53,159 nucleotides of DNA from Candidatus Hydrogenedentota bacterium (GTDB taxonomy: Bacteria > Hydrogenedentota > Hydrogenedentia > Hydrogenedentales > CAITNO01). The position numbers were made by a program, and so were the translations under genes. The notes below the pieces were generated by a model. It worked only from the letters and a program-made list of their open reading frames with translations, searched no databases and was not told the DNA's origin. The number at the start of each line of letters is the position of its first letter. Positions within the stretch are counted from its first letter, which is position 1. Shown piece by piece: positions 1-53,159 of this stretch. The stretch spans positions 1 through 53,159 of the forward strand of contig JAKOTZ010000246.1 of assembly GCA_029776995.1 (NCBI GenBank). The letters are read 5' to 3'.

Positions 1-2
1 AA

Positions 3-1373
3 ATCATCCCGGAAAGTGCCGTCTGGGTCCGCCTGTTGTCCGTTGTTCCCTCCGCGCTGGCCGCGGCAGCCGCGGCACTGGCCACCTGGAAATATCTCGG
101 CCGCCTAGCCGGAGTAATGACCGGATTCTGGCTGGCCCTGTCACCTTTCCATGTATTTTACGGGCAGGGCATCCGCCCGTACGCGTGGCTGCCTCTGATG
201 GGGCTTATATCCTGGCTCTTTCTGCTCTGGTGGAGGCAAACGGGCAGAAGGCGCTGGCTCGCACTTTCACTGCTGGTCAATTTCGCGATGCTGTGGACCC
301 ATCTGTTAACTGCGCTGATACTGGTCGCGCAGGGATTGTGGCTGTGGGGAAACAGCCGTTTTCGGATTAGCCGCGCGGTTATCGCATGGGGGCTGCTGCA
401 TGGGCTGGCCTGCCTGACGCTGATTCCATGGATAATGACCATCCGTCCCGCTCCGGACCCCGCGGGAATGGCCGCGCCTCCCCTAGGACCGGTGATCGGG
501 ATCCTGCTCGACGGCGGAACTGACGCTTCGGAGTCATTCCTGGGGCGCCTGCTGTTTCAGGACAATGAACCGGTGCGCTGGGCGTGGGGCATACCACCCA
601 AATTTCCGCTGAACCTGGCGGGAAGCACCCTGGGCTTGCTGGCGGCAATCCGGCAGCCCGTTGAACTTGCCCTGGCTCGGCTGATGCTGCTGGGGATTTT
701 TTTGTCAGTACTCGCATGGCTGTTCAAGCGGCCTGCTCAGCCCTCCGATACAACACCCCAACAACCAGGCCGCGCGGACCCTATTGGCGTCTGGATGGCC
801 GGCGTTCTGTTTCCGGCGCTGGCTTTATATCTGTTATCCCTCGCGTGGAAGCCCCACGTATTCCAGGTCCGCTATCTCTTTTTTGCGTGGGTGTTTCTGC
901 CCGGCGCGCTGGTGTCCGGATTCTGCCGGATGGCTCCGCGGACAGCCCGGCTTTACGCCGTTTCGGCGGCGTCTCTGCTGATCGTTCTGTTTTTCGGATA
1001 TGGACAGCTGCCGGTGCGCCAGGACTACCGGAGTATCATCAACCTGTTGCGGTCCCCGGAATACCACACCGTCCGGGCATTGACTCCGGACTGGAACCTG
1101 GCGCGGGTACTGGTCTGCAACGACCGAACGCTGAAAACCGGCATAGACTGGCTGGAGCCGGACCGGTTTGCCTACGCGGTGGCAGATGAGGTCAAAAAAG
1201 GCGCACCGTTCATGCTGGTTTTTGAAGGGGGACTTTCTGATGAATTGCGCCGGCAGATTGAGTATGATCTGATACAGTGGGAGGTGGCGGCGCGGCGGAA
1301 AATATTCGGCGGCATGCAGAATCTGTATCTTTATGTCATTGATCCGCGTGAAACCTCCAGCCCGTCTCTTTAG
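3..1373 (+). CDS. GT39/ArnT-like membrane glycosyltransferase (5' end cut by window)
   Basis: This is a polytopic inner-membrane protein that probably moves a sugar from a polyprenyl-phosphate donor, as in the PMT/ArnT (GT39/GT83) families. The reading frame is open to the left edge, so the N-terminus, including the usual catalytic acidic loop, is missing; about 456 residues are visible. The family-like segment LSPFHVFYGQGIRPYAW lies near the visible N-terminus and matches the LSPF..YSQ.ARPYA pattern of these enzymes. Many hydrophobic helices follow, then a soluble C-terminal tail starting around QDYRSIINLL. A TTG at 36 is an internal codon, not a credible start. The stop codon TAG overlaps the AGGAG ribosome site of the next gene, so the two are probably cotranscribed. 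The acceptor (lipid A, glycan or protein) cannot be told. Confidence 0.75.
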   Translation: MIPESAVWVRLLSVVPSALAAAAAALATWKYLGRLAGVMTGFWLALSPFHVFYGQGIRPYAWLPLMGLISWLFLLWWRQTGRRRWLALSLLVNFAMLWTHLLTALILVAQGLWLWGNSRFRISRAVIAWGLLHGLACLTLIPWIMTIRPAPDPAGMAAPPLGPVIGILLDGGTDASESFLGRLLFQDNEPVRWAWGIPPKFPLNLAGSTLGLLAAIRQPVELALARLMLLGIFLSVLAWLFKRPAQPSDTTPQQPGRADPIGVWMAGVLFPALALYLLSLAWKPHVFQVRYLFFAWVFLPGALVSGFCRMAPRTARLYAVSAASLLIVLFFGYGQLPVRQDYRSIINLLRSPEYHTVRALTPDWNLARVLVCNDRTLKTGIDWLEPDRFAYAVADEVKKGAPFMLVFEGGLSDELRRQIEYDLIQWEVAARRKIFGGMQNLYLYVIDPRETSSPSL

Positions 1374-1385
1374 GAGAACAATAAA

Positions 1386-2828
1386 ATGAACAGGTGGATC
1401 AGCATAACGATTTTCCCGGTTGTAATGGCCGGAATATTGGTTCAGGCGCCTGGGCGCGCGCAGGCGGAAGGAGCAAAAATGACACCCGAAAAACAGTTGA
1501 CTTTTTCCCCAAAAAACCATGACCTGGATAACAATGACAATTTTTCGGCGGATGGGCGGTTCCTCTGTTACGACACCCGGGAAATGTACGGACCATCCAT
1601 TGATAACAGCACATCCATCGAACTGCTGGAGCTCGAAACGGGACGGGAAATCGTTCTGTACCGCCCGGAACATATTGTGCTGGGAGACGCGCCCGCTCCC
1701 GGTGTCGGCGCGGTGTCTTTCAACCCCGCCCGCCCCGAAGTGGCGTTTATTCATGGACCCTTTCCGGAAGAAGTGGCATGGAGAGGCCCCTATGGCAAAC
1801 CCAACCGCTGCGGCGCGCTGGTGCCGACCGACGGGGACATCGTGAAAGCACATGATGAATGGCGCATGCTGAAGGACGGAAAACAGCAGTTGTACTGGCT
1901 GGACTGCCGGGACATCGCCAGGGACCGTCCCACTAAACCGGGAGCGCACCGGGGCGGCACCCACCGGCATGAATTCAGCCGGGACGGCAGGCGGATCGGT
2001 TTCACCTACGACGATTTCCTGCTGCCGCAATACGACCGGACGATCGGTTACATGGAACCGCATCCCAACGCTCCTGAACCTGCCCGGTGCTGGTTTGCCG
2101 TATTGGTTCGCCCCGTCCCGATGGGGCAGTCCAGGCCCGGCGAAATTGAAAAAGCTTATGGCGACTCCTGGGTAGACCCGAAAGGAACCATGCGGGCCTT
2201 CATCGGCAAAGTGCGCAACGATGACGAACAGACCTATGAGGAGTCGCTTTTCGTGGTCGAAATCCCTGATGAGGTCGACATCACCACGGCGGATTCCGGA
2301 GACGCGGAACGGTACCCTTCCCCGCCGAAAGGGCTTCGCATCCGACGGATTACGCATACCTGGGCGGGCGGCATCGTCCGGGGCGCGCCGGACGGGTCAC
2401 GGATTGCATACCTGGGAAAGGATGGGAACGGCAAACAGCAGGTTTTCGTGGTGAGCGCCCAGGGATCTGACAGGTCCGATGATCCGGCCCTGCGGCCGGT
2501 TCAGGCCAGCCGGGTAGCTGAAGGCGTCACCGGAGATATCCGCTGGCATCCCTCCGGAAAGGCCATCCTGTTCACCGCCCGGGGCGGCATTGCCGCGGTA
2601 AGCCTTGAGGGGGAACTGCCGGCGGAGGCCGTATGGCTTACTCCCTACGGAGATGGAGAGCCCAGACATGCTCCGGTGATATCGCCCGACGGGAAATGGG
2701 TCGCGTACAATCGGATCGTCCCCACCACCGACGCTGCCGGAAACCGTGTCCAGACCTGGGCGGGAAAAGACTGCAAACAGATCTTCAGCGTTCCCTGGCC
2801 GGGCCAATCCGCGGGACTTCCGGAGTGA
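1386..2828 (+). CDS. YidR-like DUF3748 beta-propeller protein, exported
   Basis: 480 residues with a probable Sec signal peptide (hydrophobic to about residue 24, cleavage near AQA/EG). From memory, the body follows E. coli YidR (DUF3748) closely: FIHGP at 121-125, GGTHRHEFS at 190-198, PGEIEKAYGDSWV at 251-263, PPKGLRIRRITHT at 313-325 and WHPSG near 387. Repeats of the type 'SPDGKWVAY' and 'DGSRIAYLG' are TolB/PD40-like propeller blades. The role of the family is not known; TolB-like propellers usually bind partners or sugars and do not catalyse a defined reaction. An AGGAG site overlaps the stop of the glycosyltransferase gene. E. coli YidR lacks the obvious signal peptide seen here, so this version probably acts in the periplasm. 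Confidence 0.8.
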   Translation: MNRWISITIFPVVMAGILVQAPGRAQAEGAKMTPEKQLTFSPKNHDLDNNDNFSADGRFLCYDTREMYGPSIDNSTSIELLELETGREIVLYRPEHIVLGDAPAPGVGAVSFNPARPEVAFIHGPFPEEVAWRGPYGKPNRCGALVPTDGDIVKAHDEWRMLKDGKQQLYWLDCRDIARDRPTKPGAHRGGTHRHEFSRDGRRIGFTYDDFLLPQYDRTIGYMEPHPNAPEPARCWFAVLVRPVPMGQSRPGEIEKAYGDSWVDPKGTMRAFIGKVRNDDEQTYEESLFVVEIPDEVDITTADSGDAERYPSPPKGLRIRRITHTWAGGIVRGAPDGSRIAYLGKDGNGKQQVFVVSAQGSDRSDDPALRPVQASRVAEGVTGDIRWHPSGKAILFTARGGIAAVSLEGELPAEAVWLTPYGDGEPRHAPVISPDGKWVAYNRIVPTTDAAGNRVQTWAGKDCKQIFSVPWPGQSAGLPE

Positions 2829-2874
2829 CAAAACCAGATTGTTCCACCCCCTGCCTGCAGTTTCATCGCTGCCG

Positions 2875-3792
2875 TCAGCGCGCGTTTTGGCGGTACTGTT
2901 CCAGACGCTGCAGCCAGGTGGTGTCGGAAACCCTCAGCGTAACGCCTTCCGCCCTGGGTGTTTCGGTCGGAGCGACCTGCAGCCTGGCTCGGACCGCATC
3001 GGGATAAGTCCGGACCAACGCGGTATCACCGCCATTGGATTTAAGGGACAATCCACCGCGGACCGTCCGGCCTTTTGTTTCCAGCCCGTTCCGCCGGCGC
3101 TGTTTTTCCGCCGATGAGGTACTCTTTTCTGATTTGAGGAGGGTGGCGGGATCCGTTCCGTATTCATACAGGACTACCGGCCCGTACACCCCGGTGCCCA
3201 GCTCTATTTCTTCCAGGTACGCGTCGTTCCCCGCGCGGTAATAGGCCATGGCATCCAGCCAGTCGAACGGAAGCCCCTCGAGGTAGTCCACCGCCCCGAG
3301 AATTCTCCCTTCAGAAAAACCGTCGTTATAACCGTCGGAAAATCCGCCGTCCAGATACTCCACGTGCTGATCCAGCAACAGGAATTCTTTCCATCCGGGA
3401 CCGTATCCCACGTCATATCCTTCACTGAACCCGATCGTGAACGCATCGTCGTAAGAGACGAAATAGCCGTCATTGTAGGCATACCAGACGCCGTCCCAGA
3501 ATCCGGCTTCGTAGGGAGGCGACTCCACATACGGGAGCGTTCCGCCCTGGTAATAAATCTGTCCGCCGTCCCGGGTATAGAAGCTGTCGTCATACCCTTT
3601 CCAGTAATAATCATCCCGCATAAAGCCGTCATTAAAGCCCAAATCATATTCATACTGGGCCTGGCCATCGGTATCATCGCCGGTTCCGGGATCCAGGGGA
3701 ACATACCCGTAGGGACAGCCTGTGAGCGCGGCTGCCATCCAGCCAACCGCCGCAAGATGCACCCACGCGCGGGAGATGTTCGCGATACACAT
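2875..3792 (-). CDS. Lipoprotein with Gx3 aromatic repeats, unknown function
   Basis: 305 residues. A lipoprotein signal ends in LTGC (Cys26). Residues 47-165 are very rich in Gly, Asp, Tyr and Phe, arranged as short Gx3G units such as GFNDGF, GFWDG, GFSEGYDVGYGPG and GFSDGYNDGFSEG. The C-terminal third is different: basic and polar, with no aromatic repeats. Gx3 repeats are known from Yae1/Lto1 and FliH, where they make packed helices; whether that applies here is unknown. The gene starts 25 bases after the stop of the FecR/DUF6600 gene on the same strand, so the two are probably one operon and one surface system. No catalytic motif is visible. Confidence 0.72.
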   Translation of the reverse strand: MCIANISRAWVHLAAVGWMAAALTGCPYGYVPLDPGTGDDTDGQAQYEYDLGFNDGFMRDDYYWKGYDDSFYTRDGGQIYYQGGTLPYVESPPYEAGFWDGVWYAYNDGYFVSYDDAFTIGFSEGYDVGYGPGWKEFLLLDQHVEYLDGGFSDGYNDGFSEGRILGAVDYLEGLPFDWLDAMAYYRAGNDAYLEEIELGTGVYGPVVLYEYGTDPATLLKSEKSTSSAEKQRRRNGLETKGRTVRGGLSLKSNGGDTALVRTYPDAVRARLQVAPTETPRAEGVTLRVSDTTWLQRLEQYRQNAR

Positions 3793-3817
3793 GGTTTCCT
3801 GTCCTTATGTTCCCGGC

Positions 3818-6472
3818 TCAGCGCATACGGCTGAAGCCGCCAGAATTGCTGTTTCTGACCGATGGCATGGATGGCGCGCGCACTGGAGCCACGCGGGGAG
3901 AAAAGCCGCCGGAAGGACGTGATCCCCCTGAAACGCCTACCGGGATTTGCACAGACGACTGGTGGCGGGGCATCTCTACCCGGGGCGTGTTCACGCGCAA
4001 AGCATCAACGCGGGGGGACTCAACAGATCCGCCCCCCCGAGATATTTCCGGCGTAAAGGAAGGAATCCGGGACGTCACGGGCGGCCGAAGCCGACCCACC
4101 TCAGAGAGACCTGACACGGACGACCGATTTTCCGTAACAGAGGGCAGGGAAGTTCCTGAAAGGCTGTTCGTCCGGGACTCCCCAATCCCCGAGCGCGGCG
4201 CAGACAGAGATGGCAGATCGAAGCCAAAACTCCGGGTAGCCGGCCTTGTCGGCGTGGTAGTCCGGGGTCGGGTAGTGTCCGTTTGTCTATTTGAACCGGA
4301 AGACGGGCGGGAAGGCGGTGTCCTCGGCGTTGAAGTTCCGCTGCTGGAACCCCTGCTACGCCCAGGCAACATGGGGGAGGCAGGCTCCATATCCCGAACG
4401 GCCACCCGCGGCGAAAACGCATCGGACGGCGATGTCCGCAAGCTGTCCGGAGCAGATACGGATTCCCGCGGAGCAGTCTGAGAAGGCCTGGAATTCGAAA
4501 TTTCTTGCAGTTGTGACCGAATATGGGCTGAATCCCGAACCGCCGACACGGGTTCGCGGTTAAGCGACTCCGCCCCAACTGAACGCGGCGGCAACGTTTC
4601 ACCACCACCAGACCGGTCTATATTGACCAGCGGAGCATGGGGTGTACGATTGTTCAGGGTAGGAACGCTTTCCCTGTTGGGCGCTCGCCGTTCCGCGGGC
4701 AGCGCGGGACTCGCCCCACCGCCTCTGGGGGTACGAACCGCATACGCCTGCCTGGGCACGGCTTTGCTGTCAGCTGCCCCACTGGTACGCCCAGCAACTG
4801 CAGTTTCCGGCAAAACGGCACGGTCCCGGATGGCACCCGCACGGGCGTCCCCCGCGCCGGACGTCCGGGCTGTATTGCCGATGTTCCCGTAATCAGCCCG
4901 GGCCATTTGGGTCCGGATTCGGCGGTCTATCCCGCCTGACGGAGCATCGGCGGTAAGGTCCCCCGACAGGCGGACTGACCGCGGTGTTCCGGCCATGCTG
5001 TTCCGCGCGGACGGCAGCCCCGTCCGGACTGCACGATTTCCGCCATCAACCGCCGCGCGTTCAGTCATAACAGGCTGGAAAGTTGAGCGCGCGATTCTGG
5101 ACTCCAGGGTCTGCGCGCGCGCTGCCGGCGCCGTATTTTCCGCAAGTAGGGTCTGCGGCACGCCGCGGATACTCCGGGACGGATTGTAGTCCCGCACCCT
5201 GATGGAATCGGCGGGATACACGGGCCGAGGTATCCGGCGCTGATAGGTTGGGTTGACATAAATGTTCCAGATGTTGACCTGGGTTGCCGGGACTGTCCGC
5301 ACCACATCCACGATGACGGGCGTGGCGGGATATACTACTGCGCAACCCGTGGTAACATACGTCGCAGGCATCCAGCTCACCGCGGACAGGCTGAACGTGA
5401 GGCTGCCCACGCTGAAGACCGCAGTATCGGCCACGAGCACAGGCCTGGCATAAAAATCGCAGGGTGCCCACAGGAAACGGTCACCGACGCTGACCGTCAC
5501 GGCCCACGCCGGGCTCCAGACCGGATCATAGGTCCATACCCATCCGTACGCGCTTACATACCGCCAGCGCCCATAATGCGCGGTCACGTAGCAGAACGGA
5601 TACGCGCCCACCCAGACATGCCCCACCACCGGCACATAATTCCAGTAACCGTACCGAAACGGAACATAATCCACCACGACCGGCCGCCAGTACGGACGAT
5701 TGTCAATATAGACCCAGGTGCCATTCGCGGCCAATTCCGCCGCGCCGATGGCAGAGACCACCGGAATCTCCCGGGGAAGCGTTTTCACGCCGTTGGCCAG
5801 CAGTTCCGCCCGGTCAGCATTCCACTTGTCGAACGCGTCGGACTGGTTCCGGTCAAAAGCGACAGGATCCGAAGGCAATAGCCCCGGATCAATCCATACG
5901 CGGTATCCCTGGGATACCCGGACCGCACCGCCATTGTCCGTGCGCACCTCAGCGCTCCCCCACCGCACCGTCACCGTAACGCCCCCATTCTGGGCGATGT
6001 CAATCCGGGCGGCGCTGTCCGCGAAAATTTCGACGGTGCAGGCAGGGGTCTGCATCAGGCATTGTCCGGGAGCGCCCACCAGGCGCTGGACATAAAAGGA
6101 GCCCACCCATCCCCTGAACTGGAATGACGGCGTCAGCGCCACCAGCTCCAGTTTGCTGGCATCCGCCATGCGCAGGTAGGTTCCTCCCGCAAATTCCAGT
6201 TCCGATGCACCGCCTTCGTCTACCCAGAGGGTATCCCCCGGCAAAGCGAGCGTGTTGATCGACGCCCGGGCCCAGTCTGAGTCATTAAGCCCCCTGACCA
6301 GCATACCCCCTCCGTCGAAGCTGATCCTACCGTGAGGCGGCGGCGCCACTTCATCCGCTGATCCCACAGCGGCTCCTCCGGTTACAGAAAGCAGCAAAAC
6401 ACCTGAAAGAATGGCGTTAAGCGTTCCCCGGATCACCTTCGGCCGCAGGTTTAATCCATATCCGGTGTCCAT
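3818..6472 (-). CDS. Secreted FecR/DUF6600-type protein with a long disordered tail
   Basis: 884 residues. A signal peptide spans roughly 1-39. Residues 48-190 look like a FecR-type beta domain (LPGDTLWVDEGGASELEF, then VTVRWGSAEV). Residues 250-340 are extremely rich in Trp and Tyr (GTWVYIDNRPYWRPVVV, RYGYWNYVPVVGHVWVG, YGWVWTYDPVWSPAW), the pattern of DUF6600. From about 430 to the end there are some 450 residues of low-complexity sequence rich in Ser, Arg, Pro and Thr and probably disordered, ending NSNSGGFSRMR. The tail is positively charged and could contact cell-wall or surface polymers, but this is inference. It is the first gene of a two-gene minus-strand unit with the Gx3 lipoprotein. 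No sigma or FecI-like gene is adjacent, so a classical FecR signalling role is unlikely. Confidence 0.72.
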   Translation of the reverse strand: MDTGYGLNLRPKVIRGTLNAILSGVLLLSVTGGAAVGSADEVAPPPHGRISFDGGGMLVRGLNDSDWARASINTLALPGDTLWVDEGGASELEFAGGTYLRMADASKLELVALTPSFQFRGWVGSFYVQRLVGAPGQCLMQTPACTVEIFADSAARIDIAQNGGVTVTVRWGSAEVRTDNGGAVRVSQGYRVWIDPGLLPSDPVAFDRNQSDAFDKWNADRAELLANGVKTLPREIPVVSAIGAAELAANGTWVYIDNRPYWRPVVVDYVPFRYGYWNYVPVVGHVWVGAYPFCYVTAHYGRWRYVSAYGWVWTYDPVWSPAWAVTVSVGDRFLWAPCDFYARPVLVADTAVFSVGSLTFSLSAVSWMPATYVTTGCAVVYPATPVIVDVVRTVPATQVNIWNIYVNPTYQRRIPRPVYPADSIRVRDYNPSRSIRGVPQTLLAENTAPAARAQTLESRIARSTFQPVMTERAAVDGGNRAVRTGLPSARNSMAGTPRSVRLSGDLTADAPSGGIDRRIRTQMARADYGNIGNTARTSGAGDARAGAIRDRAVLPETAVAGRTSGAADSKAVPRQAYAVRTPRGGGASPALPAERRAPNRESVPTLNNRTPHAPLVNIDRSGGGETLPPRSVGAESLNREPVSAVRDSAHIRSQLQEISNSRPSQTAPRESVSAPDSLRTSPSDAFSPRVAVRDMEPASPMLPGRSRGSSSGTSTPRTPPSRPSSGSNRQTDTTRPRTTTPTRPATRSFGFDLPSLSAPRSGIGESRTNSLSGTSLPSVTENRSSVSGLSEVGRLRPPVTSRIPSFTPEISRGGGSVESPRVDALRVNTPRVEMPRHQSSVQIPVGVSGGSRPSGGFSPRVAPVRAPSMPSVRNSNSGGFSRMR

Positions 6473-6569
6473 AAGATCTCTCCATCAGCACAGAGGCTGC
6501 TTTTAAATTTCAGCTTATTTCTATAATATAGACGAGCGCACAGCGTCCGTTATTCATCCCGGCGCTAAA

Positions 6570-6587
6570 AATCAGTCCAGACTGATT
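6570..6587. promoter_or_regulatory. Inverted repeat, possible operator in a divergent intergenic region
   Basis: Perfect 7-base arms AATCAGT and ACTGATT are separated by CCAG. The repeat lies between the divergent starts at 6472 (minus) and 6671 (plus). It has no T tract, so an operator is more likely than a terminator. The regulator is unknown. Confidence 0.35.
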
Positions 6588-6634
6588 ACGTCCCATTCGG
6601 ACGATACGCCATGCCCGGTTACATTATTACCGGT

Positions 6635-6664
6635 TTGTTAAAACGCACAGTTTGCTGATAAGAT
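6635..6664 (+). promoter_or_regulatory. Candidate promoter placing the start at the ATG of the 6671 gene
   Basis: TTGTTA (6635-6640) and TAAGAT (6659-6664) are 18 bases apart. Transcription would start about 7 bases beyond the -10 box, at or next to the ATG at 6671, giving a leaderless or near-leaderless message. No Shine-Dalgarno sequence is present before that ATG, which agrees with this reading. Confidence 0.4.
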
Positions 6665-6670
6665 GAAAAT

Positions 6671-7045
6671 ATGACACCACAGGAGTGCTGGCAGGAATTT
6701 TTGGGGAATATGACCCCAGCCGAGTTTATGGCTTTCTTTGACGACGGAGAGCCGGCGGATTGCGTCCGGAACAGCCCGTTTGTCAAAAAAATACCGGATT
6801 TTTTGGGGATAATTCGCCGAGGAACCTGGAAAGAGACTTTTTCGCCCGGCCGGGAGCAGATTAATCGGTTGACACTGGAAGAACTGCTGATCGAATACCT
6901 GGAACAAACGCGGGAAGAATGGGAAAGTTTGGTGTCAGAAGTGCGAAAATTACGCAAAGAAAAAATGGCCGGTTCGCCCGGTGACCCGCCTGCTTCCACC
7001 CTCCCCGAGAATGAAAAATCCCTCCCTCAGGCGGACCTACGCTGA
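6671..7045 (+). CDS. Small acidic protein of unknown function
   Basis: 124 residues, not recognised. The middle part (about 65-100) is rich in Glu, Leu, Lys and Arg (EELLIEYLEQTREEWESLV, then RKLRKEK) and is probably a long amphipathic helix or coiled coil. The last 25 residues are Pro/Ser-rich and probably disordered. There is no signal peptide or membrane helix, so it should be cytoplasmic. An ATG at 6663 is in another frame and stops at once, so 6671 is the only sensible start. It lies 14 bases upstream of waaF and is probably cotranscribed with it. A good frame length and intact context argue that it is a real gene, but there is no family support. Confidence 0.6.
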   Translation: MTPQECWQEFLGNMTPAEFMAFFDDGEPADCVRNSPFVKKIPDFLGIIRRGTWKETFSPGREQINRLTLEELLIEYLEQTREEWESLVSEVRKLRKEKMAGSPGDPPASTLPENEKSLPQADLR

Positions 7046-7059
7046 TACCGGGATAACGG

Positions 7060-8124
7060 ATGAAACCACGTTCCCCCGCCATTCTCTTTTACACGCCAAA
7101 CTGGCTGGGTGATGCCGTCATGGCTACCCCGGCGCTCAGAAGCGCCCGTATGTCATGGCCGGACCACCATATCATTTTGGCGGGAACGGCTTCGGCGTGC
7201 GGCATTCTGCGCGGCCTTCCGTATTTTGACCAGACGCTGGAAATACCTTCCAAAGCCGGACTGCCCTGGATGCTGCGCGCAGCCCGAACCATCCGGAAAC
7301 AGTACCGTATTCAGTTGGCCTTCATACTTCCCCATTCCTTTCGGGCGGCACTGTTTGCCAGCCTAACCGGCGCGCGCCGCCGGGTCGGGATCAACCGCGG
7401 GGGACGCCGGCTGCTGCTGACTGATCCCGTCCCTCCCAGGCTGGAATCCGGCCAGATCGCGCCGGAATACATGGCGTTCGAATATCTGCGCCTAGTAGAA
7501 CAGGCAGGCGGCCGGCCGGACGACCAGGGACTGAGCCTGGCCGTGTCCGAAAACGCCAGGAATCTGGTGGCTGAAAAATTGACCGGAGAGGACCGCCCTG
7601 TAATAGCCCTGGCGCCCGGAGCCGCGTTTGGCGCCAGTAAACGGTGGGCGCCAGAACGGTTCGCCGCTGTGGCGGATTACGCATATTCAAAATGGAATGC
7701 CACATGCGTACTGCTGACCGGACCGGGAGACAGCGAGGTCCGGGATGCCGTGCTCAAGTCGGCATCCGTACCGATCACGGAAATCAGAGAAGGCGGGCTG
7801 GAAACCCTGAAGGCTGTGATCGAGCGGGCAGATATCCTGATTGGCAATGACAGCGGCTCCCGCCATATTGCCGTGGCTTTGGGAACCCCCGTAATCTGCA
7901 TCATGGGTTCCACCTCTCCCGCGTACACGGACAGTCCCTGGGAAAAAGGTGATATCATCCGCGCAAACGTTCCCTGCGCACCATGCCAGCAGCCTGAATG
8001 CCCGCTGGAACACCATCGTTGCATGAAAGACATATCCGTTGAAATGGTTACGGAAGCACTGAAAAAGTGGTTGAACACACGCCGGGAAACCGGTAAACTG
8101 CCAAACCAGATATCCCCCGCATAA
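7060..8124 (+). CDS. waaF: ADP-heptose:LPS heptosyltransferase II
   Basis: 354 residues, a GT9 family enzyme with the usual length for WaaF. It transfers L-glycero-D-manno-heptose from ADP-heptose to the lipopolysaccharide inner core at the cytoplasmic face of the inner membrane. The N-terminal motif FYTPNWLGDAVMATPALRS corresponds to the family NWLGD.vM..P. segment. The donor-site region LIGNDSGSRHIAVALGTPV (the family D[ST]G..H.A..L..P pattern), then GSTSPAYTDSP and a C-terminal Cys cluster (CAPCQQPECPLEHHRC) all fit WaaF rather than WaaC. It implies a heptose-containing LPS core. The glycosyltransferase at the left edge could belong to the same envelope pathway, though it is 5.7 kb away. 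Confidence 0.9.
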   Translation: MKPRSPAILFYTPNWLGDAVMATPALRSARMSWPDHHIILAGTASACGILRGLPYFDQTLEIPSKAGLPWMLRAARTIRKQYRIQLAFILPHSFRAALFASLTGARRRVGINRGGRRLLLTDPVPPRLESGQIAPEYMAFEYLRLVEQAGGRPDDQGLSLAVSENARNLVAEKLTGEDRPVIALAPGAAFGASKRWAPERFAAVADYAYSKWNATCVLLTGPGDSEVRDAVLKSASVPITEIREGGLETLKAVIERADILIGNDSGSRHIAVALGTPVICIMGSTSPAYTDSPWEKGDIIRANVPCAPCQQPECPLEHHRCMKDISVEMVTEALKKWLNTRRETGKLPNQISPA

Positions 8125-8159
8125 ATTGCAGTTCACCGGCTACGGGAGAGCGCAGACAG

Positions 8160-8396
8160 ATGAAAACAGTATACGTGGTCACGATGTGGTCCGGCGGCCG
8201 GCCGGCTAAAAAGTGGAAGACCGAGACCCTGCCTGAACCACTGCCCATGGGAACCGGCGTAACCTTTATCAGTCTCGCCACCCGGCTGCGGGTCACCGTA
8301 ATCGGCAGCGTGTCCGTAGAAGAATTCGAGTCCGGCAAAGAAGAGATTGAGTCGGGCACCTATGAGATGCCCTCTGAACCCGGACGCCTGTATTAG
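8160..8396 (+). CDS. Small protein of unknown function downstream of waaF
   Basis: 78 residues, not recognised. It is soluble, with a beta-rich pattern (VYVVTMW, VTFISLATRLRVTVIGSVSV) and an acidic C-terminus. A GGGAGAG ribosome site lies about 9 bases before the ATG, which supports translation. It is 35 bases from waaF on the same strand and ends only 4 bases before the convergent exoribonuclease gene. Confidence 0.55.
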   Translation: MKTVYVVTMWSGGRPAKKWKTETLPEPLPMGTGVTFISLATRLRVTVIGSVSVEEFESGKEEIESGTYEMPSEPGRLY

Positions 8397-8400
8397 GACC

Positions 8401-9342
8401 TTACCTCGCCCAGATTACCCGATCCACCAGCGGCTGGTAGTCTGACCAGTCCTGTCCCCGGCTTCGGGTTTCCCGAATGATCCGCAGAAATGCTTCCGTC
8501 TGGGCGTCCAGGTTGTCAATAAAATGGAGGGCCACGGCTTCAGCTGTCCTGGGGGTTACGGGAGAACCGTTCTGCAATTCCCCGTGATGCGACAGCACAC
8601 AGTGCACCAGCCGCAGCCTTAACTCTTCGGGAAAGCCGCTAATACGGGATATTGCGTCTTCCAGCATACGGGCTCCCAGGTGCAGATGCCCCAACAGTTT
8701 TCCTTCATCCGTATAGTCCACCACCAGGTCGTGCGCCATTTCCCTCACTTTACCGATATCATGGAAAAAAATGGCGGCCACCATCAGGTCCCGGTTCAGT
8801 TCCGGAAACAGTTCGCACAGGGTTTCCGCCAGGCAGGTCATCTCCAGGCAATGCCGCAACAGTCCGCCCGCATACTCATGATGCCATTTTTTTCCGGCAG
8901 AGGCGCGGCAGAAAAGTTCCATGAAGTCCGCATCATCCAGAAAAAGCGCCAGAAGGCGTTTCAGTTCGGGATGCTCGACTGAACGCAACTTTTCCAGGTA
9001 CCGGCGCTGGTCTTCGACGATATCCTGGCTGGCTCCCCGCAAATCCGCCAGGTCGTAATCCCCGGGGTTCAGCGCCGCAATGGATTCCACCCGCACCTGA
9101 GGACGCCCCTGATAAATGTGAACGGAGCCCCGAACAGCAACCACGTCCCCCACTTCGAACAGCCTGCTCAGCATTTCCGCGCTGTCCCAGGCCACTGCTC
9201 CAATTTCTCCGGACTTATCCCGAAGCACCAACCCCAGGAATTTTCCGCCATTCTGCCTGGGACGAAGATCCTTGCGCGTCACCAGAAAATAGTCGTTGAC
9301 CCTGTCGCCTTCAATCAGTTCCGCCGCATACTGCCTTTTCAT
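8401..9342 (-). CDS. YhaM-type 3'-5' exoribonuclease (OB-fold plus HD domain)
   Basis: 313 residues, the standard size for the YhaM/CBF1 family. Residues 1-95 form an OB-fold nucleic-acid binding domain (GKFLGLVLRDKSGEIGAVAW). The HD phosphohydrolase domain follows: HHEYAGGLLRH at 154-164, the metal pair HD at 194-195 in FFHDIGK, LGH near 217, LSHHG at 251-255 and the terminal Asp in HFIDNLDAQ. The known family role is metal-dependent 3'-5' trimming of RNA and single-stranded DNA in the cytoplasm. The ATG has an AGGA site 8 bases upstream. It is the last gene of a minus-strand run with the lipoprotein (24-base gap) and the TIM-barrel gene. Confidence 0.87.
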   Translation of the reverse strand: MKRQYAAELIEGDRVNDYFLVTRKDLRPRQNGGKFLGLVLRDKSGEIGAVAWDSAEMLSRLFEVGDVVAVRGSVHIYQGRPQVRVESIAALNPGDYDLADLRGASQDIVEDQRRYLEKLRSVEHPELKRLLALFLDDADFMELFCRASAGKKWHHEYAGGLLRHCLEMTCLAETLCELFPELNRDLMVAAIFFHDIGKVREMAHDLVVDYTDEGKLLGHLHLGARMLEDAISRISGFPEELRLRLVHCVLSHHGELQNGSPVTPRTAEAVALHFIDNLDAQTEAFLRIIRETRSRGQDWSDYQPLVDRVIWAR

Positions 9343-9366
9343 TCGATTAATCCTGCCAGGGTGTAA

Positions 9367-10389
9367 TTATCCCATGCCTTCATTGGTTGCTTTATCCATT
9401 TCTTTGCGCCGCTGCTGACGCTGCTGCTCCCGCAGCTCTTCACGTTTGAGCTCTTCCTCCGTTTTCTCGGGTTCCGGTATTGCTCCGGTCTGGGGATCCG
9501 CCACCGCAAACAGGAACACCCGCTGTTCTAAAACGCCTGTGTCCAGGAGACTGCCCCAGTCAACCGCATACACGCCGGGTGTCAGCGCTTCGCGCGGAAT
9601 AATCACAAAAAGGTTGTTGTCCGGTTCATCCACTGGGCGCAAATCGACCGGCACGCGACTTTCAGGCAGCCAGGCCGGCTGAAGCAAGGACTCATCCTCC
9701 TTTTTCGCGGGGGCTTCTCCGCCACGGGCATTTTTGACTCCGGCGCGTTTGCGCTGGGCCAGCGAATCCGCAGAGGCCGCCATTACGCGCTGAAGACGCC
9801 AGAGACGGGTTTCACCTAAAGGCATGCGCACGCCTACCAGGAAGCTGTTACCGCGCGGGTCCCACACAGAGGGTATTTCACCATGGAGTGGAGATTCCGT
9901 TAAAACCATAGCAGGAAGCACAGACAAACCCGAAGCTGTTCCTGTATCCGGCACAACATAATGCGTGGGACGCGCGCTGTCCAGCGTCCGGTAGCGTCCT
10001 TTTTCAGCAAGATAAACGCCTTCCACGGCTGGGATCGGCCACAGTCGCGGTACTGTGGGTACACGCAACCGGATGGTGTCATGAAATTCGGCGAGGGAGA
10101 GGACGTGCCTTGTGTAGCCGGTTTTGATAAAAGCCAACTGTTCCGGGATGTAACGCGCGCGCAGCGAAAAACGGCCCAAAGGGTCCGACATCCCGGACAG
10201 CACGCCATCCTTTTCCGGGAGGCCCACTACTGCCACGCCGGGCAGCGGCTCTCCCATCCAGTCTTCCACCTGACCAGTGATGACTACCCCCGGATATCCG
10301 GCACACCCCACCAGGCAAGACAGAAGCCCAATCGTTGCCCCTAAAGCAACCCTTGAAGCCAGCACTGTTATCCTGGCTGTTCGTTCCAT
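9367..10389 (-). CDS. Lipoprotein with an N-terminal carboxypeptidase-regulatory-like domain
   Basis: 340 residues. The signal ends in LVGC with Cys29 as the likely lipidated residue. Residues 35-100 (VVITGQVEDWMGEPLPGVAV, then SDPLGRFSLRA) match the CarboxypepD_reg-like beta-sandwich, in which a short domain is often used as a surface or structural module. The rest is not recognised. The last 40 residues (EPEKTEEELKREELREQQRQ and following) are a charged, helical tail of Glu, Lys, Arg and Gln. The gene starts inside the end of the isomerase gene (22-base overlap), which suggests translational coupling. A surface or periplasmic structural role is inferred. Confidence 0.68.
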   Translation of the reverse strand: MERTARITVLASRVALGATIGLLSCLVGCAGYPGVVITGQVEDWMGEPLPGVAVVGLPEKDGVLSGMSDPLGRFSLRARYIPEQLAFIKTGYTRHVLSLAEFHDTIRLRVPTVPRLWPIPAVEGVYLAEKGRYRTLDSARPTHYVVPDTGTASGLSVLPAMVLTESPLHGEIPSVWDPRGNSFLVGVRMPLGETRLWRLQRVMAASADSLAQRKRAGVKNARGGEAPAKKEDESLLQPAWLPESRVPVDLRPVDEPDNNLFVIIPREALTPGVYAVDWGSLLDTGVLEQRVFLFAVADPQTGAIPEPEKTEEELKREELREQQRQQRRKEMDKATNEGMG

Positions 10390-11141
10390 TGCCGCATATA
10401 TCCGGCGCTTACCCGCGCGCTTTCCAGGGAGTCTGTATCCGACTGATCCTGTTCAACCAGGAACCACCGTACACCGGCCTGCTCCGCAGCAGGCAGTATT
10501 TCTTCCCACGGCATCAGCCCGCGGCCGACTTCCGTCAGCCTGGGCATACCGTTATCCGCGGAACGGATGTAGTCCTTAACGTGTATTATGGGGCATCTGC
10601 CTTTAAACCGGTGAAGCATGCCGCACACATCCTCGCCGGCCAGCGCGGCCCAACAGGTATCCAGTTCGATACTGAGATTTTCGGACTCCGTAGCGGAGAG
10701 CAGGCATTCGAAGGGAACCGATCCGTCCGGCAATGGCACAAATTCATGGGAATGGTTGTGGTAGCACAGGCACACCCCCTCTTTCTTCAGCCATGCCCCG
10801 ATTTCGTTTAGCCGGGCGCCCGCGGCAATCCACTGTTCCCTGTCCGGGCACTGTTGCGGACCCAGCCAGGGAATTACAATCCAGGAAACTGAAAATTTCA
10901 CACAGGTGCGTAAAACCTGTTCCCCCTGATGCAACATGGCCTCATAGGGAACATGCATACTGACAGGCTTAAGGCCGGTTCGCTGCAGCGCATGTATGAA
11001 TTCGTCGGGCGTTATGCCATGAAAACCGGCCGTTTCCACATATTCATAGCCGGCGTCCCGAACCGCGCGCAAGGCCGCATTAATGTCTTTATCCAGGTGG
11101 TCCCTGACCGAATACAACTGAAGCCCAAAAGGATATCGCAT
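10368..11141 (-). CDS. Sugar phosphate isomerase/epimerase-like TIM-barrel protein
   Basis: 257 residues of the xylose-isomerase-like (AP endonuclease 2) superfamily. Motifs are FGLQLYSVRDHL at the N-terminus, GYEYVETAGFHG, CYHNHSHEF (metal-site region), SIELDTCWA and IIHVKDY, followed by EVGRGLMPWEEIL. These give the Glu, Asp and His positions that hold a divalent metal. The family covers sugar isomerases, inosose dehydratases and related enzymes, so the substrate cannot be named. AGGAG lies 8 bases before the ATG. It heads the three-gene unit that continues with the lipoprotein and the YhaM-type exonuclease, immediately downstream of the rplQ terminator. Confidence 0.82.
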   Translation of the reverse strand: MRYPFGLQLYSVRDHLDKDINAALRAVRDAGYEYVETAGFHGITPDEFIHALQRTGLKPVSMHVPYEAMLHQGEQVLRTCVKFSVSWIVIPWLGPQQCPDREQWIAAGARLNEIGAWLKKEGVCLCYHNHSHEFVPLPDGSVPFECLLSATESENLSIELDTCWAALAGEDVCGMLHRFKGRCPIIHVKDYIRSADNGMPRLTEVGRGLMPWEEILPAAEQAGVRWFLVEQDQSDTDSLESARVSAGYMRQWNEQPG

Positions 11142-11177
11142 AGGGCTTTCTCCTATGACGTAATCTTAATAGTAAAC

Positions 11178-11205
11178 GGAGCAGCGGGAAAAGTCCCACT
11201 GCTCC
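11178..11205 (-). terminator. Terminator-like hairpin after rplQ
   Basis: A 12-base stem (GGAGCAGCGGGA with TCCCACTGCTCC) has a 4-base loop. Its one imperfect pair becomes a G-U wobble on the minus strand. It lies between the rplQ stop (11228) and the next minus-strand gene (11141). The T tract after it is weak (GTTTACTATT), so it may only partly stop transcription. Confidence 0.55.
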
Positions 11206-11227
11206 TGGATTTTTAAGGGTATTGAAT

Positions 11228-11605
11228 TTATTCTTCGGGTTTGTACTCGCCCAGTCCGACCAATTCGATACGCGCCTGGAGCGAACCGTCCCCCAACCTG
11301 TTGCCGAGACGCAGAATACGGGTGTACCCGCCCGGGCGATCCTGATAAGCCGGTCCGATGGTGGAAAACAGCTTTCTGACCACGTCATCATCCCGCAACA
11401 GCGCGAAAGCGCGCCGACGGTTCGCCAAAGTGTCTTTCCTGGCCATCGTAATAATGGGCTCAGCAAACCGGCGCAGCTCTTTGGCCTTGAAAATACCTGT
11501 CGTGATGGCATCGTGGCGGAACAGGGCCACAGCCAGACTTCTCATGGTGGCTTCCCGGTGGGCCATGTCTCTGCCCAGCCTTCTTCCCGCTTTTCTATGA
11601 CGCAT
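11228..11605 (-). CDS. rplQ: 50S ribosomal protein L17 (bL17)
   Basis: 125 residues with the family start [19 protein letters not shown] and the core TMARKDT and [17 protein letters not shown]17 sits near the exit of the peptide tunnel. It is the last gene of the ribosomal cluster, 23 bases after rpoA, in the same rpoA-rplQ order as in most bacteria. A terminator-like hairpin follows. Confidence 0.97.
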
Positions 11606-11628
11606 AAGAAGGATCCTTCCGCTTATTG

Positions 11629-12675
11629 TTATTCATCACCTTTTTCATAGTCGTCGTCATCATCTTCCACGTCGCGGGCCACCGGACCAAGGGACCCCGG
11701 CACGGCGGGAGGAATTCCCGGAACGGTCATGCCCAGTGAAAGATGCAATTCGGCGACTTTTTCTTTGATTTCTTCCAGGCTTTTCCGTCCGAAATTGGGG
11801 AGTTTCAACAGATCGTTTTCCGTAAACTGGACCAGCTGGCCGATCATAGTAACTCCGGCGGCACGAAGGCAGTTCATCGCCCGGGCGCTCAGTTCCATTT
11901 TATTAATGGATTCCAGCAGTTCCGGATTAATGGGCTCTTTCGGGGCCTGGGCACCGCCATCACCCGGCAACGCTTCCTTGACTGTACGGTCACAGAAAAT
12001 GCTGAAGTGGTCCATGAGGATCGCGGCCGCTTTTTTCAGCGCCTCTTCCGGTTCAATGGCACCCGTGGTCCAAATATCGAGGATAAGCCGGTCATAATCA
12101 GTCATCTGTCCGACGCGGGCATCCTCAATGATGAAATTGACCCGGGATACCGGAGAGAAATTAGCATCCAGATAGATGGTGCCCAGCGGGGCATGGGGCT
12201 GCTCAAGCTGTTCGGACAGCACAAACCCGTAGCCACTGTCAACCTTGATTTCCATGGTCACCAAAGCGGTATCGGCGACAGCGGTCATGATCAACTGATC
12301 CGGATTGAACACGTCGATGGGCTGGTTCGCAAACAGATCAGCCGCGGTTACAACGCCCGCTCCTTTTTTCTCGAATTTAAAGATAATCGAGGTCGGCTCG
12401 TTAAGCCTGATTTTACAGGCCTTGATGTTCAGTACAATTTCAGATACATCCTCTTTGACGCCGTCAATAGCCATGAACTCGTGGGGCGCTTCTTCAAACC
12501 GGACAGCCGTGACGGCACTTCCGGGGATGGAGGCCAGCAGCACACGCCGCAATGCGTTACCGACTGTCGTGCCGTATCCCCGTTCAAAAGGCTCAACGAT
12601 AAACCGGGCGTAATGAGGATCCTCTCCGGTTTCCACTTTATAGCCCTGGGGAATAGTAAACTCTCGATTGATCAT
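11629..12675 (-). CDS. rpoA: RNA polymerase alpha subunit
   Basis: 348 residues, slightly longer than the usual 330. The N-terminal assembly domain holds [20 protein letters not shown], and the C-terminal domain (about 255-320) holds [14 protein letters not shown] and [16 protein letters not shown], the DNA- and activator-binding alpha-CTD. The protein ends with a Pro-rich segment and an acidic run ([13 protein letters not shown]) not found in E. coli. An 80-base gap separates it from rpsK; rpsD, which often sits there, is absent. Confidence 0.98.
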
Positions 12676-12755
12676 GGTTGCATCAGCCTTTCCTGTCTAT
12701 CGACCGCCTGATTCGCCCGCGCGACGTCACATTCGCCCGCAGGAGCGCAGCCATG

Positions 12756-13157
12756 TTACACGCGCCGCCGCTTCCTGGGCCGGCAGCCATTATGCGGAAT
12801 CGGCGTAACATCCCGGATCAGCGTGACCGTCAGTCCCGAGGCCTGTATAGCCCGGATTGACGATTCACGCCCGGCGCCGGGGCCGCTTACATAGGCGCGC
12901 ACCTCGCGCAATCCCATGTCCCGCGCCTTGCTGGCGGCCTGTTCCGCGGCCACCTGGGCGGCAAACGCCGTACTTTTACGGGACCCGGAGAACCCCACCT
13001 GACCGGCACTGGACCAGGAAATCACGTTACCCTGCATATCGGTAATACTGATGATGGTGTTGTTGAAAGTGGCCTGAATATGCGCAATACCAGACGTCAC
13101 ATTCAAGGTCACCTTGCGCCGTTTACTTTTTCCGCCGCGACTGTCTTTTGCTGCCAC
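12756..13157 (-). CDS. rpsK: 30S ribosomal protein S11 (uS11)
   Basis: 133 residues, with [18 protein letters not shown], the [17 protein letters not shown] core and the C-terminal signature [17 protein letters not shown]11 lies on the 30S platform near the mRNA exit site. It follows rpsM by 50 bases and has the normal alpha-operon position. Confidence 0.98.
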
Positions 13158-13207
13158 TGTATCGTCTCCCTAATCTGGCTTAACACACGAAATCCATATG
13201 CGAATAA

Positions 13208-13576
13208 TCACTTCTTCTTCTTGACCGCAATCCGACGGGGACCTTTGCGGGTCCGCGCATTGGTGTGGGTGCGCTGTCCCTGCACCGGCAATCCCTTCTT
13301 GTGACGCAATCCGCGGTAGCAGTTGATGTCCATCAGCCGCTTGATGCTGGCGCTCACCTCACGCCGCAGGTCACCTTCAACCTTGTATTCATTCTGAATG
13401 TCCGCCGCAATACGCGCGACCTGATCATCCGTAAGATCGCGTACCCGGGTATCCGGGTTAATACCCGTCCGTTCCAAAATTTGCCGGGCCCGGGTAGGAC
13501 CAATGCCATAGATAGCCTGAAGCCCTGCCTCCACCCGCTTTTCCCGCGGCAGATCGACGCCAATAATACGGGCCAT
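13208..13576 (-). CDS. rpsM: 30S ribosomal protein S13 (uS13)
   Basis: 122 residues starting [19 protein letters not shown], with [12 protein letters not shown], the [20 protein letters not shown] signature and a basic lysine tail. S13 forms bridges from the 30S head to the 50S subunit and contacts P-site tRNA. rpmJ, which usually precedes it, is not in the 41 bases between infA and rpsM. Confidence 0.98.
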
Positions 13577-13617
13577 GAACCAACTCTCCTTTTTTCGCCA
13601 CCGTGCCTCGGAGCACG

Positions 13618-13833
13618 CTATTTCTGTCTGTAAATGATCCGTCCCCGGGTGAGGTCATACGGGGACATTTCGACTTTAACCACATCGCCGAGCAGAATAC
13701 GGATATAATTCATCCGCATTTTTCCGGATATATGCGCCAAAACTTTGTGACCGTTCTTTAACTGCACCCGAAACATTGCATTCGGGAGGGTTTCCACAAC
13801 GGTCCCTTCTATTTCAATCGCGCCTTCTTTCAT
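13618..13833 (-). CDS. infA: Translation initiation factor IF-1
   Basis: 71 residues, the exact family size. It is an S1-like OB fold with [34 protein letters not shown] and [14 protein letters not shown]-1 binds the ribosomal A site during initiation. It is 27 bases after map, a common spc/alpha border arrangement. Confidence 0.98.
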
Positions 13834-13860
13834 TCGCTCCTGCTTTTTAAGACCTGACGG

Positions 13861-14646
13861 TTACACTCCGGTATCGGACAGGACTCCCCACTTCAGGGTC
13901 CTGCCCTGGGACAGGATTTCGCCGCCATAACTGCGGACGATAATGCTGTGCTCGAAATGAGCACTCGGTTTTCCGTCCGCGGTCACCACCGTCCAGCCAT
14001 CTTTCAATACGCGTACCTTATGGGTACCCATATTTACCATTGGCTCAATCGCCAAGGCCATGCCTTCGCGAAGTTCCGGCCCATTGCGACCACAATCAAA
14101 GTTATACACCTGCGGCTTTTCATGCATGGAGGTTCCAATGCCGTGCCCCACAAAATCACGCACGACACCATACCCGGCCGCACGACATTCGGTCTCCACC
14201 GCCACGCCGATATCCCGCAAGTGATTTCCAGAGCGGGCGGCCATCACCGCCTTCGCCAGAGCCCGGTCCGTCACTTCAAGCAGCCGGCGTTTTTCCTGGC
14301 TGATGGCGCCGCATGGCACCGTCACCGCGGCATCTCCGTAATATCCTTCCCAGACTGTGCCGACATCCAGCGATACAATCTGGCCTTCCTCAAGACGCCG
14401 CGGACCCGGTATACCATGGACCACTTCATCATCAATGGATACGCAGATACTGGCCGGAAAACCGCGGTATCCCTTAAAAGCCGGACGCGCGCCCCGCTCC
14501 CGAATCAGGGTTTCCGCCGCCCGGTCCAGCTCCGCCGTGGTAACTCCCGGCGCCACCATGCCCGCCAGCATTTCGAGCACGTCTGCCACGATACGGTTGG
14601 CCTGGCGCATCAGATCAATTTCCTGTTCCGTCCGTATGGCAATCAT
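13861..14646 (-). CDS. map: Methionine aminopeptidase type I
   Basis: 261 residues. It removes N-terminal methionine from new proteins in the cytoplasm using two metal ions. The metal and catalytic motifs are visible: the His in VVHGIPG, the first Asp in SLDVGTVWEGYYGDAAVTV, GHGIGTSMHE with its His, the Glu in AIEPMVNMG and the last Glu in HFEHSI. There is no N-terminal zinc-binding extension, as in E. coli Map. It lies between secY (133-base gap) and infA, the normal place. The gap holds no recognisable gene. Confidence 0.97.
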   Translation of the reverse strand: MIAIRTEQEIDLMRQANRIVADVLEMLAGMVAPGVTTAELDRAAETLIRERGARPAFKGYRGFPASICVSIDDEVVHGIPGPRRLEEGQIVSLDVGTVWEGYYGDAAVTVPCGAISQEKRRLLEVTDRALAKAVMAARSGNHLRDIGVAVETECRAAGYGVVRDFVGHGIGTSMHEKPQVYNFDCGRNGPELREGMALAIEPMVNMGTHKVRVLKDGWTVVTADGKPSAHFEHSIIVRSYGGEILSQGRTLKWGVLSDTGV

Positions 14647-14779
14647 TCTGACGCGCGCCCCGGCCCCGTTTTCTGACAGTTCATGCCCTGAAAAATGGTA
14701 TTCAATTTTACTCTATCCCGCATATCCGCTTCCACTCGTCTTTCTGGGCTGTGTCGCGGAGTACGCAAGAAATTTAACA

Positions 14780-16108
14780 TTACAGCCGACGCGAGCGGAC
14801 TTTGCCGCGTCCACTGGTAAATCCATCGTAATGCCGCATAACCAGATGTTGTTCAATCTGCTTAATCGTGTCCAGAGCCACGCCTACCAAGATAAGCAGT
14901 GTCGTGCCCCCGAAGAAGTGCACCAGGTTGGCATCCGGAATCTGAAAGACCGTAAAAATAACTTTTGGGATCAGTGCAACTCCCGCCAGGAAAATGGCGC
15001 CTACCGTGGTAACCCGCAGCATGACAGTGTTCAGATAGTCCGCAGTGGCTTTACCGGGCCGTACGCCTACCACCACGCCGCCGTATTTTTTCAGGTTATC
15101 CGCCATTTCCACGGGATTGAAAATAATGGCTGTGTAGAAAAAGGTAAAGAAGATAATCAGCGCGGCGTAAATGATGCTGTATGGCCACCCGAACGGATAA
15201 AAGATAACGTTAATCGCATTTTCGAGCCAGGGAATTGTCACATACTGGGCCATACTCCCCGGAAGCATAAGAAGCGAACTGGCAAAAATGATGGGGATCA
15301 CGCCGGCCTGATTGACCCGCAACGGGAGGTACGTGCGGGTTCCTCCGGCCATCCCGCGTCCCTTGATCTGCCGGGGATACTGCACCGGGATCCGGCGCTG
15401 GGCGGTGGTTACCACGATGGCGCCCGCTACGACCGCCACCATCAGGAACACCAGGGCGACCGCCTGCAAGGGCTGGATCTGGTCATTACCGAGCATACGG
15501 AACATGTTAATCACCGCGCTGGGCATGTCCGCGACAATACCCACAAAAATCAGCAGCGATATTCCGTTTCCAACCCCATTTTCACTGATCTGCTCCCCCA
15601 TCCACATCAGAAAAGCGGTCCCGGTCGTCAGGGTAACCACGGAGACGAAAATAAACATCAGACCGGGATGAGGTACGATCTCTTTTCCCATCCCCTGCAG
15701 GAACATGGCGATACCCACCGACTGGAACATGCACAGCACGATCGTTCCGTAGCGGGTATAATCATTGATTTTTTTCTGCCCTTCCTGGCCGGATTTCTGC
15801 AACTGTTCCAGCGCAGGAATCACGGGGATCAGAAGCGAAAGAATAATAGACGCAGTAATGTAGGGGAGGATGCCCAGCGCGAAGACAGTCGCGCGGCTGA
15901 AAGCGCCGCCGGTGAACATGTCGTAGAAGCCGAGCAGCCCGGCGCCGCTCTGTCCCAGTTTTTCCACCAGGGCAGCGCCATCCACGCCTGGCATCGGCAC
16001 GAAGGATCCGAGCCGGAACAGGACCAGCATAACCAAGGTAAAGATGATCCGGTTCTTCAGCTCCGGAATCTTGAACGCGTTTCTGAAGGCTTCCAACGGT
16101 TCAGCCAC
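14780..16108 (-). CDS. secY: Preprotein translocase subunit SecY
   Basis: 442 residues with about ten membrane helices, the usual length. It forms the protein-conducting channel of the SecYEG complex in the inner membrane. The N-terminus FRNAFKIPELKNRIIFTL, the plug-proximal segment PMPGVDGAAL, then GILPYITASIILSLL and the C-terminal LVMRHYDGFTSGRGKVRSRR are typical. It is placed after rplO (42 bases) as in most spc operons. Confidence 0.98.
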   Translation of the reverse strand: MAEPLEAFRNAFKIPELKNRIIFTLVMLVLFRLGSFVPMPGVDGAALVEKLGQSGAGLLGFYDMFTGGAFSRATVFALGILPYITASIILSLLIPVIPALEQLQKSGQEGQKKINDYTRYGTIVLCMFQSVGIAMFLQGMGKEIVPHPGLMFIFVSVVTLTTGTAFLMWMGEQISENGVGNGISLLIFVGIVADMPSAVINMFRMLGNDQIQPLQAVALVFLMVAVVAGAIVVTTAQRRIPVQYPRQIKGRGMAGGTRTYLPLRVNQAGVIPIIFASSLLMLPGSMAQYVTIPWLENAINVIFYPFGWPYSIIYAALIIFFTFFYTAIIFNPVEMADNLKKYGGVVVGVRPGKATADYLNTVMLRVTTVGAIFLAGVALIPKVIFTVFQIPDANLVHFFGGTTLLILVGVALDTIKQIEQHLVMRHYDGFTSGRGKVRSRRL

Positions 16109-16150
16109 CGTAAGGCTCCTTATGTTGTTTTGCGCTCCTCACCCGGTCCG

Positions 16151-16615
16151 TCACTCCGCGGCAACAGGCGCGGGAATAATTTCCAGCTTGCCTCCGGCCG
16201 CCTCCACTTTCCGTCGGGCACTTTCGCTGGCCGCTTCGACCCGAATTGAGAAACGTTTGGCAAGTTCTCCACGTCCCAGCAGTTTCACGCCGCCGGCAAG
16301 TTTTTTGACGATACCCAGCTCCTGAAGCATGGAAGACGTAATTTCCGCCCCATCCTCGAACCGGTCCGCCAACACATCAATATTCACCTCAGCATAGGGA
16401 TGCCGTTTTTCATGACCAAACCCCCGCTTGGGAAGACGGCGGTTCAGGGGCATCTGACCGCCTTCAAAGGCGGCTTTGCGCTTGTAACCGGAACGGGACT
16501 GCTGCCCTTTATTTCCGCGCCCGGCTGTTTTACCGTGGCCGGAGCCCGCGCCCCGCCCCACGCGTTTGCGCTTATGTTTGGCGCCATCGGCAGGCTTTAG
16601 GGTATGGAGTTCCAT
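16151..16615 (-). CDS. rplO: 50S ribosomal protein L15 (uL15)
   Basis: 154 residues. The N-terminal basic arm KRKRVGRGAGSGHGKTAGRG reaches into 23S rRNA, and GGQMPLNRRLPKRGF is the family signature. rpmD (L30), normally between rpsE and rplO, is missing: the gap is only 54 bases and holds no such frame. Confidence 0.98.
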   Translation of the reverse strand: MELHTLKPADGAKHKRKRVGRGAGSGHGKTAGRGNKGQQSRSGYKRKAAFEGGQMPLNRRLPKRGFGHEKRHPYAEVNIDVLADRFEDGAEITSSMLQELGIVKKLAGGVKLLGRGELAKRFSIRVEAASESARRKVEAAGGKLEIIPAPVAAE

Positions 16616-16669
16616 GGAAAATCCTCTCTATCCACGCGGCTCAATCCGCGATTCACCTGTTTTCTTGTT

Positions 16670-17227
16670 TCAGCAGCGCACTTCCCGCAGTTCCAGTCCC
16701 CGCTGCTCCGCAAGTTCCTCGGCCGTGCGCAGCTGGCGCAGGCCGTCCAACGTGGCCCAAACCACATTGGTGGCACTGTTGGAGCCCAGGGACTTGGTCA
16801 GCACGTTTTCATAGCCTGCGGCTTCCATAACGGCGCGGACAGCACCGCCGGCAACAATACCCGTACCGGGCGCCGCAGGCTTAAGCAGCACACGGGCCGC
16901 ATCCTGCCGTCCCACAACCTCATGCGGAACAGTAGTATTCACGATCGGAACAGAGAACATATTTCGGCGCGCCCGTTCACTGGCCTTGCGAATGGCGTCA
17001 GGGACCTTGCTGGCCTTTCCGGTAGCCGCGCCGACCCGGCCTTTTCCGTCCCCCACCACCACAATAGCGCTGAAATTGAAGCGCCGACCGCCTTTTACCA
17101 CCTTGGCCACGCGGTAGATTTTAACCACCTGCTCAATGTAATTGGTCTGATCCGCCGTCTCGGAATACCGCGCATCCGCGTGTTCGCTGTGCCGCACACC
17201 AGTGTTTTCAGTACTCAAGGATTGCAC
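16670..17227 (-). CDS. rpsE: 30S ribosomal protein S5 (uS5)
   Basis: 185 residues. The core [19 protein letters not shown], then [15 protein letters not shown] and the C-terminal [18 protein letters not shown] match S5. S5 shapes the mRNA entry channel and affects decoding accuracy. The N-terminus carries some 30 extra residues before the conserved region, rich in polar residues. Confidence 0.98.
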
Positions 17228-17257
17228 TCCTCATATCGCCACGTTTCGGCTATTTGC

Positions 17258-17611
17258 TCAGAATTCAAGTCCCGCCTCCCGGGCCGCGTCCGCAAGCGCT
17301 TTGATCCGCCCGTGATATTTACGTCCGCCGCGGTCAAAACAGATTTTCCGGATATCCCGGCTCAGGGCGATCTCACCCAGCGCGCGTCCGACCTGCCGGG
17401 CTGCCTCAACGTTACCGCCGGCGATTTTCAGCCCCACCGAGGAAGCTGCCGCCAGGGTAACGCCCTGCTCATCATCGATAATCTGGGCATAGATATGTTT
17501 CAGCGTTCGGGTAACCCGCAGACGCGGACGTTCCGCGGTGCCGGAAACGCGTTTGCGGATGCGGCGGATGCGCCGCTCACGCCGGATTTTAATCTGCTCA
17601 CTTTTGGACAT
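17258..17611 (-). CDS. rplR: 50S ribosomal protein L18 (uL18)
   Basis: 117 residues, the normal size. [37 protein letters not shown] and the C-terminal [20 protein letters not shown] identify L18, which binds 5S rRNA in the central protuberance. It lies 21 bases after rplF and 30 before rpsE. Confidence 0.98.
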
Positions 17612-17632
17612 GCCGTTTATCTCCCGGACGCA

Positions 17633-18169
17633 TTAAGCGCCTTTCTTACTTTCCTTGCGAACCACGAACTCACCCTCATACCGGAAGCCTTTGCCCTTGT
17701 AAGGTTCAACAGGGCGGATTTTCCGGATCTGGGCGGCGACTTCTCCGACCAGCTGTTTATCGATCCCCTGCACGTGAATCGTCTGCGTCCCTTCCACCGC
17801 GAAGGTAATACCCTCTGGAGGGTCGAACACAACCGGATGGCTGTAGCCTACCAGGATATTGAGTGATTTCCCCTGAAGGGACACGCGGTAGCCGGTGCCT
17901 TCGAGCAGAAGAGTTTTCTTGAACCCATTGGTCACTCCCTGGACCATGTTGTTGATCAGGGCCCTGGTAAGGCCGTGGAGCGCCCGATATTCCGGGCGGT
18001 CGCTGGAACGGCTGACCCTGATCTCCCCGTCCGCAATTTCAATCGTTACAGCCGGCGAAAAATCAGCTTCAAGCGTGCCTTTCGGACCGGTAACCTTCAG
18101 GTGTGAACCGGTCAATTCACATTTCACACCGCCGGGCACCGGAACCGGCAATTTTCCAACTCGAGACAC
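17633..18169 (-). CDS. rplF: 50S ribosomal protein L6 (uL6)
   Basis: 178 residues. MSRVGKLPVPVPGGVKCEL, the LEGTGYRVSLQGKSLNILVG repeat region and KPYKGKGFRYEG-like PYKGKGFRYEGEFVVRKE at the C-terminus identify L6. It lies near the factor-binding site of the 50S subunit. The neighbours rpsH and rplR are in standard spc order. Confidence 0.98.
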   Translation of the reverse strand: MSRVGKLPVPVPGGVKCELTGSHLKVTGPKGTLEADFSPAVTIEIADGEIRVSRSSDRPEYRALHGLTRALINNMVQGVTNGFKKTLLLEGTGYRVSLQGKSLNILVGYSHPVVFDPPEGITFAVEGTQTIHVQGIDKQLVGEVAAQIRKIRPVEPYKGKGFRYEGEFVVRKESKKGA

Positions 18170-18223
18170 GGCTTCAGTTCCTTTCCTTCGCTGATCCCCG
18201 CGCGCGTCGGCGGGGAATACCTG

Positions 18224-18622
18224 TCACCATACTTCGCACAGAATCTCTCCGCCCACGCCTGCCTGACGGGCCTCCCGGGATGTCATCACGCCTTTGGATG
18301 TGGTCAGAATAGCCACTCCCAGACCGCTGCGGACGGGACGAATAGTATCTTTTCCAGAGTAGACGCGGCGGCTGGGCTTACTGACCCGCCGGATTCCCCG
18401 CAGCACACTTGACCCGTCCGGCAGGTACTTAAGACTGATGCGGATCACCGCCGGCCGCTCCGCATCTTCAATGGTATAGCCGGCAATAAATCCCTGCTCG
18501 CGCAACACCCGGCAGATTTCCCGTTTGATCCGGGATTCCGGCACCTCGACAGCCTCATGCCGGGCCTGTATCGCGTTACGTAACCGGGTCAGCATATCGG
18601 CTATGGGATCGCTCATCGTCAT
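18224..18622 (-). CDS. rpsH: 30S ribosomal protein S8 (uS8)
   Basis: 132 residues. SDPIADMLTRLRNAIQA at the start and the signature RPVRSGLGVAILTTSKGVMT with the C-terminal GGEILCEVW are typical. S8 binds the 16S central domain and, in E. coli, represses the spc operon; whether that holds here was not tested. Methionines at positions 1 and 3 are both possible starts. Confidence 0.98.
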   Translation of the reverse strand: MTMSDPIADMLTRLRNAIQARHEAVEVPESRIKREICRVLREQGFIAGYTIEDAERPAVIRISLKYLPDGSSVLRGIRRVSKPSRRVYSGKDTIRPVRSGLGVAILTTSKGVMTSREARQAGVGGEILCEVW

Positions 18623-18650
18623 GGGTTAACTATCCTTAATCTGCGGTTGA

Positions 18651-18956
18651 TCACCAGCTTGATTTGGTCACACCAGGAATTTTCCCTTCCAGGGCCAGTT
18701 CCCGGAAGGAAACACGGCTCATGCCAAAGGCGCGCATATAGGCGCGGGGGCGGCCATTTACTTTGCAGCGGTTCCGATACCGCACAGGCGAGCTGTTCCG
18801 CGGCAACTGGGCCAGCTCGCGGACGGCCCGCAGGCGCTCCTCCATGGGAAGGGACGGATCAATAATCCGTTTTTTGAGCGCTTCCCGTTTCTGGCGGTAC
18901 TTCAGTATCAGCCTGGCCACCTTTTCGTTCTTGTTGATCATGCTTTTTTTAGCCAC
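18651..18956 (-). CDS. rpsN: 30S ribosomal protein S14, zinc-free type (uS14)
   Basis: 101 residues, the long C-minus form: the CxxC...CxxC zinc ribbon of short S14 is absent. [17 protein letters not shown] and the C-terminal [20 protein letters not shown] are typical. Its place between rplE and rpsH is standard. The zinc-free form suggests that the main S14 copy does not need zinc. Confidence 0.97.
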
Positions 18957-18975
18957 GGTCGCATCCTCTATGTGC

Positions 18976-19530
18976 TCAGCCCGCGAAGGGCATGCCCAGC
19001 ATTTTCAGCATCGCGCGCGCCTGTTCAGTCGGCACCGGACGTTTGAACACGAAAGTCACATTCATGCCGCGAACTTTGACCACCTTGTCTATATCCACCT
19101 CGGGGAAAATCGTCTGGTCCCGAAGTCCCAGGGTGAAATTGCCGAACTTGTCAAATCCTTTTGGAGAAATGCCGCGGAAGTCACGGATACGCGGGATAGC
19201 CACGTTAAACAGCCGTTCCATGAATTCCCACATGCGGTCGCGGCGCAGGGTAACCATGCAGCCGATGGGCATTCCCGCGCGCAGTTTGAAGTTGGACACG
19301 GATTTCCGGGCCCGGCGCACGGCAGCTTTCTGACCGGTGATCTGGGCCAGTTCCGCGCTGGCCGTATCGATCAGTTTGGGATCGGCAGTCGCATCGCCTA
19401 CTCCCATATTGATGACAATCTTTTCCAGGCGCGGCACTTCCATCACATTCGCAATGGAAAAATCGCGCATAAGCGCCTGCACCACTTCTTTGTGGTACCT
19501 GTCTTTCAGTCTCATTACTGTTTCCGGCAC
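18976..19530 (-). CDS. rplE: 50S ribosomal protein L5 (uL5)
   Basis: About 184 residues. [17 protein letters not shown], the [20 protein letters not shown] segment and [20 protein letters not shown] are family motifs; L5 binds 5S rRNA and P-site tRNA. The start is uncertain. I chose the GTG at 19530, 9 bases after GGGAG. An ATG at 19515 would give [12 protein letters not shown], and a TTG at 19539 sits too close to the ribosome site. Confidence 0.96.
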
Positions 19531-19585
19531 GGCTGGCAACTCCCAACTGTTTCTACCGCCTCACGGACGGCCTTGTAAATCAGAC

Positions 19586-19897
19586 TCAATCCACCGCCTC
19601 TCCGCTGATCTTCCACACCCGGATACGCGTTCCGTCCTCAAGCCGTTTCATGACAATTTTGGACGGCCTGCGTTTGTCTTCACACCACGGCATAACGTTT
19701 GAGATGTGTATAGGGGCCTCTTTTTCGACGATGCCGCCGGACTGGTTCCGCCGGTTGGGGCGGGTATGCCGGCGAATCATGTTCACCCCTTCCACAAGGA
19801 CCCGGTTGGTTTTCGGATAAACCTGGAGGACGCGACCGCGGCGCCCTTTGTCCGCGCCGCTGATCACCACGACGATGTCTTTTTTGCGGATATACAT
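19586..19897 (-). CDS. rplX: 50S ribosomal protein L24 (uL24)
   Basis: 103 residues. MYIRKKDIVVVISGADKGRR is the KOW motif region, with NRVLVEGVNMIRRHTRP and the EAPIHISNVM signature. The ATG at 19897 was chosen because AGGAG lies 7 bases upstream; a GTG at 19912 would extend it by five residues but puts the ribosome site inside the frame. It starts 11 bases after rplN. Confidence 0.97.
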   Translation of the reverse strand: MYIRKKDIVVVISGADKGRRGRVLQVYPKTNRVLVEGVNMIRRHTRPNRRNQSGGIVEKEAPIHISNVMPWCEDKRRPSKIVMKRLEDGTRIRVWKISGEAVD

Positions 19898-19908
19898 GGG
19901 AAGGCTCC

Positions 19909-20277
19909 TCACAGCACTTCGGGGGCCAGCGACAGAATACGCATGAACCCGCCTTCACGCAGTTCGCGGGGTACCGGCCCGAAGATACGGGTACCGCGCG
20001 GTTCTTTCTGGTTATTGATGATCACCGCCGCATTGGAGTCGAAGCGGATAACCGTGCCGTCAGGCCGGATAGTATCTCTGCGCATGCGCACGACGACGGC
20101 CTTGACAACATCTCCCTTTTTAATGGGCGCATTGGGGATGGCGTCGCGAACGTTCGCCGTGATGATATCGCCCAGGCGGGCATAGCGCCGCTTCGATCCG
20201 CCCATGACCTGGATCACACGGATAACCCGGGCTCCCGAATTATCGGCTACTTTAAGTTTTGAGTAAATCTGAATCAT
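19909..20277 (-). CDS. rplN: 50S ribosomal protein L14 (uL14)
   Basis: 122 residues, the standard size. [19 protein letters not shown], then [20 protein letters not shown] and [20 protein letters not shown] are diagnostic. L14 forms an intersubunit bridge and the RsfS silencing site. It is 18 bases after rpsQ. Confidence 0.99.
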
Positions 20278-20295
20278 GACGCGACTCCCCGCGCG

Positions 20296-20583
20296 TTATT
20301 CCGCGCGTTTAACGATTTCAACCAGCCGCCACCGTTTGGTCTTGCTCAGGGGACGGGTTTCCCGGATGCGGACCAGGTCGCCCACTTTGCAGATTTCCTG
20401 TTCGTCGTGGGCTTTGAACTTTTTCGTCCGCTTGAGCGCCTTCTTATACAGGCGGTGCTGCTTAACGCTTTCCACGGCAACCGTTATGGTCTTCTGCATA
20501 GCGGTACTGGTCACCACGCCAACCCGTTCTTTCCGGTGCCCCCGTTCCATTCCGGTGGAATCCTGCCTGACCTGTTCGTTCAT
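20296..20583 (-). CDS. rpsQ: 30S ribosomal protein S17 (uS17)
   Basis: 95 residues. [20 protein letters not shown], then [16 protein letters not shown] and [19 protein letters not shown] identify S17. The ATG overlaps the rpmC stop by one base (TAATG), so the two are probably coupled. A second methionine at residue 12 would give an 84-residue form, nearer the usual length. Confidence 0.97.
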
Positions 20584-20792
20584 TATCCGTTCCCTTTCGC
20601 GCCGGCCAGTTCACGTTCACGCAATATGGTCAGAATCCTGGCAATTTCCCGCCGGGCTTCCCGGGCCAGGCGGACATTGTCCACCACGCCCGTTGTCATC
20701 TGCAGCCTGAACGTCATAATGTCGGCTTTGCGCTCAGCCAACCTGGCGCGCAACATTTCATCCGTCAGTTCACGAAGATCTTTTGCCTTCAC
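20583..20792 (-). CDS. rpmC: 50S ribosomal protein L29 (uL29)
   Basis: 69 residues starting at a GTG with GGAGG upstream; a longer frame reaching into rplP is not needed. [20 protein letters not shown], the FRLQMTTG core and [20 protein letters not shown] are the two-helix hairpin of L29, which lies at the tunnel exit where nascent-chain factors dock. It is 22 bases after rplP. Confidence 0.97.
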
Positions 20793-20814
20793 TGTAGTTC
20801 CTCCGGCGTCACGC

Positions 20815-21222
20815 TCAGACGCGGCCCACAAACCTGGATTTAACGGGAAGCTTGAATCCGGCGCGGCGGATAGCCTCCCGGGCCAATTCCTCAGATACAC
20901 CTTCAATTTCAAACATCACGCGCCCGGGCTTTACCACTGCTACCCATTCTTCCGGAGCGCCTTTCCCTTTACCCATGCGCGTTTCTGCCGGCTTCTTGGT
21001 GATGGGCTTATCCGGAAACACACGGATAAACACCTTGCCGCCACGCCTGATATAACGCGTAATGGCGATACGGGCAGCTTCAATCTGTCGTGCAGTAACC
21101 CAGCCATCTTCCAGCGCTTTCAGTCCGTATTCCCCGAAAGCGAGCGTGGCAGCGCCTTTGGTCATTCCTTTGCGGCGGCCCCGCTGGACCTTCCTGTATT
21201 TCACGCGTTTGGGCATCAACAT
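20815..21222 (-). CDS. rplP: 50S ribosomal protein L16 (uL16)
   Basis: 135 residues. [19 protein letters not shown], then [20 protein letters not shown] and [20 protein letters not shown] are diagnostic. L16 helps shape the A-site cleft of the peptidyl transferase region. It follows rpsC by 52 bases. Confidence 0.98.
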
Positions 21223-21274
21223 AATCTGTCAATCTCCGCCCGGCGCCACGGATGGCGCCTGTTATTTGTTAAAC

Positions 21275-22045
21275 CTATGATCTGTCGCTCCGGCCCCTGC
21301 GGCGGCCGCCCGCTTTCGGAGATGCCGCAACGTCCCTGCCACTTCCGGGTCCGCGCCGTGAGGGCGCCAGCCGCTGCGCGACCACGCCGCTGATGAGGTC
21401 ACCCGGCTGGCTCTCACCCAGGTAGATCCAGCATTTGACGCCGATCGTGCCGTACGTGGTGTATGCCGTCGCGAAACCGTAATCCACCATTGCCCTGAGG
21501 GTATGCAGCGGCACGCTGCCTTCGCGGGTCTGTTCCGCGCGCGCGATTTCCGCGCCGTTCAGCCGTCCGGAGATCTTGATGCGCACGCCTTTGGCTCCGG
21601 CCCGCATGCAATTCTGCACCGCGCGTTTCATGGCACGGCGGAACGAGACGCGTTTTTCGAGGTCCAGCGCCAGCCGTTCAGCCACCAGTTGCGCGCAAAG
21701 GTCCGGCTCCGTAACTTCGGTTACTTCAATGACCACATCCTGGCCGGTGAGAATTTTTAATTCCCGCTCCAGTTCAGCGGCGCGCTCGCCCTTATTTCCG
21801 ATTACCGCGCCGGAGCGAACCGCATGGACAATCACCCTCGTTTTGCGGCCGATACGTTCAATGTCAATCTTGGCCACATCGACCCGGTTGTCCGGCATAT
21901 CACCGTCCAGGCGTTTTTTCACGTACCGCCGGATTTCCAGATCCTTGTGCAGCAGTTCCACATAATCCCGATCGCCAAACCACCGGGAAGACCAGTTGTA
22001 GATCACGCCGAGGCGGAACCCAAAGGGGTGAACCTTCTGACCCAT
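21275..22045 (-). CDS. rpsC: 30S ribosomal protein S3 (uS3)
   Basis: 256 residues. MGQKVHPFGFRLGVIYNWSS, a KH domain around VIGNKGERAAELERELK and the C-terminal GRLNGAEIARAEQTREG identify S3, a component of the mRNA entry tunnel helicase. The C-terminus has a basic Arg/Gly-rich extension (GPGSGRDVAASPKAGGRRRG) that is longer than in E. coli and probably disordered. Confidence 0.98.
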   Translation of the reverse strand: MGQKVHPFGFRLGVIYNWSSRWFGDRDYVELLHKDLEIRRYVKKRLDGDMPDNRVDVAKIDIERIGRKTRVIVHAVRSGAVIGNKGERAAELERELKILTGQDVVIEVTEVTEPDLCAQLVAERLALDLEKRVSFRRAMKRAVQNCMRAGAKGVRIKISGRLNGAEIARAEQTREGSVPLHTLRAMVDYGFATAYTTYGTIGVKCWIYLGESQPGDLISGVVAQRLAPSRRGPGSGRDVAASPKAGGRRRGRSDRS

Positions 22046-22055
22046 TGCACGCTCC

Positions 22056-22403
22056 TTAATCCGAAATCACGATTTTAATGTGGCTGCTGCGATGCCTGAC
22101 TCTGCCCGCGCGTCCCCGCGGCATGGGCAGATACCGGTACATCGTCCGGCCGTCGTCCACCGTTACAGAGCGGACGATCATATCGTCCGTATTAATCCGC
22201 TGACGCTGTTCGCGCGCGGCATGCTCGGCGTTGGCAGCCGCCGAAGCCAGCAGTTTACGCATGGGTTCGGCGCACCGTTTCACCGTAAACTGGAGGATAT
22301 CCATTGCTTCAGCCACCCGTTTGCCGCGGATCATGGCGGCAACCAGACGCACCTTCCTGGGCGCGACGGGCAGGTTGCTGAGTTTCGCTGTGGCCACTGG
22401 CAT
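22056..22403 (-). CDS. rplV: 50S ribosomal protein L22 (uL22)
   Basis: 115 residues. VAPRKVRLVAAMIRGKRVAE at the N-terminus and the tunnel-lining hairpin ending PRGRAGRVRHRSSHIKIVI identify L22. It lines the exit tunnel and is 10 bases upstream of rpsC. Confidence 0.98.
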   Translation of the reverse strand: MPVATAKLSNLPVAPRKVRLVAAMIRGKRVAEAMDILQFTVKRCAEPMRKLLASAAANAEHAAREQRQRINTDDMIVRSVTVDDGRTMYRYLPMPRGRAGRVRHRSSHIKIVISD

Positions 22404-22417
22404 GGTTGCTCTCCCGA

Positions 22418-22681
22418 TTACTTGCTGCCCGCGTGACCCCTGAAGGTCCGGGTCGGGGCAAATTCGCCCAGTTTATGTCCCACCATATTTTCAGTGATGA
22501 ACACGGGCACGTGTGTTTTTCCGTTGTGCACCGCAATGGTCAGCCCGACCATATCCGGGATGATGGTCGACCGCCTGGACCACGTGCGGATGATACGTCG
22601 GTCACCGGAGCTCTGCTGCTTCAGCACTTTGTCCAGCAGCGAGGCTTCCACGAAGTACCCTTTTTTCAACGAACGACTCAC
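22418..22681 (-). CDS. rpsS: 30S ribosomal protein S19 (uS19)
   Basis: 87 residues. [20 protein letters not shown], the [20 protein letters not shown] core and [18 protein letters not shown] are diagnostic. S19 sits in the 30S head with S13. It is in the standard rplB-rpsS-rplV order. Confidence 0.99.
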
Positions 22682-22711
22682 GGAATCATCCTCCTGTCAA
22701 AAGTATTCGCG

Positions 22712-23539
22712 TCAGGCCTTCCGGCGACGGATTATGTACTGGTTCGTACGGTGATTGCGTTTCCTGGTTTTATAGCCTTTGGTCGGCTTGCCCCACGGTG
22801 TGGACGGATGGCGGCCGCCGGAAGTGCGGCCTTCACCGCCGCCATGGGGGTGGTCGATCGGATTCATCGCAACGCCGCGGACCTTTGGACGCCGCCCCAG
22901 CCACCGGCTCCGGCCGGCCTTTCCAATATTGACATTGGCATGGTCCTCGTTGCCGACTTCGCCGATGGTGGCCCGGCAGGCGCTCAGCACGCGGCGCATC
23001 TCACCGGACGGAAGCCGCAACACCACGTAGCGCCCTTCCTTGGCCAGCAGCTGGCAGCTGTTGCCGGCGGACCGGGCCAGCTGGCCGCCCCTGCCGGGGG
23101 TAAGCTCAACATTGTGCACGTTCACACCCAGGGGCATGGCGCTCAGCGGCATGCAGTTGCCCGGCTCGAATTCTCCGGATTCGCCGCTGGTTACCACCGA
23201 ACCGACCTGCAGTCCCCTCGGGGCCAATATATACCGTTTTTCCCCGTCAGGATAGGTAATCAGGGCGATGCGGGCGCTCCGGTTGGGATCATATTCCAGC
23301 GCGGTGACTTTACCGGGAATGCCCACCTTATCCCGACGGAAGTCAATCAGGCGATATTTCTTGCGGGCACCGCCACCGCGGCGGCGTATCGTAATGCGTC
23401 CCTGATTATTCCGGCCGTTAACGCGCTGACGGGGCTCCAGCAGGCTCTTTTCCGGTTCTTTTTTGGTCAGTTCCGAAAAAGTCAGCACCGTCATCGCCCG
23501 GCGCGACGGGGTATATGGCTTAAATCTTTTCAGTGGCAT
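22712..23539 (-). CDS. rplB: 50S ribosomal protein L2 (uL2)
   Basis: 275 residues. [15 protein letters not shown] at the start, then [20 protein letters not shown] and the C-terminal signature [20 protein letters not shown] contain the His residues near the peptidyl transferase centre. L2 is needed for subunit joining. It starts 11 bases after rplW. Confidence 0.99.
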
Positions 23540-23550
23540 GGACTGACTCC

Positions 23551-23850
23551 TCAGATCAACTCGATTTTGTCACCCGGGCGAAGCGTGACGATGGCTTTTT
23601 TCCACGCGGGACGCCGCCCCGGATTGCGCCGACCAAGCCGGTTCCGGACTTTTCCGGCGTAATTCATCGTGTTTACCGACACCACCCGGATATCATCCTT
23701 TTTAAATATTTCCTCGATGGCGTCGCGGATCTGGCTTTTGGTCGCCCACGGACGCACCCGGAAGGTGTACTGATTGGCCTTGGCGATCTGAATCTGCGCC
23801 TCTTCCGTCACAATCGGCCGTTCCACGATCTGATAGGGATCAATTTTCAT
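23551..23850 (-). CDS. rplW: 50S ribosomal protein L23 (uL23)
   Basis: 99 residues. [20 protein letters not shown], then [18 protein letters not shown] and [20 protein letters not shown] match L23, the docking site for trigger factor and SRP at the tunnel exit. It overlaps the rplD stop by 4 bases. Confidence 0.97.
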
Positions 23851-24473
23851 GACAGGCGCTCCTCCAGTTTCGCCAGGGCTTCTTCCTGGATCACCACGCG
23901 GTTAGCCAGCAGGACATCCAGTGCATTGACATCCGCCGCCGTGCGCACTTCCACCCGGGGAATATTGCGGGCGGAAAGCAGGACATTGTCGTCCTTCTCT
24001 GCCGTCACCAGCAGGGTCCTGCGGCCTTCCGGCGCAAGTTTCGCCATCATCCCCGCAAAAGGTTTCGTCTTGGGTTCTTTCACGGACAATCCCCGCAACA
24101 CCCCCAGCCGATCTTCGCGGAGCCTGTCGCTGAGGACCATGCACAGGGCCTGGCGTTTTTCGCGGGTAGTAAGGTTGTGCCGATAATCCCTGGGGTGGGG
24201 GCCGAAAACCGTGCCGCCGCCGCGCATCTGGGGCTCGCGGATACTGCCGTGGCGGGCGTTGCCCGTTCCTTTCTGCCGGTAGGGTTTCTTGCCGCCGCCC
24301 GAGACTTCGCCTCGGGTTTTGGTCTGATGCGTACCCTGGCGGAGGTTGGCCTGGAGCCCCACCACCACCGCATGCACCAGCGCTTCATTCGGGTCAACGG
24401 CAAACACCCCGTCGCTGGCTTCGACCGCGCCCACCTGCGCGCCGGTCGGATCATATACCTTCAAGGAAACCAT
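23847..24473 (-). CDS. rplD: 50S ribosomal protein L4 (uL4)
   Basis: About 208 residues. RQGTHQTKTRGEVSGGGKKP and GTGNARHGSIREPQMRGGG form the extended loop that reaches into the exit tunnel. The ATG at 24473 was chosen; a GTG at 24479 lies only 4 bases after the AGGAG site. In E. coli L4 represses its own operon; no test of that is possible here. Confidence 0.97.
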   Translation of the reverse strand: MVSLKVYDPTGAQVGAVEASDGVFAVDPNEALVHAVVVGLQANLRQGTHQTKTRGEVSGGGKKPYRQKGTGNARHGSIREPQMRGGGTVFGPHPRDYRHNLTTREKRQALCMVLSDRLREDRLGVLRGLSVKEPKTKPFAGMMAKLAPEGRRTLLVTAEKDDNVLLSARNIPRVEVRTAADVNALDVLLANRVVIQEEALAKLEERLS

Positions 24474-24475
24474 CT

Positions 24476-25117
24476 TCACTTGGCTCCTTTCTTAACGCTG
24501 TGCTGTACGATTACCATGCCGCCCCGGGCTCCGGGCACCGCGCCGCGCACCACCAGCAGGTTTTTTTCCGGATCCACATCCACAACCTGCAGGTTCTGCA
24601 CGGTCACTTTCTCGTCACCCATATGGCCGGGAAGCCTTTTCCCTTTCACCACTTCCGATGGATCCGCGCTGGACCCGATCGAACCGGGCGCGCGGTGAAA
24701 CATCGAGCCGTGAGCCGCCGGTCCGCCGGAGAACCCATGACGCTTGATCACGCCCTGGAATCCTTTACCCTTTGAGACACCGGACACATCGACTACATCA
24801 CCGACCTGGAACAGGTCGCTAATCGCAATGGTATCCCCGGGTTTAAGCGGGCTTTCCGGATCGACCCGAAATTCTTTCAGCAGCCGCTTCGGGGTAACGC
24901 CATTCCGCTTGAAGTGCCCAAGCATAGGCTTGTTGCACCGTTTTTCCTTGACGTCGCCGAAACCGACCTGGACCGCGTCATATCCGTCACGGTCCACCGT
25001 TTTGCGTTGCACCACCGTGCAGGGGCCCGCTTCGAGGAGGGTTACGGCAATCCAGTACCCTTCCTTGGTGAAGATGCGGGTCATTCCCAATTTTCGCCCC
25101 AACAAACCTTTCACCAT
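24476..25117 (-). CDS. rplC: 50S ribosomal protein L3 (uL3)
   Basis: 213 residues. MVKGLLGRKLGMTRIFTKEG, then GVSKGKGFQGVIKRHGFSGG and the loop around RAPGSIGSSADPSEVVKGKR are diagnostic. L3 is an early assembly protein near the peptidyl transferase centre. It follows rpsJ by 55 bases. Confidence 0.98.
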   Translation of the reverse strand: MVKGLLGRKLGMTRIFTKEGYWIAVTLLEAGPCTVVQRKTVDRDGYDAVQVGFGDVKEKRCNKPMLGHFKRNGVTPKRLLKEFRVDPESPLKPGDTIAISDLFQVGDVVDVSGVSKGKGFQGVIKRHGFSGGPAAHGSMFHRAPGSIGSSADPSEVVKGKRLPGHMGDEKVTVQNLQVVDVDPEKNLLVVRGAVPGARGGMVIVQHSVKKGAK

Positions 25118-25172
25118 TGTTCGTTGTCCTTACATCACCGGGCGCGTTTTCAGTCGCGCCCGCATGCCGCGG

Positions 25173-25484
25173 TTACTGTTTGATGCCCACGTCCACGCCA
25201 GCCGGCAGGTCCAGTTTCATCAGGGCGTCTACCGTGTTGGCGTTCGGGCCGACGATATCGATCAGCCGCCGGTGAATTCTCCGCTCGAATTGTTCACGGG
25301 ACTTTTTGTCAATGTGCGGACTCCGGTTGACGGTATACTTCGATATGGCCGTCGGCAGGGGAATGGGGCCGTTGACTCCGGCGCCCGTCCGCAACGCCGC
25401 ATCCACGATACTGGCTGTCGCCTTATCCAGGAGCCGGTGATCGTAGGCCCGCAGTTTAATCCGCAGTACGTGATCGCTCGCCAT
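25173..25484 (-). CDS. rpsJ: 30S ribosomal protein S10 (uS10)
   Basis: 103 residues. [20 protein letters not shown], then [20 protein letters not shown] and the basic [18 protein letters not shown] segment identify S10, which also acts as NusE in antitermination. It is the first S10-operon gene and is 72 bases after fusA. tuf, often placed between them, is not present. Confidence 0.98.
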
Positions 25485-25556
25485 CTATCTTCTCCGTCAG
25501 GTATGCCGGCCATTCCGGCATTCATCCATTCGCCACGCGTCCGGCAGCGCCGATTT

Positions 25557-27653
25557 TCAAAACCGGTAACCGCTGCCAATTCGCTCCATAACCTGATTCG
25601 CCACGTTCCGGGGAGCCGGTTCGTAGCGCAAAAACTCCATTCCGTAACTCGCGCGTCCCTGCGTTTTGGATCGCAGGTCGTTCGCGTATCCGAACATTTC
25701 CGCCAGGGGCACCACCGCCAGAATCGTCTGGTAACCGTCCTGGGATTCCAGGTGCTCCAGCCGTCCCCGGCGCCGGTCAAAATCGGTTACCACGTCACCG
25801 GTGTATTCTTCCGGGGTCACCACTTCAACCCGCATCATCGGCTCCAGTAATACCGGACCGGCCTTGGCGACAGCCTCTTTTACCGCCAGGGATCCGGCGA
25901 TCTGGAAGGCCATTTCAGACGAATCCACCTCGTGGTAAGAACCGAACGTCAGGGTCACTTTGACATCCACCATGGGATATCCCGTTATGATCCCGCTTTT
26001 CATGGCTTCCTGACAGCCCTTCCAGACTGCCGGAATATATTCTTTCGGGATCACGCCGCCAACGGTTTTATCCTCGAATACATACCCGGCGCCCGGTTCG
26101 GCCGGTTCCACCGTCAGGACCACATGCCCATACTGGCCTTTGCCTCCGGTCTGCCGGATAAACCGGCCTTCCCCTTCAGCTTTTCGCTGGATGGTCTCCC
26201 GGTAGGCAACCATGGGACGCCCCACGTTGGCGTCAACCCTGAACTCCCGCTTCAGCCGGTCGGTAATGATTTCCAGGTGCAACTCGCCCATTCCGGCAAT
26301 AATGGTCTGCCCGGTTTCTTCATTCACCTGTACCCGGAACGTTGGGTTCTCATCGGCCAGCCGGGCCAGGGCCTGACCCAGTTTTTCCTGGTCCGCCTTG
26401 GTCCGGGGTTCAATGGCGATGTGCACCACCGGTTCCGGGAAGGTCGCCGGTTCCAGCATGATCGGCTTGTTCGGATCACAGAGCGTGTCGCCGGTTGTAG
26501 TGTTTTTACATCCGATCACCGCGCCGATGTCCCCCGCGCGCAGTTCCTTAAGATCAGTCCGCTCGTCGGCATGCATTTCCAGCAGACGACCCAGGCGTTC
26601 TTTGCGTCCGGTTCTCGAGTTGAGCACCTGATCTCCGGCTTCGATAACGCCTGAATACACGCGGACGAACGTCAGTTTCCCCACATGGGGGTCGCTGATG
26701 ATCTTGAATGCCAGGGCGCACAGGGGCTCATCGTCGGAAGGATGCCGAACCAGCTTTACGTCCGGCCGGTCCGGATGAGTGTCTTCACATGGGGGAATAT
26801 CCAGGGGAGACGGCAGGTAATCCACCACCGCGTCGAGCATCAGCCGCACGCCCTTGTTTTTGAGCGCGGATCCCGCCGTGACGGGCACGGCTTTCATCGC
26901 GATCGTGGCGCGCCGCAACGCCGCCCGGATATCTTCCGGCGTTATCCGCGACTCATCTTCCACGTACAGTTCCATGAGATGATCGTCTACTTCGGCGATC
27001 CGTTCAATCATTTCGTGGCGGTGAAGATTTGCCTCTTCCAGGAGATCCGCCGGGACTTCAGTGATAATCTGGTGGTTTTCTTCACCATCACTGTCCCAGG
27101 CGATCATGCGCATCTCGACCAGATCGATCAGCGCCCGGAAATTGTCTTCAGCGCCCACGGGCATCTGCACGGGAATAGGATTCGCGCCCAGCCGGGTAAC
27201 CATGCTGTGAACCGCCCGATAAAAATCCGCCCCCACGCGGTCCATTTTGTTAATGAATGCGATTCGGGGAACCCGGTACTTCTGTGCCTGTCGCCAAACG
27301 GTTTCGGACTGGGGCTGCACGCCCGCCACGCCACAGAATACGGCTACCGCCCCATCCAATACGCGCAGACTGCGCTCCACCTCGGCGGTAAAATCGATAT
27401 GGCCCGGCGTGTCAATTATATTAATATGACAGCCTTTCCACTCACACGCTGTGGCGGCGGAGGTTATGGTAATGCCGCGTTCCCGTTCCTGCTCCATGTA
27501 GTCTATGGTAGCAGCGCCGTCATGGACCTCGCCCATGCGGTGCAACCGACCCGAGAAGTACAAGACGCGTTCAGTCACGGTGGTCTTGCCGGCATCGATG
27601 TGCGCCATGATGCCAATATTGCGCATTTGGTTTATCGGCAGCTGCCGGGGCAT
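25557..27653 (-). CDS. fusA: Translation elongation factor G
   Basis: 698 residues, the full EF-G length. The GTPase motifs are [20 protein letters not shown] (P-loop), DTPGHIDF and NKMDRVG; later domains include [18 protein letters not shown] and the C-terminal [18 protein letters not shown] drives translocation on the ribosome and, with RRF, recycling. The gene has a 185-base leader after rpsG that is longer than most spacers in the cluster. Confidence 0.98.
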
Positions 27654-27671
27654 AGGATATGGTCTCCATTA

Positions 27672-27683
27672 TGGTCCGGACCA
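27672..27683. repeat. Palindrome in the fusA leader
   Basis: TGGTCCGGACCA is a perfect 12-base palindrome 19 bases upstream of the fusA start, inside the 185-base rpsG-fusA spacer. It could fold in the message or be a protein site. No promoter of good quality is visible in the spacer. Confidence 0.35.
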
Positions 27684-27838
27684 CCGCGGAACCAATCCGC
27701 TCAGGGCATCTGATGACGTCACGCTCTGTTCAGTGATTCAACTTTTCACATGTCAGAGGCGCCCTTCGCGGTGTCCCGCGCTGGGTCACTCTCCTTCTTC
27801 ATCATCCAAGACTTTTTGAGATCCTCTCCGCATGAGGC

Positions 27839-28312
27839 TCAGAACCTGAAGTGGGCAAAGGCTTTGTTCGCCTCAGCCATGCGGTGGGTATCATCTTTCC
27901 GCTTAATCGTGCCCCCCTGCTTGTTGTAACAGTCCAGCAACTCCCCCGCCAGTCTTTCGCGCATGGTCTTTTCACCCCGTTTGCGCGAAAATTCTATAAT
28001 CCACCGGAAAGCGATCGCTGTCCGCGTTTCCGGCGCGATTTCAACGGGCACCTGGTATGTCGCGCCGCCTATGCGCCGCGATTTCACCTGCAACAGCGGT
28101 TTGGCGTTCTCGACGGCTGTCGTGAAAACCGTAAGCGGATCTTCTCCAGGAACTTTCTCCCGAAGAATCTCAAACGCGCCGTATACGATGGACTCGGCTA
28201 TGCTCTTTTTTCCGCAGACCATAACCTTATTAACAAATTTCGATACCAGCACGCTGCCGTATTTAGGATCCGCTACCGGAGTCCGTTTTATGATTTCACG
28301 CCGTCTTGCCAT
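27839..28312 (-). CDS. rpsG: 30S ribosomal protein S7 (uS7)
   Basis: 157 residues. MARRREIIKRTPVADPKYGS, then NKVMVCGKKSIAESIVYGAF and RRIGGATYQVPVEIAPETRT are diagnostic. S7 nucleates the 30S head and contacts E-site tRNA. It is 90 bases after rpsL. Confidence 0.99.
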   Translation of the reverse strand: MARRREIIKRTPVADPKYGSVLVSKFVNKVMVCGKKSIAESIVYGAFEILREKVPGEDPLTVFTTAVENAKPLLQVKSRRIGGATYQVPVEIAPETRTAIAFRWIIEFSRKRGEKTMRERLAGELLDCYNKQGGTIKRKDDTHRMAEANKAFAHFRF

Positions 28313-28402
28313 AACACTGGTTATTCCCGTATCGGCCTCCGCCGATCATTCCGTTATTTGCAAGTTCCTGTTTTGCCTCTCCCGTCCGGACCGCCACGCG
28401 TT

Positions 28403-28825
28403 TTATTTCTTAGGCTTCTTCACGCCATATTTCGAACGGCTGACCCACCGTCCCACATGAACCTTCTTACCACCCTGGTCTTTCACGGATGCCGTGCCGC
28501 CACAGTCGCCCTGCGCGTCGAGCACGCCACAGATCAGGTGATACCGCACGCCGGGAAGGTCCTTAACGCGGCCGCCGCGGATCAGTACCTGCGAGTGTTC
28601 CTGGAGATTGTGTCCAACACCTGGAATATATACTGTAACTTCCATTCCGTTCTTAAGCCGTACACGGGCCACTTTCCGCAGCGCCGAATTCGGTTTTTTG
28701 GGCGTCATGGTGTAGACACGCGTACAGGTGCCGGAGGCCTGCGGGCACGCCTTCAGGGCCGGCGATTTGGTCTTGGACACCACTTTTTTCCGGCAACCCC
28801 GGATCAACTGGTTGATCGTGGGCAA
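28403..28825 (-). CDS. rpsL: 30S ribosomal protein S12 with a C-terminal-region insertion (uS12)
   Basis: 140 residues, against about 124 in E. coli. [16 protein letters not shown], the decoding loop [20 protein letters not shown] and GEGHN-like [20 protein letters not shown] are conserved. Between GVRYH (92-96) and [10 protein letters not shown] (130-139) there are about 16 extra residues, including [13 protein letters not shown]. The start is a TTG with AGGAG 8 bases upstream; no in-frame ATG is available. S12 controls decoding accuracy. It is the first gene of the cluster, behind a strong promoter. Confidence 0.97.
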
Positions 28826-28946
28826 AACACCATCTCCTCGTCGTTGGTATCAGATCATTACAGATTCCACGGCAACGGCATTACATCCAGAATACCGATC
28901 CCTTACCGGGCGGTAACTTTACCAGATCCGTGGCAAGTGGACCGTT

Positions 28947-28975
28947 ATTATAGCAAATTCATCACCGGATTTCAA
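28947..28975 (-). promoter_or_regulatory. Strong sigma-70-type promoter of the ribosomal cluster
   Basis: On the minus strand, TTGAAA and TATAAT are separated by exactly 17 bases. Transcription would start near 28940 and give a leader of about 115 bases before rpsL. An A/T palindrome (TTTTTTCGAAAAAA, 28989-29002) lies upstream of the -35 box in the place of a UP element. Confidence 0.75.
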
Positions 28976-28988
28976 GCGACAACCAAAC

Positions 28989-29002
28989 TTTTTTCGAAAA
29001 AA
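28989..29002. promoter_or_regulatory. A/T-rich palindrome, UP-element-like
   Basis: TTTTTTCGAAAAAA is a perfect 14-base palindrome 14 bases upstream of the rpsL -35 box (about -49 to -62). Such A/T tracts bind the alpha-CTD of RNA polymerase at ribosomal promoters. It could also be the end of the thioesterase transcript, but it is too weak a hairpin for that alone. Confidence 0.4.
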
Positions 29003-29091
29003 CTCGGGGTAATTTCAATATAATGAATAAAATCTTCAGATCAGACGGCTACGCGAAAAATATCCAGCAGTCCGGTTCCAGTCCGCCTTCT

Positions 29092-29541
29092 TCATACTTT
29101 TTCGTTACCGTTCCGTCGTGAAGCCACGATGTCCGCGACAGTTTCAGGGCGGCGGGTAACCAGTCCCTGCATGGTAGCGGCCAATCCGCCATCCTCGCGG
29201 GTAATTTCTATATCAAACCAGGATAGTCTTCCCGACGCGTAGCGTTCACGACATACAGCCTTCAGGACACTGCCCATCGGCACAGCCGCATGAAAATGCA
29301 CAGATCCTTCAACAGCTACAGCAACCTGTCCCCCCGCATTGGAAGCCACGGCCAGCGCGAAATCCCCCAAAGCAAACAGCACGGCGCCGTGGGCAACGCC
29401 GACGCCGTTTCGGTGGCGTTCGTCAACGGGCATGCGGATGATTGCCAGACCCGGCTCCGCGCGTTCCACGGTCATTCCGAAATAAGCGGCGGGGGCATCT
29501 CCTTCAAAATATTGTTGCAAAACTGAATCCATCCTGGTCAC
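29092..29541 (-). CDS. PaaI-like hotdog-fold thioesterase
   Basis: 149 residues. NGVGVAHGAVLFALGDFALA is the PaaI-type hotdog helix with the HG..F...D active-site pattern, and AVEGSVHFHAAVPMGSVLKA follows. Members hydrolyse acyl-CoA thioesters in the cytoplasm; the substrate is unknown. It stands alone, with 178 bases before it and the ribosomal promoter region after it. Methionine at position 4 is an alternative start. Confidence 0.83.
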   Translation of the reverse strand: MTRMDSVLQQYFEGDAPAAYFGMTVERAEPGLAIIRMPVDERHRNGVGVAHGAVLFALGDFALAVASNAGGQVAVAVEGSVHFHAAVPMGSVLKAVCRERYASGRLSWFDIEITREDGGLAATMQGLVTRRPETVADIVASRRNGNEKV

Positions 29542-29719
29542 TCCAATCTGCTGTATATGTAAACCGCAGTTCAGTCGGCCATGCCGAGTGAGCTATTACC
29601 CCGGGAAAAAGTCCAACAGGAGATTTTACACCTAAACCACCAGTTTCAGGGCATGCGGGATGCCAATAAACTACCCGGTCTCCGCGGCGACTCATCGCAA
29701 AACCGAAAAACTTGAGCGT

Positions 29720-30604
29720 TCAGAACAGCGGGATCCGCGGAAGCCCCTGAACCATGTTGGCGAGGTCCTGCATGACTTCCAGCCGATTTTCCGGCGCAAT
29801 CGGATAACGGGTCTGGTTCAGTACCTCCCAGATCTCTTCATCACCCAGGGCTGTATCATCCAGCATGGGCCGCTCGAGATCATCGTCAACAACGCTTTTT
29901 GCAAGCCGGACAATCGCCGCCATTTCCGGATTTCGGCAACTCCGGAGACCCATTCCATCTTCCCGATATTGCGAGCCAACGGCATCCACCAGCCCCTGGG
30001 GAAGATTCCAATGGTCCGTCAGCGCCCGCGCCACAGCCGCGTGCGAATATCCGAAACGCTCGCGCTCCGCGGCAACCAACCTTGCGGGCGTTTTGCTGTG
30101 TTCCTGGTACATGCCGGCATACTGGCCTTCCCAGACTGTCAGCAACAGCATTTTGCCTATGTCGCTCAACAGTCCGGCCACGAACGCCCCATCCTGGAAG
30201 CCGGGGTCAACAATATTACCCACACGCCGGGCCACCGCGCCGACAGCCAGCGCATGATTCCAGATATCAGAAGCCGTCCTGATCTCCGTTTCCGGCGCAC
30301 CCACCGCATCAAACAGGGCGATACCCATGGCGATATCCCGTATTTCCCGCAGTCCCAACACTACAACCGCAAGCTTGATGGTGCTGACCTGGCGTTTCAT
30401 GCCGAAATAGGCGGAATTGCTGACCCGAAGCACTTTCGCGCACAGCGCGGGGTCCTGCTCCAGCGCTTCGGCCACTTCGGAAAGAGAAATACCATGCCGC
30501 TGAACTGTTTCCAGCACCCCGGCGACCGATTTAGGCATCGACGGAATCTCCGGCAAAGTTTCAAAAAGCCGCGCAATTGCCGCCGATTCTGTTTCTCTGC
30601 TCAT
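29720..30604 (-). CDS. HDOD-domain signalling protein
   Basis: 294 residues. LPEIPSMPKSVAGVLETVQR, the EQDPALCAKVLRVSNSAYFG motif, the HALAVGAVARRVG helix and GLLSDIGKMLL are typical of HDOD domains, a relative of HD phosphohydrolases that has lost most metal ligands. HDOD proteins act as signalling scaffolds in stress, motility and nucleotide signalling. There is no other domain. AGGG lies 7 bases before the ATG. It is 18 bases after the universal stress protein gene and ends a five-gene run. Confidence 0.85.
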   Translation of the reverse strand: MSRETESAAIARLFETLPEIPSMPKSVAGVLETVQRHGISLSEVAEALEQDPALCAKVLRVSNSAYFGMKRQVSTIKLAVVVLGLREIRDIAMGIALFDAVGAPETEIRTASDIWNHALAVGAVARRVGNIVDPGFQDGAFVAGLLSDIGKMLLLTVWEGQYAGMYQEHSKTPARLVAAERERFGYSHAAVARALTDHWNLPQGLVDAVGSQYREDGMGLRSCRNPEMAAIVRLAKSVVDDDLERPMLDDTALGDEEIWEVLNQTRYPIAPENRLEVMQDLANMVQGLPRIPLF

Positions 30605-30622
30605 GGCACTACCCTGTTTCTT

Positions 30623-31459
30623 CTATCTTACCAAAAGTAGCGAGGTTTGCACATGTTCGAGCACATAAAACGTTGTGCTGCCCAACATCAGCTCCCGAAG
30701 TCTGCCGTGGCCGAACGCGCCCATAACCACGACGGAAACGCCATAATCACGGGATGTTTTCACAATCTGTTCGGCGGGATCACCCTGCAGCTGGATAAAA
30801 TCGGCCTGTATTCCATGGTCACCGACATATCCCTCCGCTTCTTCCGCCACAATCCGTGAGGCACGGCCCACGGTAAGCACGATAATGTGCCGTTTCCACT
30901 GCTGTACCAGGGAAACAGCCGTTTTTAACGCTTTCCGGGCAGGAATACTGGCATCAAAAGCAACCAGCATCGGCGCGTCATCATCAAAGTGGACCGTGTC
31001 ACCCGTGACCATCACCGGCGTCGACGCGTGGCGCGTGACGGACGCGGTAACAGATCCCAGATTCCCCTCTACCCATTTCCTGTTTTCACCTGTCCGTCCC
31101 AGTACCACCAGATCGCACAGGGCGGCTTCTTCACAGATACAGCGCCCAACAACACCGGTAACCAGGCGGGTATCACAGGGCACACCTTCCTTCTCAGCCG
31201 CTTTCCGCGCCATATCCAGCGCCAACTCACCGCGCTGATTCAACAGGCGGGCCAGATCCGGATATACAACCGGAACCGCCAGCCCGGAGCCTGCCAGCGC
31301 GGTCAGGTCCTTAAAAAAAGGGGCCTCCAGCAACTTTACATCAATTACATGAAGAAAGCGTATCGACGCGCTCAGAGAACAGGCGAGGGCAACGGCCGTT
31401 TCGACCACCTTTACAGACTGGTCACTGCCATCCGTTGGGACCAGCAAACGTTTGATCAT
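30623..31459 (-). CDS. Tandem universal stress protein (UspA x2)
   Basis: 278 residues with two Usp domains. The first starts KRLLVPTDGSDQSVKVVETA and has the ATP-loop GRTGENRKWVEGNLGSV; the second starts PMLVAFDASIPARKALKTAV and has GAFGHGRLRELMLGSTT. Both loops keep the G-x2-G-x9-G(S/T) pattern of the ATP-binding class. Usp proteins bind ATP in the cytoplasm and help survival under stress. It is 12 bases after hisH and 18 before the HDOD gene. Confidence 0.88.
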   Translation of the reverse strand: MIKRLLVPTDGSDQSVKVVETAVALACSLSASIRFLHVIDVKLLEAPFFKDLTALAGSGLAVPVVYPDLARLLNQRGELALDMARKAAEKEGVPCDTRLVTGVVGRCICEEAALCDLVVLGRTGENRKWVEGNLGSVTASVTRHASTPVMVTGDTVHFDDDAPMLVAFDASIPARKALKTAVSLVQQWKRHIIVLTVGRASRIVAEEAEGYVGDHGIQADFIQLQGDPAEQIVKTSRDYGVSVVVMGAFGHGRLRELMLGSTTFYVLEHVQTSLLLVR

Positions 31460-31471
31460 TCCCTATTCCCG

Positions 31472-32095
31472 TCAATCCCGGGTCAGGCGGGCAAAACGCT
31501 CCAGTATAGCCAGACCATCCGACTGGCTTTTTTCCGGATGGAACTGAACGGCAAATATATTATCCCGCCCTACCATCGCCGGAAAGGTCACCCCGTATTC
31601 ACACTCTGCCAGCACATCTTCAGCGCGCGCGGGCACCGCGTAATAACTGTGCACGAAGTAAACGTATGGGCTTTCTCCGCCGGGAAGCAAAGGATTTCGC
31701 CGACCGGCCACGGGAGTGATCCGGTTCCACCCCATATGGGGAACCTTGAGTCCGGTCTGCTCTTTGGGCGCGAATCGGACTACTTTTCCCGGGAGTATGC
31801 CCAGCCCGGGACAGCCAGGCGATTCCTCGCTTTCATCAAACAGCAGCTGCAATCCCAGGCAGACCCCCAAAAAAGGGCGCCCCGCCGCCGCGGTTTCCCG
31901 CACCACCGTCACGAGCCCCCATTCCTCCAGGCCGCGGTACCCGTCACCGAACGCACCGACACCCGGAAGAATCAGGCCGGACGCTTTGGCAATGGCCTCG
32001 GGTTCTGACGTAATCTCAACTGTATATCCCAGACGTTCTAGGGCCTTGCGGACGCTTCCGAGGTTCCCCATCCCGTAGTCAATAATCGCAATCAT
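31472..32095 (-). CDS. hisH: Imidazole glycerol phosphate synthase, glutaminase subunit
   Basis: 207 residues. It releases ammonia from glutamine for HisF in histidine synthesis. IIDYGMGNLGSVRKALERLG, the nucleophile in FLGVCLGLQLLFDESEESPG and the His-Glu pair in AVQFHPEKSQSDGL form the class I amidotransferase triad. The start overlaps hisB by 4 bases. HisF, the required partner, is not in the window. Confidence 0.95.
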   Translation of the reverse strand: MIAIIDYGMGNLGSVRKALERLGYTVEITSEPEAIAKASGLILPGVGAFGDGYRGLEEWGLVTVVRETAAAGRPFLGVCLGLQLLFDESEESPGCPGLGILPGKVVRFAPKEQTGLKVPHMGWNRITPVAGRRNPLLPGGESPYVYFVHSYYAVPARAEDVLAECEYGVTFPAMVGRDNIFAVQFHPEKSQSDGLAILERFARLTRD

Positions 32096-32685
32096 GTTTC
32101 AAGCATGCCTTTGGTCGACGGTATCGAATCAGCTCTTCGCGGATCCGGTTCAACTGCCTCGCGGAGCGCGCGGGCAGCCGCTTTGAACAGCGCCTCTACG
32201 CAGTGATGCTGGTTTTTTCCGCTCCGGAGCATCAGGTGCAGGGTACAGCGCGCGTTCGCGGTAAAAGCCCTGAAAAACTCCTCGGTCAGTTCCACATCGT
32301 ATTCGCCCAGGCGCACCGGGAGCAGCGCCGCGTTAAAGGTCAGCCAGGGTCTTCCGCTTAGGTCGACCACGGCTTCGGCCAGCGCCTCATCCATGGGAGA
32401 AACCGCATGGCCGTAACGCCGGATGCCGCGCGGTTCCCCCAAAGCCTGGTTAAACGCTTTTCCTAGGCAGATGCCCACGTCTTCGACTGTGTGATGCGGA
32501 TCCACTGCCAGGTCACCCTTTGCATCCACCGTAAGATCAAACAGGCCATGGCGGGCGAGCTGATCCAGCATATGGTCAAAAAAGCCGATTCCCGTGTTCA
32601 GCCGGGATATTCCTGAACCGTCCAGGTTCACGGTTACGCGCACGCTGGTTTCACCGGTTACGCGCTCTACGGTCTGTTCTCGCAT
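32092..32685 (-). CDS. hisB: Imidazoleglycerol-phosphate dehydratase
   Basis: 197 residues, the single-domain form without the E. coli phosphatase domain. It catalyses the dehydration of imidazole glycerol phosphate in histidine synthesis, using Mn. The metal motifs are GIGFFDHMLDQLARHG, DPHHTVEDVGICLG and the second HHCVEALFKAAARALREAV. It is 21 bases after the metallophosphoesterase gene. Confidence 0.96.
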   Translation of the reverse strand: MREQTVERVTGETSVRVTVNLDGSGISRLNTGIGFFDHMLDQLARHGLFDLTVDAKGDLAVDPHHTVEDVGICLGKAFNQALGEPRGIRRYGHAVSPMDEALAEAVVDLSGRPWLTFNAALLPVRLGEYDVELTEEFFRAFTANARCTLHLMLRSGKNQHHCVEALFKAAARALREAVEPDPRRADSIPSTKGMLET

Positions 32686-32706
32686 ATCCTGTCGCTCCAG
32701 GCGGAA

Positions 32707-33432
32707 TTACCGCCCCACAAGAAGACGTTCCGCCAGGAATTTCGGCAGGCCGGCTTCAATCACTTTGGACGAAGCCTTCTCCACCGGGTACTCCAGGCGG
32801 ACCTGTTCAAATGTCCGCGTCTCGGTATCAATAATTCCGAACGCCGCCCGGGGGTCTTCATCCCGGGGCTGCCCCACCGACCCGGGATTAATAAAAAATA
32901 TTTCCCCTTCTCGGATGGGGAAAATGCCGTTCCCGTCGCATCGGTATGATCCGTCCGGCGCATGGATGGCCGGGCAATGGGTGTGCCCGACAAAACACAG
33001 GGAACAGTTCTGTTCCTCCATGAAGCCCAGGTGGGGCAGAATGTCTTCCCAGGAAAACAGGTAGGCGTTGTGATTTTTCGGCGCGCCGTGAACCGCCACA
33101 AAATCCCCAAAATTGAGGGCATCCGGCAGGTTCTTCAGCCACTCGAGCGCGCTTTCACTGAGTTTTTCCCGCGTCCAGAGCGCCGCGCGCAGTGCCACCG
33201 GGTTAAATCCCCAGGGTTCCTCCAAACCACAGGCCACGGCATCATGGTTGCCGAGAATGGTCAGAATTTCCCGTTCCGCAAGAAATTCCACGCATTCGTT
33301 GGGCGCGGCGTTATAGCCCACCACATCCCCAAGGCAAAAGATTTCATCGACGCCTATGGACTGGATTTTCCGGTACACGGTCTCCAGCGCGTCAATGTTC
33401 GCGTGAATATCCGATATTACGGCGTAACGCAC
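32707..33432 (-). CDS. Calcineurin-like metallophosphoesterase
   Basis: About 241 residues from the GTG at 33432; the longer frame to 33522 adds an unrelated-looking leader. The two-metal site is complete: RYAVISDIHANIDALE (D-x-H), FCLGDVVGYNAAPNE (GD), ILGNHDAV (GNHD), FVAVHGAP and FVGHTHCPAI. Members of this group hydrolyse phosphomonoesters, diesters or dinucleoside polyphosphates; the substrate is not evident. It heads the run with hisB, hisH, usp and HDOD genes. Confidence 0.85.
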   Translation of the reverse strand: MRYAVISDIHANIDALETVYRKIQSIGVDEIFCLGDVVGYNAAPNECVEFLAEREILTILGNHDAVACGLEEPWGFNPVALRAALWTREKLSESALEWLKNLPDALNFGDFVAVHGAPKNHNAYLFSWEDILPHLGFMEEQNCSLCFVGHTHCPAIHAPDGSYRCDGNGIFPIREGEIFFINPGSVGQPRDEDPRAAFGIIDTETRTFEQVRLEYPVEKASSKVIEAGLPKFLAERLLVGR

Positions 33433-33556
33433 GTCAGTACAATCTCCCCGCCTGCTGGAGACGGTCTTTGTCCCAATGCTGTTCTGCCAAACCTGCTGCC
33501 CGTCCCATAAGGTGCCGCGCACCCATACATCACGGGGAGCCCTTCATCAGGACAAT

Positions 33557-33585
33557 ATTGTGCACACTAATGCATCGCTGTTCAA
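33557..33585 (-). promoter_or_regulatory. Candidate promoter of the metallophosphoesterase-his-usp-HDOD run
   Basis: On the minus strand TTGAAC and CACAAT lie 17 bases apart, with the start predicted near 33550 and a leader of about 117 bases. The -10 box matches only four of six positions. Confidence 0.35.
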
Positions 33586-33659
33586 ACGGCCAGACGACCA
33601 AAAATAGCATTCCGTTCCGGGCGACCCACCGCAATCAGGCAAACAAAACTGACCCTGGC

Positions 33660-36600
33660 TCACAGTTCGTCCGGATAGATGTCTGGAACCACCTGAACCG
33701 GGGTGCTCACGGTAAAGTTGACAGTTTTTACCTGGTCCGCCGGATTCGTTGCAGTGGGATCCCGCAGGGTAAATCCAGGGAAAATCATTCGGACTAGAAA
33801 CGCCCGCCAGCCCTGGCCGATTCCGGGGACGTCGACCTCCGCCTCGTACACGTGTTCCGGTTCTTCCGAACAGTCACAGGGATCCAAATCCAGATCCAGG
33901 CAGTTCTGCTCGCATGGGGAATATAACCGTGTCCGCGTCCATGCGGCGCCGAGCACCTGCAGCCGGAAGTCACGGTATTCGGGGTTAAACGCCTGCCACA
34001 ACTGCACGCGGATCGGCTGAACCTCCGTCCGCATGGTTATTCGAACCTTGTTCTCAGACGGAACGGGCGTAATCTGCCAGGTGTAACCGGGAAGGCGCAC
34101 GTCATCTGCCGTGGATCGGTTCCGGTTCAACAGCTGCGCGTAATAAAACGCAAAAATCGAATCGAGCGTGTCGCTGTCCACATCCGTTCCGCTCCCCGTT
34201 AAGCCGTGATCCGTATTGGGGGCGTAGTACAGGTAATTTTCACCGGGTAGCTGATTCCAGTAAAACCGCGACGAATCCGGCAGGAAGAACTGGTCGCCGG
34301 TAGAATTGGCAATCAGTTTGGGCATGGTCAGCCGGCTGGCATACGTAATCGGGTCTACGATTTTCAGCAGAGAGGCGCTTTCCGGAGTGCCAAAACGCTG
34401 GAATACATTCATCTCCACGTAATCCCGAATGGCAGTTGAGTAGCCGCCAAAGATTTTGTACTGGGTGTAATCCGCCGGCGCGTACCCGCTGTACGCCCGA
34501 CGGTGATGCACCATCTGCTGCTCCATATTCAGCACATCAATGACGATGGGCACGGCGGCCACCACGCGGCTGTCAGCCGCGGCGGTAAGCCATGTGGTCC
34601 ATCCGCGTTTGGACGCGCCCACCACTACGAAACCGTCAATGTTAACCGGACTGATCGGCCGCGTCGATGTGTATTCCTGAATGACATCCATGGCCCGCAC
34701 GGCAGCCCGGGTCATCGGAAGCAGTACCGGCCATGTTTTATCAGGCGCATCGTTTTCGTAAGCGGTCAGGTATTTGTCATAACTGTACGCAATAATCGCA
34801 TCTTCAGAGCGGGTTCGCGTCTCGTCTTTAAACTGCAGCGGTTGGTTGGGCACGGCCTGCAGCAGGGCAACAACGCTGTTGGTCAGGCGCGCCGCGTAAG
34901 CGATCACGCTGTCCGCGGAAGAAGGCATCGTTCCCGTGGACCCGCCCGAGATTACCAGCATGGCCGTATTGGCAATTCTGGAAGCATCCACGGGCTCCAC
35001 AACCGTCAGGTAATGGCGCCACACCGGCTGGTACACCTCCGACGCGCCGCGCCAGGTGCCGGAAGTCATTTCGAATATCCTAGCATTCACCCCAAGGCTG
35101 CTCAGGAACAGGCTGTTTCGAAGCCTGTACGAAAACGACGGGTCGCAGCTGTGCACGTACTCATCCAGCACTTCCTCCTCCGGAATATTCAGAGGAGTCT
35201 CCGCCACTGCCGTAACCGACAGTGAATTCGTCTCCAGCAGATTAACGTTGGCCGCCAGGACAATCACTTCCCGGCCGCAGTCCTCGCTGTCGTCCTTAGC
35301 CGTGTTCAGCAGCACCTGGACGGTATCATTCTTCCCGTCGTTGTCCGTGTCTGTAACCACATAGTTCGGATCTTCGAGATCCGGATTGAACAGGCTGACA
35401 CCGGGCAGCCCCGCGATATACACTTTTACCGCCATGGAATTGCCGTCGTCATCCACATTCCAAGACGCTGTGTTGAAAGTTAAGGTAAGCGACGACGTCA
35501 GGGGGCTCAACTGAAACACAAGAGCTCTTGTAGACATGGGCGGAATGTTGTTCAGCAAGGGATAGGTAACGCCGGATACATCCACACTGTCCGTGGCAGA
35601 CTGGAACGGCACTTTGATGAGGGCGTCCGGGTCAAACCGGTCTTCATTCAGGGTATAAGGCGCCCGAACCTCATCGCTGTCCCGCACCGCCGCCGCTTCC
35701 GTGTTTTCGTAGGCCCGATCAAAGGCAAACTGCTGGTAATACTCCCCAAACTTGTGGTCAAGCACCTCATTCAGGACCGTGTATGCCACACCGAGCGCTT
35801 CCGGGTAGAGCAACTCCCTGCCCTCTGACTCCACCTCGTCGAAGGCTTCCCGCAATCCGATCAACATGCCTCCGATCACCACGTACGGGTCAGGAAAACG
35901 GTCCGGATCATTCTGGAAATAAAACAGCAGTTCCTGCCCGGCCTGGGCGTAATCTCTGATGCTGGCGCTGTAGGGCATGAAAATCGGCTGGGACAACCGC
36001 AAAAACTGGCCATCCTCATAAGACCGAGCCCTGGATATCTCCTCGGTATCCTCGCCGATCCACGCGGCACTGGCGCGCCGGAACCCTTCAAGAAAATGAA
36101 TGGGCTTCACTTGTCCGTCCGCGGTTCGGTCTGCCGGAACAGGCAACCCCAGCGCCTGGCTGCCGGTGGTGACGATATTGGGATAGTTATGCCCGCTGTA
36201 CACCCCCTCGAACAGCGCTTCGGCGATCGCATTCGGCGACCGTATGAACCTCAGAAAATCAGATTGGGACGGATCATCCGCGTACCGCGCGGCATTTCCC
36301 TGCGCAATAGACAGCAATGCGGCCGGATCGATAACGATATGGCCGAAGAAGTTATCGTAATACACCGTTCCGGAAAAGGATTCATACCCTGGCGGATAGA
36401 CCCCGCGCATGTTGTAAGCCAGCATGCTGTAACAGTCTTCCAAAACAGTCAGCAGCGGCCGGCGAATCCCCACCGCAGCCAGCGAATCGCTCAGGGTCTG
36501 CGCCGTTGCCATGATCTCCAGGGCAGTTGCGGTCAGTTCAGATTCAGAAAAATTTCTCAGGCCAAAAGATGCCGGATTGGATACGCTTCCGAGCCGCAGG

Positions 36601-37499
36601 GCGGTCAACTGCTGCAACAGCGCCAGGCTGCTGTTGACCTTCCACCAGGTAGCCCATCGGCCGCCAACATACTCCTTGTTGTCCGACTCATCGATATAGT
36701 CCCGGCTTACCAGAGTCCGACTCTCCGGGCGATATACCACGCAGAAATCAGCCCGCGCGGGCATGCGAAGCACTTCCGCCACGGCCATGCCTTCGGCCAC
36801 CCGGGCCGGAATCGGCAGAATCCGCTGGTCTGCCAAGCGGGCCAATACCACTACCTGACCCAGGTCGCCCGCTCCGGTTGGAACGCTTCCCTCAATCAGG
36901 GGAATTCGCAACACCGCGGGACGGGGCGCGCCGTTCAGGATATCCTGGAACAACTCCGGCACTTCATTATTGTGCGAAATGGTATACGTACTGGACGCAT
37001 AACTGGCCAATTCGCCATTGGGAAGCGGAATTGGCGAAGCCGCCTGGGAAATGCCGACCACCAGCTCATTTTTGACCGCCCCGGGCGGCACGGTGAGGGA
37101 GACGCCCAGCGCGGAAACTGTACCACCTTCCGTACCCACGGAATTGAATGAGGTCGGATCTGTCACGCGGATCAGGGATTCCGCCCGGCGGGTAAGATTG
37201 CCCCGGGCTGTCGTGATGGTCAGTGAAACGGTATACACGCCCGGCGTGGTATAAACCTTCACCGGATTGACCATAGTGCTGCCCGTGCCGTCCCCGAAAT
37301 CCCAGGACCAAGCGCGGATGGTGTAGCCGCCCGGCTGGGAGCGATCATAAAACTGCACCTGCAACGGCACAGTGCCATCAGTAACAGATGCCACAAAATC
37401 CAGAATGGGATCCGCCGGCGTAGGAGGTTCCTTGCACCCATGCAGGAGTGCTGCCAATGCCAGTCCGATTGCGATAAAGGCTGTCCACTGCCTGACCAT
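33660..37499 (-). CDS. Giant PKD / PhoPQ-activated-pathogenicity-related (PqaA) lipoprotein
   Basis: About 1279 residues from the ATG at 37499. The lipobox ALLHGC puts lipidated Cys at 22. A PKD domain follows (WSWDFGDGTGS near 64-74), then a ZU5-like segment (GGTVSALGVSLTVPPGA). A long unassigned middle contains a DxDxDG calcium-like loop (DTDNDGKNDTV, near 717). The C-terminal 480 residues belong to the PqaA family (PF10142) and keep an alpha/beta hydrolase triad: Ser963 in GASKRGW, Asp1069 in NSTGDQFF and His1098 in NTDHGL. The C-terminus has a Cys-rich stretch (CEQNCLDLDLDPCDC). It is probably a surface esterase-like protein; the substrate is unknown. An ATG at 37556 with GAGG is an alternative start. 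Confidence 0.8.
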   Translation of the reverse strand: MVRQWTAFIAIGLALAALLHGCKEPPTPADPILDFVASVTDGTVPLQVQFYDRSQPGGYTIRAWSWDFGDGTGSTMVNPVKVYTTPGVYTVSLTITTARGNLTRRAESLIRVTDPTSFNSVGTEGGTVSALGVSLTVPPGAVKNELVVGISQAASPIPLPNGELASYASSTYTISHNNEVPELFQDILNGAPRPAVLRIPLIEGSVPTGAGDLGQVVVLARLADQRILPIPARVAEGMAVAEVLRMPARADFCVVYRPESRTLVSRDYIDESDNKEYVGGRWATWWKVNSSLALLQQLTALRLGSVSNPASFGLRNFSESELTATALEIMATAQTLSDSLAAVGIRRPLLTVLEDCYSMLAYNMRGVYPPGYESFSGTVYYDNFFGHIVIDPAALLSIAQGNAARYADDPSQSDFLRFIRSPNAIAEALFEGVYSGHNYPNIVTTGSQALGLPVPADRTADGQVKPIHFLEGFRRASAAWIGEDTEEISRARSYEDGQFLRLSQPIFMPYSASIRDYAQAGQELLFYFQNDPDRFPDPYVVIGGMLIGLREAFDEVESEGRELLYPEALGVAYTVLNEVLDHKFGEYYQQFAFDRAYENTEAAAVRDSDEVRAPYTLNEDRFDPDALIKVPFQSATDSVDVSGVTYPLLNNIPPMSTRALVFQLSPLTSSLTLTFNTASWNVDDDGNSMAVKVYIAGLPGVSLFNPDLEDPNYVVTDTDNDGKNDTVQVLLNTAKDDSEDCGREVIVLAANVNLLETNSLSVTAVAETPLNIPEEEVLDEYVHSCDPSFSYRLRNSLFLSSLGVNARIFEMTSGTWRGASEVYQPVWRHYLTVVEPVDASRIANTAMLVISGGSTGTMPSSADSVIAYAARLTNSVVALLQAVPNQPLQFKDETRTRSEDAIIAYSYDKYLTAYENDAPDKTWPVLLPMTRAAVRAMDVIQEYTSTRPISPVNIDGFVVVGASKRGWTTWLTAAADSRVVAAVPIVIDVLNMEQQMVHHRRAYSGYAPADYTQYKIFGGYSTAIRDYVEMNVFQRFGTPESASLLKIVDPITYASRLTMPKLIANSTGDQFFLPDSSRFYWNQLPGENYLYYAPNTDHGLTGSGTDVDSDTLDSIFAFYYAQLLNRNRSTADDVRLPGYTWQITPVPSENKVRITMRTEVQPIRVQLWQAFNPEYRDFRLQVLGAAWTRTRLYSPCEQNCLDLDLDPCDCSEEPEHVYEAEVDVPGIGQGWRAFLVRMIFPGFTLRDPTATNPADQVKTVNFTVSTPVQVVPDIYPDEL

Positions 37500-37641
37500 G
37501 TCCGGCACACCTTTCTTCGTTGACGCGCTTCCCTTGGCGCCGCGCATCAGTTTCATACAATACCTCTTACTCCGTCGAACATCACGCGACGGTGACAAAG
37601 ATAAAAATATTGACTGTACCCTATTAGTTTGCGACAAATCG

Positions 37642-37677
37642 CTGAAAAAGTCAACTGTTTACTGTAAAAAAGTCAAC
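37642..37677 (-). promoter_or_regulatory. Tandem repeats with -35-like boxes upstream of the PqaA gene
   Basis: On the minus strand the segment GTTGACTTTTT occurs twice, 22 bases apart (about two helical turns). Each copy contains TTGACT. A matching -10 box at normal distance is weak (CAAACT at 17 bases), so the copies may be tandem protein-binding sites rather than two promoters. Confidence 0.4.
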
Positions 37678-37720
37678 AGATTATCCTTCATAACGGCTTT
37701 TCCGGCAAAAATTTCCCTCT

Positions 37721-39118
37721 TTATGCTGTTTTTTCTGGCTCTGGAAGTGGTCTGGCGGCCTCCAGGCCGGAGTAAGCCAGGCCGGGGCCTGCCAGCCCGG
37801 TCAAACGCAACACGCCCTCACGGCGCCGGTAAATGCCCGGCATCATGTCCATTTCAGGACGGCTGGCCTCAGGATAAAACTGCATGCCGTTGGACTCCAC
37901 CCCCATGATCGTTCCCGCATGGGCAGCCAGCAGCACGTGGGGCACCTGGGCCAGCATCGGATTGGTCAGGTCCTGGACCATCAGGGTCATCCCGTGCGCC
38001 CGGGCCCAGCACAGGCTCAGCAGCGCCCCGGTCTGCGTTTTGCAGGTTTTCAGCGCCACGCCGGTCCAGCCCAGCGCGTGTCCCCGCTGCACCAGCGTCC
38101 AGTCGTGCGCGCTCTCATCCATGAACAGCGGTTTGCGCGCCGATACGGCACGCACATCCAGCGGAAATTCCTCCAGTTCATAAGAAAACGGCTGCTCCAC
38201 GTACAACAGCATGGCATAAATTTCAGGGGCGTCCCGCAGCAGCCGGTCAAGAATTTCTGTGACATAAGCGGGATCCTGGACTGTGCAGTTAAAGTCCGCC
38301 GAAAGCCACAACGCGCCTTCTTCCCGGGCAATCTGCCCGACCCGTATCAGACGGTCGTAATCCCAGGGCGCGTCATTGCCCCGCAACTTTACCTTCAGGC
38401 ACTTCAGCCCATCCTGGCGGATCCAGTCCCGCAATACCACGGGATATCCGTCATCGGGACCGGAACCGTCATCATCCGCCTCGTCCAGCCAGTCCAGCCC
38501 GCCGACCAGATGCCAGACAGGAAGCGTTTCCGGCCGCGGGTACCGCAAAAAATCCGCCGGATAACGGTTATCAAAGCAGCCTGACCGATGCGGTTCTGCT
38601 TTCAGGAAGGCCGAAAGATCCAGGTTCATCCAGTCTTTCGTGTACGTTTCATAAGTCGGCACACCGTGCAGCCGGCCGTACGCGTCATGCAAAGCGATAT
38701 CAAAAGCGGAACAGCAGACCAGGGCTGCCAGCCAGGGCATTTCCCTGCCGGAACGGTTTGCGTTGTAGGTCCGCCACGCGTCACTGAGGGTATACTGCTG
38801 AAAGGAATGCCCTGTCTCCATCGGATGCCCCCAGACAGACCACTCCGCCCAGCGTCCGGCAATAACCCGGCTGAAATCTTTCAAAGCTTCATGCCGTTCC
38901 GCATACGGCAGCTGCGACGGCCAGACCCACTGCACGCTCAACGGCGTTTCGCCCCAGCCTTCCGCGGATTTTCCCAGTCGGTCCTCCACCCGCAGCGCCA
39001 CGCGGACACAGGTAACCTCGGTCAGGGTTTCCGTGCCGAATTTAAGCGGGACACGGGTGCTGACGGGAAGAAAATAAACCCGTACCTCTTTGACCTGAAT
39101 ATCGGTGGATTTCGCCAT
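37721..39118 (-). CDS. Enolase-superfamily (mandelate racemase/muconate lactonizing-like) enzyme
   Basis: 465 residues from the ATG at 39118, which has GAGGG 8 bases upstream; a GTG at 39133 lacks a ribosome site. The barrel shows KCLKVKLRG (KxK, about 242-244), SADFNC with the metal Asp near 275, VEQPF with Glu near 308 and MDESAHDW with the Asp/Glu pair near 334. This matches the superfamily's metal and base residues. It is longer than typical members (about 380), with a Trp-rich insert in the N-terminal capping half. The substrate is probably a carboxylated sugar or acid, judged from the GntR gene just upstream. Confidence 0.75.
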   Translation of the reverse strand: MAKSTDIQVKEVRVYFLPVSTRVPLKFGTETLTEVTCVRVALRVEDRLGKSAEGWGETPLSVQWVWPSQLPYAERHEALKDFSRVIAGRWAEWSVWGHPMETGHSFQQYTLSDAWRTYNANRSGREMPWLAALVCCSAFDIALHDAYGRLHGVPTYETYTKDWMNLDLSAFLKAEPHRSGCFDNRYPADFLRYPRPETLPVWHLVGGLDWLDEADDDGSGPDDGYPVVLRDWIRQDGLKCLKVKLRGNDAPWDYDRLIRVGQIAREEGALWLSADFNCTVQDPAYVTEILDRLLRDAPEIYAMLLYVEQPFSYELEEFPLDVRAVSARKPLFMDESAHDWTLVQRGHALGWTGVALKTCKTQTGALLSLCWARAHGMTLMVQDLTNPMLAQVPHVLLAAHAGTIMGVESNGMQFYPEASRPEMDMMPGIYRRREGVLRLTGLAGPGLAYSGLEAARPLPEPEKTA

Positions 39119-39166
39119 GGAAAGCGCCCTCACCGAGTAACGGAGCCCCCATTTTAATTCGGGGTG

Positions 39167-39898
39167 TCACTCGCTCTTTTTCGTGACCAGTATAGCGGAA
39201 ACGGTTTTGTCCAGCACGGACATATACCGGCTTACCATTTGCTCCGCCTCGTCAGGATCGCCTTTCCGGACCGCCTGGTACACCGCGCGGATCGTTTGCA
39301 GGTTGGTTTCGCTGCCCACCAGCGGAAGGTCGAACATCCGCCGCAACCGGATCAGCAGCCCTCCAAGCGTGTTATAGACCATCCGGTAAACCCGGTTTCC
39401 CGTCGCGTCCACCAACACTTTGTAGTATTCGAGCAGGATTTCCTCCTGCTTATTTTCATCAAGCGTCACGACCAGTTCATCGATCAGCAGTTTCAGCCGG
39501 GCCACGTGTTCATCCGTCCGACGTCGGGTCGCCGACCGTACAATCGCCCGCACAATTGCCTCGCGAAACTCCAGTACGTCCATCAGAAACTTGCCGTCGA
39601 GCCGGTTCTGTTCATCATAAAGCAGCACGTCGAACAGTTTTACGCCTGTGTCAAACTGCATCTGCTGCACATAAATGCCTGAACCCTGGCGGATCCGCAG
39701 CAAGCCTATCGCTTCCAGCCGCTTCAGCGCTTCCCGCACCACGTGCCGCGCAACACCATACTCTTCAGAAAGGGCGCGTTCTGTAGGCAGGCGGCTTCCG
39801 GCAGGAAACTCACCGGACAGAATTCTCCGCCCCAATTTCTCCGTCAACTGTTGTGACAGGGTCCCCCGCCCCGCGGTGACCCGATCCATGTCTTCCAT
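39167..39898 (-). CDS. GntR-family (FadR subfamily) transcriptional regulator
   Basis: 243 residues. A winged helix-turn-helix spans about 15-80 (RILSGEFPAGSRLPTERALS, YGVARHVVREALKRLEAIGL, IRQGSGIYV). The C-terminal helical FCD-like effector domain begins near LEFREAIVRAIVRSA; its metal-ligand His residues are not all obvious. The ATG at 39898 was chosen because AGGA lies 7 bases upstream; the longer frame to 40009 would cross the promoter. It is 48 bases upstream of the enolase-superfamily gene and probably controls it in response to a small acid. Confidence 0.85.
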   Translation of the reverse strand: MEDMDRVTAGRGTLSQQLTEKLGRRILSGEFPAGSRLPTERALSEEYGVARHVVREALKRLEAIGLLRIRQGSGIYVQQMQFDTGVKLFDVLLYDEQNRLDGKFLMDVLEFREAIVRAIVRSATRRRTDEHVARLKLLIDELVVTLDENKQEEILLEYYKVLVDATGNRVYRMVYNTLGGLLIRLRRMFDLPLVGSETNLQTIRAVYQAVRKGDPDEAEQMVSRYMSVLDKTVSAILVTKKSE

Positions 39899-39947
39899 GA
39901 AGAATTCCTTTGCGTCTTCCAACCCCTGATGCCATCTGCCTGACTCT

Positions 39948-39976
39948 ATTTTACCGGCTTGTACGAAAAAAGACAA
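39948..39976 (-). promoter_or_regulatory. Promoter of the GntR gene with an overlapping inverted repeat
   Basis: On the minus strand TTGTCT and TAAAAT lie 17 bases apart. An imperfect inverted repeat (CCGGCTTGT at 39954-39962 with ACAAAACCGG at 39973-39982) covers the spacer and the -35 box, a layout expected of an autorepressor site. Confidence 0.55.
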
Positions 39977-40065
39977 AACCGGCGCGTATTCGAAAAATCC
40001 ATGTAACAACCGCTGGCGGGAATAGTATTGTCCGGAAAATTCACGGCCAAGGGAGTTCGCTGTAA

Positions 40066-40683
40066 ATGAAGCATATAGAAGTTGTCACGGTACCCGGCGG
40101 CGATCCGGAAGCGGAGCGTTTGGAATACGATATCTACCTGGCGGAAGGGTACATTCAGCCGAATCGCCAGAAAAAAGTACTTGAAAACCTTAACTACCCG
40201 AAATTTATCCATTTCGTGGCCCGGCATGAACAGAAGGTGGTCGGATCTCTTCGGCTTGTAGTCGACCCGGTCCCCCGGCACGGCCTGTTCAGATTAAGCT
40301 CCTTTTCCCATTTCCGACTGGAAAACTGGGTGGATCCCCTGCTGAGACAGGTCGGTTTAGAACATGTCGTGGAAGTCGGCACCATGGTGATCCGTCCCGA
40401 ATACCGGGGCAGTGAAACGTATCTGCGCCTTTTTGAAAAGGCATTTGAATACGGACTGATGAGACGTATCCGGGCGGGCATCGCCACCATTGATGCCGGT
40501 TTCTGCGACCGGCTGATACGCCGGGGCATGCCCCTGATCAGCCTTGGCCCCTCTGTTTATTACATGGGATCCGAAACAGTACCCGTGTTGATTGATATGC
40601 CCCGTCTCGTGGCCCGCGTGCTGGGAGACCCGGTGATTGCTCCGCTGCCTCTGCCGGAATTGGCGGGAAAGGAACGCGCCTGA
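40066..40683 (+). CDS. FeeM/autoinducer-synthase-like GNAT acyltransferase
   Basis: 205 residues, GNAT fold of the N-acyl amino acid synthase / acyl-homoserine-lactone synthase type. Visible features are the N-terminal LEYDIYLAEGYI, the substrate strand VGSLRLVVDPV at about 59-69 and the hallmark EVGTMVIRPEYRG at about 103-115. FeeM enzymes join acyl chains from acyl carrier protein to amino acids; the PEP-CTERM-associated relatives have no proven product. The C-terminus ends in a Leu/Pro tail. GGGAG lies 10 bases before the ATG. Its TGA overlaps the next ATG by one base, so the two are coupled. The product is not known. Confidence 0.65.
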   Translation: MKHIEVVTVPGGDPEAERLEYDIYLAEGYIQPNRQKKVLENLNYPKFIHFVARHEQKVVGSLRLVVDPVPRHGLFRLSSFSHFRLENWVDPLLRQVGLEHVVEVGTMVIRPEYRGSETYLRLFEKAFEYGLMRRIRAGIATIDAGFCDRLIRRGMPLISLGPSVYYMGSETVPVLIDMPRLVARVLGDPVIAPLPLPELAGKERA

Positions 40684-41810
40684 TGGCGGTGGGGTCTTAC
40701 GCGGCAAAACAGCGCTGTGAGCGGCACCTTCAGCACCTGGAACGGGCCAACCCCCATCTGCGGAGGATAAACTGGTTCTCAGCGCCTGTTTGCGACGCTC
40801 CCCTGGACCGTCTATGCGGAGTGATACGCGACGCCTGGACCCGGGCTTATGGCGACCGGATCCGCATCGCATACGGACCGGCTCTGTTCCGGCTGGCCCG
40901 CGCGGGGTATCCTGAGGAGAATGGAATCATTTCCTGGGCAGAGGAGGATGGCAGCCCATGCGGGGTGATTGTCGGCCTGCCCCTGCAGTTCGAAACAGAG
41001 GGGTCTAAGGAAAATGTCCCTGCCACCCTGACCACAGGACTCTCCTGCAGCGCTGAATGGGAAGGGCGGGGCATGGTGGAAATGCTTATGGCCCGCCACG
41101 CCGTAACGCTGATGGAACGCGGCCATTCTTTCAGCATTCACTGGCGCGCCACGGAAACCCAGTCCGTCAGCGGCACGGCCCGACTTTCCCGCGCCAGGAT
41201 AACGCGGCTGCTGGGACGCGCGATACGGCCATCCGTCGCCGCCCGCCGCGCGGGTTCAGGGTTTTGGGCCAGGCTGGGCATTAGGCTGCACGCCGCATGG
41301 TACCCTTCGGGAAAACCGTTACCTCCTTCGTGGAGTATGGAAATTAATTCTTCTTCCGCGGTCTTTAACGCATCGCGCCTCATCCGGACATGTTTTACCC
41401 GCCAAACCCCCAGGCGCCATTACCCGGCAGGTTATTTCCATACCCTATCCAAGTTCACCGCGGAAGGCATACAGGGTGTGGTTGCCGTTTTTCGGGAAGG
41501 CGCGGAACCCGCAGGAGTCATATGGGGATGCATCAATCCCACCGCCGGTGACGCTTTTTTTCTGCTGGACGGCATGGTCTTCCATCCGGAAGCCCCGGCC
41601 CACTGGCGCTGGCGCGCGCTGTCTTTCCTGGATGGATACCTCAAAGAAAAAAATGTATTCGCCACGCTGGCCCCGGAATCCGCGTTCTTTCCGGACGTTC
41701 CTCCGGGATGGCTCTGCCTGAAACGTTACGCAGTCGGCGCCATTCCCTTTGAACCGGTGTCGTGGCTCACGCCGGAATGGCTGTCGGGGATTCCCCTGGA
41801 ACTGCGTTAA
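40683..41810 (+). CDS. GNAT-like protein coupled to the FeeM-like gene
   Basis: 375 residues, not matched to a named family. The first half looks like a GNAT domain (DAWTRAYGDRIRIAYG, CGVIVGLPLQF, CSAEWEGRGMVEMLMARHAV, where EWEGRGM is the position of the acyl-CoA loop). The second half repeats the style (GVVAVFREGAEPAGVIWGC, DAFFLLDGMVFHPEAPAHWR), so it may be a double-GNAT protein. A link of Arg-rich sequence (RLSRARITRLLGRAIRPSVA) joins the halves. It is coupled to the FeeM-like gene by a TGATG overlap and shares the TTAA at its end with the convergent DAHP synthase gene. Function unknown. Confidence 0.6.
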   Translation: MAVGSYAAKQRCERHLQHLERANPHLRRINWFSAPVCDAPLDRLCGVIRDAWTRAYGDRIRIAYGPALFRLARAGYPEENGIISWAEEDGSPCGVIVGLPLQFETEGSKENVPATLTTGLSCSAEWEGRGMVEMLMARHAVTLMERGHSFSIHWRATETQSVSGTARLSRARITRLLGRAIRPSVAARRAGSGFWARLGIRLHAAWYPSGKPLPPSWSMEINSSSAVFNASRLIRTCFTRQTPRRHYPAGYFHTLSKFTAEGIQGVVAVFREGAEPAGVIWGCINPTAGDAFFLLDGMVFHPEAPAHWRWRALSFLDGYLKEKNVFATLAPESAFFPDVPPGWLCLKRYAVGAIPFEPVSWLTPEWLSGIPLELR

Positions 41811-43153
41811 TTCGGCGCGTGATCCTGGCGCAGCAGCCTGGCGATCAGAAAAGCCATCTCCAGGGACTGTTCAGCGTTCAGCCTGGGATCGCATGCCGTT
41901 TCGTAAAAGGTCCGCAGATCCTGCTCGGTAATGCCGGAGGAGCCGCCCAGGCACTCGGTGACTGCCGATCCTGTCAACTCAAAATGCACGCCGCCAAGCA
42001 CTGATCCGCATGCCGCGTGGATTTCGAACGTCTGTTCCAGCTCCCGGAATATATCGCTCAGCATCCTGGTTTTGCGCCCGGCGGCTGTAGTCCGGGTATT
42101 TCCGTGCATGGGATCGCAGCACCAGAGTACCGGCTGCCCATCAGCGCGGGCAGTTTCAATAAGCGCCGGCAGCCCTTCACCCACGCTCTCCGCGCCATAG
42201 CGGCTGATCACGGTCAGCCGTCCGGATAACCGGCTGGGATTCAGTTTCTCCAGTAATTTTCGGAAGAAATCCGGCCTGGTATCAGGACCTACCTTGATGC
42301 CTACCGGGTTGGCGATGCCAGACAGGTAATGCACGTGCGCCCCGTACGGATCTGCCGTCCGGTACCCCACCCAAAGAAAATGCGCCCCGAGGTTAAACCA
42401 TCTCCCCGACTCATCCTGCCGGGTCAGCGCCTCCTCGTAAGGTAGCAGCAGCGCTTCATGGGAGGTGTAAAAGGAAACCCGGCGCAGGGTTTCACCGCCG
42501 CCGCCAATGGTTTCCATGAAGGTAACCGCATCGGTTATCGCGTCCACGATCCGCCGGTAGGCTTCACGGTGCGGGCTGTTCTCGATAAATCCAAGGTCCC
42601 ATTTTTCCGGATGATGGAGGTCTGCAAACCCACCTTCGATAAGCGCGCGGATGTAATTCAGCGTAACCGCCGCGTGATGATACCCCCAGCGCATGCGTTC
42701 GGGATCCGGACGCCGCGAGACTGGGTCTGTCCCGACGTCATTGACAAGATCACCGCGATAGGCGGGCAATACCTGCCCGTTTACTGTTTCCGTATCCGCG
42801 GAACGCGGCTTGGCGTATTGTCCGGCCATCCGCCCGACCCGTATCACCGGTTTGCGGGTCGCGTAGGTCAGCACCAGGCTCATTTGCAGGAGCACCTGCA
42901 ACCTTGCGGTGATGGACGCCGCCGTGCAATCCGAGAACCTTTCCGCGCAGTCTCCTCCCTGCAGCAGGAACCGCCGGCCCGCGGCCGCTTCTGCCAGCGC
43001 CTCGGTCAACAGTTCGACTTCTCCCGGGGCGACCAGAGGAGGGTAACCCCGAAGGTTTTCAGTGACCCGCTGAACACCCATGGGGTCATCATATGGGGGA
43101 TATTGGCACAGGGGATACGTCCGCCATGATCCTGGATGCCAATGCGTCATCAA
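41807..43153 (-). CDS. Class II 3-deoxy-7-phosphoheptulonate (DAHP) synthase
   Basis: 448 residues, the plant/actinobacterial-type enzyme of the shikimate pathway that joins phosphoenolpyruvate and erythrose 4-phosphate. LLQGGDCAERF holds the metal Cys, and VGRMAGQYAKPRSA, FLWVGYRTADPYGAHVHYLS, PVLWCCDPMHGNT and GGVHFELTG with TECLGG are conserved. Some class II enzymes instead serve phenazine or antibiotic pathways; no such genes are near. The stop codon overlaps the convergent acyltransferase gene. Confidence 0.94.
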   Translation of the reverse strand: MMTHWHPGSWRTYPLCQYPPYDDPMGVQRVTENLRGYPPLVAPGEVELLTEALAEAAAGRRFLLQGGDCAERFSDCTAASITARLQVLLQMSLVLTYATRKPVIRVGRMAGQYAKPRSADTETVNGQVLPAYRGDLVNDVGTDPVSRRPDPERMRWGYHHAAVTLNYIRALIEGGFADLHHPEKWDLGFIENSPHREAYRRIVDAITDAVTFMETIGGGGETLRRVSFYTSHEALLLPYEEALTRQDESGRWFNLGAHFLWVGYRTADPYGAHVHYLSGIANPVGIKVGPDTRPDFFRKLLEKLNPSRLSGRLTVISRYGAESVGEGLPALIETARADGQPVLWCCDPMHGNTRTTAAGRKTRMLSDIFRELEQTFEIHAACGSVLGGVHFELTGSAVTECLGGSSGITEQDLRTFYETACDPRLNAEQSLEMAFLIARLLRQDHAPN

Positions 43154-43369
43154 GCGTAACCTTTTTAAACTCCCGGCTTACAATTTCCTAATCGGCTTGT
43201 TTTAACAGGGCAATACTTTACCACAACCCAGCCGGATTGAAATGCCGCGCGCACCCATGGTGTTTTTCCGAATAAAGGCGCATACGCCGTGGTGCAGATA
43301 TGGGTTGCGAGTTTTTCTCTTGACAGAGTATACTTAAACTGACTGATCCATTAACCGGGGAACAGCGCT

Positions 43370-44590
43370 ATGCCGACCTACACCTATACGGCCCGAACCA
43401 AAGCCGGGGTAATCCGGCGCGGTACCGTCAACGCGGACAACCGTGACGCCGCTATGGCACAGCTGTCCCAGATGGGACTGGAGCCCGAGAAACTGGTCGA
43501 ATCCCGGACGGTAGGCACCCGCGCGCAGCAGGCACGCCTCAACCGCCGGGTCCGCGGACAGGATCTGCTGGTTTTCACCCGGCAGTTATCCACCATCGTC
43601 AGCGCGGGGCTTCCGCTCATGCAGGGCCTGGATATCCTGGCTGAACAGACCGAAGATCCCCGTTTCGCCAAAATTATCGCCGCCATCGGCCAGAATGTCG
43701 AATCCGGGGAAACTTTTTCGGATTCTCTGAAGCTGTTCAACCGCGCCTTCTCTGACATTTACGTATCCATGGTACGCGCGGGCGAGGCCAGTGGCGACCT
43801 GGACGGCGTGCTGCTCCAGCTGGCGGATTATCTGGAGGCCAGTGAAGAGCTGAAACGGCGCATCCGTTCCGCCATGACCTACCCTGTTGTGGCATTCAGC
43901 ATGATCATTCTGATCGCCGCGGGCCTGATTATCTTCGTGGTTCCTCAATTCGCGGAAATCTTTAACAGTTTCGGCAAAGCCCTTCCCGCGCCCACCCAGA
44001 TGCTGATTAACGCGAGTAATGCCATGCGAACCACCACCTTCTGGGGTATCGCCATTGGCGCAGTGATCGGTACCGTCGCTTTCCTGCGCATCTACGGTTC
44101 CACGCCCATGGGCAAATACACGCTGGACAGCCTGAAACTGCGGCTGCCCATTTTCGGCCCGCTGATGCGCAAAGTGGCCATCAGCCGCTTCGCGCGGACC
44201 CTGAGTACCCTTACCCGCAGTGGCGTATCTATTCTCCAGGCGCTGGAAATCGTGGAACGCACCGCCGGAAATGAAGTCTATGCCAAAGCCATCCGCGAGG
44301 CATCCGAAGCGGTGCGGAACGGCGAAACCCTGGCGGAGCCCCTCGCCAAATCCCAAGTTTTCCCCGCCATGGTCACCCGAATGATCGGCGTCGGTGAAAA
44401 AACCGGCGCGCTGGAAGGCATGCTGGCCAAAATCTCTGATTTTTATGATTCAGAGGTTAAGGCTACGGTGGATGCCCTGACCAGCCTGATCGAGCCTATG
44501 CTCATTGGCGTCATGGGTATTGTCGTGGGCGGCATCGTAATGGGCCTGTTCATGCCCATCTTCCAGCTGTCTTCTATCGTCGGAAACTGA
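43370..44590 (+). CDS. PilC/GspF-type inner membrane platform protein
   Basis: 406 residues, the usual size. YTYTARTKAGVIRRGTVNAD starts the protein; two T2SSF domains follow (about 68-191 and 270-393) with the repeated pattern FTRQLSTIVSAGLPLMQGLD / FARTLSTLTRSGVSILQALE and the hydrophobic helices near 170 and 380. It is the platform of a type IV pilus or type II secretion machine. The partner ATPase, pilin and secretin genes are not in the window, so it is an orphan here. Confidence 0.93.
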   Translation: MPTYTYTARTKAGVIRRGTVNADNRDAAMAQLSQMGLEPEKLVESRTVGTRAQQARLNRRVRGQDLLVFTRQLSTIVSAGLPLMQGLDILAEQTEDPRFAKIIAAIGQNVESGETFSDSLKLFNRAFSDIYVSMVRAGEASGDLDGVLLQLADYLEASEELKRRIRSAMTYPVVAFSMIILIAAGLIIFVVPQFAEIFNSFGKALPAPTQMLINASNAMRTTTFWGIAIGAVIGTVAFLRIYGSTPMGKYTLDSLKLRLPIFGPLMRKVAISRFARTLSTLTRSGVSILQALEIVERTAGNEVYAKAIREASEAVRNGETLAEPLAKSQVFPAMVTRMIGVGEKTGALEGMLAKISDFYDSEVKATVDALTSLIEPMLIGVMGIVVGGIVMGLFMPIFQLSSIVGN

Positions 44591-44621
44591 ACCGCAGGTT
44601 CCCAAAATAAGGACGCTCAAG

Positions 44622-45887
44622 ATGCGCAGGAGTCGGGTTTTTCAAATTTGGGGGATGCCTTTCCCCGAAACCAGTATTTTTATGCTGTTTCTGGTCATGC
44701 TGTTCGGCTATGCCTACTGCGCGGACCAGTATCCCGAGGCGGGCGTGCAGGTGCTTCAGCGCCCTTACCTTACCTGGGAAGGGAATCCAGACACTTCAGT
44801 GACCATCAACTGGCAAACGGATAAAGCCCTGAAAAAAGTGGAAGTCCGTTACGGTTCTGAACCCGCCCAGGGTTCCACCAAGAAATATCAGTACAAAGCT
44901 GCCGGAGTAAGCCGCACCATTGACGGCATGCCGGAACCCCGCTGGATCCACTCCGTCACCCTGACCGGGCTGCAGCCGGCAACCGACTATTACTTTATAT
45001 ACGGCGACGGCAAAAAATTTTCCAAAACTGAGTACCGCTTCCGCACCATGGGCAGCGGAGATATGCCGTTCACTTTTGTCATCGGCGGCGACATGGGCCC
45101 CGGACCCAGAACCCGAAAACTGGTTAAAGCCGTCGCTTCCCGGAATCCCGCCTTCGCGGTGGTGGGCGGTGATATCCATTATGAAAATGGAGTGATCCGA
45201 AATTTCCGCGTCTGTGACATGTGGCTCGACATCTGGCTGGATGACATGGTGGACGCCGACGGGCGGCTTATTCCCATGGTACACGCCATCGGAAACCACG
45301 AAGTAAATAAAGAGGTGCCTCCGTCGGAACCCGTCGAAAAGCGCGCGCCTTTCTATTTCGGATATTACCCACAGGGTGGAAAAACCTTCTTCACGCGCGA
45401 TCTGGGTTCTTTGGCCCGGCTTGTGATTCTGGATTCCGGGCATATCATCCCTCACGCGGAACAGGTTGACTGGCTGAAATCTCAGTTGAGCTCAAGCGAA
45501 AACCGCTGGATCCTGCCTGTGTATCACGTGCCTTTTTATCCCAGCCACCGGGAATTTGACGGCGAACCCTCCGCTTTGGGCCGAACCCACTGGATGCCGC
45601 TGTTCGAAGCAGCCAATGTCCGGGTCGCGTTTGAGCATCATGACCACACGTTCAAGCGCACAAAACCGGTCAAAGCCGGAGTGGTAGACCCTAACGGCAT
45701 TACCTATCTGGGCGACGGATGCTTCGGCAGGGAACCGCGCGAAATTAAAAATGGCGATGCCTGGTACATGGAAAAAGCGCTGTCAACCGCGCATTTTTGG
45801 GTGGTTGACGTTCGGCAGGACCAGCTCCATTGCGTCGCCGTCGATGAAGAAAACCGGGAATTTGACACCGTAACCGTATCCCGCTGA
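44622..45887 (+). CDS. Purple-acid-phosphatase-like exported metallophosphatase
   Basis: 421 residues. A hydrophobic N-terminal stretch (IFMLFLVMLFGYAYC) is a signal peptide or lipoprotein-like anchor. An N-terminal fibronectin-III-like domain (about 45-145: NPDTSVTINWQTDKALKKVE, LTGLQPATDYYFIYGDG) precedes the metallophosphoesterase domain, where VIGGDMGPG, VVGGDIHYENG, AIGNHEVN, PVYHVPFYP and FEHHDHTFKRT carry the two-metal ligands. It probably releases phosphate from organic esters outside the cytoplasm. It is 31 bases after the pilC-like gene, with a weak link to it. Confidence 0.87.
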   Translation: MRRSRVFQIWGMPFPETSIFMLFLVMLFGYAYCADQYPEAGVQVLQRPYLTWEGNPDTSVTINWQTDKALKKVEVRYGSEPAQGSTKKYQYKAAGVSRTIDGMPEPRWIHSVTLTGLQPATDYYFIYGDGKKFSKTEYRFRTMGSGDMPFTFVIGGDMGPGPRTRKLVKAVASRNPAFAVVGGDIHYENGVIRNFRVCDMWLDIWLDDMVDADGRLIPMVHAIGNHEVNKEVPPSEPVEKRAPFYFGYYPQGGKTFFTRDLGSLARLVILDSGHIIPHAEQVDWLKSQLSSSENRWILPVYHVPFYPSHREFDGEPSALGRTHWMPLFEAANVRVAFEHHDHTFKRTKPVKAGVVDPNGITYLGDGCFGREPREIKNGDAWYMEKALSTAHFWVVDVRQDQLHCVAVDEENREFDTVTVSR

Positions 45888-46006
45888 TCTCTTTTACTAC
45901 TCGCAGAAATCCCGGTTTTAAAACCATGAAGCCGTATCGTGTATTCAATATTCGATTATCGGTATTTTTCAATAAAAAATGCGTATTGTGAAATTAGCCG
46001 GATCAG

Positions 46007-46036
46007 TTGATTTTGCGGGAAATTTATTATCATAAT
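46007..46036 (+). promoter_or_regulatory. Candidate promoter of the nqr operon
   Basis: TTGATT and CATAAT lie 18 bases apart in an A/T-rich 259-base gap; the start would be near 46043, about 104 bases before nqrA. The overlapping TATCAT at 46028 is an alternative -10 box. Confidence 0.45.
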
Positions 46037-46146
46037 ACCCCATCAATCGTGGAATAGTTCACTTTATTCGGGAGTTATTTCTCGATTGAAGGGAGCGGCG
46101 GAGCAGGTCGGCTGTCGTAGCCGAATGATCCAGGGAAAAGCGCGAT

Positions 46147-47535
46147 ATGGCAATTCATCATGTGAAGCGCGGGCTTGACCTTCCGATCGCGGGAACACCT
46201 GAACCGGTGCTGGAAAACGCACGGCCTGTTTCCCGGGTTGCGTGGGTGGCGGATGACTATCTCGGGCTGAAAGCCTCGGTCGTGGTTAATGAGGGAGATA
46301 CTGTTTCCCGGGGACAGCCTATTGTAATGGACAAGCGGTTCGCCGGCGTGCTTCACACGGCCCCGGCAGCCGGAACCGTCATCGCAATTCACCGGGGAGA
46401 GCGGCGGCGTCTGCTTTCCGTGGTGATCGAGTTAAATGAACGCGAAAAATCAGGTCAGCCTTCGGACAGTGATTTCTTTGCTTTCCAGGCGTGGGATAAA
46501 ATCCGTAACGCCAAACCGGAAAACTGGACGGCTCAGGATGTCCGGGCGCTGCTTACGGAATCCGGCATGTGGCCGGCTCTGATTGCCCGGCCATTCGGGA
46601 AAACGCCCCCGGTTGATTCCGAACCGGTCGCTGTTTTCATTACGGCTGCTGACACCAATCCGCTTGCCCCGCCCATGGAAAAGGTTTTCGACGGACGCCA
46701 GGAAGATCTTGACCTGGGCGTTCTGGCCATGACCCGCCTTACCTCGGGACCCGTATTTTTCTGCCGAAGCGCCGGCACTTCTTTTGCGCCCCGCCAGTGG
46801 GATCGGGTTCGGGTGGAAGATTTCCAGGGTCCCCACCCCAGCGGCACAGCGGGCGTTCATATCAACCGCCTGATGCCGGTCAGCCGGAGTCGGACCGTTT
46901 GGACTATCGGCCTTCAGGACCTGCTGGATGTAGGCGCCCTGTTCCGGACGGGTCGAATCGATGGCCGCCGGATCGTAGCCCTGGGAGGCCCATCAGTAAA
47001 ACGGCCCCGTCTGCTGCGTACCCGGGTCGGCGCGTCTCTGGACGAACTTACGGACGGAGAGTTGCGGGACGGCGAAAACCGTGTTATTTCCGGATCAGTA
47101 TTTTCCGGCCGGACTGCCATGGGACCCCAGCTGGGCTGGCTGGGACGTCGACATAACATGATCAGCGTGCTCCGCGAAGGGCGGGATCGGGAATTCATGG
47201 GCTGGCTCGCGCCCGGCATCAATAAATTCTCTGTTGCCCGGATTTTTTTCTCCAAACTGTTCCCCGGAAAACGTTTTGAGTTTACCACCTCCACCAACGG
47301 TGACCGCAGGGCCATGGTGCCCATCGGGCTGTTTGAACGGGTCTGGCCCATGGACATCATGCCCACTTTCCTGCTGCGTGCCATTGCGGTGAAAGACACC
47401 GAACGCGCCGAAGCGCTCGGTGTGCTGGAACTGGATGAAGAAGACGTTGCGCTGTGTACGTTCGTGTCCCCCAGCAAGGAAGATTTTGGAAAACAGCTGC
47501 GTGAAACCCTGGACCTCATCGAAAAAGAAGGCTAG
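46147..47535 (+). CDS. nqrA: Na+-translocating NADH:quinone reductase subunit A
   Basis: 462 residues, near the usual 446. IHHVKRGLDLPIAGTPEP and GDTVSRGQPIVMDKRFAGVL (a biotin-carrier-like lobe) with GTVIAIHRGERRRLLSVVI are typical. NqrA is the peripheral subunit on the cytoplasmic side, implicated in quinone binding. It is followed 9 bases later by nqrB and heads the operon nqrABCDEF-apbE. The cell therefore probably uses a sodium circuit. Confidence 0.97.
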   Translation: MAIHHVKRGLDLPIAGTPEPVLENARPVSRVAWVADDYLGLKASVVVNEGDTVSRGQPIVMDKRFAGVLHTAPAAGTVIAIHRGERRRLLSVVIELNEREKSGQPSDSDFFAFQAWDKIRNAKPENWTAQDVRALLTESGMWPALIARPFGKTPPVDSEPVAVFITAADTNPLAPPMEKVFDGRQEDLDLGVLAMTRLTSGPVFFCRSAGTSFAPRQWDRVRVEDFQGPHPSGTAGVHINRLMPVSRSRTVWTIGLQDLLDVGALFRTGRIDGRRIVALGGPSVKRPRLLRTRVGASLDELTDGELRDGENRVISGSVFSGRTAMGPQLGWLGRRHNMISVLREGRDREFMGWLAPGINKFSVARIFFSKLFPGKRFEFTTSTNGDRRAMVPIGLFERVWPMDIMPTFLLRAIAVKDTERAEALGVLELDEEDVALCTFVSPSKEDFGKQLRETLDLIEKEG

Positions 47536-47544
47536 GAATCAGCT

Positions 47545-48810
47545 ATGCGCTTTTTACGTGTGTTAATGGACAAGCCGCGTCCCCTGTTCGAAAAAGGGGG
47601 ACCGCTGGAAAAAGCCTACCCGCTGTACGAAGCCATCGACACGTTCCTGTTCACGCCGGGCAGGGTTACCCGCGAACCTTCGCACGTCCGGGACGCGCTC
47701 GACCTGAAACGCCTGATGTTTTCGGTGGTTATCGCGATGATTCCGCCGATCATCATGGGGCTGTGGAATACCGGCTACCAGGCTAACGCGATCCTACATC
47801 GCGCGGGCGTTTCCGCGGACGGATGGCGGGGCGCGATCATCGACGCCCTCGGCATCGGCTACGATCCCTCAAGCGCCTTTGCCTGCATCTTCCACGGTGC
47901 GCTGTATTTCTTCCCCATCCTCATTGTCGCGTTCACGGTGGGGGGAACGATCGAGGTGGCGGTCGCGGCTATCCGCAAGCATGAAGTTAACGAAGGGTTT
48001 TTCGTAACGGGTTTCCTGATCCCTCTGATACTGCCTCCCACGATTCCACTGTGGCAGGTGGCCATCGCCACGGCTTTCGCCGTGCTGATCGGCAAGGAAG
48101 CCTTCGGCGGAACCGACATGAACATTTTCAACCCCGCCCTGGTCGCCCGGGCGTTCCTCTATTTCGCCTATCCGGCCGAAAGCTCGGGGGATAAAGTATG
48201 GGTGGCGGTTAATCCGACAGTGGACGGCTTCAGCGGCGCCACGGTCCTCGCGCGGCTTAAAGAAGCAATTCCGGATGCGGGTTCCAGGGTCTATGAAACC
48301 GCTGCCGCTTCCATTGTTGTCAACGGAAAACCGGTCACCTGGTGGGACTGCTTCATTGGCTGGATTCCGGGTTCCATTGGGGAAACCTCCGCGCTGGCCT
48401 GCCTGATCGGCGCCCTGTTCCTGATACTTATTCAGGTAGGATCCTGGCGGATTATGCTGTCCATGCTGGCGGGGTCTTTCATCACGGCCACCGGACTGAA
48501 CCTTATCGGTTCCACCACCAATGAAATGGTCAACCTCCCCTTCCACTGGCACGTGGTCGTCGGCGGGTATGCTTTCGGGCTGGTTTACATGGCCACGGAA
48601 CCCGTTACGGCCGCCCACTCGGAAACCGGAAAGTACATCTACGGATTCCTCATCGGGGCGCTGGTGGTGCTGATCCGTGTGTTCAATCCCGCGTATCCGG
48701 AAGGGGTCATGCTGGCCATACTCTTCATGAACATGATGGCTCCGCTCATTGACCACTTCGTTGTGGAACACAATATCCGCAGGAGGGCCATGCGCCATGC
48801 AACAGTTTAG
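47545..48810 (+). CDS. nqrB: Na+-translocating NADH:quinone reductase subunit B
   Basis: 421 residues with about ten membrane helices. The flavinylation motif VDGFSGAT puts the FMN-bearing threonine at 233 (the matching site in Vibrio cholerae is 236). GFFVTGFLIPLILPPTIPLW, then GGTDMNIFNPALVARAFLYF and the C-terminal FHWHVVVGGYAFGLVYM are conserved. NqrB is the main sodium- and riboflavin-carrying membrane subunit. Its stop overlaps the nqrC start by 14 bases. Confidence 0.97.
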   Translation: MRFLRVLMDKPRPLFEKGGPLEKAYPLYEAIDTFLFTPGRVTREPSHVRDALDLKRLMFSVVIAMIPPIIMGLWNTGYQANAILHRAGVSADGWRGAIIDALGIGYDPSSAFACIFHGALYFFPILIVAFTVGGTIEVAVAAIRKHEVNEGFFVTGFLIPLILPPTIPLWQVAIATAFAVLIGKEAFGGTDMNIFNPALVARAFLYFAYPAESSGDKVWVAVNPTVDGFSGATVLARLKEAIPDAGSRVYETAAASIVVNGKPVTWWDCFIGWIPGSIGETSALACLIGALFLILIQVGSWRIMLSMLAGSFITATGLNLIGSTTNEMVNLPFHWHVVVGGYAFGLVYMATEPVTAAHSETGKYIYGFLIGALVVLIRVFNPAYPEGVMLAILFMNMMAPLIDHFVVEHNIRRRAMRHATV

Positions 48811-49570
48811 TATGCGCTATATTTTTGGCTTCTGCGCGCTGATCTGCCTGGTCTGTTCCCTGATGATTTCCGTGGTGACGGTAGCGTTGCGGGAAAAACA
48901 GGAAATCAACCGCCATCTGGATAAACAGGTGGCGGTCCTGCGCACCGCCTGGCTGGTCTCCCCGGACGAAAAACCTTCGCCGGAGCAGGTTGCGGAACTC
49001 TTCAAAAACATACGGGTCCATGTCATCGACATCACCACCGGCGAACCGGCAGAGGGTGTCACCCCTGAAACCTTCGACGACGCCAAGGCGCCGACCATCC
49101 CCGTAACGGAAAACGGGCCGGGAATGCCGGAAGTGCCCAAACTGGTCAGAATATACGAAATACTCGATGAACAGGGGAAAACGAAGGAGTTCATTTTGCC
49201 GGTCGTGGGTAAAGGGCTGTGGTCCACCATGCGGGGCTTTCTCGCGCTGGATGCCGATGGAAACACCATCCAGGGGCTCTCTTTTTATGAACACGGGGAA
49301 ACCCCGGGGCTGGGCGGCGAAGTGGACAATCCCAGGTGGAAGGAACTGTGGAAAGGCCGCAAGGCTTACGACAGCAACGGAAATGTCGCCATCAAAGTCC
49401 GGAAAGGCCCGGCCGGCCCGCCCGACCAGGATCCGTACGAGGTGGACGGGTTGAGCGGTGCCACGCTGACCAGCCGGGGCGTTACGAACACGTTGCGGTT
49501 CTGGCTGGCTGATCAGGGACTCGGCAAATTCATCGAAAAACACATTCGCAACGCGGGAACTGGCGTCTGA
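48797..49570 (+). CDS. nqrC: Na+-translocating NADH:quinone reductase subunit C
   Basis: 257 residues from the ATG at 48797, which has AGGAGG 10 bases upstream; an in-frame ACG-type extension upstream is not plausible. One N-terminal membrane helix is followed by a periplasmic FMN domain with YEVDGLSGATLTSRGV; the SGAT threonine is residue 223, the expected FMN site. It passes electrons to NqrB and then to quinone. It overlaps the end of nqrB. Confidence 0.96.
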   Translation: MQQFSMRYIFGFCALICLVCSLMISVVTVALREKQEINRHLDKQVAVLRTAWLVSPDEKPSPEQVAELFKNIRVHVIDITTGEPAEGVTPETFDDAKAPTIPVTENGPGMPEVPKLVRIYEILDEQGKTKEFILPVVGKGLWSTMRGFLALDADGNTIQGLSFYEHGETPGLGGEVDNPRWKELWKGRKAYDSNGNVAIKVRKGPAGPPDQDPYEVDGLSGATLTSRGVTNTLRFWLADQGLGKFIEKHIRNAGTGV

Positions 49571-49594
49571 TCGCCTGAGTTTAAGGAGTCAGTT

Positions 49595-50224
49595 ATGGCC
49601 CTGGGAAAAAAAGAGCGCCTGGCGCTGCTGGATCCGCTGGTCAATAATAATCCCATCACGCTTCAGATGCTGGGCATCTGTTCCGCCCTCGCGGTAACCA
49701 CCCGGCTCAGCACCGCGATCGTTATGAGCATCGCCGTAACCCTGGTCACGGGGTTCAGCTCCATGGCGGTCAGCCTCGTCCGGAATTACACCCCGCCCAG
49801 CATTCGGATTATCGTACAGCTTTCTATCATCGCGTCGCTGGGGATTATTACCGACCAGATCCTGCGCGCGTTCCTGTTCGAAATCAGCAAACAGCTGTCC
49901 GTTTATGTCGGGCTGATCATCACCAACTGCATCGTTATGGGGCGGGCTGAGGGATACGCCATGCAGAATCCCCCACTGCTGAGTTTCCTGGACGGTATCG
50001 GGAACGGCGCCGGCTACAGCCTGATCCTGCTGACGGTCGGTGTCATCCGTGAACTGTTCGGATCGGGACGGCTGCTCGGATTCACGGTCCTCAAGTCTGT
50101 AAACGAAGGCGGGTGGTATGAACCCAACGGGCTGATGCTGCTGGCGCCCAGCGCGTTTTTCCTGATCGCCGGCATCATTTTTATCGTGCGGTTGACCCAT
50201 CCCGAACAACAGGAGCACGCGTGA
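49595..50224 (+). CDS. nqrD: Na+-translocating NADH:quinone reductase subunit D
   Basis: 209 residues, six membrane helices. [20 protein letters not shown], then [20 protein letters not shown] and [20 protein letters not shown] are typical of NqrD/RnfE. NqrD and NqrE form an inverted pair around a membrane-embedded Fe centre in known structures. AAGGAG precedes the ATG. Confidence 0.97.
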
Positions 50225-50225
50225 G

Positions 50226-50840
50226 ATGGAACACTATCTCGGCCTGTTCGTCAAATCCGTTTTCATAGAAAATATGGCGCTGGCCTTCTTCCTGGGCATG
50301 TGCTCATTTCTCGCCGTGTCCAAGGACATCAAAGCCTCACTTGGGCTGGGCGCCGCCGTCACTTTCGTGCAGACGATTACCGTGCCCGTCAACAATATCG
50401 TCTATAACTGGTTTATGGCCCCCGGCGCCATGGCATGGATCCATCCTTCCCTGGAAAAAGTAGACATTTCTTTTCTCTATTTCCTGAGCTTTATCGGGGT
50501 AATTGCCGCCATCGTGCAGATCGTGGAAATGACCCTGGACCGTTACGTCCCCTGGCTGTACGCGAGCCTGGGCATCTTCCTCCCCCTGATCGCGGTCAAC
50601 TGCGCCATCCTGGGCGGGTCCCTTTTCATGGTCGAACGTTCTCTCTCCTTTGGAGAAAGTGTGGTGTTCGGTATCGGTTCCGGGCTGGGGTGGGCGCTGG
50701 CTATTGCGGCCATGGCGGGAATCCGGCAACGCATGCGTTACAGCAACGTGCCCGCCCCGCTGCGCGGTCTGGGCATCGCCTTTATCATCACCGGCCTGAT
50801 GGCCATGGGCTTCATGATTTTCGGCGGCATCCAACTGTAA
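50226..50840 (+). CDS. nqrE: Na+-translocating NADH:quinone reductase subunit E
   Basis: 204 residues, six membrane helices, related to Nqr[21 protein letters not shown], then [14 protein letters not shown] and [20 protein letters not shown] are conserved; the Cys residues in these segments are the Fe ligands in known structures. It begins 1 base after nqrD ends. It is followed by a hairpin and nqrF. Confidence 0.97.
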
Positions 50841-50845
50841 TCTTC

Positions 50846-50864
50846 CGGCGCGGGTTCCGCGCCG
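50846..50864 (+). other. GC-rich hairpin between nqrE and nqrF
   Basis: CGGCGCGG and CCGCGCCG are perfect 8-base arms with a GTT loop, just after the nqrE stop. No T tract follows, so it is more likely to protect an mRNA end or slow transcription than to terminate it. nqrF has its own AAGGAG site. Confidence 0.5.
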
Positions 50865-50898
50865 AAGAAATAAAAACGAGATATAAGGAGTCGGCATC

Positions 50899-52134
50899 AT
50901 GCCTGAAATGCTGATTACCGTCGTTTCCGGTGTGGCGGCATTTTGTGCCGTAATACTCTCGCTGGTTGCTATCCTTCTGGTGGCAAAAGCCAAGTTAGTC
51001 CCTTCAGGTGACGTCAAAATCCTTATCAATGATGACACTTCTAAAATGCTGACCACGCCCGCTGGCGGGACGCTATTGGGCACTTTAGCCGCCAACAAAA
51101 TTTTCATTCCCTCGGCTTGCGGAGGAAAAGGTTCCTGTGGCGTATGCAAGGTAAAAGTGCTTGACGGCGGAGGCAGCATTCTCCCCACGGAGCTGACCCA
51201 TATCACCAAGGGCGAATCCCGTGAAGGCGTACGCTTGGCCTGCCAGGTCAAAGTCAAACGGGACCTCAAAATAGAAATTCCGCCTGAAATTTTCAGTGTC
51301 CGGAAGTGGCGATGCAAAGTCCGGTCCAACCACAATGTCGCCACCTTCATTAAAGAGTTGGTGCTGGAACTCCCCCCGGGTGAAGTCGTTCCCTTCCGCG
51401 CGGGCGGATACATCCAGATCGAACGTCCGGCAGGCACTGTTTACTATAAAGATTTTAATATCGAGCCTGAGTACCGGGATGCCTGGGACAAATTCAAACT
51501 CTGGGATCTTGTCTCAACCGCTGATGAACCCGTTACCCGTGCCTACTCCATGGCCAATTATCCCGAAGAATACGGCATCATCATGCTGAATGTCCGTATT
51601 GCCACGCCCCCGCCCAATGCGCCGGGCATTCCGCCTGGACTTATGTCGTCCTACATTTTCTCCCTGAAACCCGGAGATGAGGTCACCATTTCCGGGCCCT
51701 TTGGTGAATTTTTCGCCAAGGAAACCGACCGCGAAATGTGCTTCATCGGCGGCGGCGCGGGCATGGCGCCCATGCGTTCCCATATCTTCGACCAGTTCAA
51801 ACGCCTTAAGACCAAACGGAAGGTCACGTTCTGGTACGGCGCGCGGTCCCTCCGTGAAGCCTTCTACATTGAAGACTTCGATTCCATCCAGCGCGACAAC
51901 CCCAATTTCAGGTGGTATCTGGCGCTGTCCGAACCGCTTCCTGAAGACAACTGGACAGGCCTGACCGGGTTCATACACCAGGTGCTGTACGACGAATACC
52001 TTTCCAAACATCCCGCCCCGGAAGATGTGGAATATTATCTTTGCGGCCCGCCTCTCATGCTCAAGGCCTGCACCCAGATGCTCCACAGCCTCGGCGTCGA
52101 GGATGACATGATCGCCTACGACGACTTCGGATGA
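50899..52134 (+). CDS. nqrF: Na+-translocating NADH:quinone reductase subunit F
   Basis: 411 residues. An N-terminal membrane helix (about 5-30) is followed by a 2Fe-2S ferredoxin domain with Cys74, Cys80, Cys83 and Cys115 ([16 protein letters not shown] and LACQVKV), then an FAD domain ([32 protein letters not shown]) and an NADH domain ([32 protein letters not shown]). NqrF is the entry point for electrons from NADH. AAGGAG lies 8 bases before the ATG. Its stop overlaps the apbE start (ATGA). Confidence 0.98.
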
Positions 52135-53159
52135 GATCCGATACCCCATACACCTCAGAAAAGACCGCCCTGCCATTCCCATTCAAATGGGAACGGCGGG
52201 CGGTCTGGTGTTTACTGTTGCTGTACGCGCTGCTGTCTGCCTGCGGCCGCGGTCCCCAGAACAATGTTCAGGTGGCCGCTTTCAGCGGTACGGTTATGGG
52301 CACCGACTATCATGTCACCCTTCTGCTGCCCCGCCCTGATTTTGACCATCAGGCCGCGGCTCAGGCGGTGGAAAACGCCCTGAACCGCATCGATCGCCTG
52401 ATGTCCACCTACAAGCCCGATTCTGAAATCTCCCGGTTTAACGCCTCCCGTTCATCCGAGCCGTATACCGTCAGTCCCGACACGGCTGAGGTCATCCGGA
52501 TTGCCCTGCAGGTCTCCGAAATGAGCAGCGGCGCTTTTGACATCACGGTCGGACCGCTGGTCCGTGCCTGGGGCTTCGGACCCGATCCGTGGAAAGGGCC
52601 ACCCTCCCGCGATGAAATTGCCCGCATCCTTGAACGGGTGGGTTGGCAGCACCTTAAGCTGAACGGGCAGCAGCTGGCGAAAGAACATCCTGAACTGGAA
52701 TGCGACCTGTCCGCCATCGCCAAAGGATACGCCGTGGATCAGGCCGCGGCCGCCCTGGACGCGCTGGGCGTGGAGCATTACCTGGTCGAGGTGGGCGGTG
52801 AAGCCCGAACACGGGGGCACAACCGAAACGGCAGACCGTGGCGTATCGGCATTGAAGCTCCGGTGCCGGGGGAACGAAAAATACAGGCGGTTGCCCTCCT
52901 GTCCGGAAAATCTATTGCCTCTTCCGGGAATTACCGGAATTTCCATGAGGCTGACGCGAAACGGCTTGGGCACACCATCAACCCCAAGACCGGCGAGCCC
53001 GTTCAGGGTGGTCCCGACGCGGTGTCCGTCATTCATGAATCCTGTGCCTGGGCGGATGCCCTGGCTACGGCCCTCATGGCCATGCCGGCCGAGGCGGCAT
53101 GGCAAAAAGCCCAGGAATGGCAGCTGGCCGCCTGCGTGATGACTGTCAACCCTCAGAAC
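52131..53159 (+). CDS. apbE: ApbE, FAD:protein FMN transferase (3' end cut by window)
   Basis: The frame is open from 52131 to the window edge (343 codons seen). It attaches FMN from FAD to threonine in SGAT motifs of NqrB and NqrC. The N-terminus is a probable lipoprotein signal with LLSAC (Cys38), unusually long before the hydrophobic stretch. Family motifs are [82 protein letters not shown] and [13 protein letters not shown]. It overlaps nqrF by 4 bases, so it is part of the operon. Confidence 0.96.

What the first reader, a model, noticed from the sequence alone, without database searches (positions are those of the whole stretch)
2875..3792. Lipoprotein built on Gx3 aromatic repeats
Residues 47-165 carry many GFxDG/GYxxG units (GFSEGYDVGYGPG, GFSDGYNDGFSEG) after a lipobox. 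Gx3 repeats in Yae1/Lto1 and FliH form packed helices; here they are on an exported lipoprotein, which is unusual. Its gene partner is a FecR/DUF6600 protein.
Basis: partly seen in the sequence, partly recalled or inferred. Interest (0 to 1): 0.5.

Follow-up and report, generated by a model that had tools for sequence, protein, structure and literature searches.

The report
Acidic GX3-helix lipoprotein with FecR/DUF6600 partner
A membrane-anchored, strongly acidic helical protein built on a strict four-residue glycine-aromatic repeat is kept, almost always next to one particular partner gene, across a little-studied bacterial phylum, and probably holds that partner's product at the cell envelope.

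Summary
The ORF at 2875-3792 (-) encodes a 305-residue lipoprotein (Cys26; GCP in 30 of 30 homologues) whose residues 49-167 carry a four-residue repeat: small, aromatic, x, often Asp/Glu. Its run of ten tetrads arose in 0 of 20,000 shuffles; spacing is conserved in 31 aligned sequences. AlphaFold2 predicts helices (pLDDT 81.7); no PDB or viral fold match. The grammar resembles FliH and Yae1/Lto1 GX3 helices, but membership fails (Yae1_N 16.8 bits, cut-off 27.5). The gene is found in 52 of 68 genomes of the window's phylum (Hydrogenedentota by record titles of relatives) and 0 of 127 others. In 48 of the 52 it follows a FecR/DUF6600 gene; the other four lie at contig edges. The core is very acidic (mean -32, 11 invariant acids); the partner has an Arg-rich, Lys-poor tail (mean +32). 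Best reading: an envelope lipoprotein anchoring the partner, possibly through that tail. Family and pairing are shown; binding is inferred, and basic DUF6600 tails also occur without such a lipoprotein. Interest moderate.

The parts
2875..3792 (-). GX3 lipoprotein gene (305 aa)
   Evidence: ORF; homologues in 52 of 68 phylum genomes
3715..3792 (-). signal peptide and lipobox cysteine (residues 1-26)
   Evidence: GCP in 30 of 30 rows; helix 4-23 in model; no signal-peptide program was run
3577..3648 (-). first two GX3 stretches (residues 49-72)
   Evidence: G52, G56, G66, S/G70 columns; helices 43-57 and 60-72
3403..3516 (-). long GX3 helix (residues 93-130), small residue every fourth position from G97
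   Evidence: helix 93-129
3358..3372 (-). invariant DxHxE (residues 141-145)
   Evidence: D141, H143, E145 invariant in 31 rows
3280..3345 (-). fourth GX3 stretch (residues 150-171), G150/154/158/162/166
   Evidence: helix 151-171
2878..3147 (-). less conserved C-terminal region (residues 216-305), with a low-confidence stretch about 235-258 and a confidently modelled end
   Evidence: median pairwise identity 0.305; pLDDT
3818..6472 (-). partner gene: FecR/DUF6600 protein (884 aa), probably exported; 25 bases lie between its stop and the lipoprotein ATG
   Evidence: N-terminal helix 14-36 in the L035 copy
5873..6334 (-). FecR-like region of the partner (about residues 47-200)
   Evidence: FecR at E<=1 in 16 of 24 members, not in the window copy; beta strands 48-194 in the L035 copy
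5456..5737 (-). DUF6600 domain of the partner (residues 246-339)
   Evidence: 51.8 bits, cut-off 27
3821..5185 (-). Arg-rich, Lys-poor tail of the partner (residues 430-884; window copy residues 431-884: R 13.9%, K 0.2%, net +30)
   Evidence: tail of the L035 copy nearly all under pLDDT 50

Best explanation
A phylum-specific envelope module of two neighbouring, probably co-transcribed genes. The second gene makes a lipoprotein that is exported, lipidated at Cys26 and tethered to a membrane. Its mature part is an acidic, aromatic helical domain whose GX3 tetrads let helices pack closely through backbone-glycine and aromatic contacts, and whose 11 invariant acidic residues make a fixed negative surface. 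It most likely holds the first gene's product, a FecR/DUF6600 protein, at the membrane, with the partner's long Arg-rich, Lys-poor disordered tail as the probable ligand (salt bridges and Arg-Tyr contacts). Shown by computation: family, lipobox, repeat, pairing and charges. Inferred: export and lipidation in the cell, co-transcription, helix packing, binding, and the tail as the contact site.
For: DUF6600 upstream on the same strand in 48 of 52 genomes with the gene; the other 4 lie at contig edges. Median gap 42 bases, range 13-171, in 27 pairs. No third gene recurs in most loci (30 loci plus window). Four of 68 genomes lack both genes. Core charge mean -32 (range -41 to -24) in 30 members, mean 0.7 Lys per core; 26 of the 30 most acidic 169-residue stretches among 174 ORFs of 250 aa or more from these loci belong to this family. 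Partner tail mean net +31.6, R 15.4%, K 0.55% in 25 copies. Core charge follows tail Arg count after tree correction (r -0.39, P 0.022, 25 contrasts). The core is the most conserved part of the module (median pairwise identity 0.64-0.68, against 0.52 FecR region, 0.61 DUF6600 region, 0.26 tail). Tetrad grammar (62.7% Y/F/W at x1, 48.0% D/E at x3, 381 tetrads) resembles that described for FliH GxxxG repeats, where x1 was suggested to serve helix-helix contact (PMC2674601, passages); GX3 glycines of Lto1 were shown to matter for Yae1-Lto1 pairing (PMC4523923, passages).
Against: Basic tails are general among DUF6600 proteins: 14 of 16 loci outside the phylum are net positive with no such lipoprotein nearby, so the tail need not have evolved for this partner. 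Net-charge correlation is not significant (raw P 0.077; tree-corrected P 0.10), and base composition also tracks core charge (raw P 0.048; tree-corrected P 0.12). AlphaFold2 of both L035 proteins as one chain left the tail nearly all under pLDDT 50, showing no docking. One unpaired second copy in the phylum (L086) also has a Lys-free tail.
Confidence: 0.42

Rival explanations
1. The GX3 helices pair with copies of themselves, and the lipoprotein forms a homo-oligomeric scaffold in the envelope; the FecR/DUF6600 protein is only co-expressed or decorates it.
For: GxxxG with aromatic x1 was proposed or shown to serve protein pairing in FliH and Yae1-Lto1 (passages). Four GX3 stretches lie in one domain and the long run has ten consecutive tetrads in the window protein.
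Against: The monomer model is already largely confident, so the repeats may only pack within the chain. The near-strict gene pairing is left without a reason.
Confidence: 0.25
2. The domain binds metal (calcium, iron or another divalent ion), using its invariant acids and the DxHxE loop; it stores, senses or is stiffened by the ion.
For: Eleven invariant Asp/Glu and an invariant D141-x-H143-x-E145. The acidic positions are fixed one by one rather than only in sum.
Against: No match over cut-off to any Pfam or NCBIfam family, metal-binding or other.
Confidence: 0.17
3. It is a periplasmic export chaperone that keeps the sticky Arg-rich partner soluble before it reaches its site.
For: Opposite charges and near-strict pairing.
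Against: The lipid anchor gives no special support; DUF6600 proteins outside the phylum mostly have basic tails and no such helper within about 6 kb (16 loci, some cut by contig ends).
Confidence: 0.1
4. It is a membrane-embedded glycine-zipper lipoprotein (SlyB-like, recalled) or a true relative of Yae1/Lto1 or FliH.
For: Gly at every fourth residue; Yae1_N at 16.8 bits.
Against: The GX3 helices are too polar for a bilayer (best 19-residue hydropathy in any member 0.67). Yae1_N and FliH are far below their cut-offs; no fold match.
Confidence: 0.03

Closest known systems
FliH / YscL GxxxG repeat helices (Trost and Moore 2009, PMC2674601, passages seen)
   Same: Consecutive GxxxG tetrads with Tyr/Phe favoured right after Gly and Glu frequent at x3; helical
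   Different: Flagellar export protein; here a lipoprotein, with Asp the commonest residue at x3; NCBIfam FliH 11.7 of 192 bits
Yae1/Lto1 deca-GX3 proteins, PF09811 (PMC4523923, passages seen)
   Same: About ten consecutive GX3 units; GX3 used for protein pairing there
   Different: Eukaryotic cytosolic Fe-S adaptors; profile below cut-off; here the small residue is Gly, Ala or Ser; lipidated, acidic and paired with FecR/DUF6600
Glycine-zipper outer-membrane lipoproteins such as SlyB (recalled; not tested by profile beyond the Pfam and NCBIfam scans)
   Same: Lipoproteins with Gly every four residues, so GX3 on a lipoprotein is not unique
   Different: Those helices are hydrophobic (recalled); these are aromatic and acidic
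DUF6600/FecR proteins (PF20245, PF04773)
   Same: The partner is a DUF6600 member by profile
   Different: 14 of 127 genomes outside the phylum have DUF6600; their 16 loci show no GX3-aromatic ORF nearby
phrog_4785 (PHROGs, unknown function)
   Same: Weak match of residues 97-137, E 0.0056
   Different: 18.2 bits over the repeat only; no function known; not followed further

Membership tests
Yae1_N (PF09811) | Score over the curated cut-off (27.5 bits) | tested here: not met
   16.8 bits; 3 of 31 members at E<=1; in whole-genome scans the lipoproteins of G058 and G007 gave 20.0 and 16.6 bits
Yae1/Lto1 deca-GX3 | Ten consecutive GX3 units | tested here: inconclusive
   Ten consecutive small-residue tetrads in the window protein, seven of them Gly; column 113 breaks the run in many homologues
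Yae1/Lto1 | Cytosolic adaptor between CIA complex and Rli1 | tested here: not met
   Signal peptide and lipobox Cys, GCP in 30 of 30; bacterial host. The function itself was not testable
FliH (NCBIfam PRK13386) | Score over the curated cut-off (192 bits) | tested here: not met
   11.7 bits, E 0.12
Bacterial lipoprotein | N-terminal hydrophobic segment followed by lipobox Cys | tested here: met
   LTGC26; GCP in 30 of 30, strict lipobox in 18 of 30; LolA in the window's own genome. Lipidation itself not testable
Glycine-zipper 2TM lipoprotein | Hydrophobic membrane-spanning GX3 helices | tested here: not met
   Mean hydropathy of the GX3 helices -0.30 to -1.61; best 19-residue window 0.67
DUF6600 (partner) | Score over 27 bits | tested here: met
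   51.8 bits; 24 of 24 aligned members match at E<=1
FecR (partner) | FecR profile or fold | tested here: met
   16 of 24 members at E<=1, not the window copy; the fused L035 model matches FecR-type structures at E about 1e-6 over about 143 columns, position in the model not given

The most novel reading that the evidence does not exclude
A phylum-defining envelope system in which a lipid-anchored GX3 helical receptor, rich in Tyr and Asp, binds Arg-rich disordered tails of a FecR/DUF6600 protein in many copies, building an extracytoplasmic Arg-Tyr/acid meshwork or condensate at the membrane: GX3 helices reused outside the cytoplasm as a receptor.
Probability: 0.13. Interest if true: 0.72.

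Novelty: new variant of a known kind. Interest (0 to 1): 0.46.

Why it matters
It gives Hydrogenedentota, represented in the 30 fetched loci by metagenome-assembled genomes only, a conserved single-copy lipoprotein marker with a nearly invariant partner. Nothing over cut-off was found in Pfam or NCBIfam, nothing convincing in PHROGs, and no fold match in PDB or BFVD. It shows the FliH/Yae1-type tetrad grammar in a lipoprotein, so helix packing by GX3-aromatic repeats can be studied in a small stand-alone domain. It is also a lead to what one branch of DUF6600 proteins may do: searches of the open library for DUF6600 and for Hydrogenedentota with lipoprotein returned no paper.

Tried and rejected
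Homology to Yae1/FliH by profile: below cut-off. Other weak profile hits, not pursued: phrog_4785 E 0.0056 and phrog_21379 E 3.6; YsdD and Vault_4 in one of 31 members each, best E 0.032 and 0.058. PADLOC was not searched. Solved-structure search with the family profile: 0 hits up to E 10. Foldseek against PDB and BFVD: best E 5.2 and 4.4; VIA second look at 24 chains: none at Z>=2. This does not prove a new fold. Plasmids and viral contigs (35 pattern matches, none confirmed): no relative. Wider operon: in 30 loci plus the window only the two genes recur in most loci; the next cluster is in 7 (a simple ORF caller of my own).

Lys-poor tail as a mark of pairing: partly fails. Four unpaired second copies (L081, L082, L083, L085) have 6-11% Lys, but L086 has none, and 6 of 16 DUF6600 proteins outside the phylum have under 1% Lys. 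Charge correlation: tail Arg count P 0.0034 raw and 0.022 tree-corrected, net charge P 0.077 raw and 0.10 corrected; only suggestive, two measures tried. Fused-chain AlphaFold2: mean pLDDT 54.7, pTM 0.41, no docking seen, so neither support nor strong refutation.

True absence: of the 16 of 68 phylum genomes without the lipoprotein, 12 have a DUF6600 gene. In the 11 fetched, the contig ends inside that gene (9) or 156 and 169 bases after its stop (2); the twelfth (G026) matches at base 3 of its contig. The other four (G020, G025, G055, G065) lack both; rescoring these and four more at E<=10 gave one hit at 0.8, in G020. Rows dropped: L042 (truncated) from charge and lipobox counts; L040 from the partner alignment; loci without a long partner tail from the correlation (26 of 31 kept). 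Papers: passages of PMC4523923 and PMC2674601 were seen; all else was seen as search listings only. SlyB and the +2 residue rule for lipoprotein sorting are recalled.

Full report
Observation. The ORF at 2875-3792 on the minus strand is a 305-residue protein with an N-terminal hydrophobic segment ending LTGC26-P. Residues 49-167 follow a four-residue rule: a small residue (Gly, Ala or Ser), an aromatic, any residue, and often Asp or Glu. In residues 46-170 the counts are well above shuffles: 9 GxxxG against a mean of 3.3, 12 Gly-aromatic against 5.5, and a run of ten consecutive tetrads seen in 0 of 20,000 shuffles.

Family. A scan of one genome per bacterial or archaeal species gave 30 loci: 25 with record titles naming Hydrogenedentota, Hydrogenedentes or Hydrogenedens, 4 titled uncultured bacterium, 1 titled Nitrospiraceae. 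That last contig has the same length and match position as one from genome G045, which belongs to the window's order, so its label is probably wrong. The alignment of 31 sequences has GCP in 30 of 30 rows that reach it and 48 invariant columns. Gly97, 101, 109, 121 and 125, Ala105, and Gly154, 158, 162 and 166 are invariant at spacing four; Gly150 is kept in 28 of 31. Over 381 GxxxG/A tetrads in the 31 sequences, 62.7% have Y/F/W at the first x and 48.0% D/E at the third. Eleven acidic positions do not vary (D60 in the 30 rows that reach it), and D141-x-H143-x-E145 is invariant.

Distribution. With the family profile, 52 of 68 genomes of the window's phylum have the gene, each with one match except G022, where it is split over two contigs; 34 of 38 of those at least 90% complete and at most 5% contaminated have it. 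Of 195 genomes in a wider set, the same 52 were positive and 0 of the 127 outside the phylum at E<=0.01, with at most 12 candidates scored per genome. Plasmids and viral contigs had none. All 68 phylum genomes held belong to one order, so 'phylum' here means that order.

Partner. In 48 of the 52 genomes a DUF6600 domain lies upstream on the same strand at 1.2-2.2 kb, about the length of the partner's tail. In the other four the lipoprotein lies within 0-600 bases of the upstream contig end. Conversely, 22 DUF6600 hits in the phylum are not next to a lipoprotein. Fourteen sit at contig ends: 13 of these were fetched and seen, and one, in G026, matches at base 3 of its contig. Eight are second copies in genomes that already have a pair. 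Of these eight, four (L081, L082, L083, L085) have over 4.6 kb of downstream sequence without the gene, and L086 has 591 bases without it. L084 reads through a broken frame; L079 and L080 end too soon to tell. So the lipoprotein goes with one paralogue of the partner, and I found no clear case of that paralogue lacking it; L086 is the nearest to one. Outside the phylum, 14 of 127 genomes have DUF6600; their 16 loci, with up to 6 kb each side (some cut by contig ends), hold no ORF with three or more GX3-aromatic tetrads. The pair has a median gap of 42 bases (range 13-171, 27 pairs), and no third gene recurs in most loci.

Partner anatomy. FecR profile at E<=1 in 16 of 24 members and DUF6600 in 24 of 24. 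The fused L035 model matches a putative anti-sigma factor (4m0n, E 1.3e-6) and the PupR surface-signalling domain (6ovk, E 8.2e-6) over about 143 columns; the output does not place the match, and I take it to be the beta-rich stretch at about 48-194. The partner's tail is poorly conserved (median pairwise identity 0.26), basic, Arg-rich and nearly free of Lys, and predicted disordered in the L035 copy. Of the 26 paired copies whose ends were listed, 25 end in Arg and 16 of these in RGR; some unpaired and outside copies also end in Arg.

Structure. AlphaFold2 on the family alignment gave pLDDT 81.7 and pTM 0.77, with helices 43-57, 60-72, 93-129, 151-171 and 178-186 and a confident C-terminal end; the other four models averaged 72-75. 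Foldseek found nothing credible in PDB or BFVD. The GX3 helices are too polar to span a membrane.

Mechanism. I take the lipoprotein to be the membrane anchor of the FecR/DUF6600 protein. Pairing, order, spacing and joint absence in four genomes make joint function likely. Opposite charge and the Tyr/Asp against Arg composition suggest the tail as contact. The core is unusually acidic: 26 of the 30 most acidic 169-residue stretches among 174 ORFs of 250 aa or more in these loci are this family. The tree-corrected link between core charge and tail Arg count is weak (r -0.39, P 0.022; net charge P 0.10). Against this, basic DUF6600 tails are common without such a lipoprotein (14 of 16), and the fused-chain model showed no docking. 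Self-pairing of GX3 helices and metal binding remain open rivals. Which membrane carries it is not known: LolA is found in the own genome and in 43 of 68, so outer-membrane delivery is possible. The Pro at +2, present in 30 of 30, is, from recall only, one of the residues said to hold artificial E. coli lipoproteins in the inner membrane.

Comparison. The repeat resembles FliH and Yae1/Lto1 GX3 helices in grammar, as described in passages of PMC2674601 and PMC4523923, but it is a member of neither by profile or compartment. The Yae1_N profile also rings over cut-off in 2 of 68 phylum genomes on acidic EG-repeat linkers of other large proteins, which shows how little a weak hit means.

Verdict. 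A real lipoprotein family, absent as such from the profile libraries searched, with conserved GX3-aromatic helices and a nearly obligate gene partner, confined to one phylum as far as searched. Function is inferred.

Noticed in passing
L094, L095, L096, L097, L098: Large proteins of the same phylum carry long acidic linkers with Gly every four residues (EGIPEGIEEG type, hardly any aromatics); L094 and L095 end in a shared HSADQN..SELLR..Q..NS.GYHC segment that looks like a dockerin-like or sorting end (recalled resemblance).
   Followed up: partly
L036 / L089: A contig titled Nitrospiraceae carries the gene and has the same length and match position as one in genome G045 of the window's order, so the record's label is probably wrong.
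   Followed up: partly
L052-L062, L087-L093: Assemblies often break inside the partner's low-complexity tail or at the lipoprotein, which makes the pair look absent in fragmented genomes.
   Followed up: yes
L081, L082, L083, L085: Some genomes have a second FecR/DUF6600 gene with a Lys-containing, Ser-poor tail and no lipoprotein next to it: a distinct paralogue.
   Followed up: partly
window 1386-2828 (+): The gene convergent with the lipoprotein carries DUF3748 and a PD40 repeat, probably an exported propeller protein (inferred).
   Followed up: no
window 3821-3841: 25 of 26 listed paired partner proteins end in Arg, 16 of them in RGR, although the tail is otherwise hardly conserved; a possible sorting or binding end.
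   Followed up: partly

Follow-up and report, generated by a model that had tools for sequence, protein, structure and literature searches.

The locus studied here raises the question of what is made by two overlapping genes, A and B, of a Candidatus Hydrogenedentota bacterium, and whether their products act together. The window, by which we mean the whole stretch of DNA analysed, comprises 53,159 nucleotides. An earlier reading made from the letters of the window alone (the sequence-only reading) had taken the first protein for an acyltransferase resembling FeeM and the autoinducer synthases, had described the second as lacking a named family and perhaps holding two GNAT domains, and had suggested that the pair makes and modifies an acylated signal or lipid.

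Locus organisation and coding status

The features of the locus are listed in Table 1. Both reading frames were found on the forward strand as the sequence-only reading had described them, and so was the TGATG overlap held to couple them. The Shine-Dalgarno-like sequence ahead of A recurs, as AAGGGAG or AAGGAG, before A in L021, L023, L025 and L026, other genera included. Between two species of the window's genus, dN/dS was about 0.08 for A (dS 2.4, dN 0.20) and about 0.22 for B (dS 1.6, dN 0.35), and in two other genera it was 0.11-0.15 for A and 0.19-0.20 for B. Since dN/dS is low in three genera, A and B are real genes, both under purifying selection.

Table 1. Features of the A-B locus and of its surroundings in the window (positions are those of the window).
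Feature	Position	Strand	Basis
Protein of 1325 aa with PKD and PhoPQ-activated-pathogenicity-related domains	33660..37637	-	PF10142, 2e-102
GntR/FCD regulator, divergent from A	39170..40009	-	weak FadR_C similarity
AAGGGAG, Shine-Dalgarno-like, 10 bases upstream of A	40049..40055	+	read from sequence
Gene A, 205 aa: FeeM / acyl-homoserine-lactone-synthase-fold N-acyltransferase	40066..40683	+	Pfam profile, AlphaFold2, Foldseek
EVGTMVIRPEYRG motif of A, residues 103-115	40372..40410	+	GTMVI and RG invariant in nine homologues
AAAGGA, possible ribosome-binding site of B, within the 3' end of A	40668..40673	+	sequence; inferred
TGATG, stop of A overlapping start of B, the single shared base being the A at 40683	40681..40685	+	frames and sequence
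Gene B, 375 aa: NMT-type double-GNAT acyltransferase-like protein	40683..41810	+	AlphaFold2, Foldseek; no Pfam/NCBIfam family over cut-off
L-E-L-R, C-terminal end of B	41796..41807	+	flush, near-invariant in 9/9 homologues
Purple-acid-phosphatase-like protein, signal-like N-terminal stretch	44622..45887	+	

Family and fold of protein A

The Pfam FeeM profile (PF21926) matched the window's A at 6.5e-14 (52.5 bits, with a cut-off of 27); it scored over its cut-off in all nine A homologues and was the best-scoring family in each of them. PF13444 was also over its cut-off in A, and similarity to Acetyltransf_1 stayed below threshold. When the AlphaFold2 model of A (pLDDT 87.5) was searched with Foldseek, the top nine matches were all acyl-homoserine-lactone (AHL) synthases (LasI, BjaI, MesI, RpaI and TofI), LasI being the best (1.6e-10), and FeeM (2g0b) ranked after them at 3.7e-6. 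By profile and by predicted fold, A belongs to the FeeM/autoinducer-synthase superfamily, as had been proposed; an assignment to an ordinary acetyltransferase family, which would have told against the proposal, was not obtained.

Both motifs previously quoted for A, EVGTMVIRPEYRG and VGSLRLVVDPV (residues 59-69), are present. A closely conserved stretch in the nine homologues reads G-T-M-V-I ... R-G and is followed by Y-M-G-S-x-T-x-P; its G-T-M signature marks the A group, because the more distant FeeM-profile matches of the phylum (L065, L067, L068 and L069) have E-[VIL]-G-R at that place. In genus g36, a FeeM-profile domain was observed at the N-terminus of a protein of about 590-620 residues (L063:4160-5920 and L064:320-2179), whose C-terminal part resembles, by eye, a class-V aminotransferase, a possible acyltransferase-aminotransferase fusion.

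With LasI, BjaI, MesI and RpaI as its nearest folds, A might be a LuxI-type synthase of a homoserine-lactone quorum signal that is then tailored by B. Autoinducer synthases carry an E-x-S-R motif. This motif is absent from A, the homologues reading E/Q-x-G-T-M and the window's A EVGTM. The LuxI profile PF00765 (Autoind_synth) gave a weak match in three of the nine A homologues (best 0.0082), the window's A not among them, and was outscored by the FeeM profile by many orders of magnitude. The LuxR autoinducer-binding domain was detected in control E. coli and in none of 12 related genomes, and a quorum signal as the product is unlikely; a LuxI-type synthase in A is highly improbable.

The profile TIGR03694, of the acyltransferase of PEP-CTERM/exosortase systems, was likewise brought to bear on A, and a link between some N-acyl amino acid synthases and exosortase loci is cited in PMC11631085. 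The similarity of A to this profile is weak (14 bits, against a cut-off of 112); A falls within neither of the two families, LuxI and PEP-CTERM-associated, to which the sequence-only reading had directed attention. An exosortase was found over its cut-off in only three of 12 related genomes, most carriers of the pair, the window's genome included, being without one, and a role for A in an exosortase system is largely refuted.

Predicted fold of protein B

None of the Pfam and NCBIfam models scored over its cut-off with B, which is weakly similar to Acetyltransf_9, and searches of PDB sequences with B, alone and as a profile, returned nothing. The N-terminal and C-terminal halves of B are weakly alike (hhalign P = 0.005), and the AlphaFold2 model (pLDDT 84.8) has a full-length double-GNAT fold, in agreement with the two GNAT domains suspected earlier in a protein of no named family.

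In a Foldseek search of the PDB, the best 50 matches of B were all N-myristoyltransferases (NMTs), at 1.3e-13 to 2.1e-12 and with TM scores of 0.6-0.7 over about 370 columns. Because the PDB chains of NMT far outnumber those of other double GNATs, this list alone is no proof that NMT is the nearest fold, and non-NMT double GNATs could rank just below the best 50. The viral library is the cleaner comparison: there giant-virus NMTs made up most of the named top matches (1.8e-14 to 3.6e-11), with other phage double GNATs reaching only about 1e-7 to 1e-5 at TM scores below 0.5. On its modelled structure, B is an NMT-type double GNAT, best matched by the eukaryotic enzyme. The superfamily of A and the double-GNAT nature of B stand as the sequence-only reading had them; the NMT-type fold of B had been missed.

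Profile comparisons were made with hhalign. A yeast NMT sequence served as the starting query, and the NMT sequences aligned afterwards were those of PDB chains. The B alignment scored 34.5 against three fungal NMTs (P = 9e-4; 0.00089), whereas none of 200 column shuffles exceeded 27.3 and reversal gave 13.5. Without confidence masking, B and NMT aligned collinearly to both C-termini, with little signal in the C-terminal third. The Pfam NMT and NMT_C models reached at best 18.3 bits (cut-off 25) in one B homologue, gave no match in the window's B and were over cut-off in none of the 68 Hydrogenedentota genomes. B also aligned with a generic double GNAT of 351 residues from another Hydrogenedentota family (L061:5863-6918 and L062:1026-2081) at 32.6 (P = 0.0013), and this protein, a further bacterial NMT-like candidate, aligned with fungal NMT better than B did (54.4, P = 6.6e-7). 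The profile matches of B were therefore given less weight as evidence for NMT. At the level of sequence the similarity of B to NMT is weak and not specific to it; because it speaks for double-GNAT kinship and not for NMT in particular, the NMT-type assignment rests on the structure and on the C-terminus. The P-loop of B has Glu where GNATs usually have Gln or Arg, and binding of CoA is for this reason uncertain.

The same structural matches bear on the order in which the two proteins might act. B could come first, building or loading the acceptor, for example with an amino acid taken from aminoacyl-tRNA in the manner of FemX, and A could then cap it with a fatty acyl group; FemX is a transferase with two GNAT domains that depends on aminoacyl-tRNA (PMC12945691), and GNATs of this type are found in natural-product pathways. 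No Fem-type protein was found among the best 50 PDB matches of B, however, and the single viral FemAB match scored 7.8e-6, as against 1.8e-14 for NMT, which leaves this order of events distinctly unlikely.

C-terminus of protein B

All nine B proteins finish at one alignment column in L-x-L-R, with no variation in length, unlike the ends of A, which vary among homologues. The last four columns form one of only four 4-column windows with at least three invariant residues in the nine proteins. In the predicted structure about 20 residues follow the last strand, which ends near residue 355. NMT is described as alone among GNATs in using its C-terminal carboxylate as catalytic base (PMC4964394), and the defining feature given for NMT-type double GNATs is that their C-terminus reaches into the active site (the 2025 HisAT paper, PMC12219266). 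By analogy, the flush, conserved end of B fits an NMT-like carboxylate base, which is predicted here.

Taken with the full-length NMT fold predicted for B, this C-terminus could also point to a true bacterial counterpart of NMT, acylating the N-terminus of a protein or peptide (its glycine, as in eukaryotes), with A making, channelling, supplying or modifying the acyl donor. If true, this would be a native bacterial N-acylation system with a eukaryotic fold and a carboxylate mechanism. Against it stand the Pfam NMT scores given above, the lack of conservation of the genes adjoining the pair, so that no partner protein is visible, and the use of an Lnt-like enzyme in the bacterial glycine acylation reported so far (PMC7943197); we regard it as very unlikely.

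Conservation and genomic setting of the pair

A single-sequence search of 60 relatives found A in nine genomes, all of the window's family. B was present in exactly those nine, or 9 of the 17 genomes of the family, and a B profile found no further carriers among all 68 Hydrogenedentota genomes. In a scan of genome contigs with A, of a kind that picks up close relatives only, the closest named match was a Hydrogenedentota MAG with a homologue at 72% identity. The chance of two genes matching in a 9/8 split of presence and absence is 1 in 24,310 if the genomes are independent, a figure that is overstated because the carriers are related and the counts of co-conservation are not independent. Pairwise distances of A and B were correlated across the nine homologue pairs (r = 0.90; Mantel-type permutation p = 2e-4).

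The two genes are adjacent, in the order A then B and on one strand, in all nine carriers, overlapping by one base at the closest and separated by about 10 at the widest. A TGATG-type overlap is repeated in L021, and gaps of about 3-10 bases are found in other genera. The survey of the pair that had been proposed shows A and B kept together in the same nine genomes; a pair not kept together, which would have counted against the earlier reading, was not what was found. Comparison of neighbours revealed no third gene common to all carriers beyond the genus: depending on the genus, the pair lies beside an MFS transporter and a TPR protein, SecA and a sugar-isomerase-like protein, a PASTA/FGE-sulfatase protein, or others. 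Because the neighbours differ between genera, the A-B pair is the unit.

As had been noted, no gene for a LuxR-type regulator or an exosortase lies beside the pair; the gene closest to it, transcribed divergently, encodes a GntR/FCD regulator that is conserved within the genus only. This regulator shows weak FadR_C similarity and might be responsive to acyl compounds. Next to A, no gene for an acyl carrier protein was recognised. The window also encodes the 1325-residue PKD-domain protein of Table 1, which has a counterpart in the sister species, and the purple-acid-phosphatase-like protein. A plasmid collection searched with A and with B gave no match, no relative turned up in viral contigs with either B or NMT profiles as the query, and an anti-phage defence library returned nothing for B and only a meaningless 0.02 for A.

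Proposed function

Among the enzymes grouped with A, the known ones attach fatty acyl chains to amino groups, generally with acyl-ACP as the donor, and the enzymes with which B groups acylate amines where two GNAT halves meet. Consecutive steps by A and B are suggested by their coupled translation and strict co-occurrence. We tentatively propose, with a probability of about 0.42, that the two genes form a translationally coupled cassette in which A N-acylates an amino acid and B puts a second group on the product of A. Acyl carrier protein would supply A with a fatty acyl chain, which A would transfer to an amino acid or amine at its amino group. In B, an acyl thioester would occupy the N-terminal half and the acceptor would lie between the halves; with the C-terminal carboxylate serving as base, as in NMT, B would add a second acyl group to the product of A or to a partner amine. 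The two steps would yield an acylated amino-acid lipid or amide, a logic like that of OlsB and OlsA with a double GNAT as the second enzyme. More broadly, A and B together probably make an undescribed lipid-modified molecule, the chemistry being deduced from their relatives.

The pair might instead be ordinary short-chain (acetyl) transferases acting on a metabolite or an antibiotic-like amine, the long-acyl appearance reflecting the shared fold only. GNAT folds are widely reused, the Acetyltransf_1 and Acetyltransf_9 similarities of A and B point the same way, and the double GNAT HisAT prefers short acyl-CoAs, though it takes myristoyl-CoA too (PMC12219266). FeeM is nevertheless the best family for all nine A homologues, the top nine folds for A are all AHL synthases, and the best structural matches of B are long-chain transferases; short-chain transfer is accordingly judged unlikely.

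Comparison with known systems

The cassette proposed here, two successive acylations by A and B, can be set beside several described systems. A shares with FeeM and the N-acyl amino acid synthases (PF21926; PDB 2G0B) the profile, found in 9/9 homologues, and the fold, but it is structurally somewhat nearer to the AHL synthases and is paired with a double GNAT. TyzA/OxzA of the oxazolone-type lipid clusters is, like A, an acyltransferase with FeeM and BjaI as nearest folds that is encoded with product-modifying enzymes; the partners there include a nitroreductase-family enzyme, whereas here the partner is a double GNAT (PMC10404671). In OlsB/OlsA and related aminolipid pairs, as in A-B, two genes are adjacent and the first encodes an N-acyltransferase of a related GNAT family (PF13444), but the second enzyme is a PlsC-type O-acyltransferase and not a double GNAT (PMC11631085).

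Eukaryotic NMT and the NMT-type double GNATs of bacteria and archaea (PMC12219266) resemble B in their full-length double-GNAT fold and in a conserved C-terminal segment, constant in length, after the last strand; B differs in being only 10-13% identical to NMT, in lacking the NMT motifs EINFLC and KFGxGDG, and in staying below the cut-offs of the NMT Pfam models. NpuN and other bacterial tandem-GNAT lipid transferases of lanthipeptides share the tandem arrangement with B and accept long acyl-CoAs (PMC13060382). The nearest solved fold reported for NpuN is a single-domain acetyltransferase, and NpuN acts on a ribosomal peptide (PMC13060382); no precursor peptide gene is evident at the A-B locus.

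Novelty and significance

NMT-type structures were predicted in bacteria and archaea in 2025, against the earlier view of NMT as eukaryotic (PMC12219266). No description of a FeeM-type gene paired with an NMT-type double GNAT was found in the open-licence papers searched, and the A-B pairing appears undescribed, bacterial NMT-type folds as such being already on record. Reports long placed NMT in eukaryotes only, and its bacterial fold relatives have been noticed only recently, without a function. In a phylum about which little is known, the A-B pair may also produce a new lipid.
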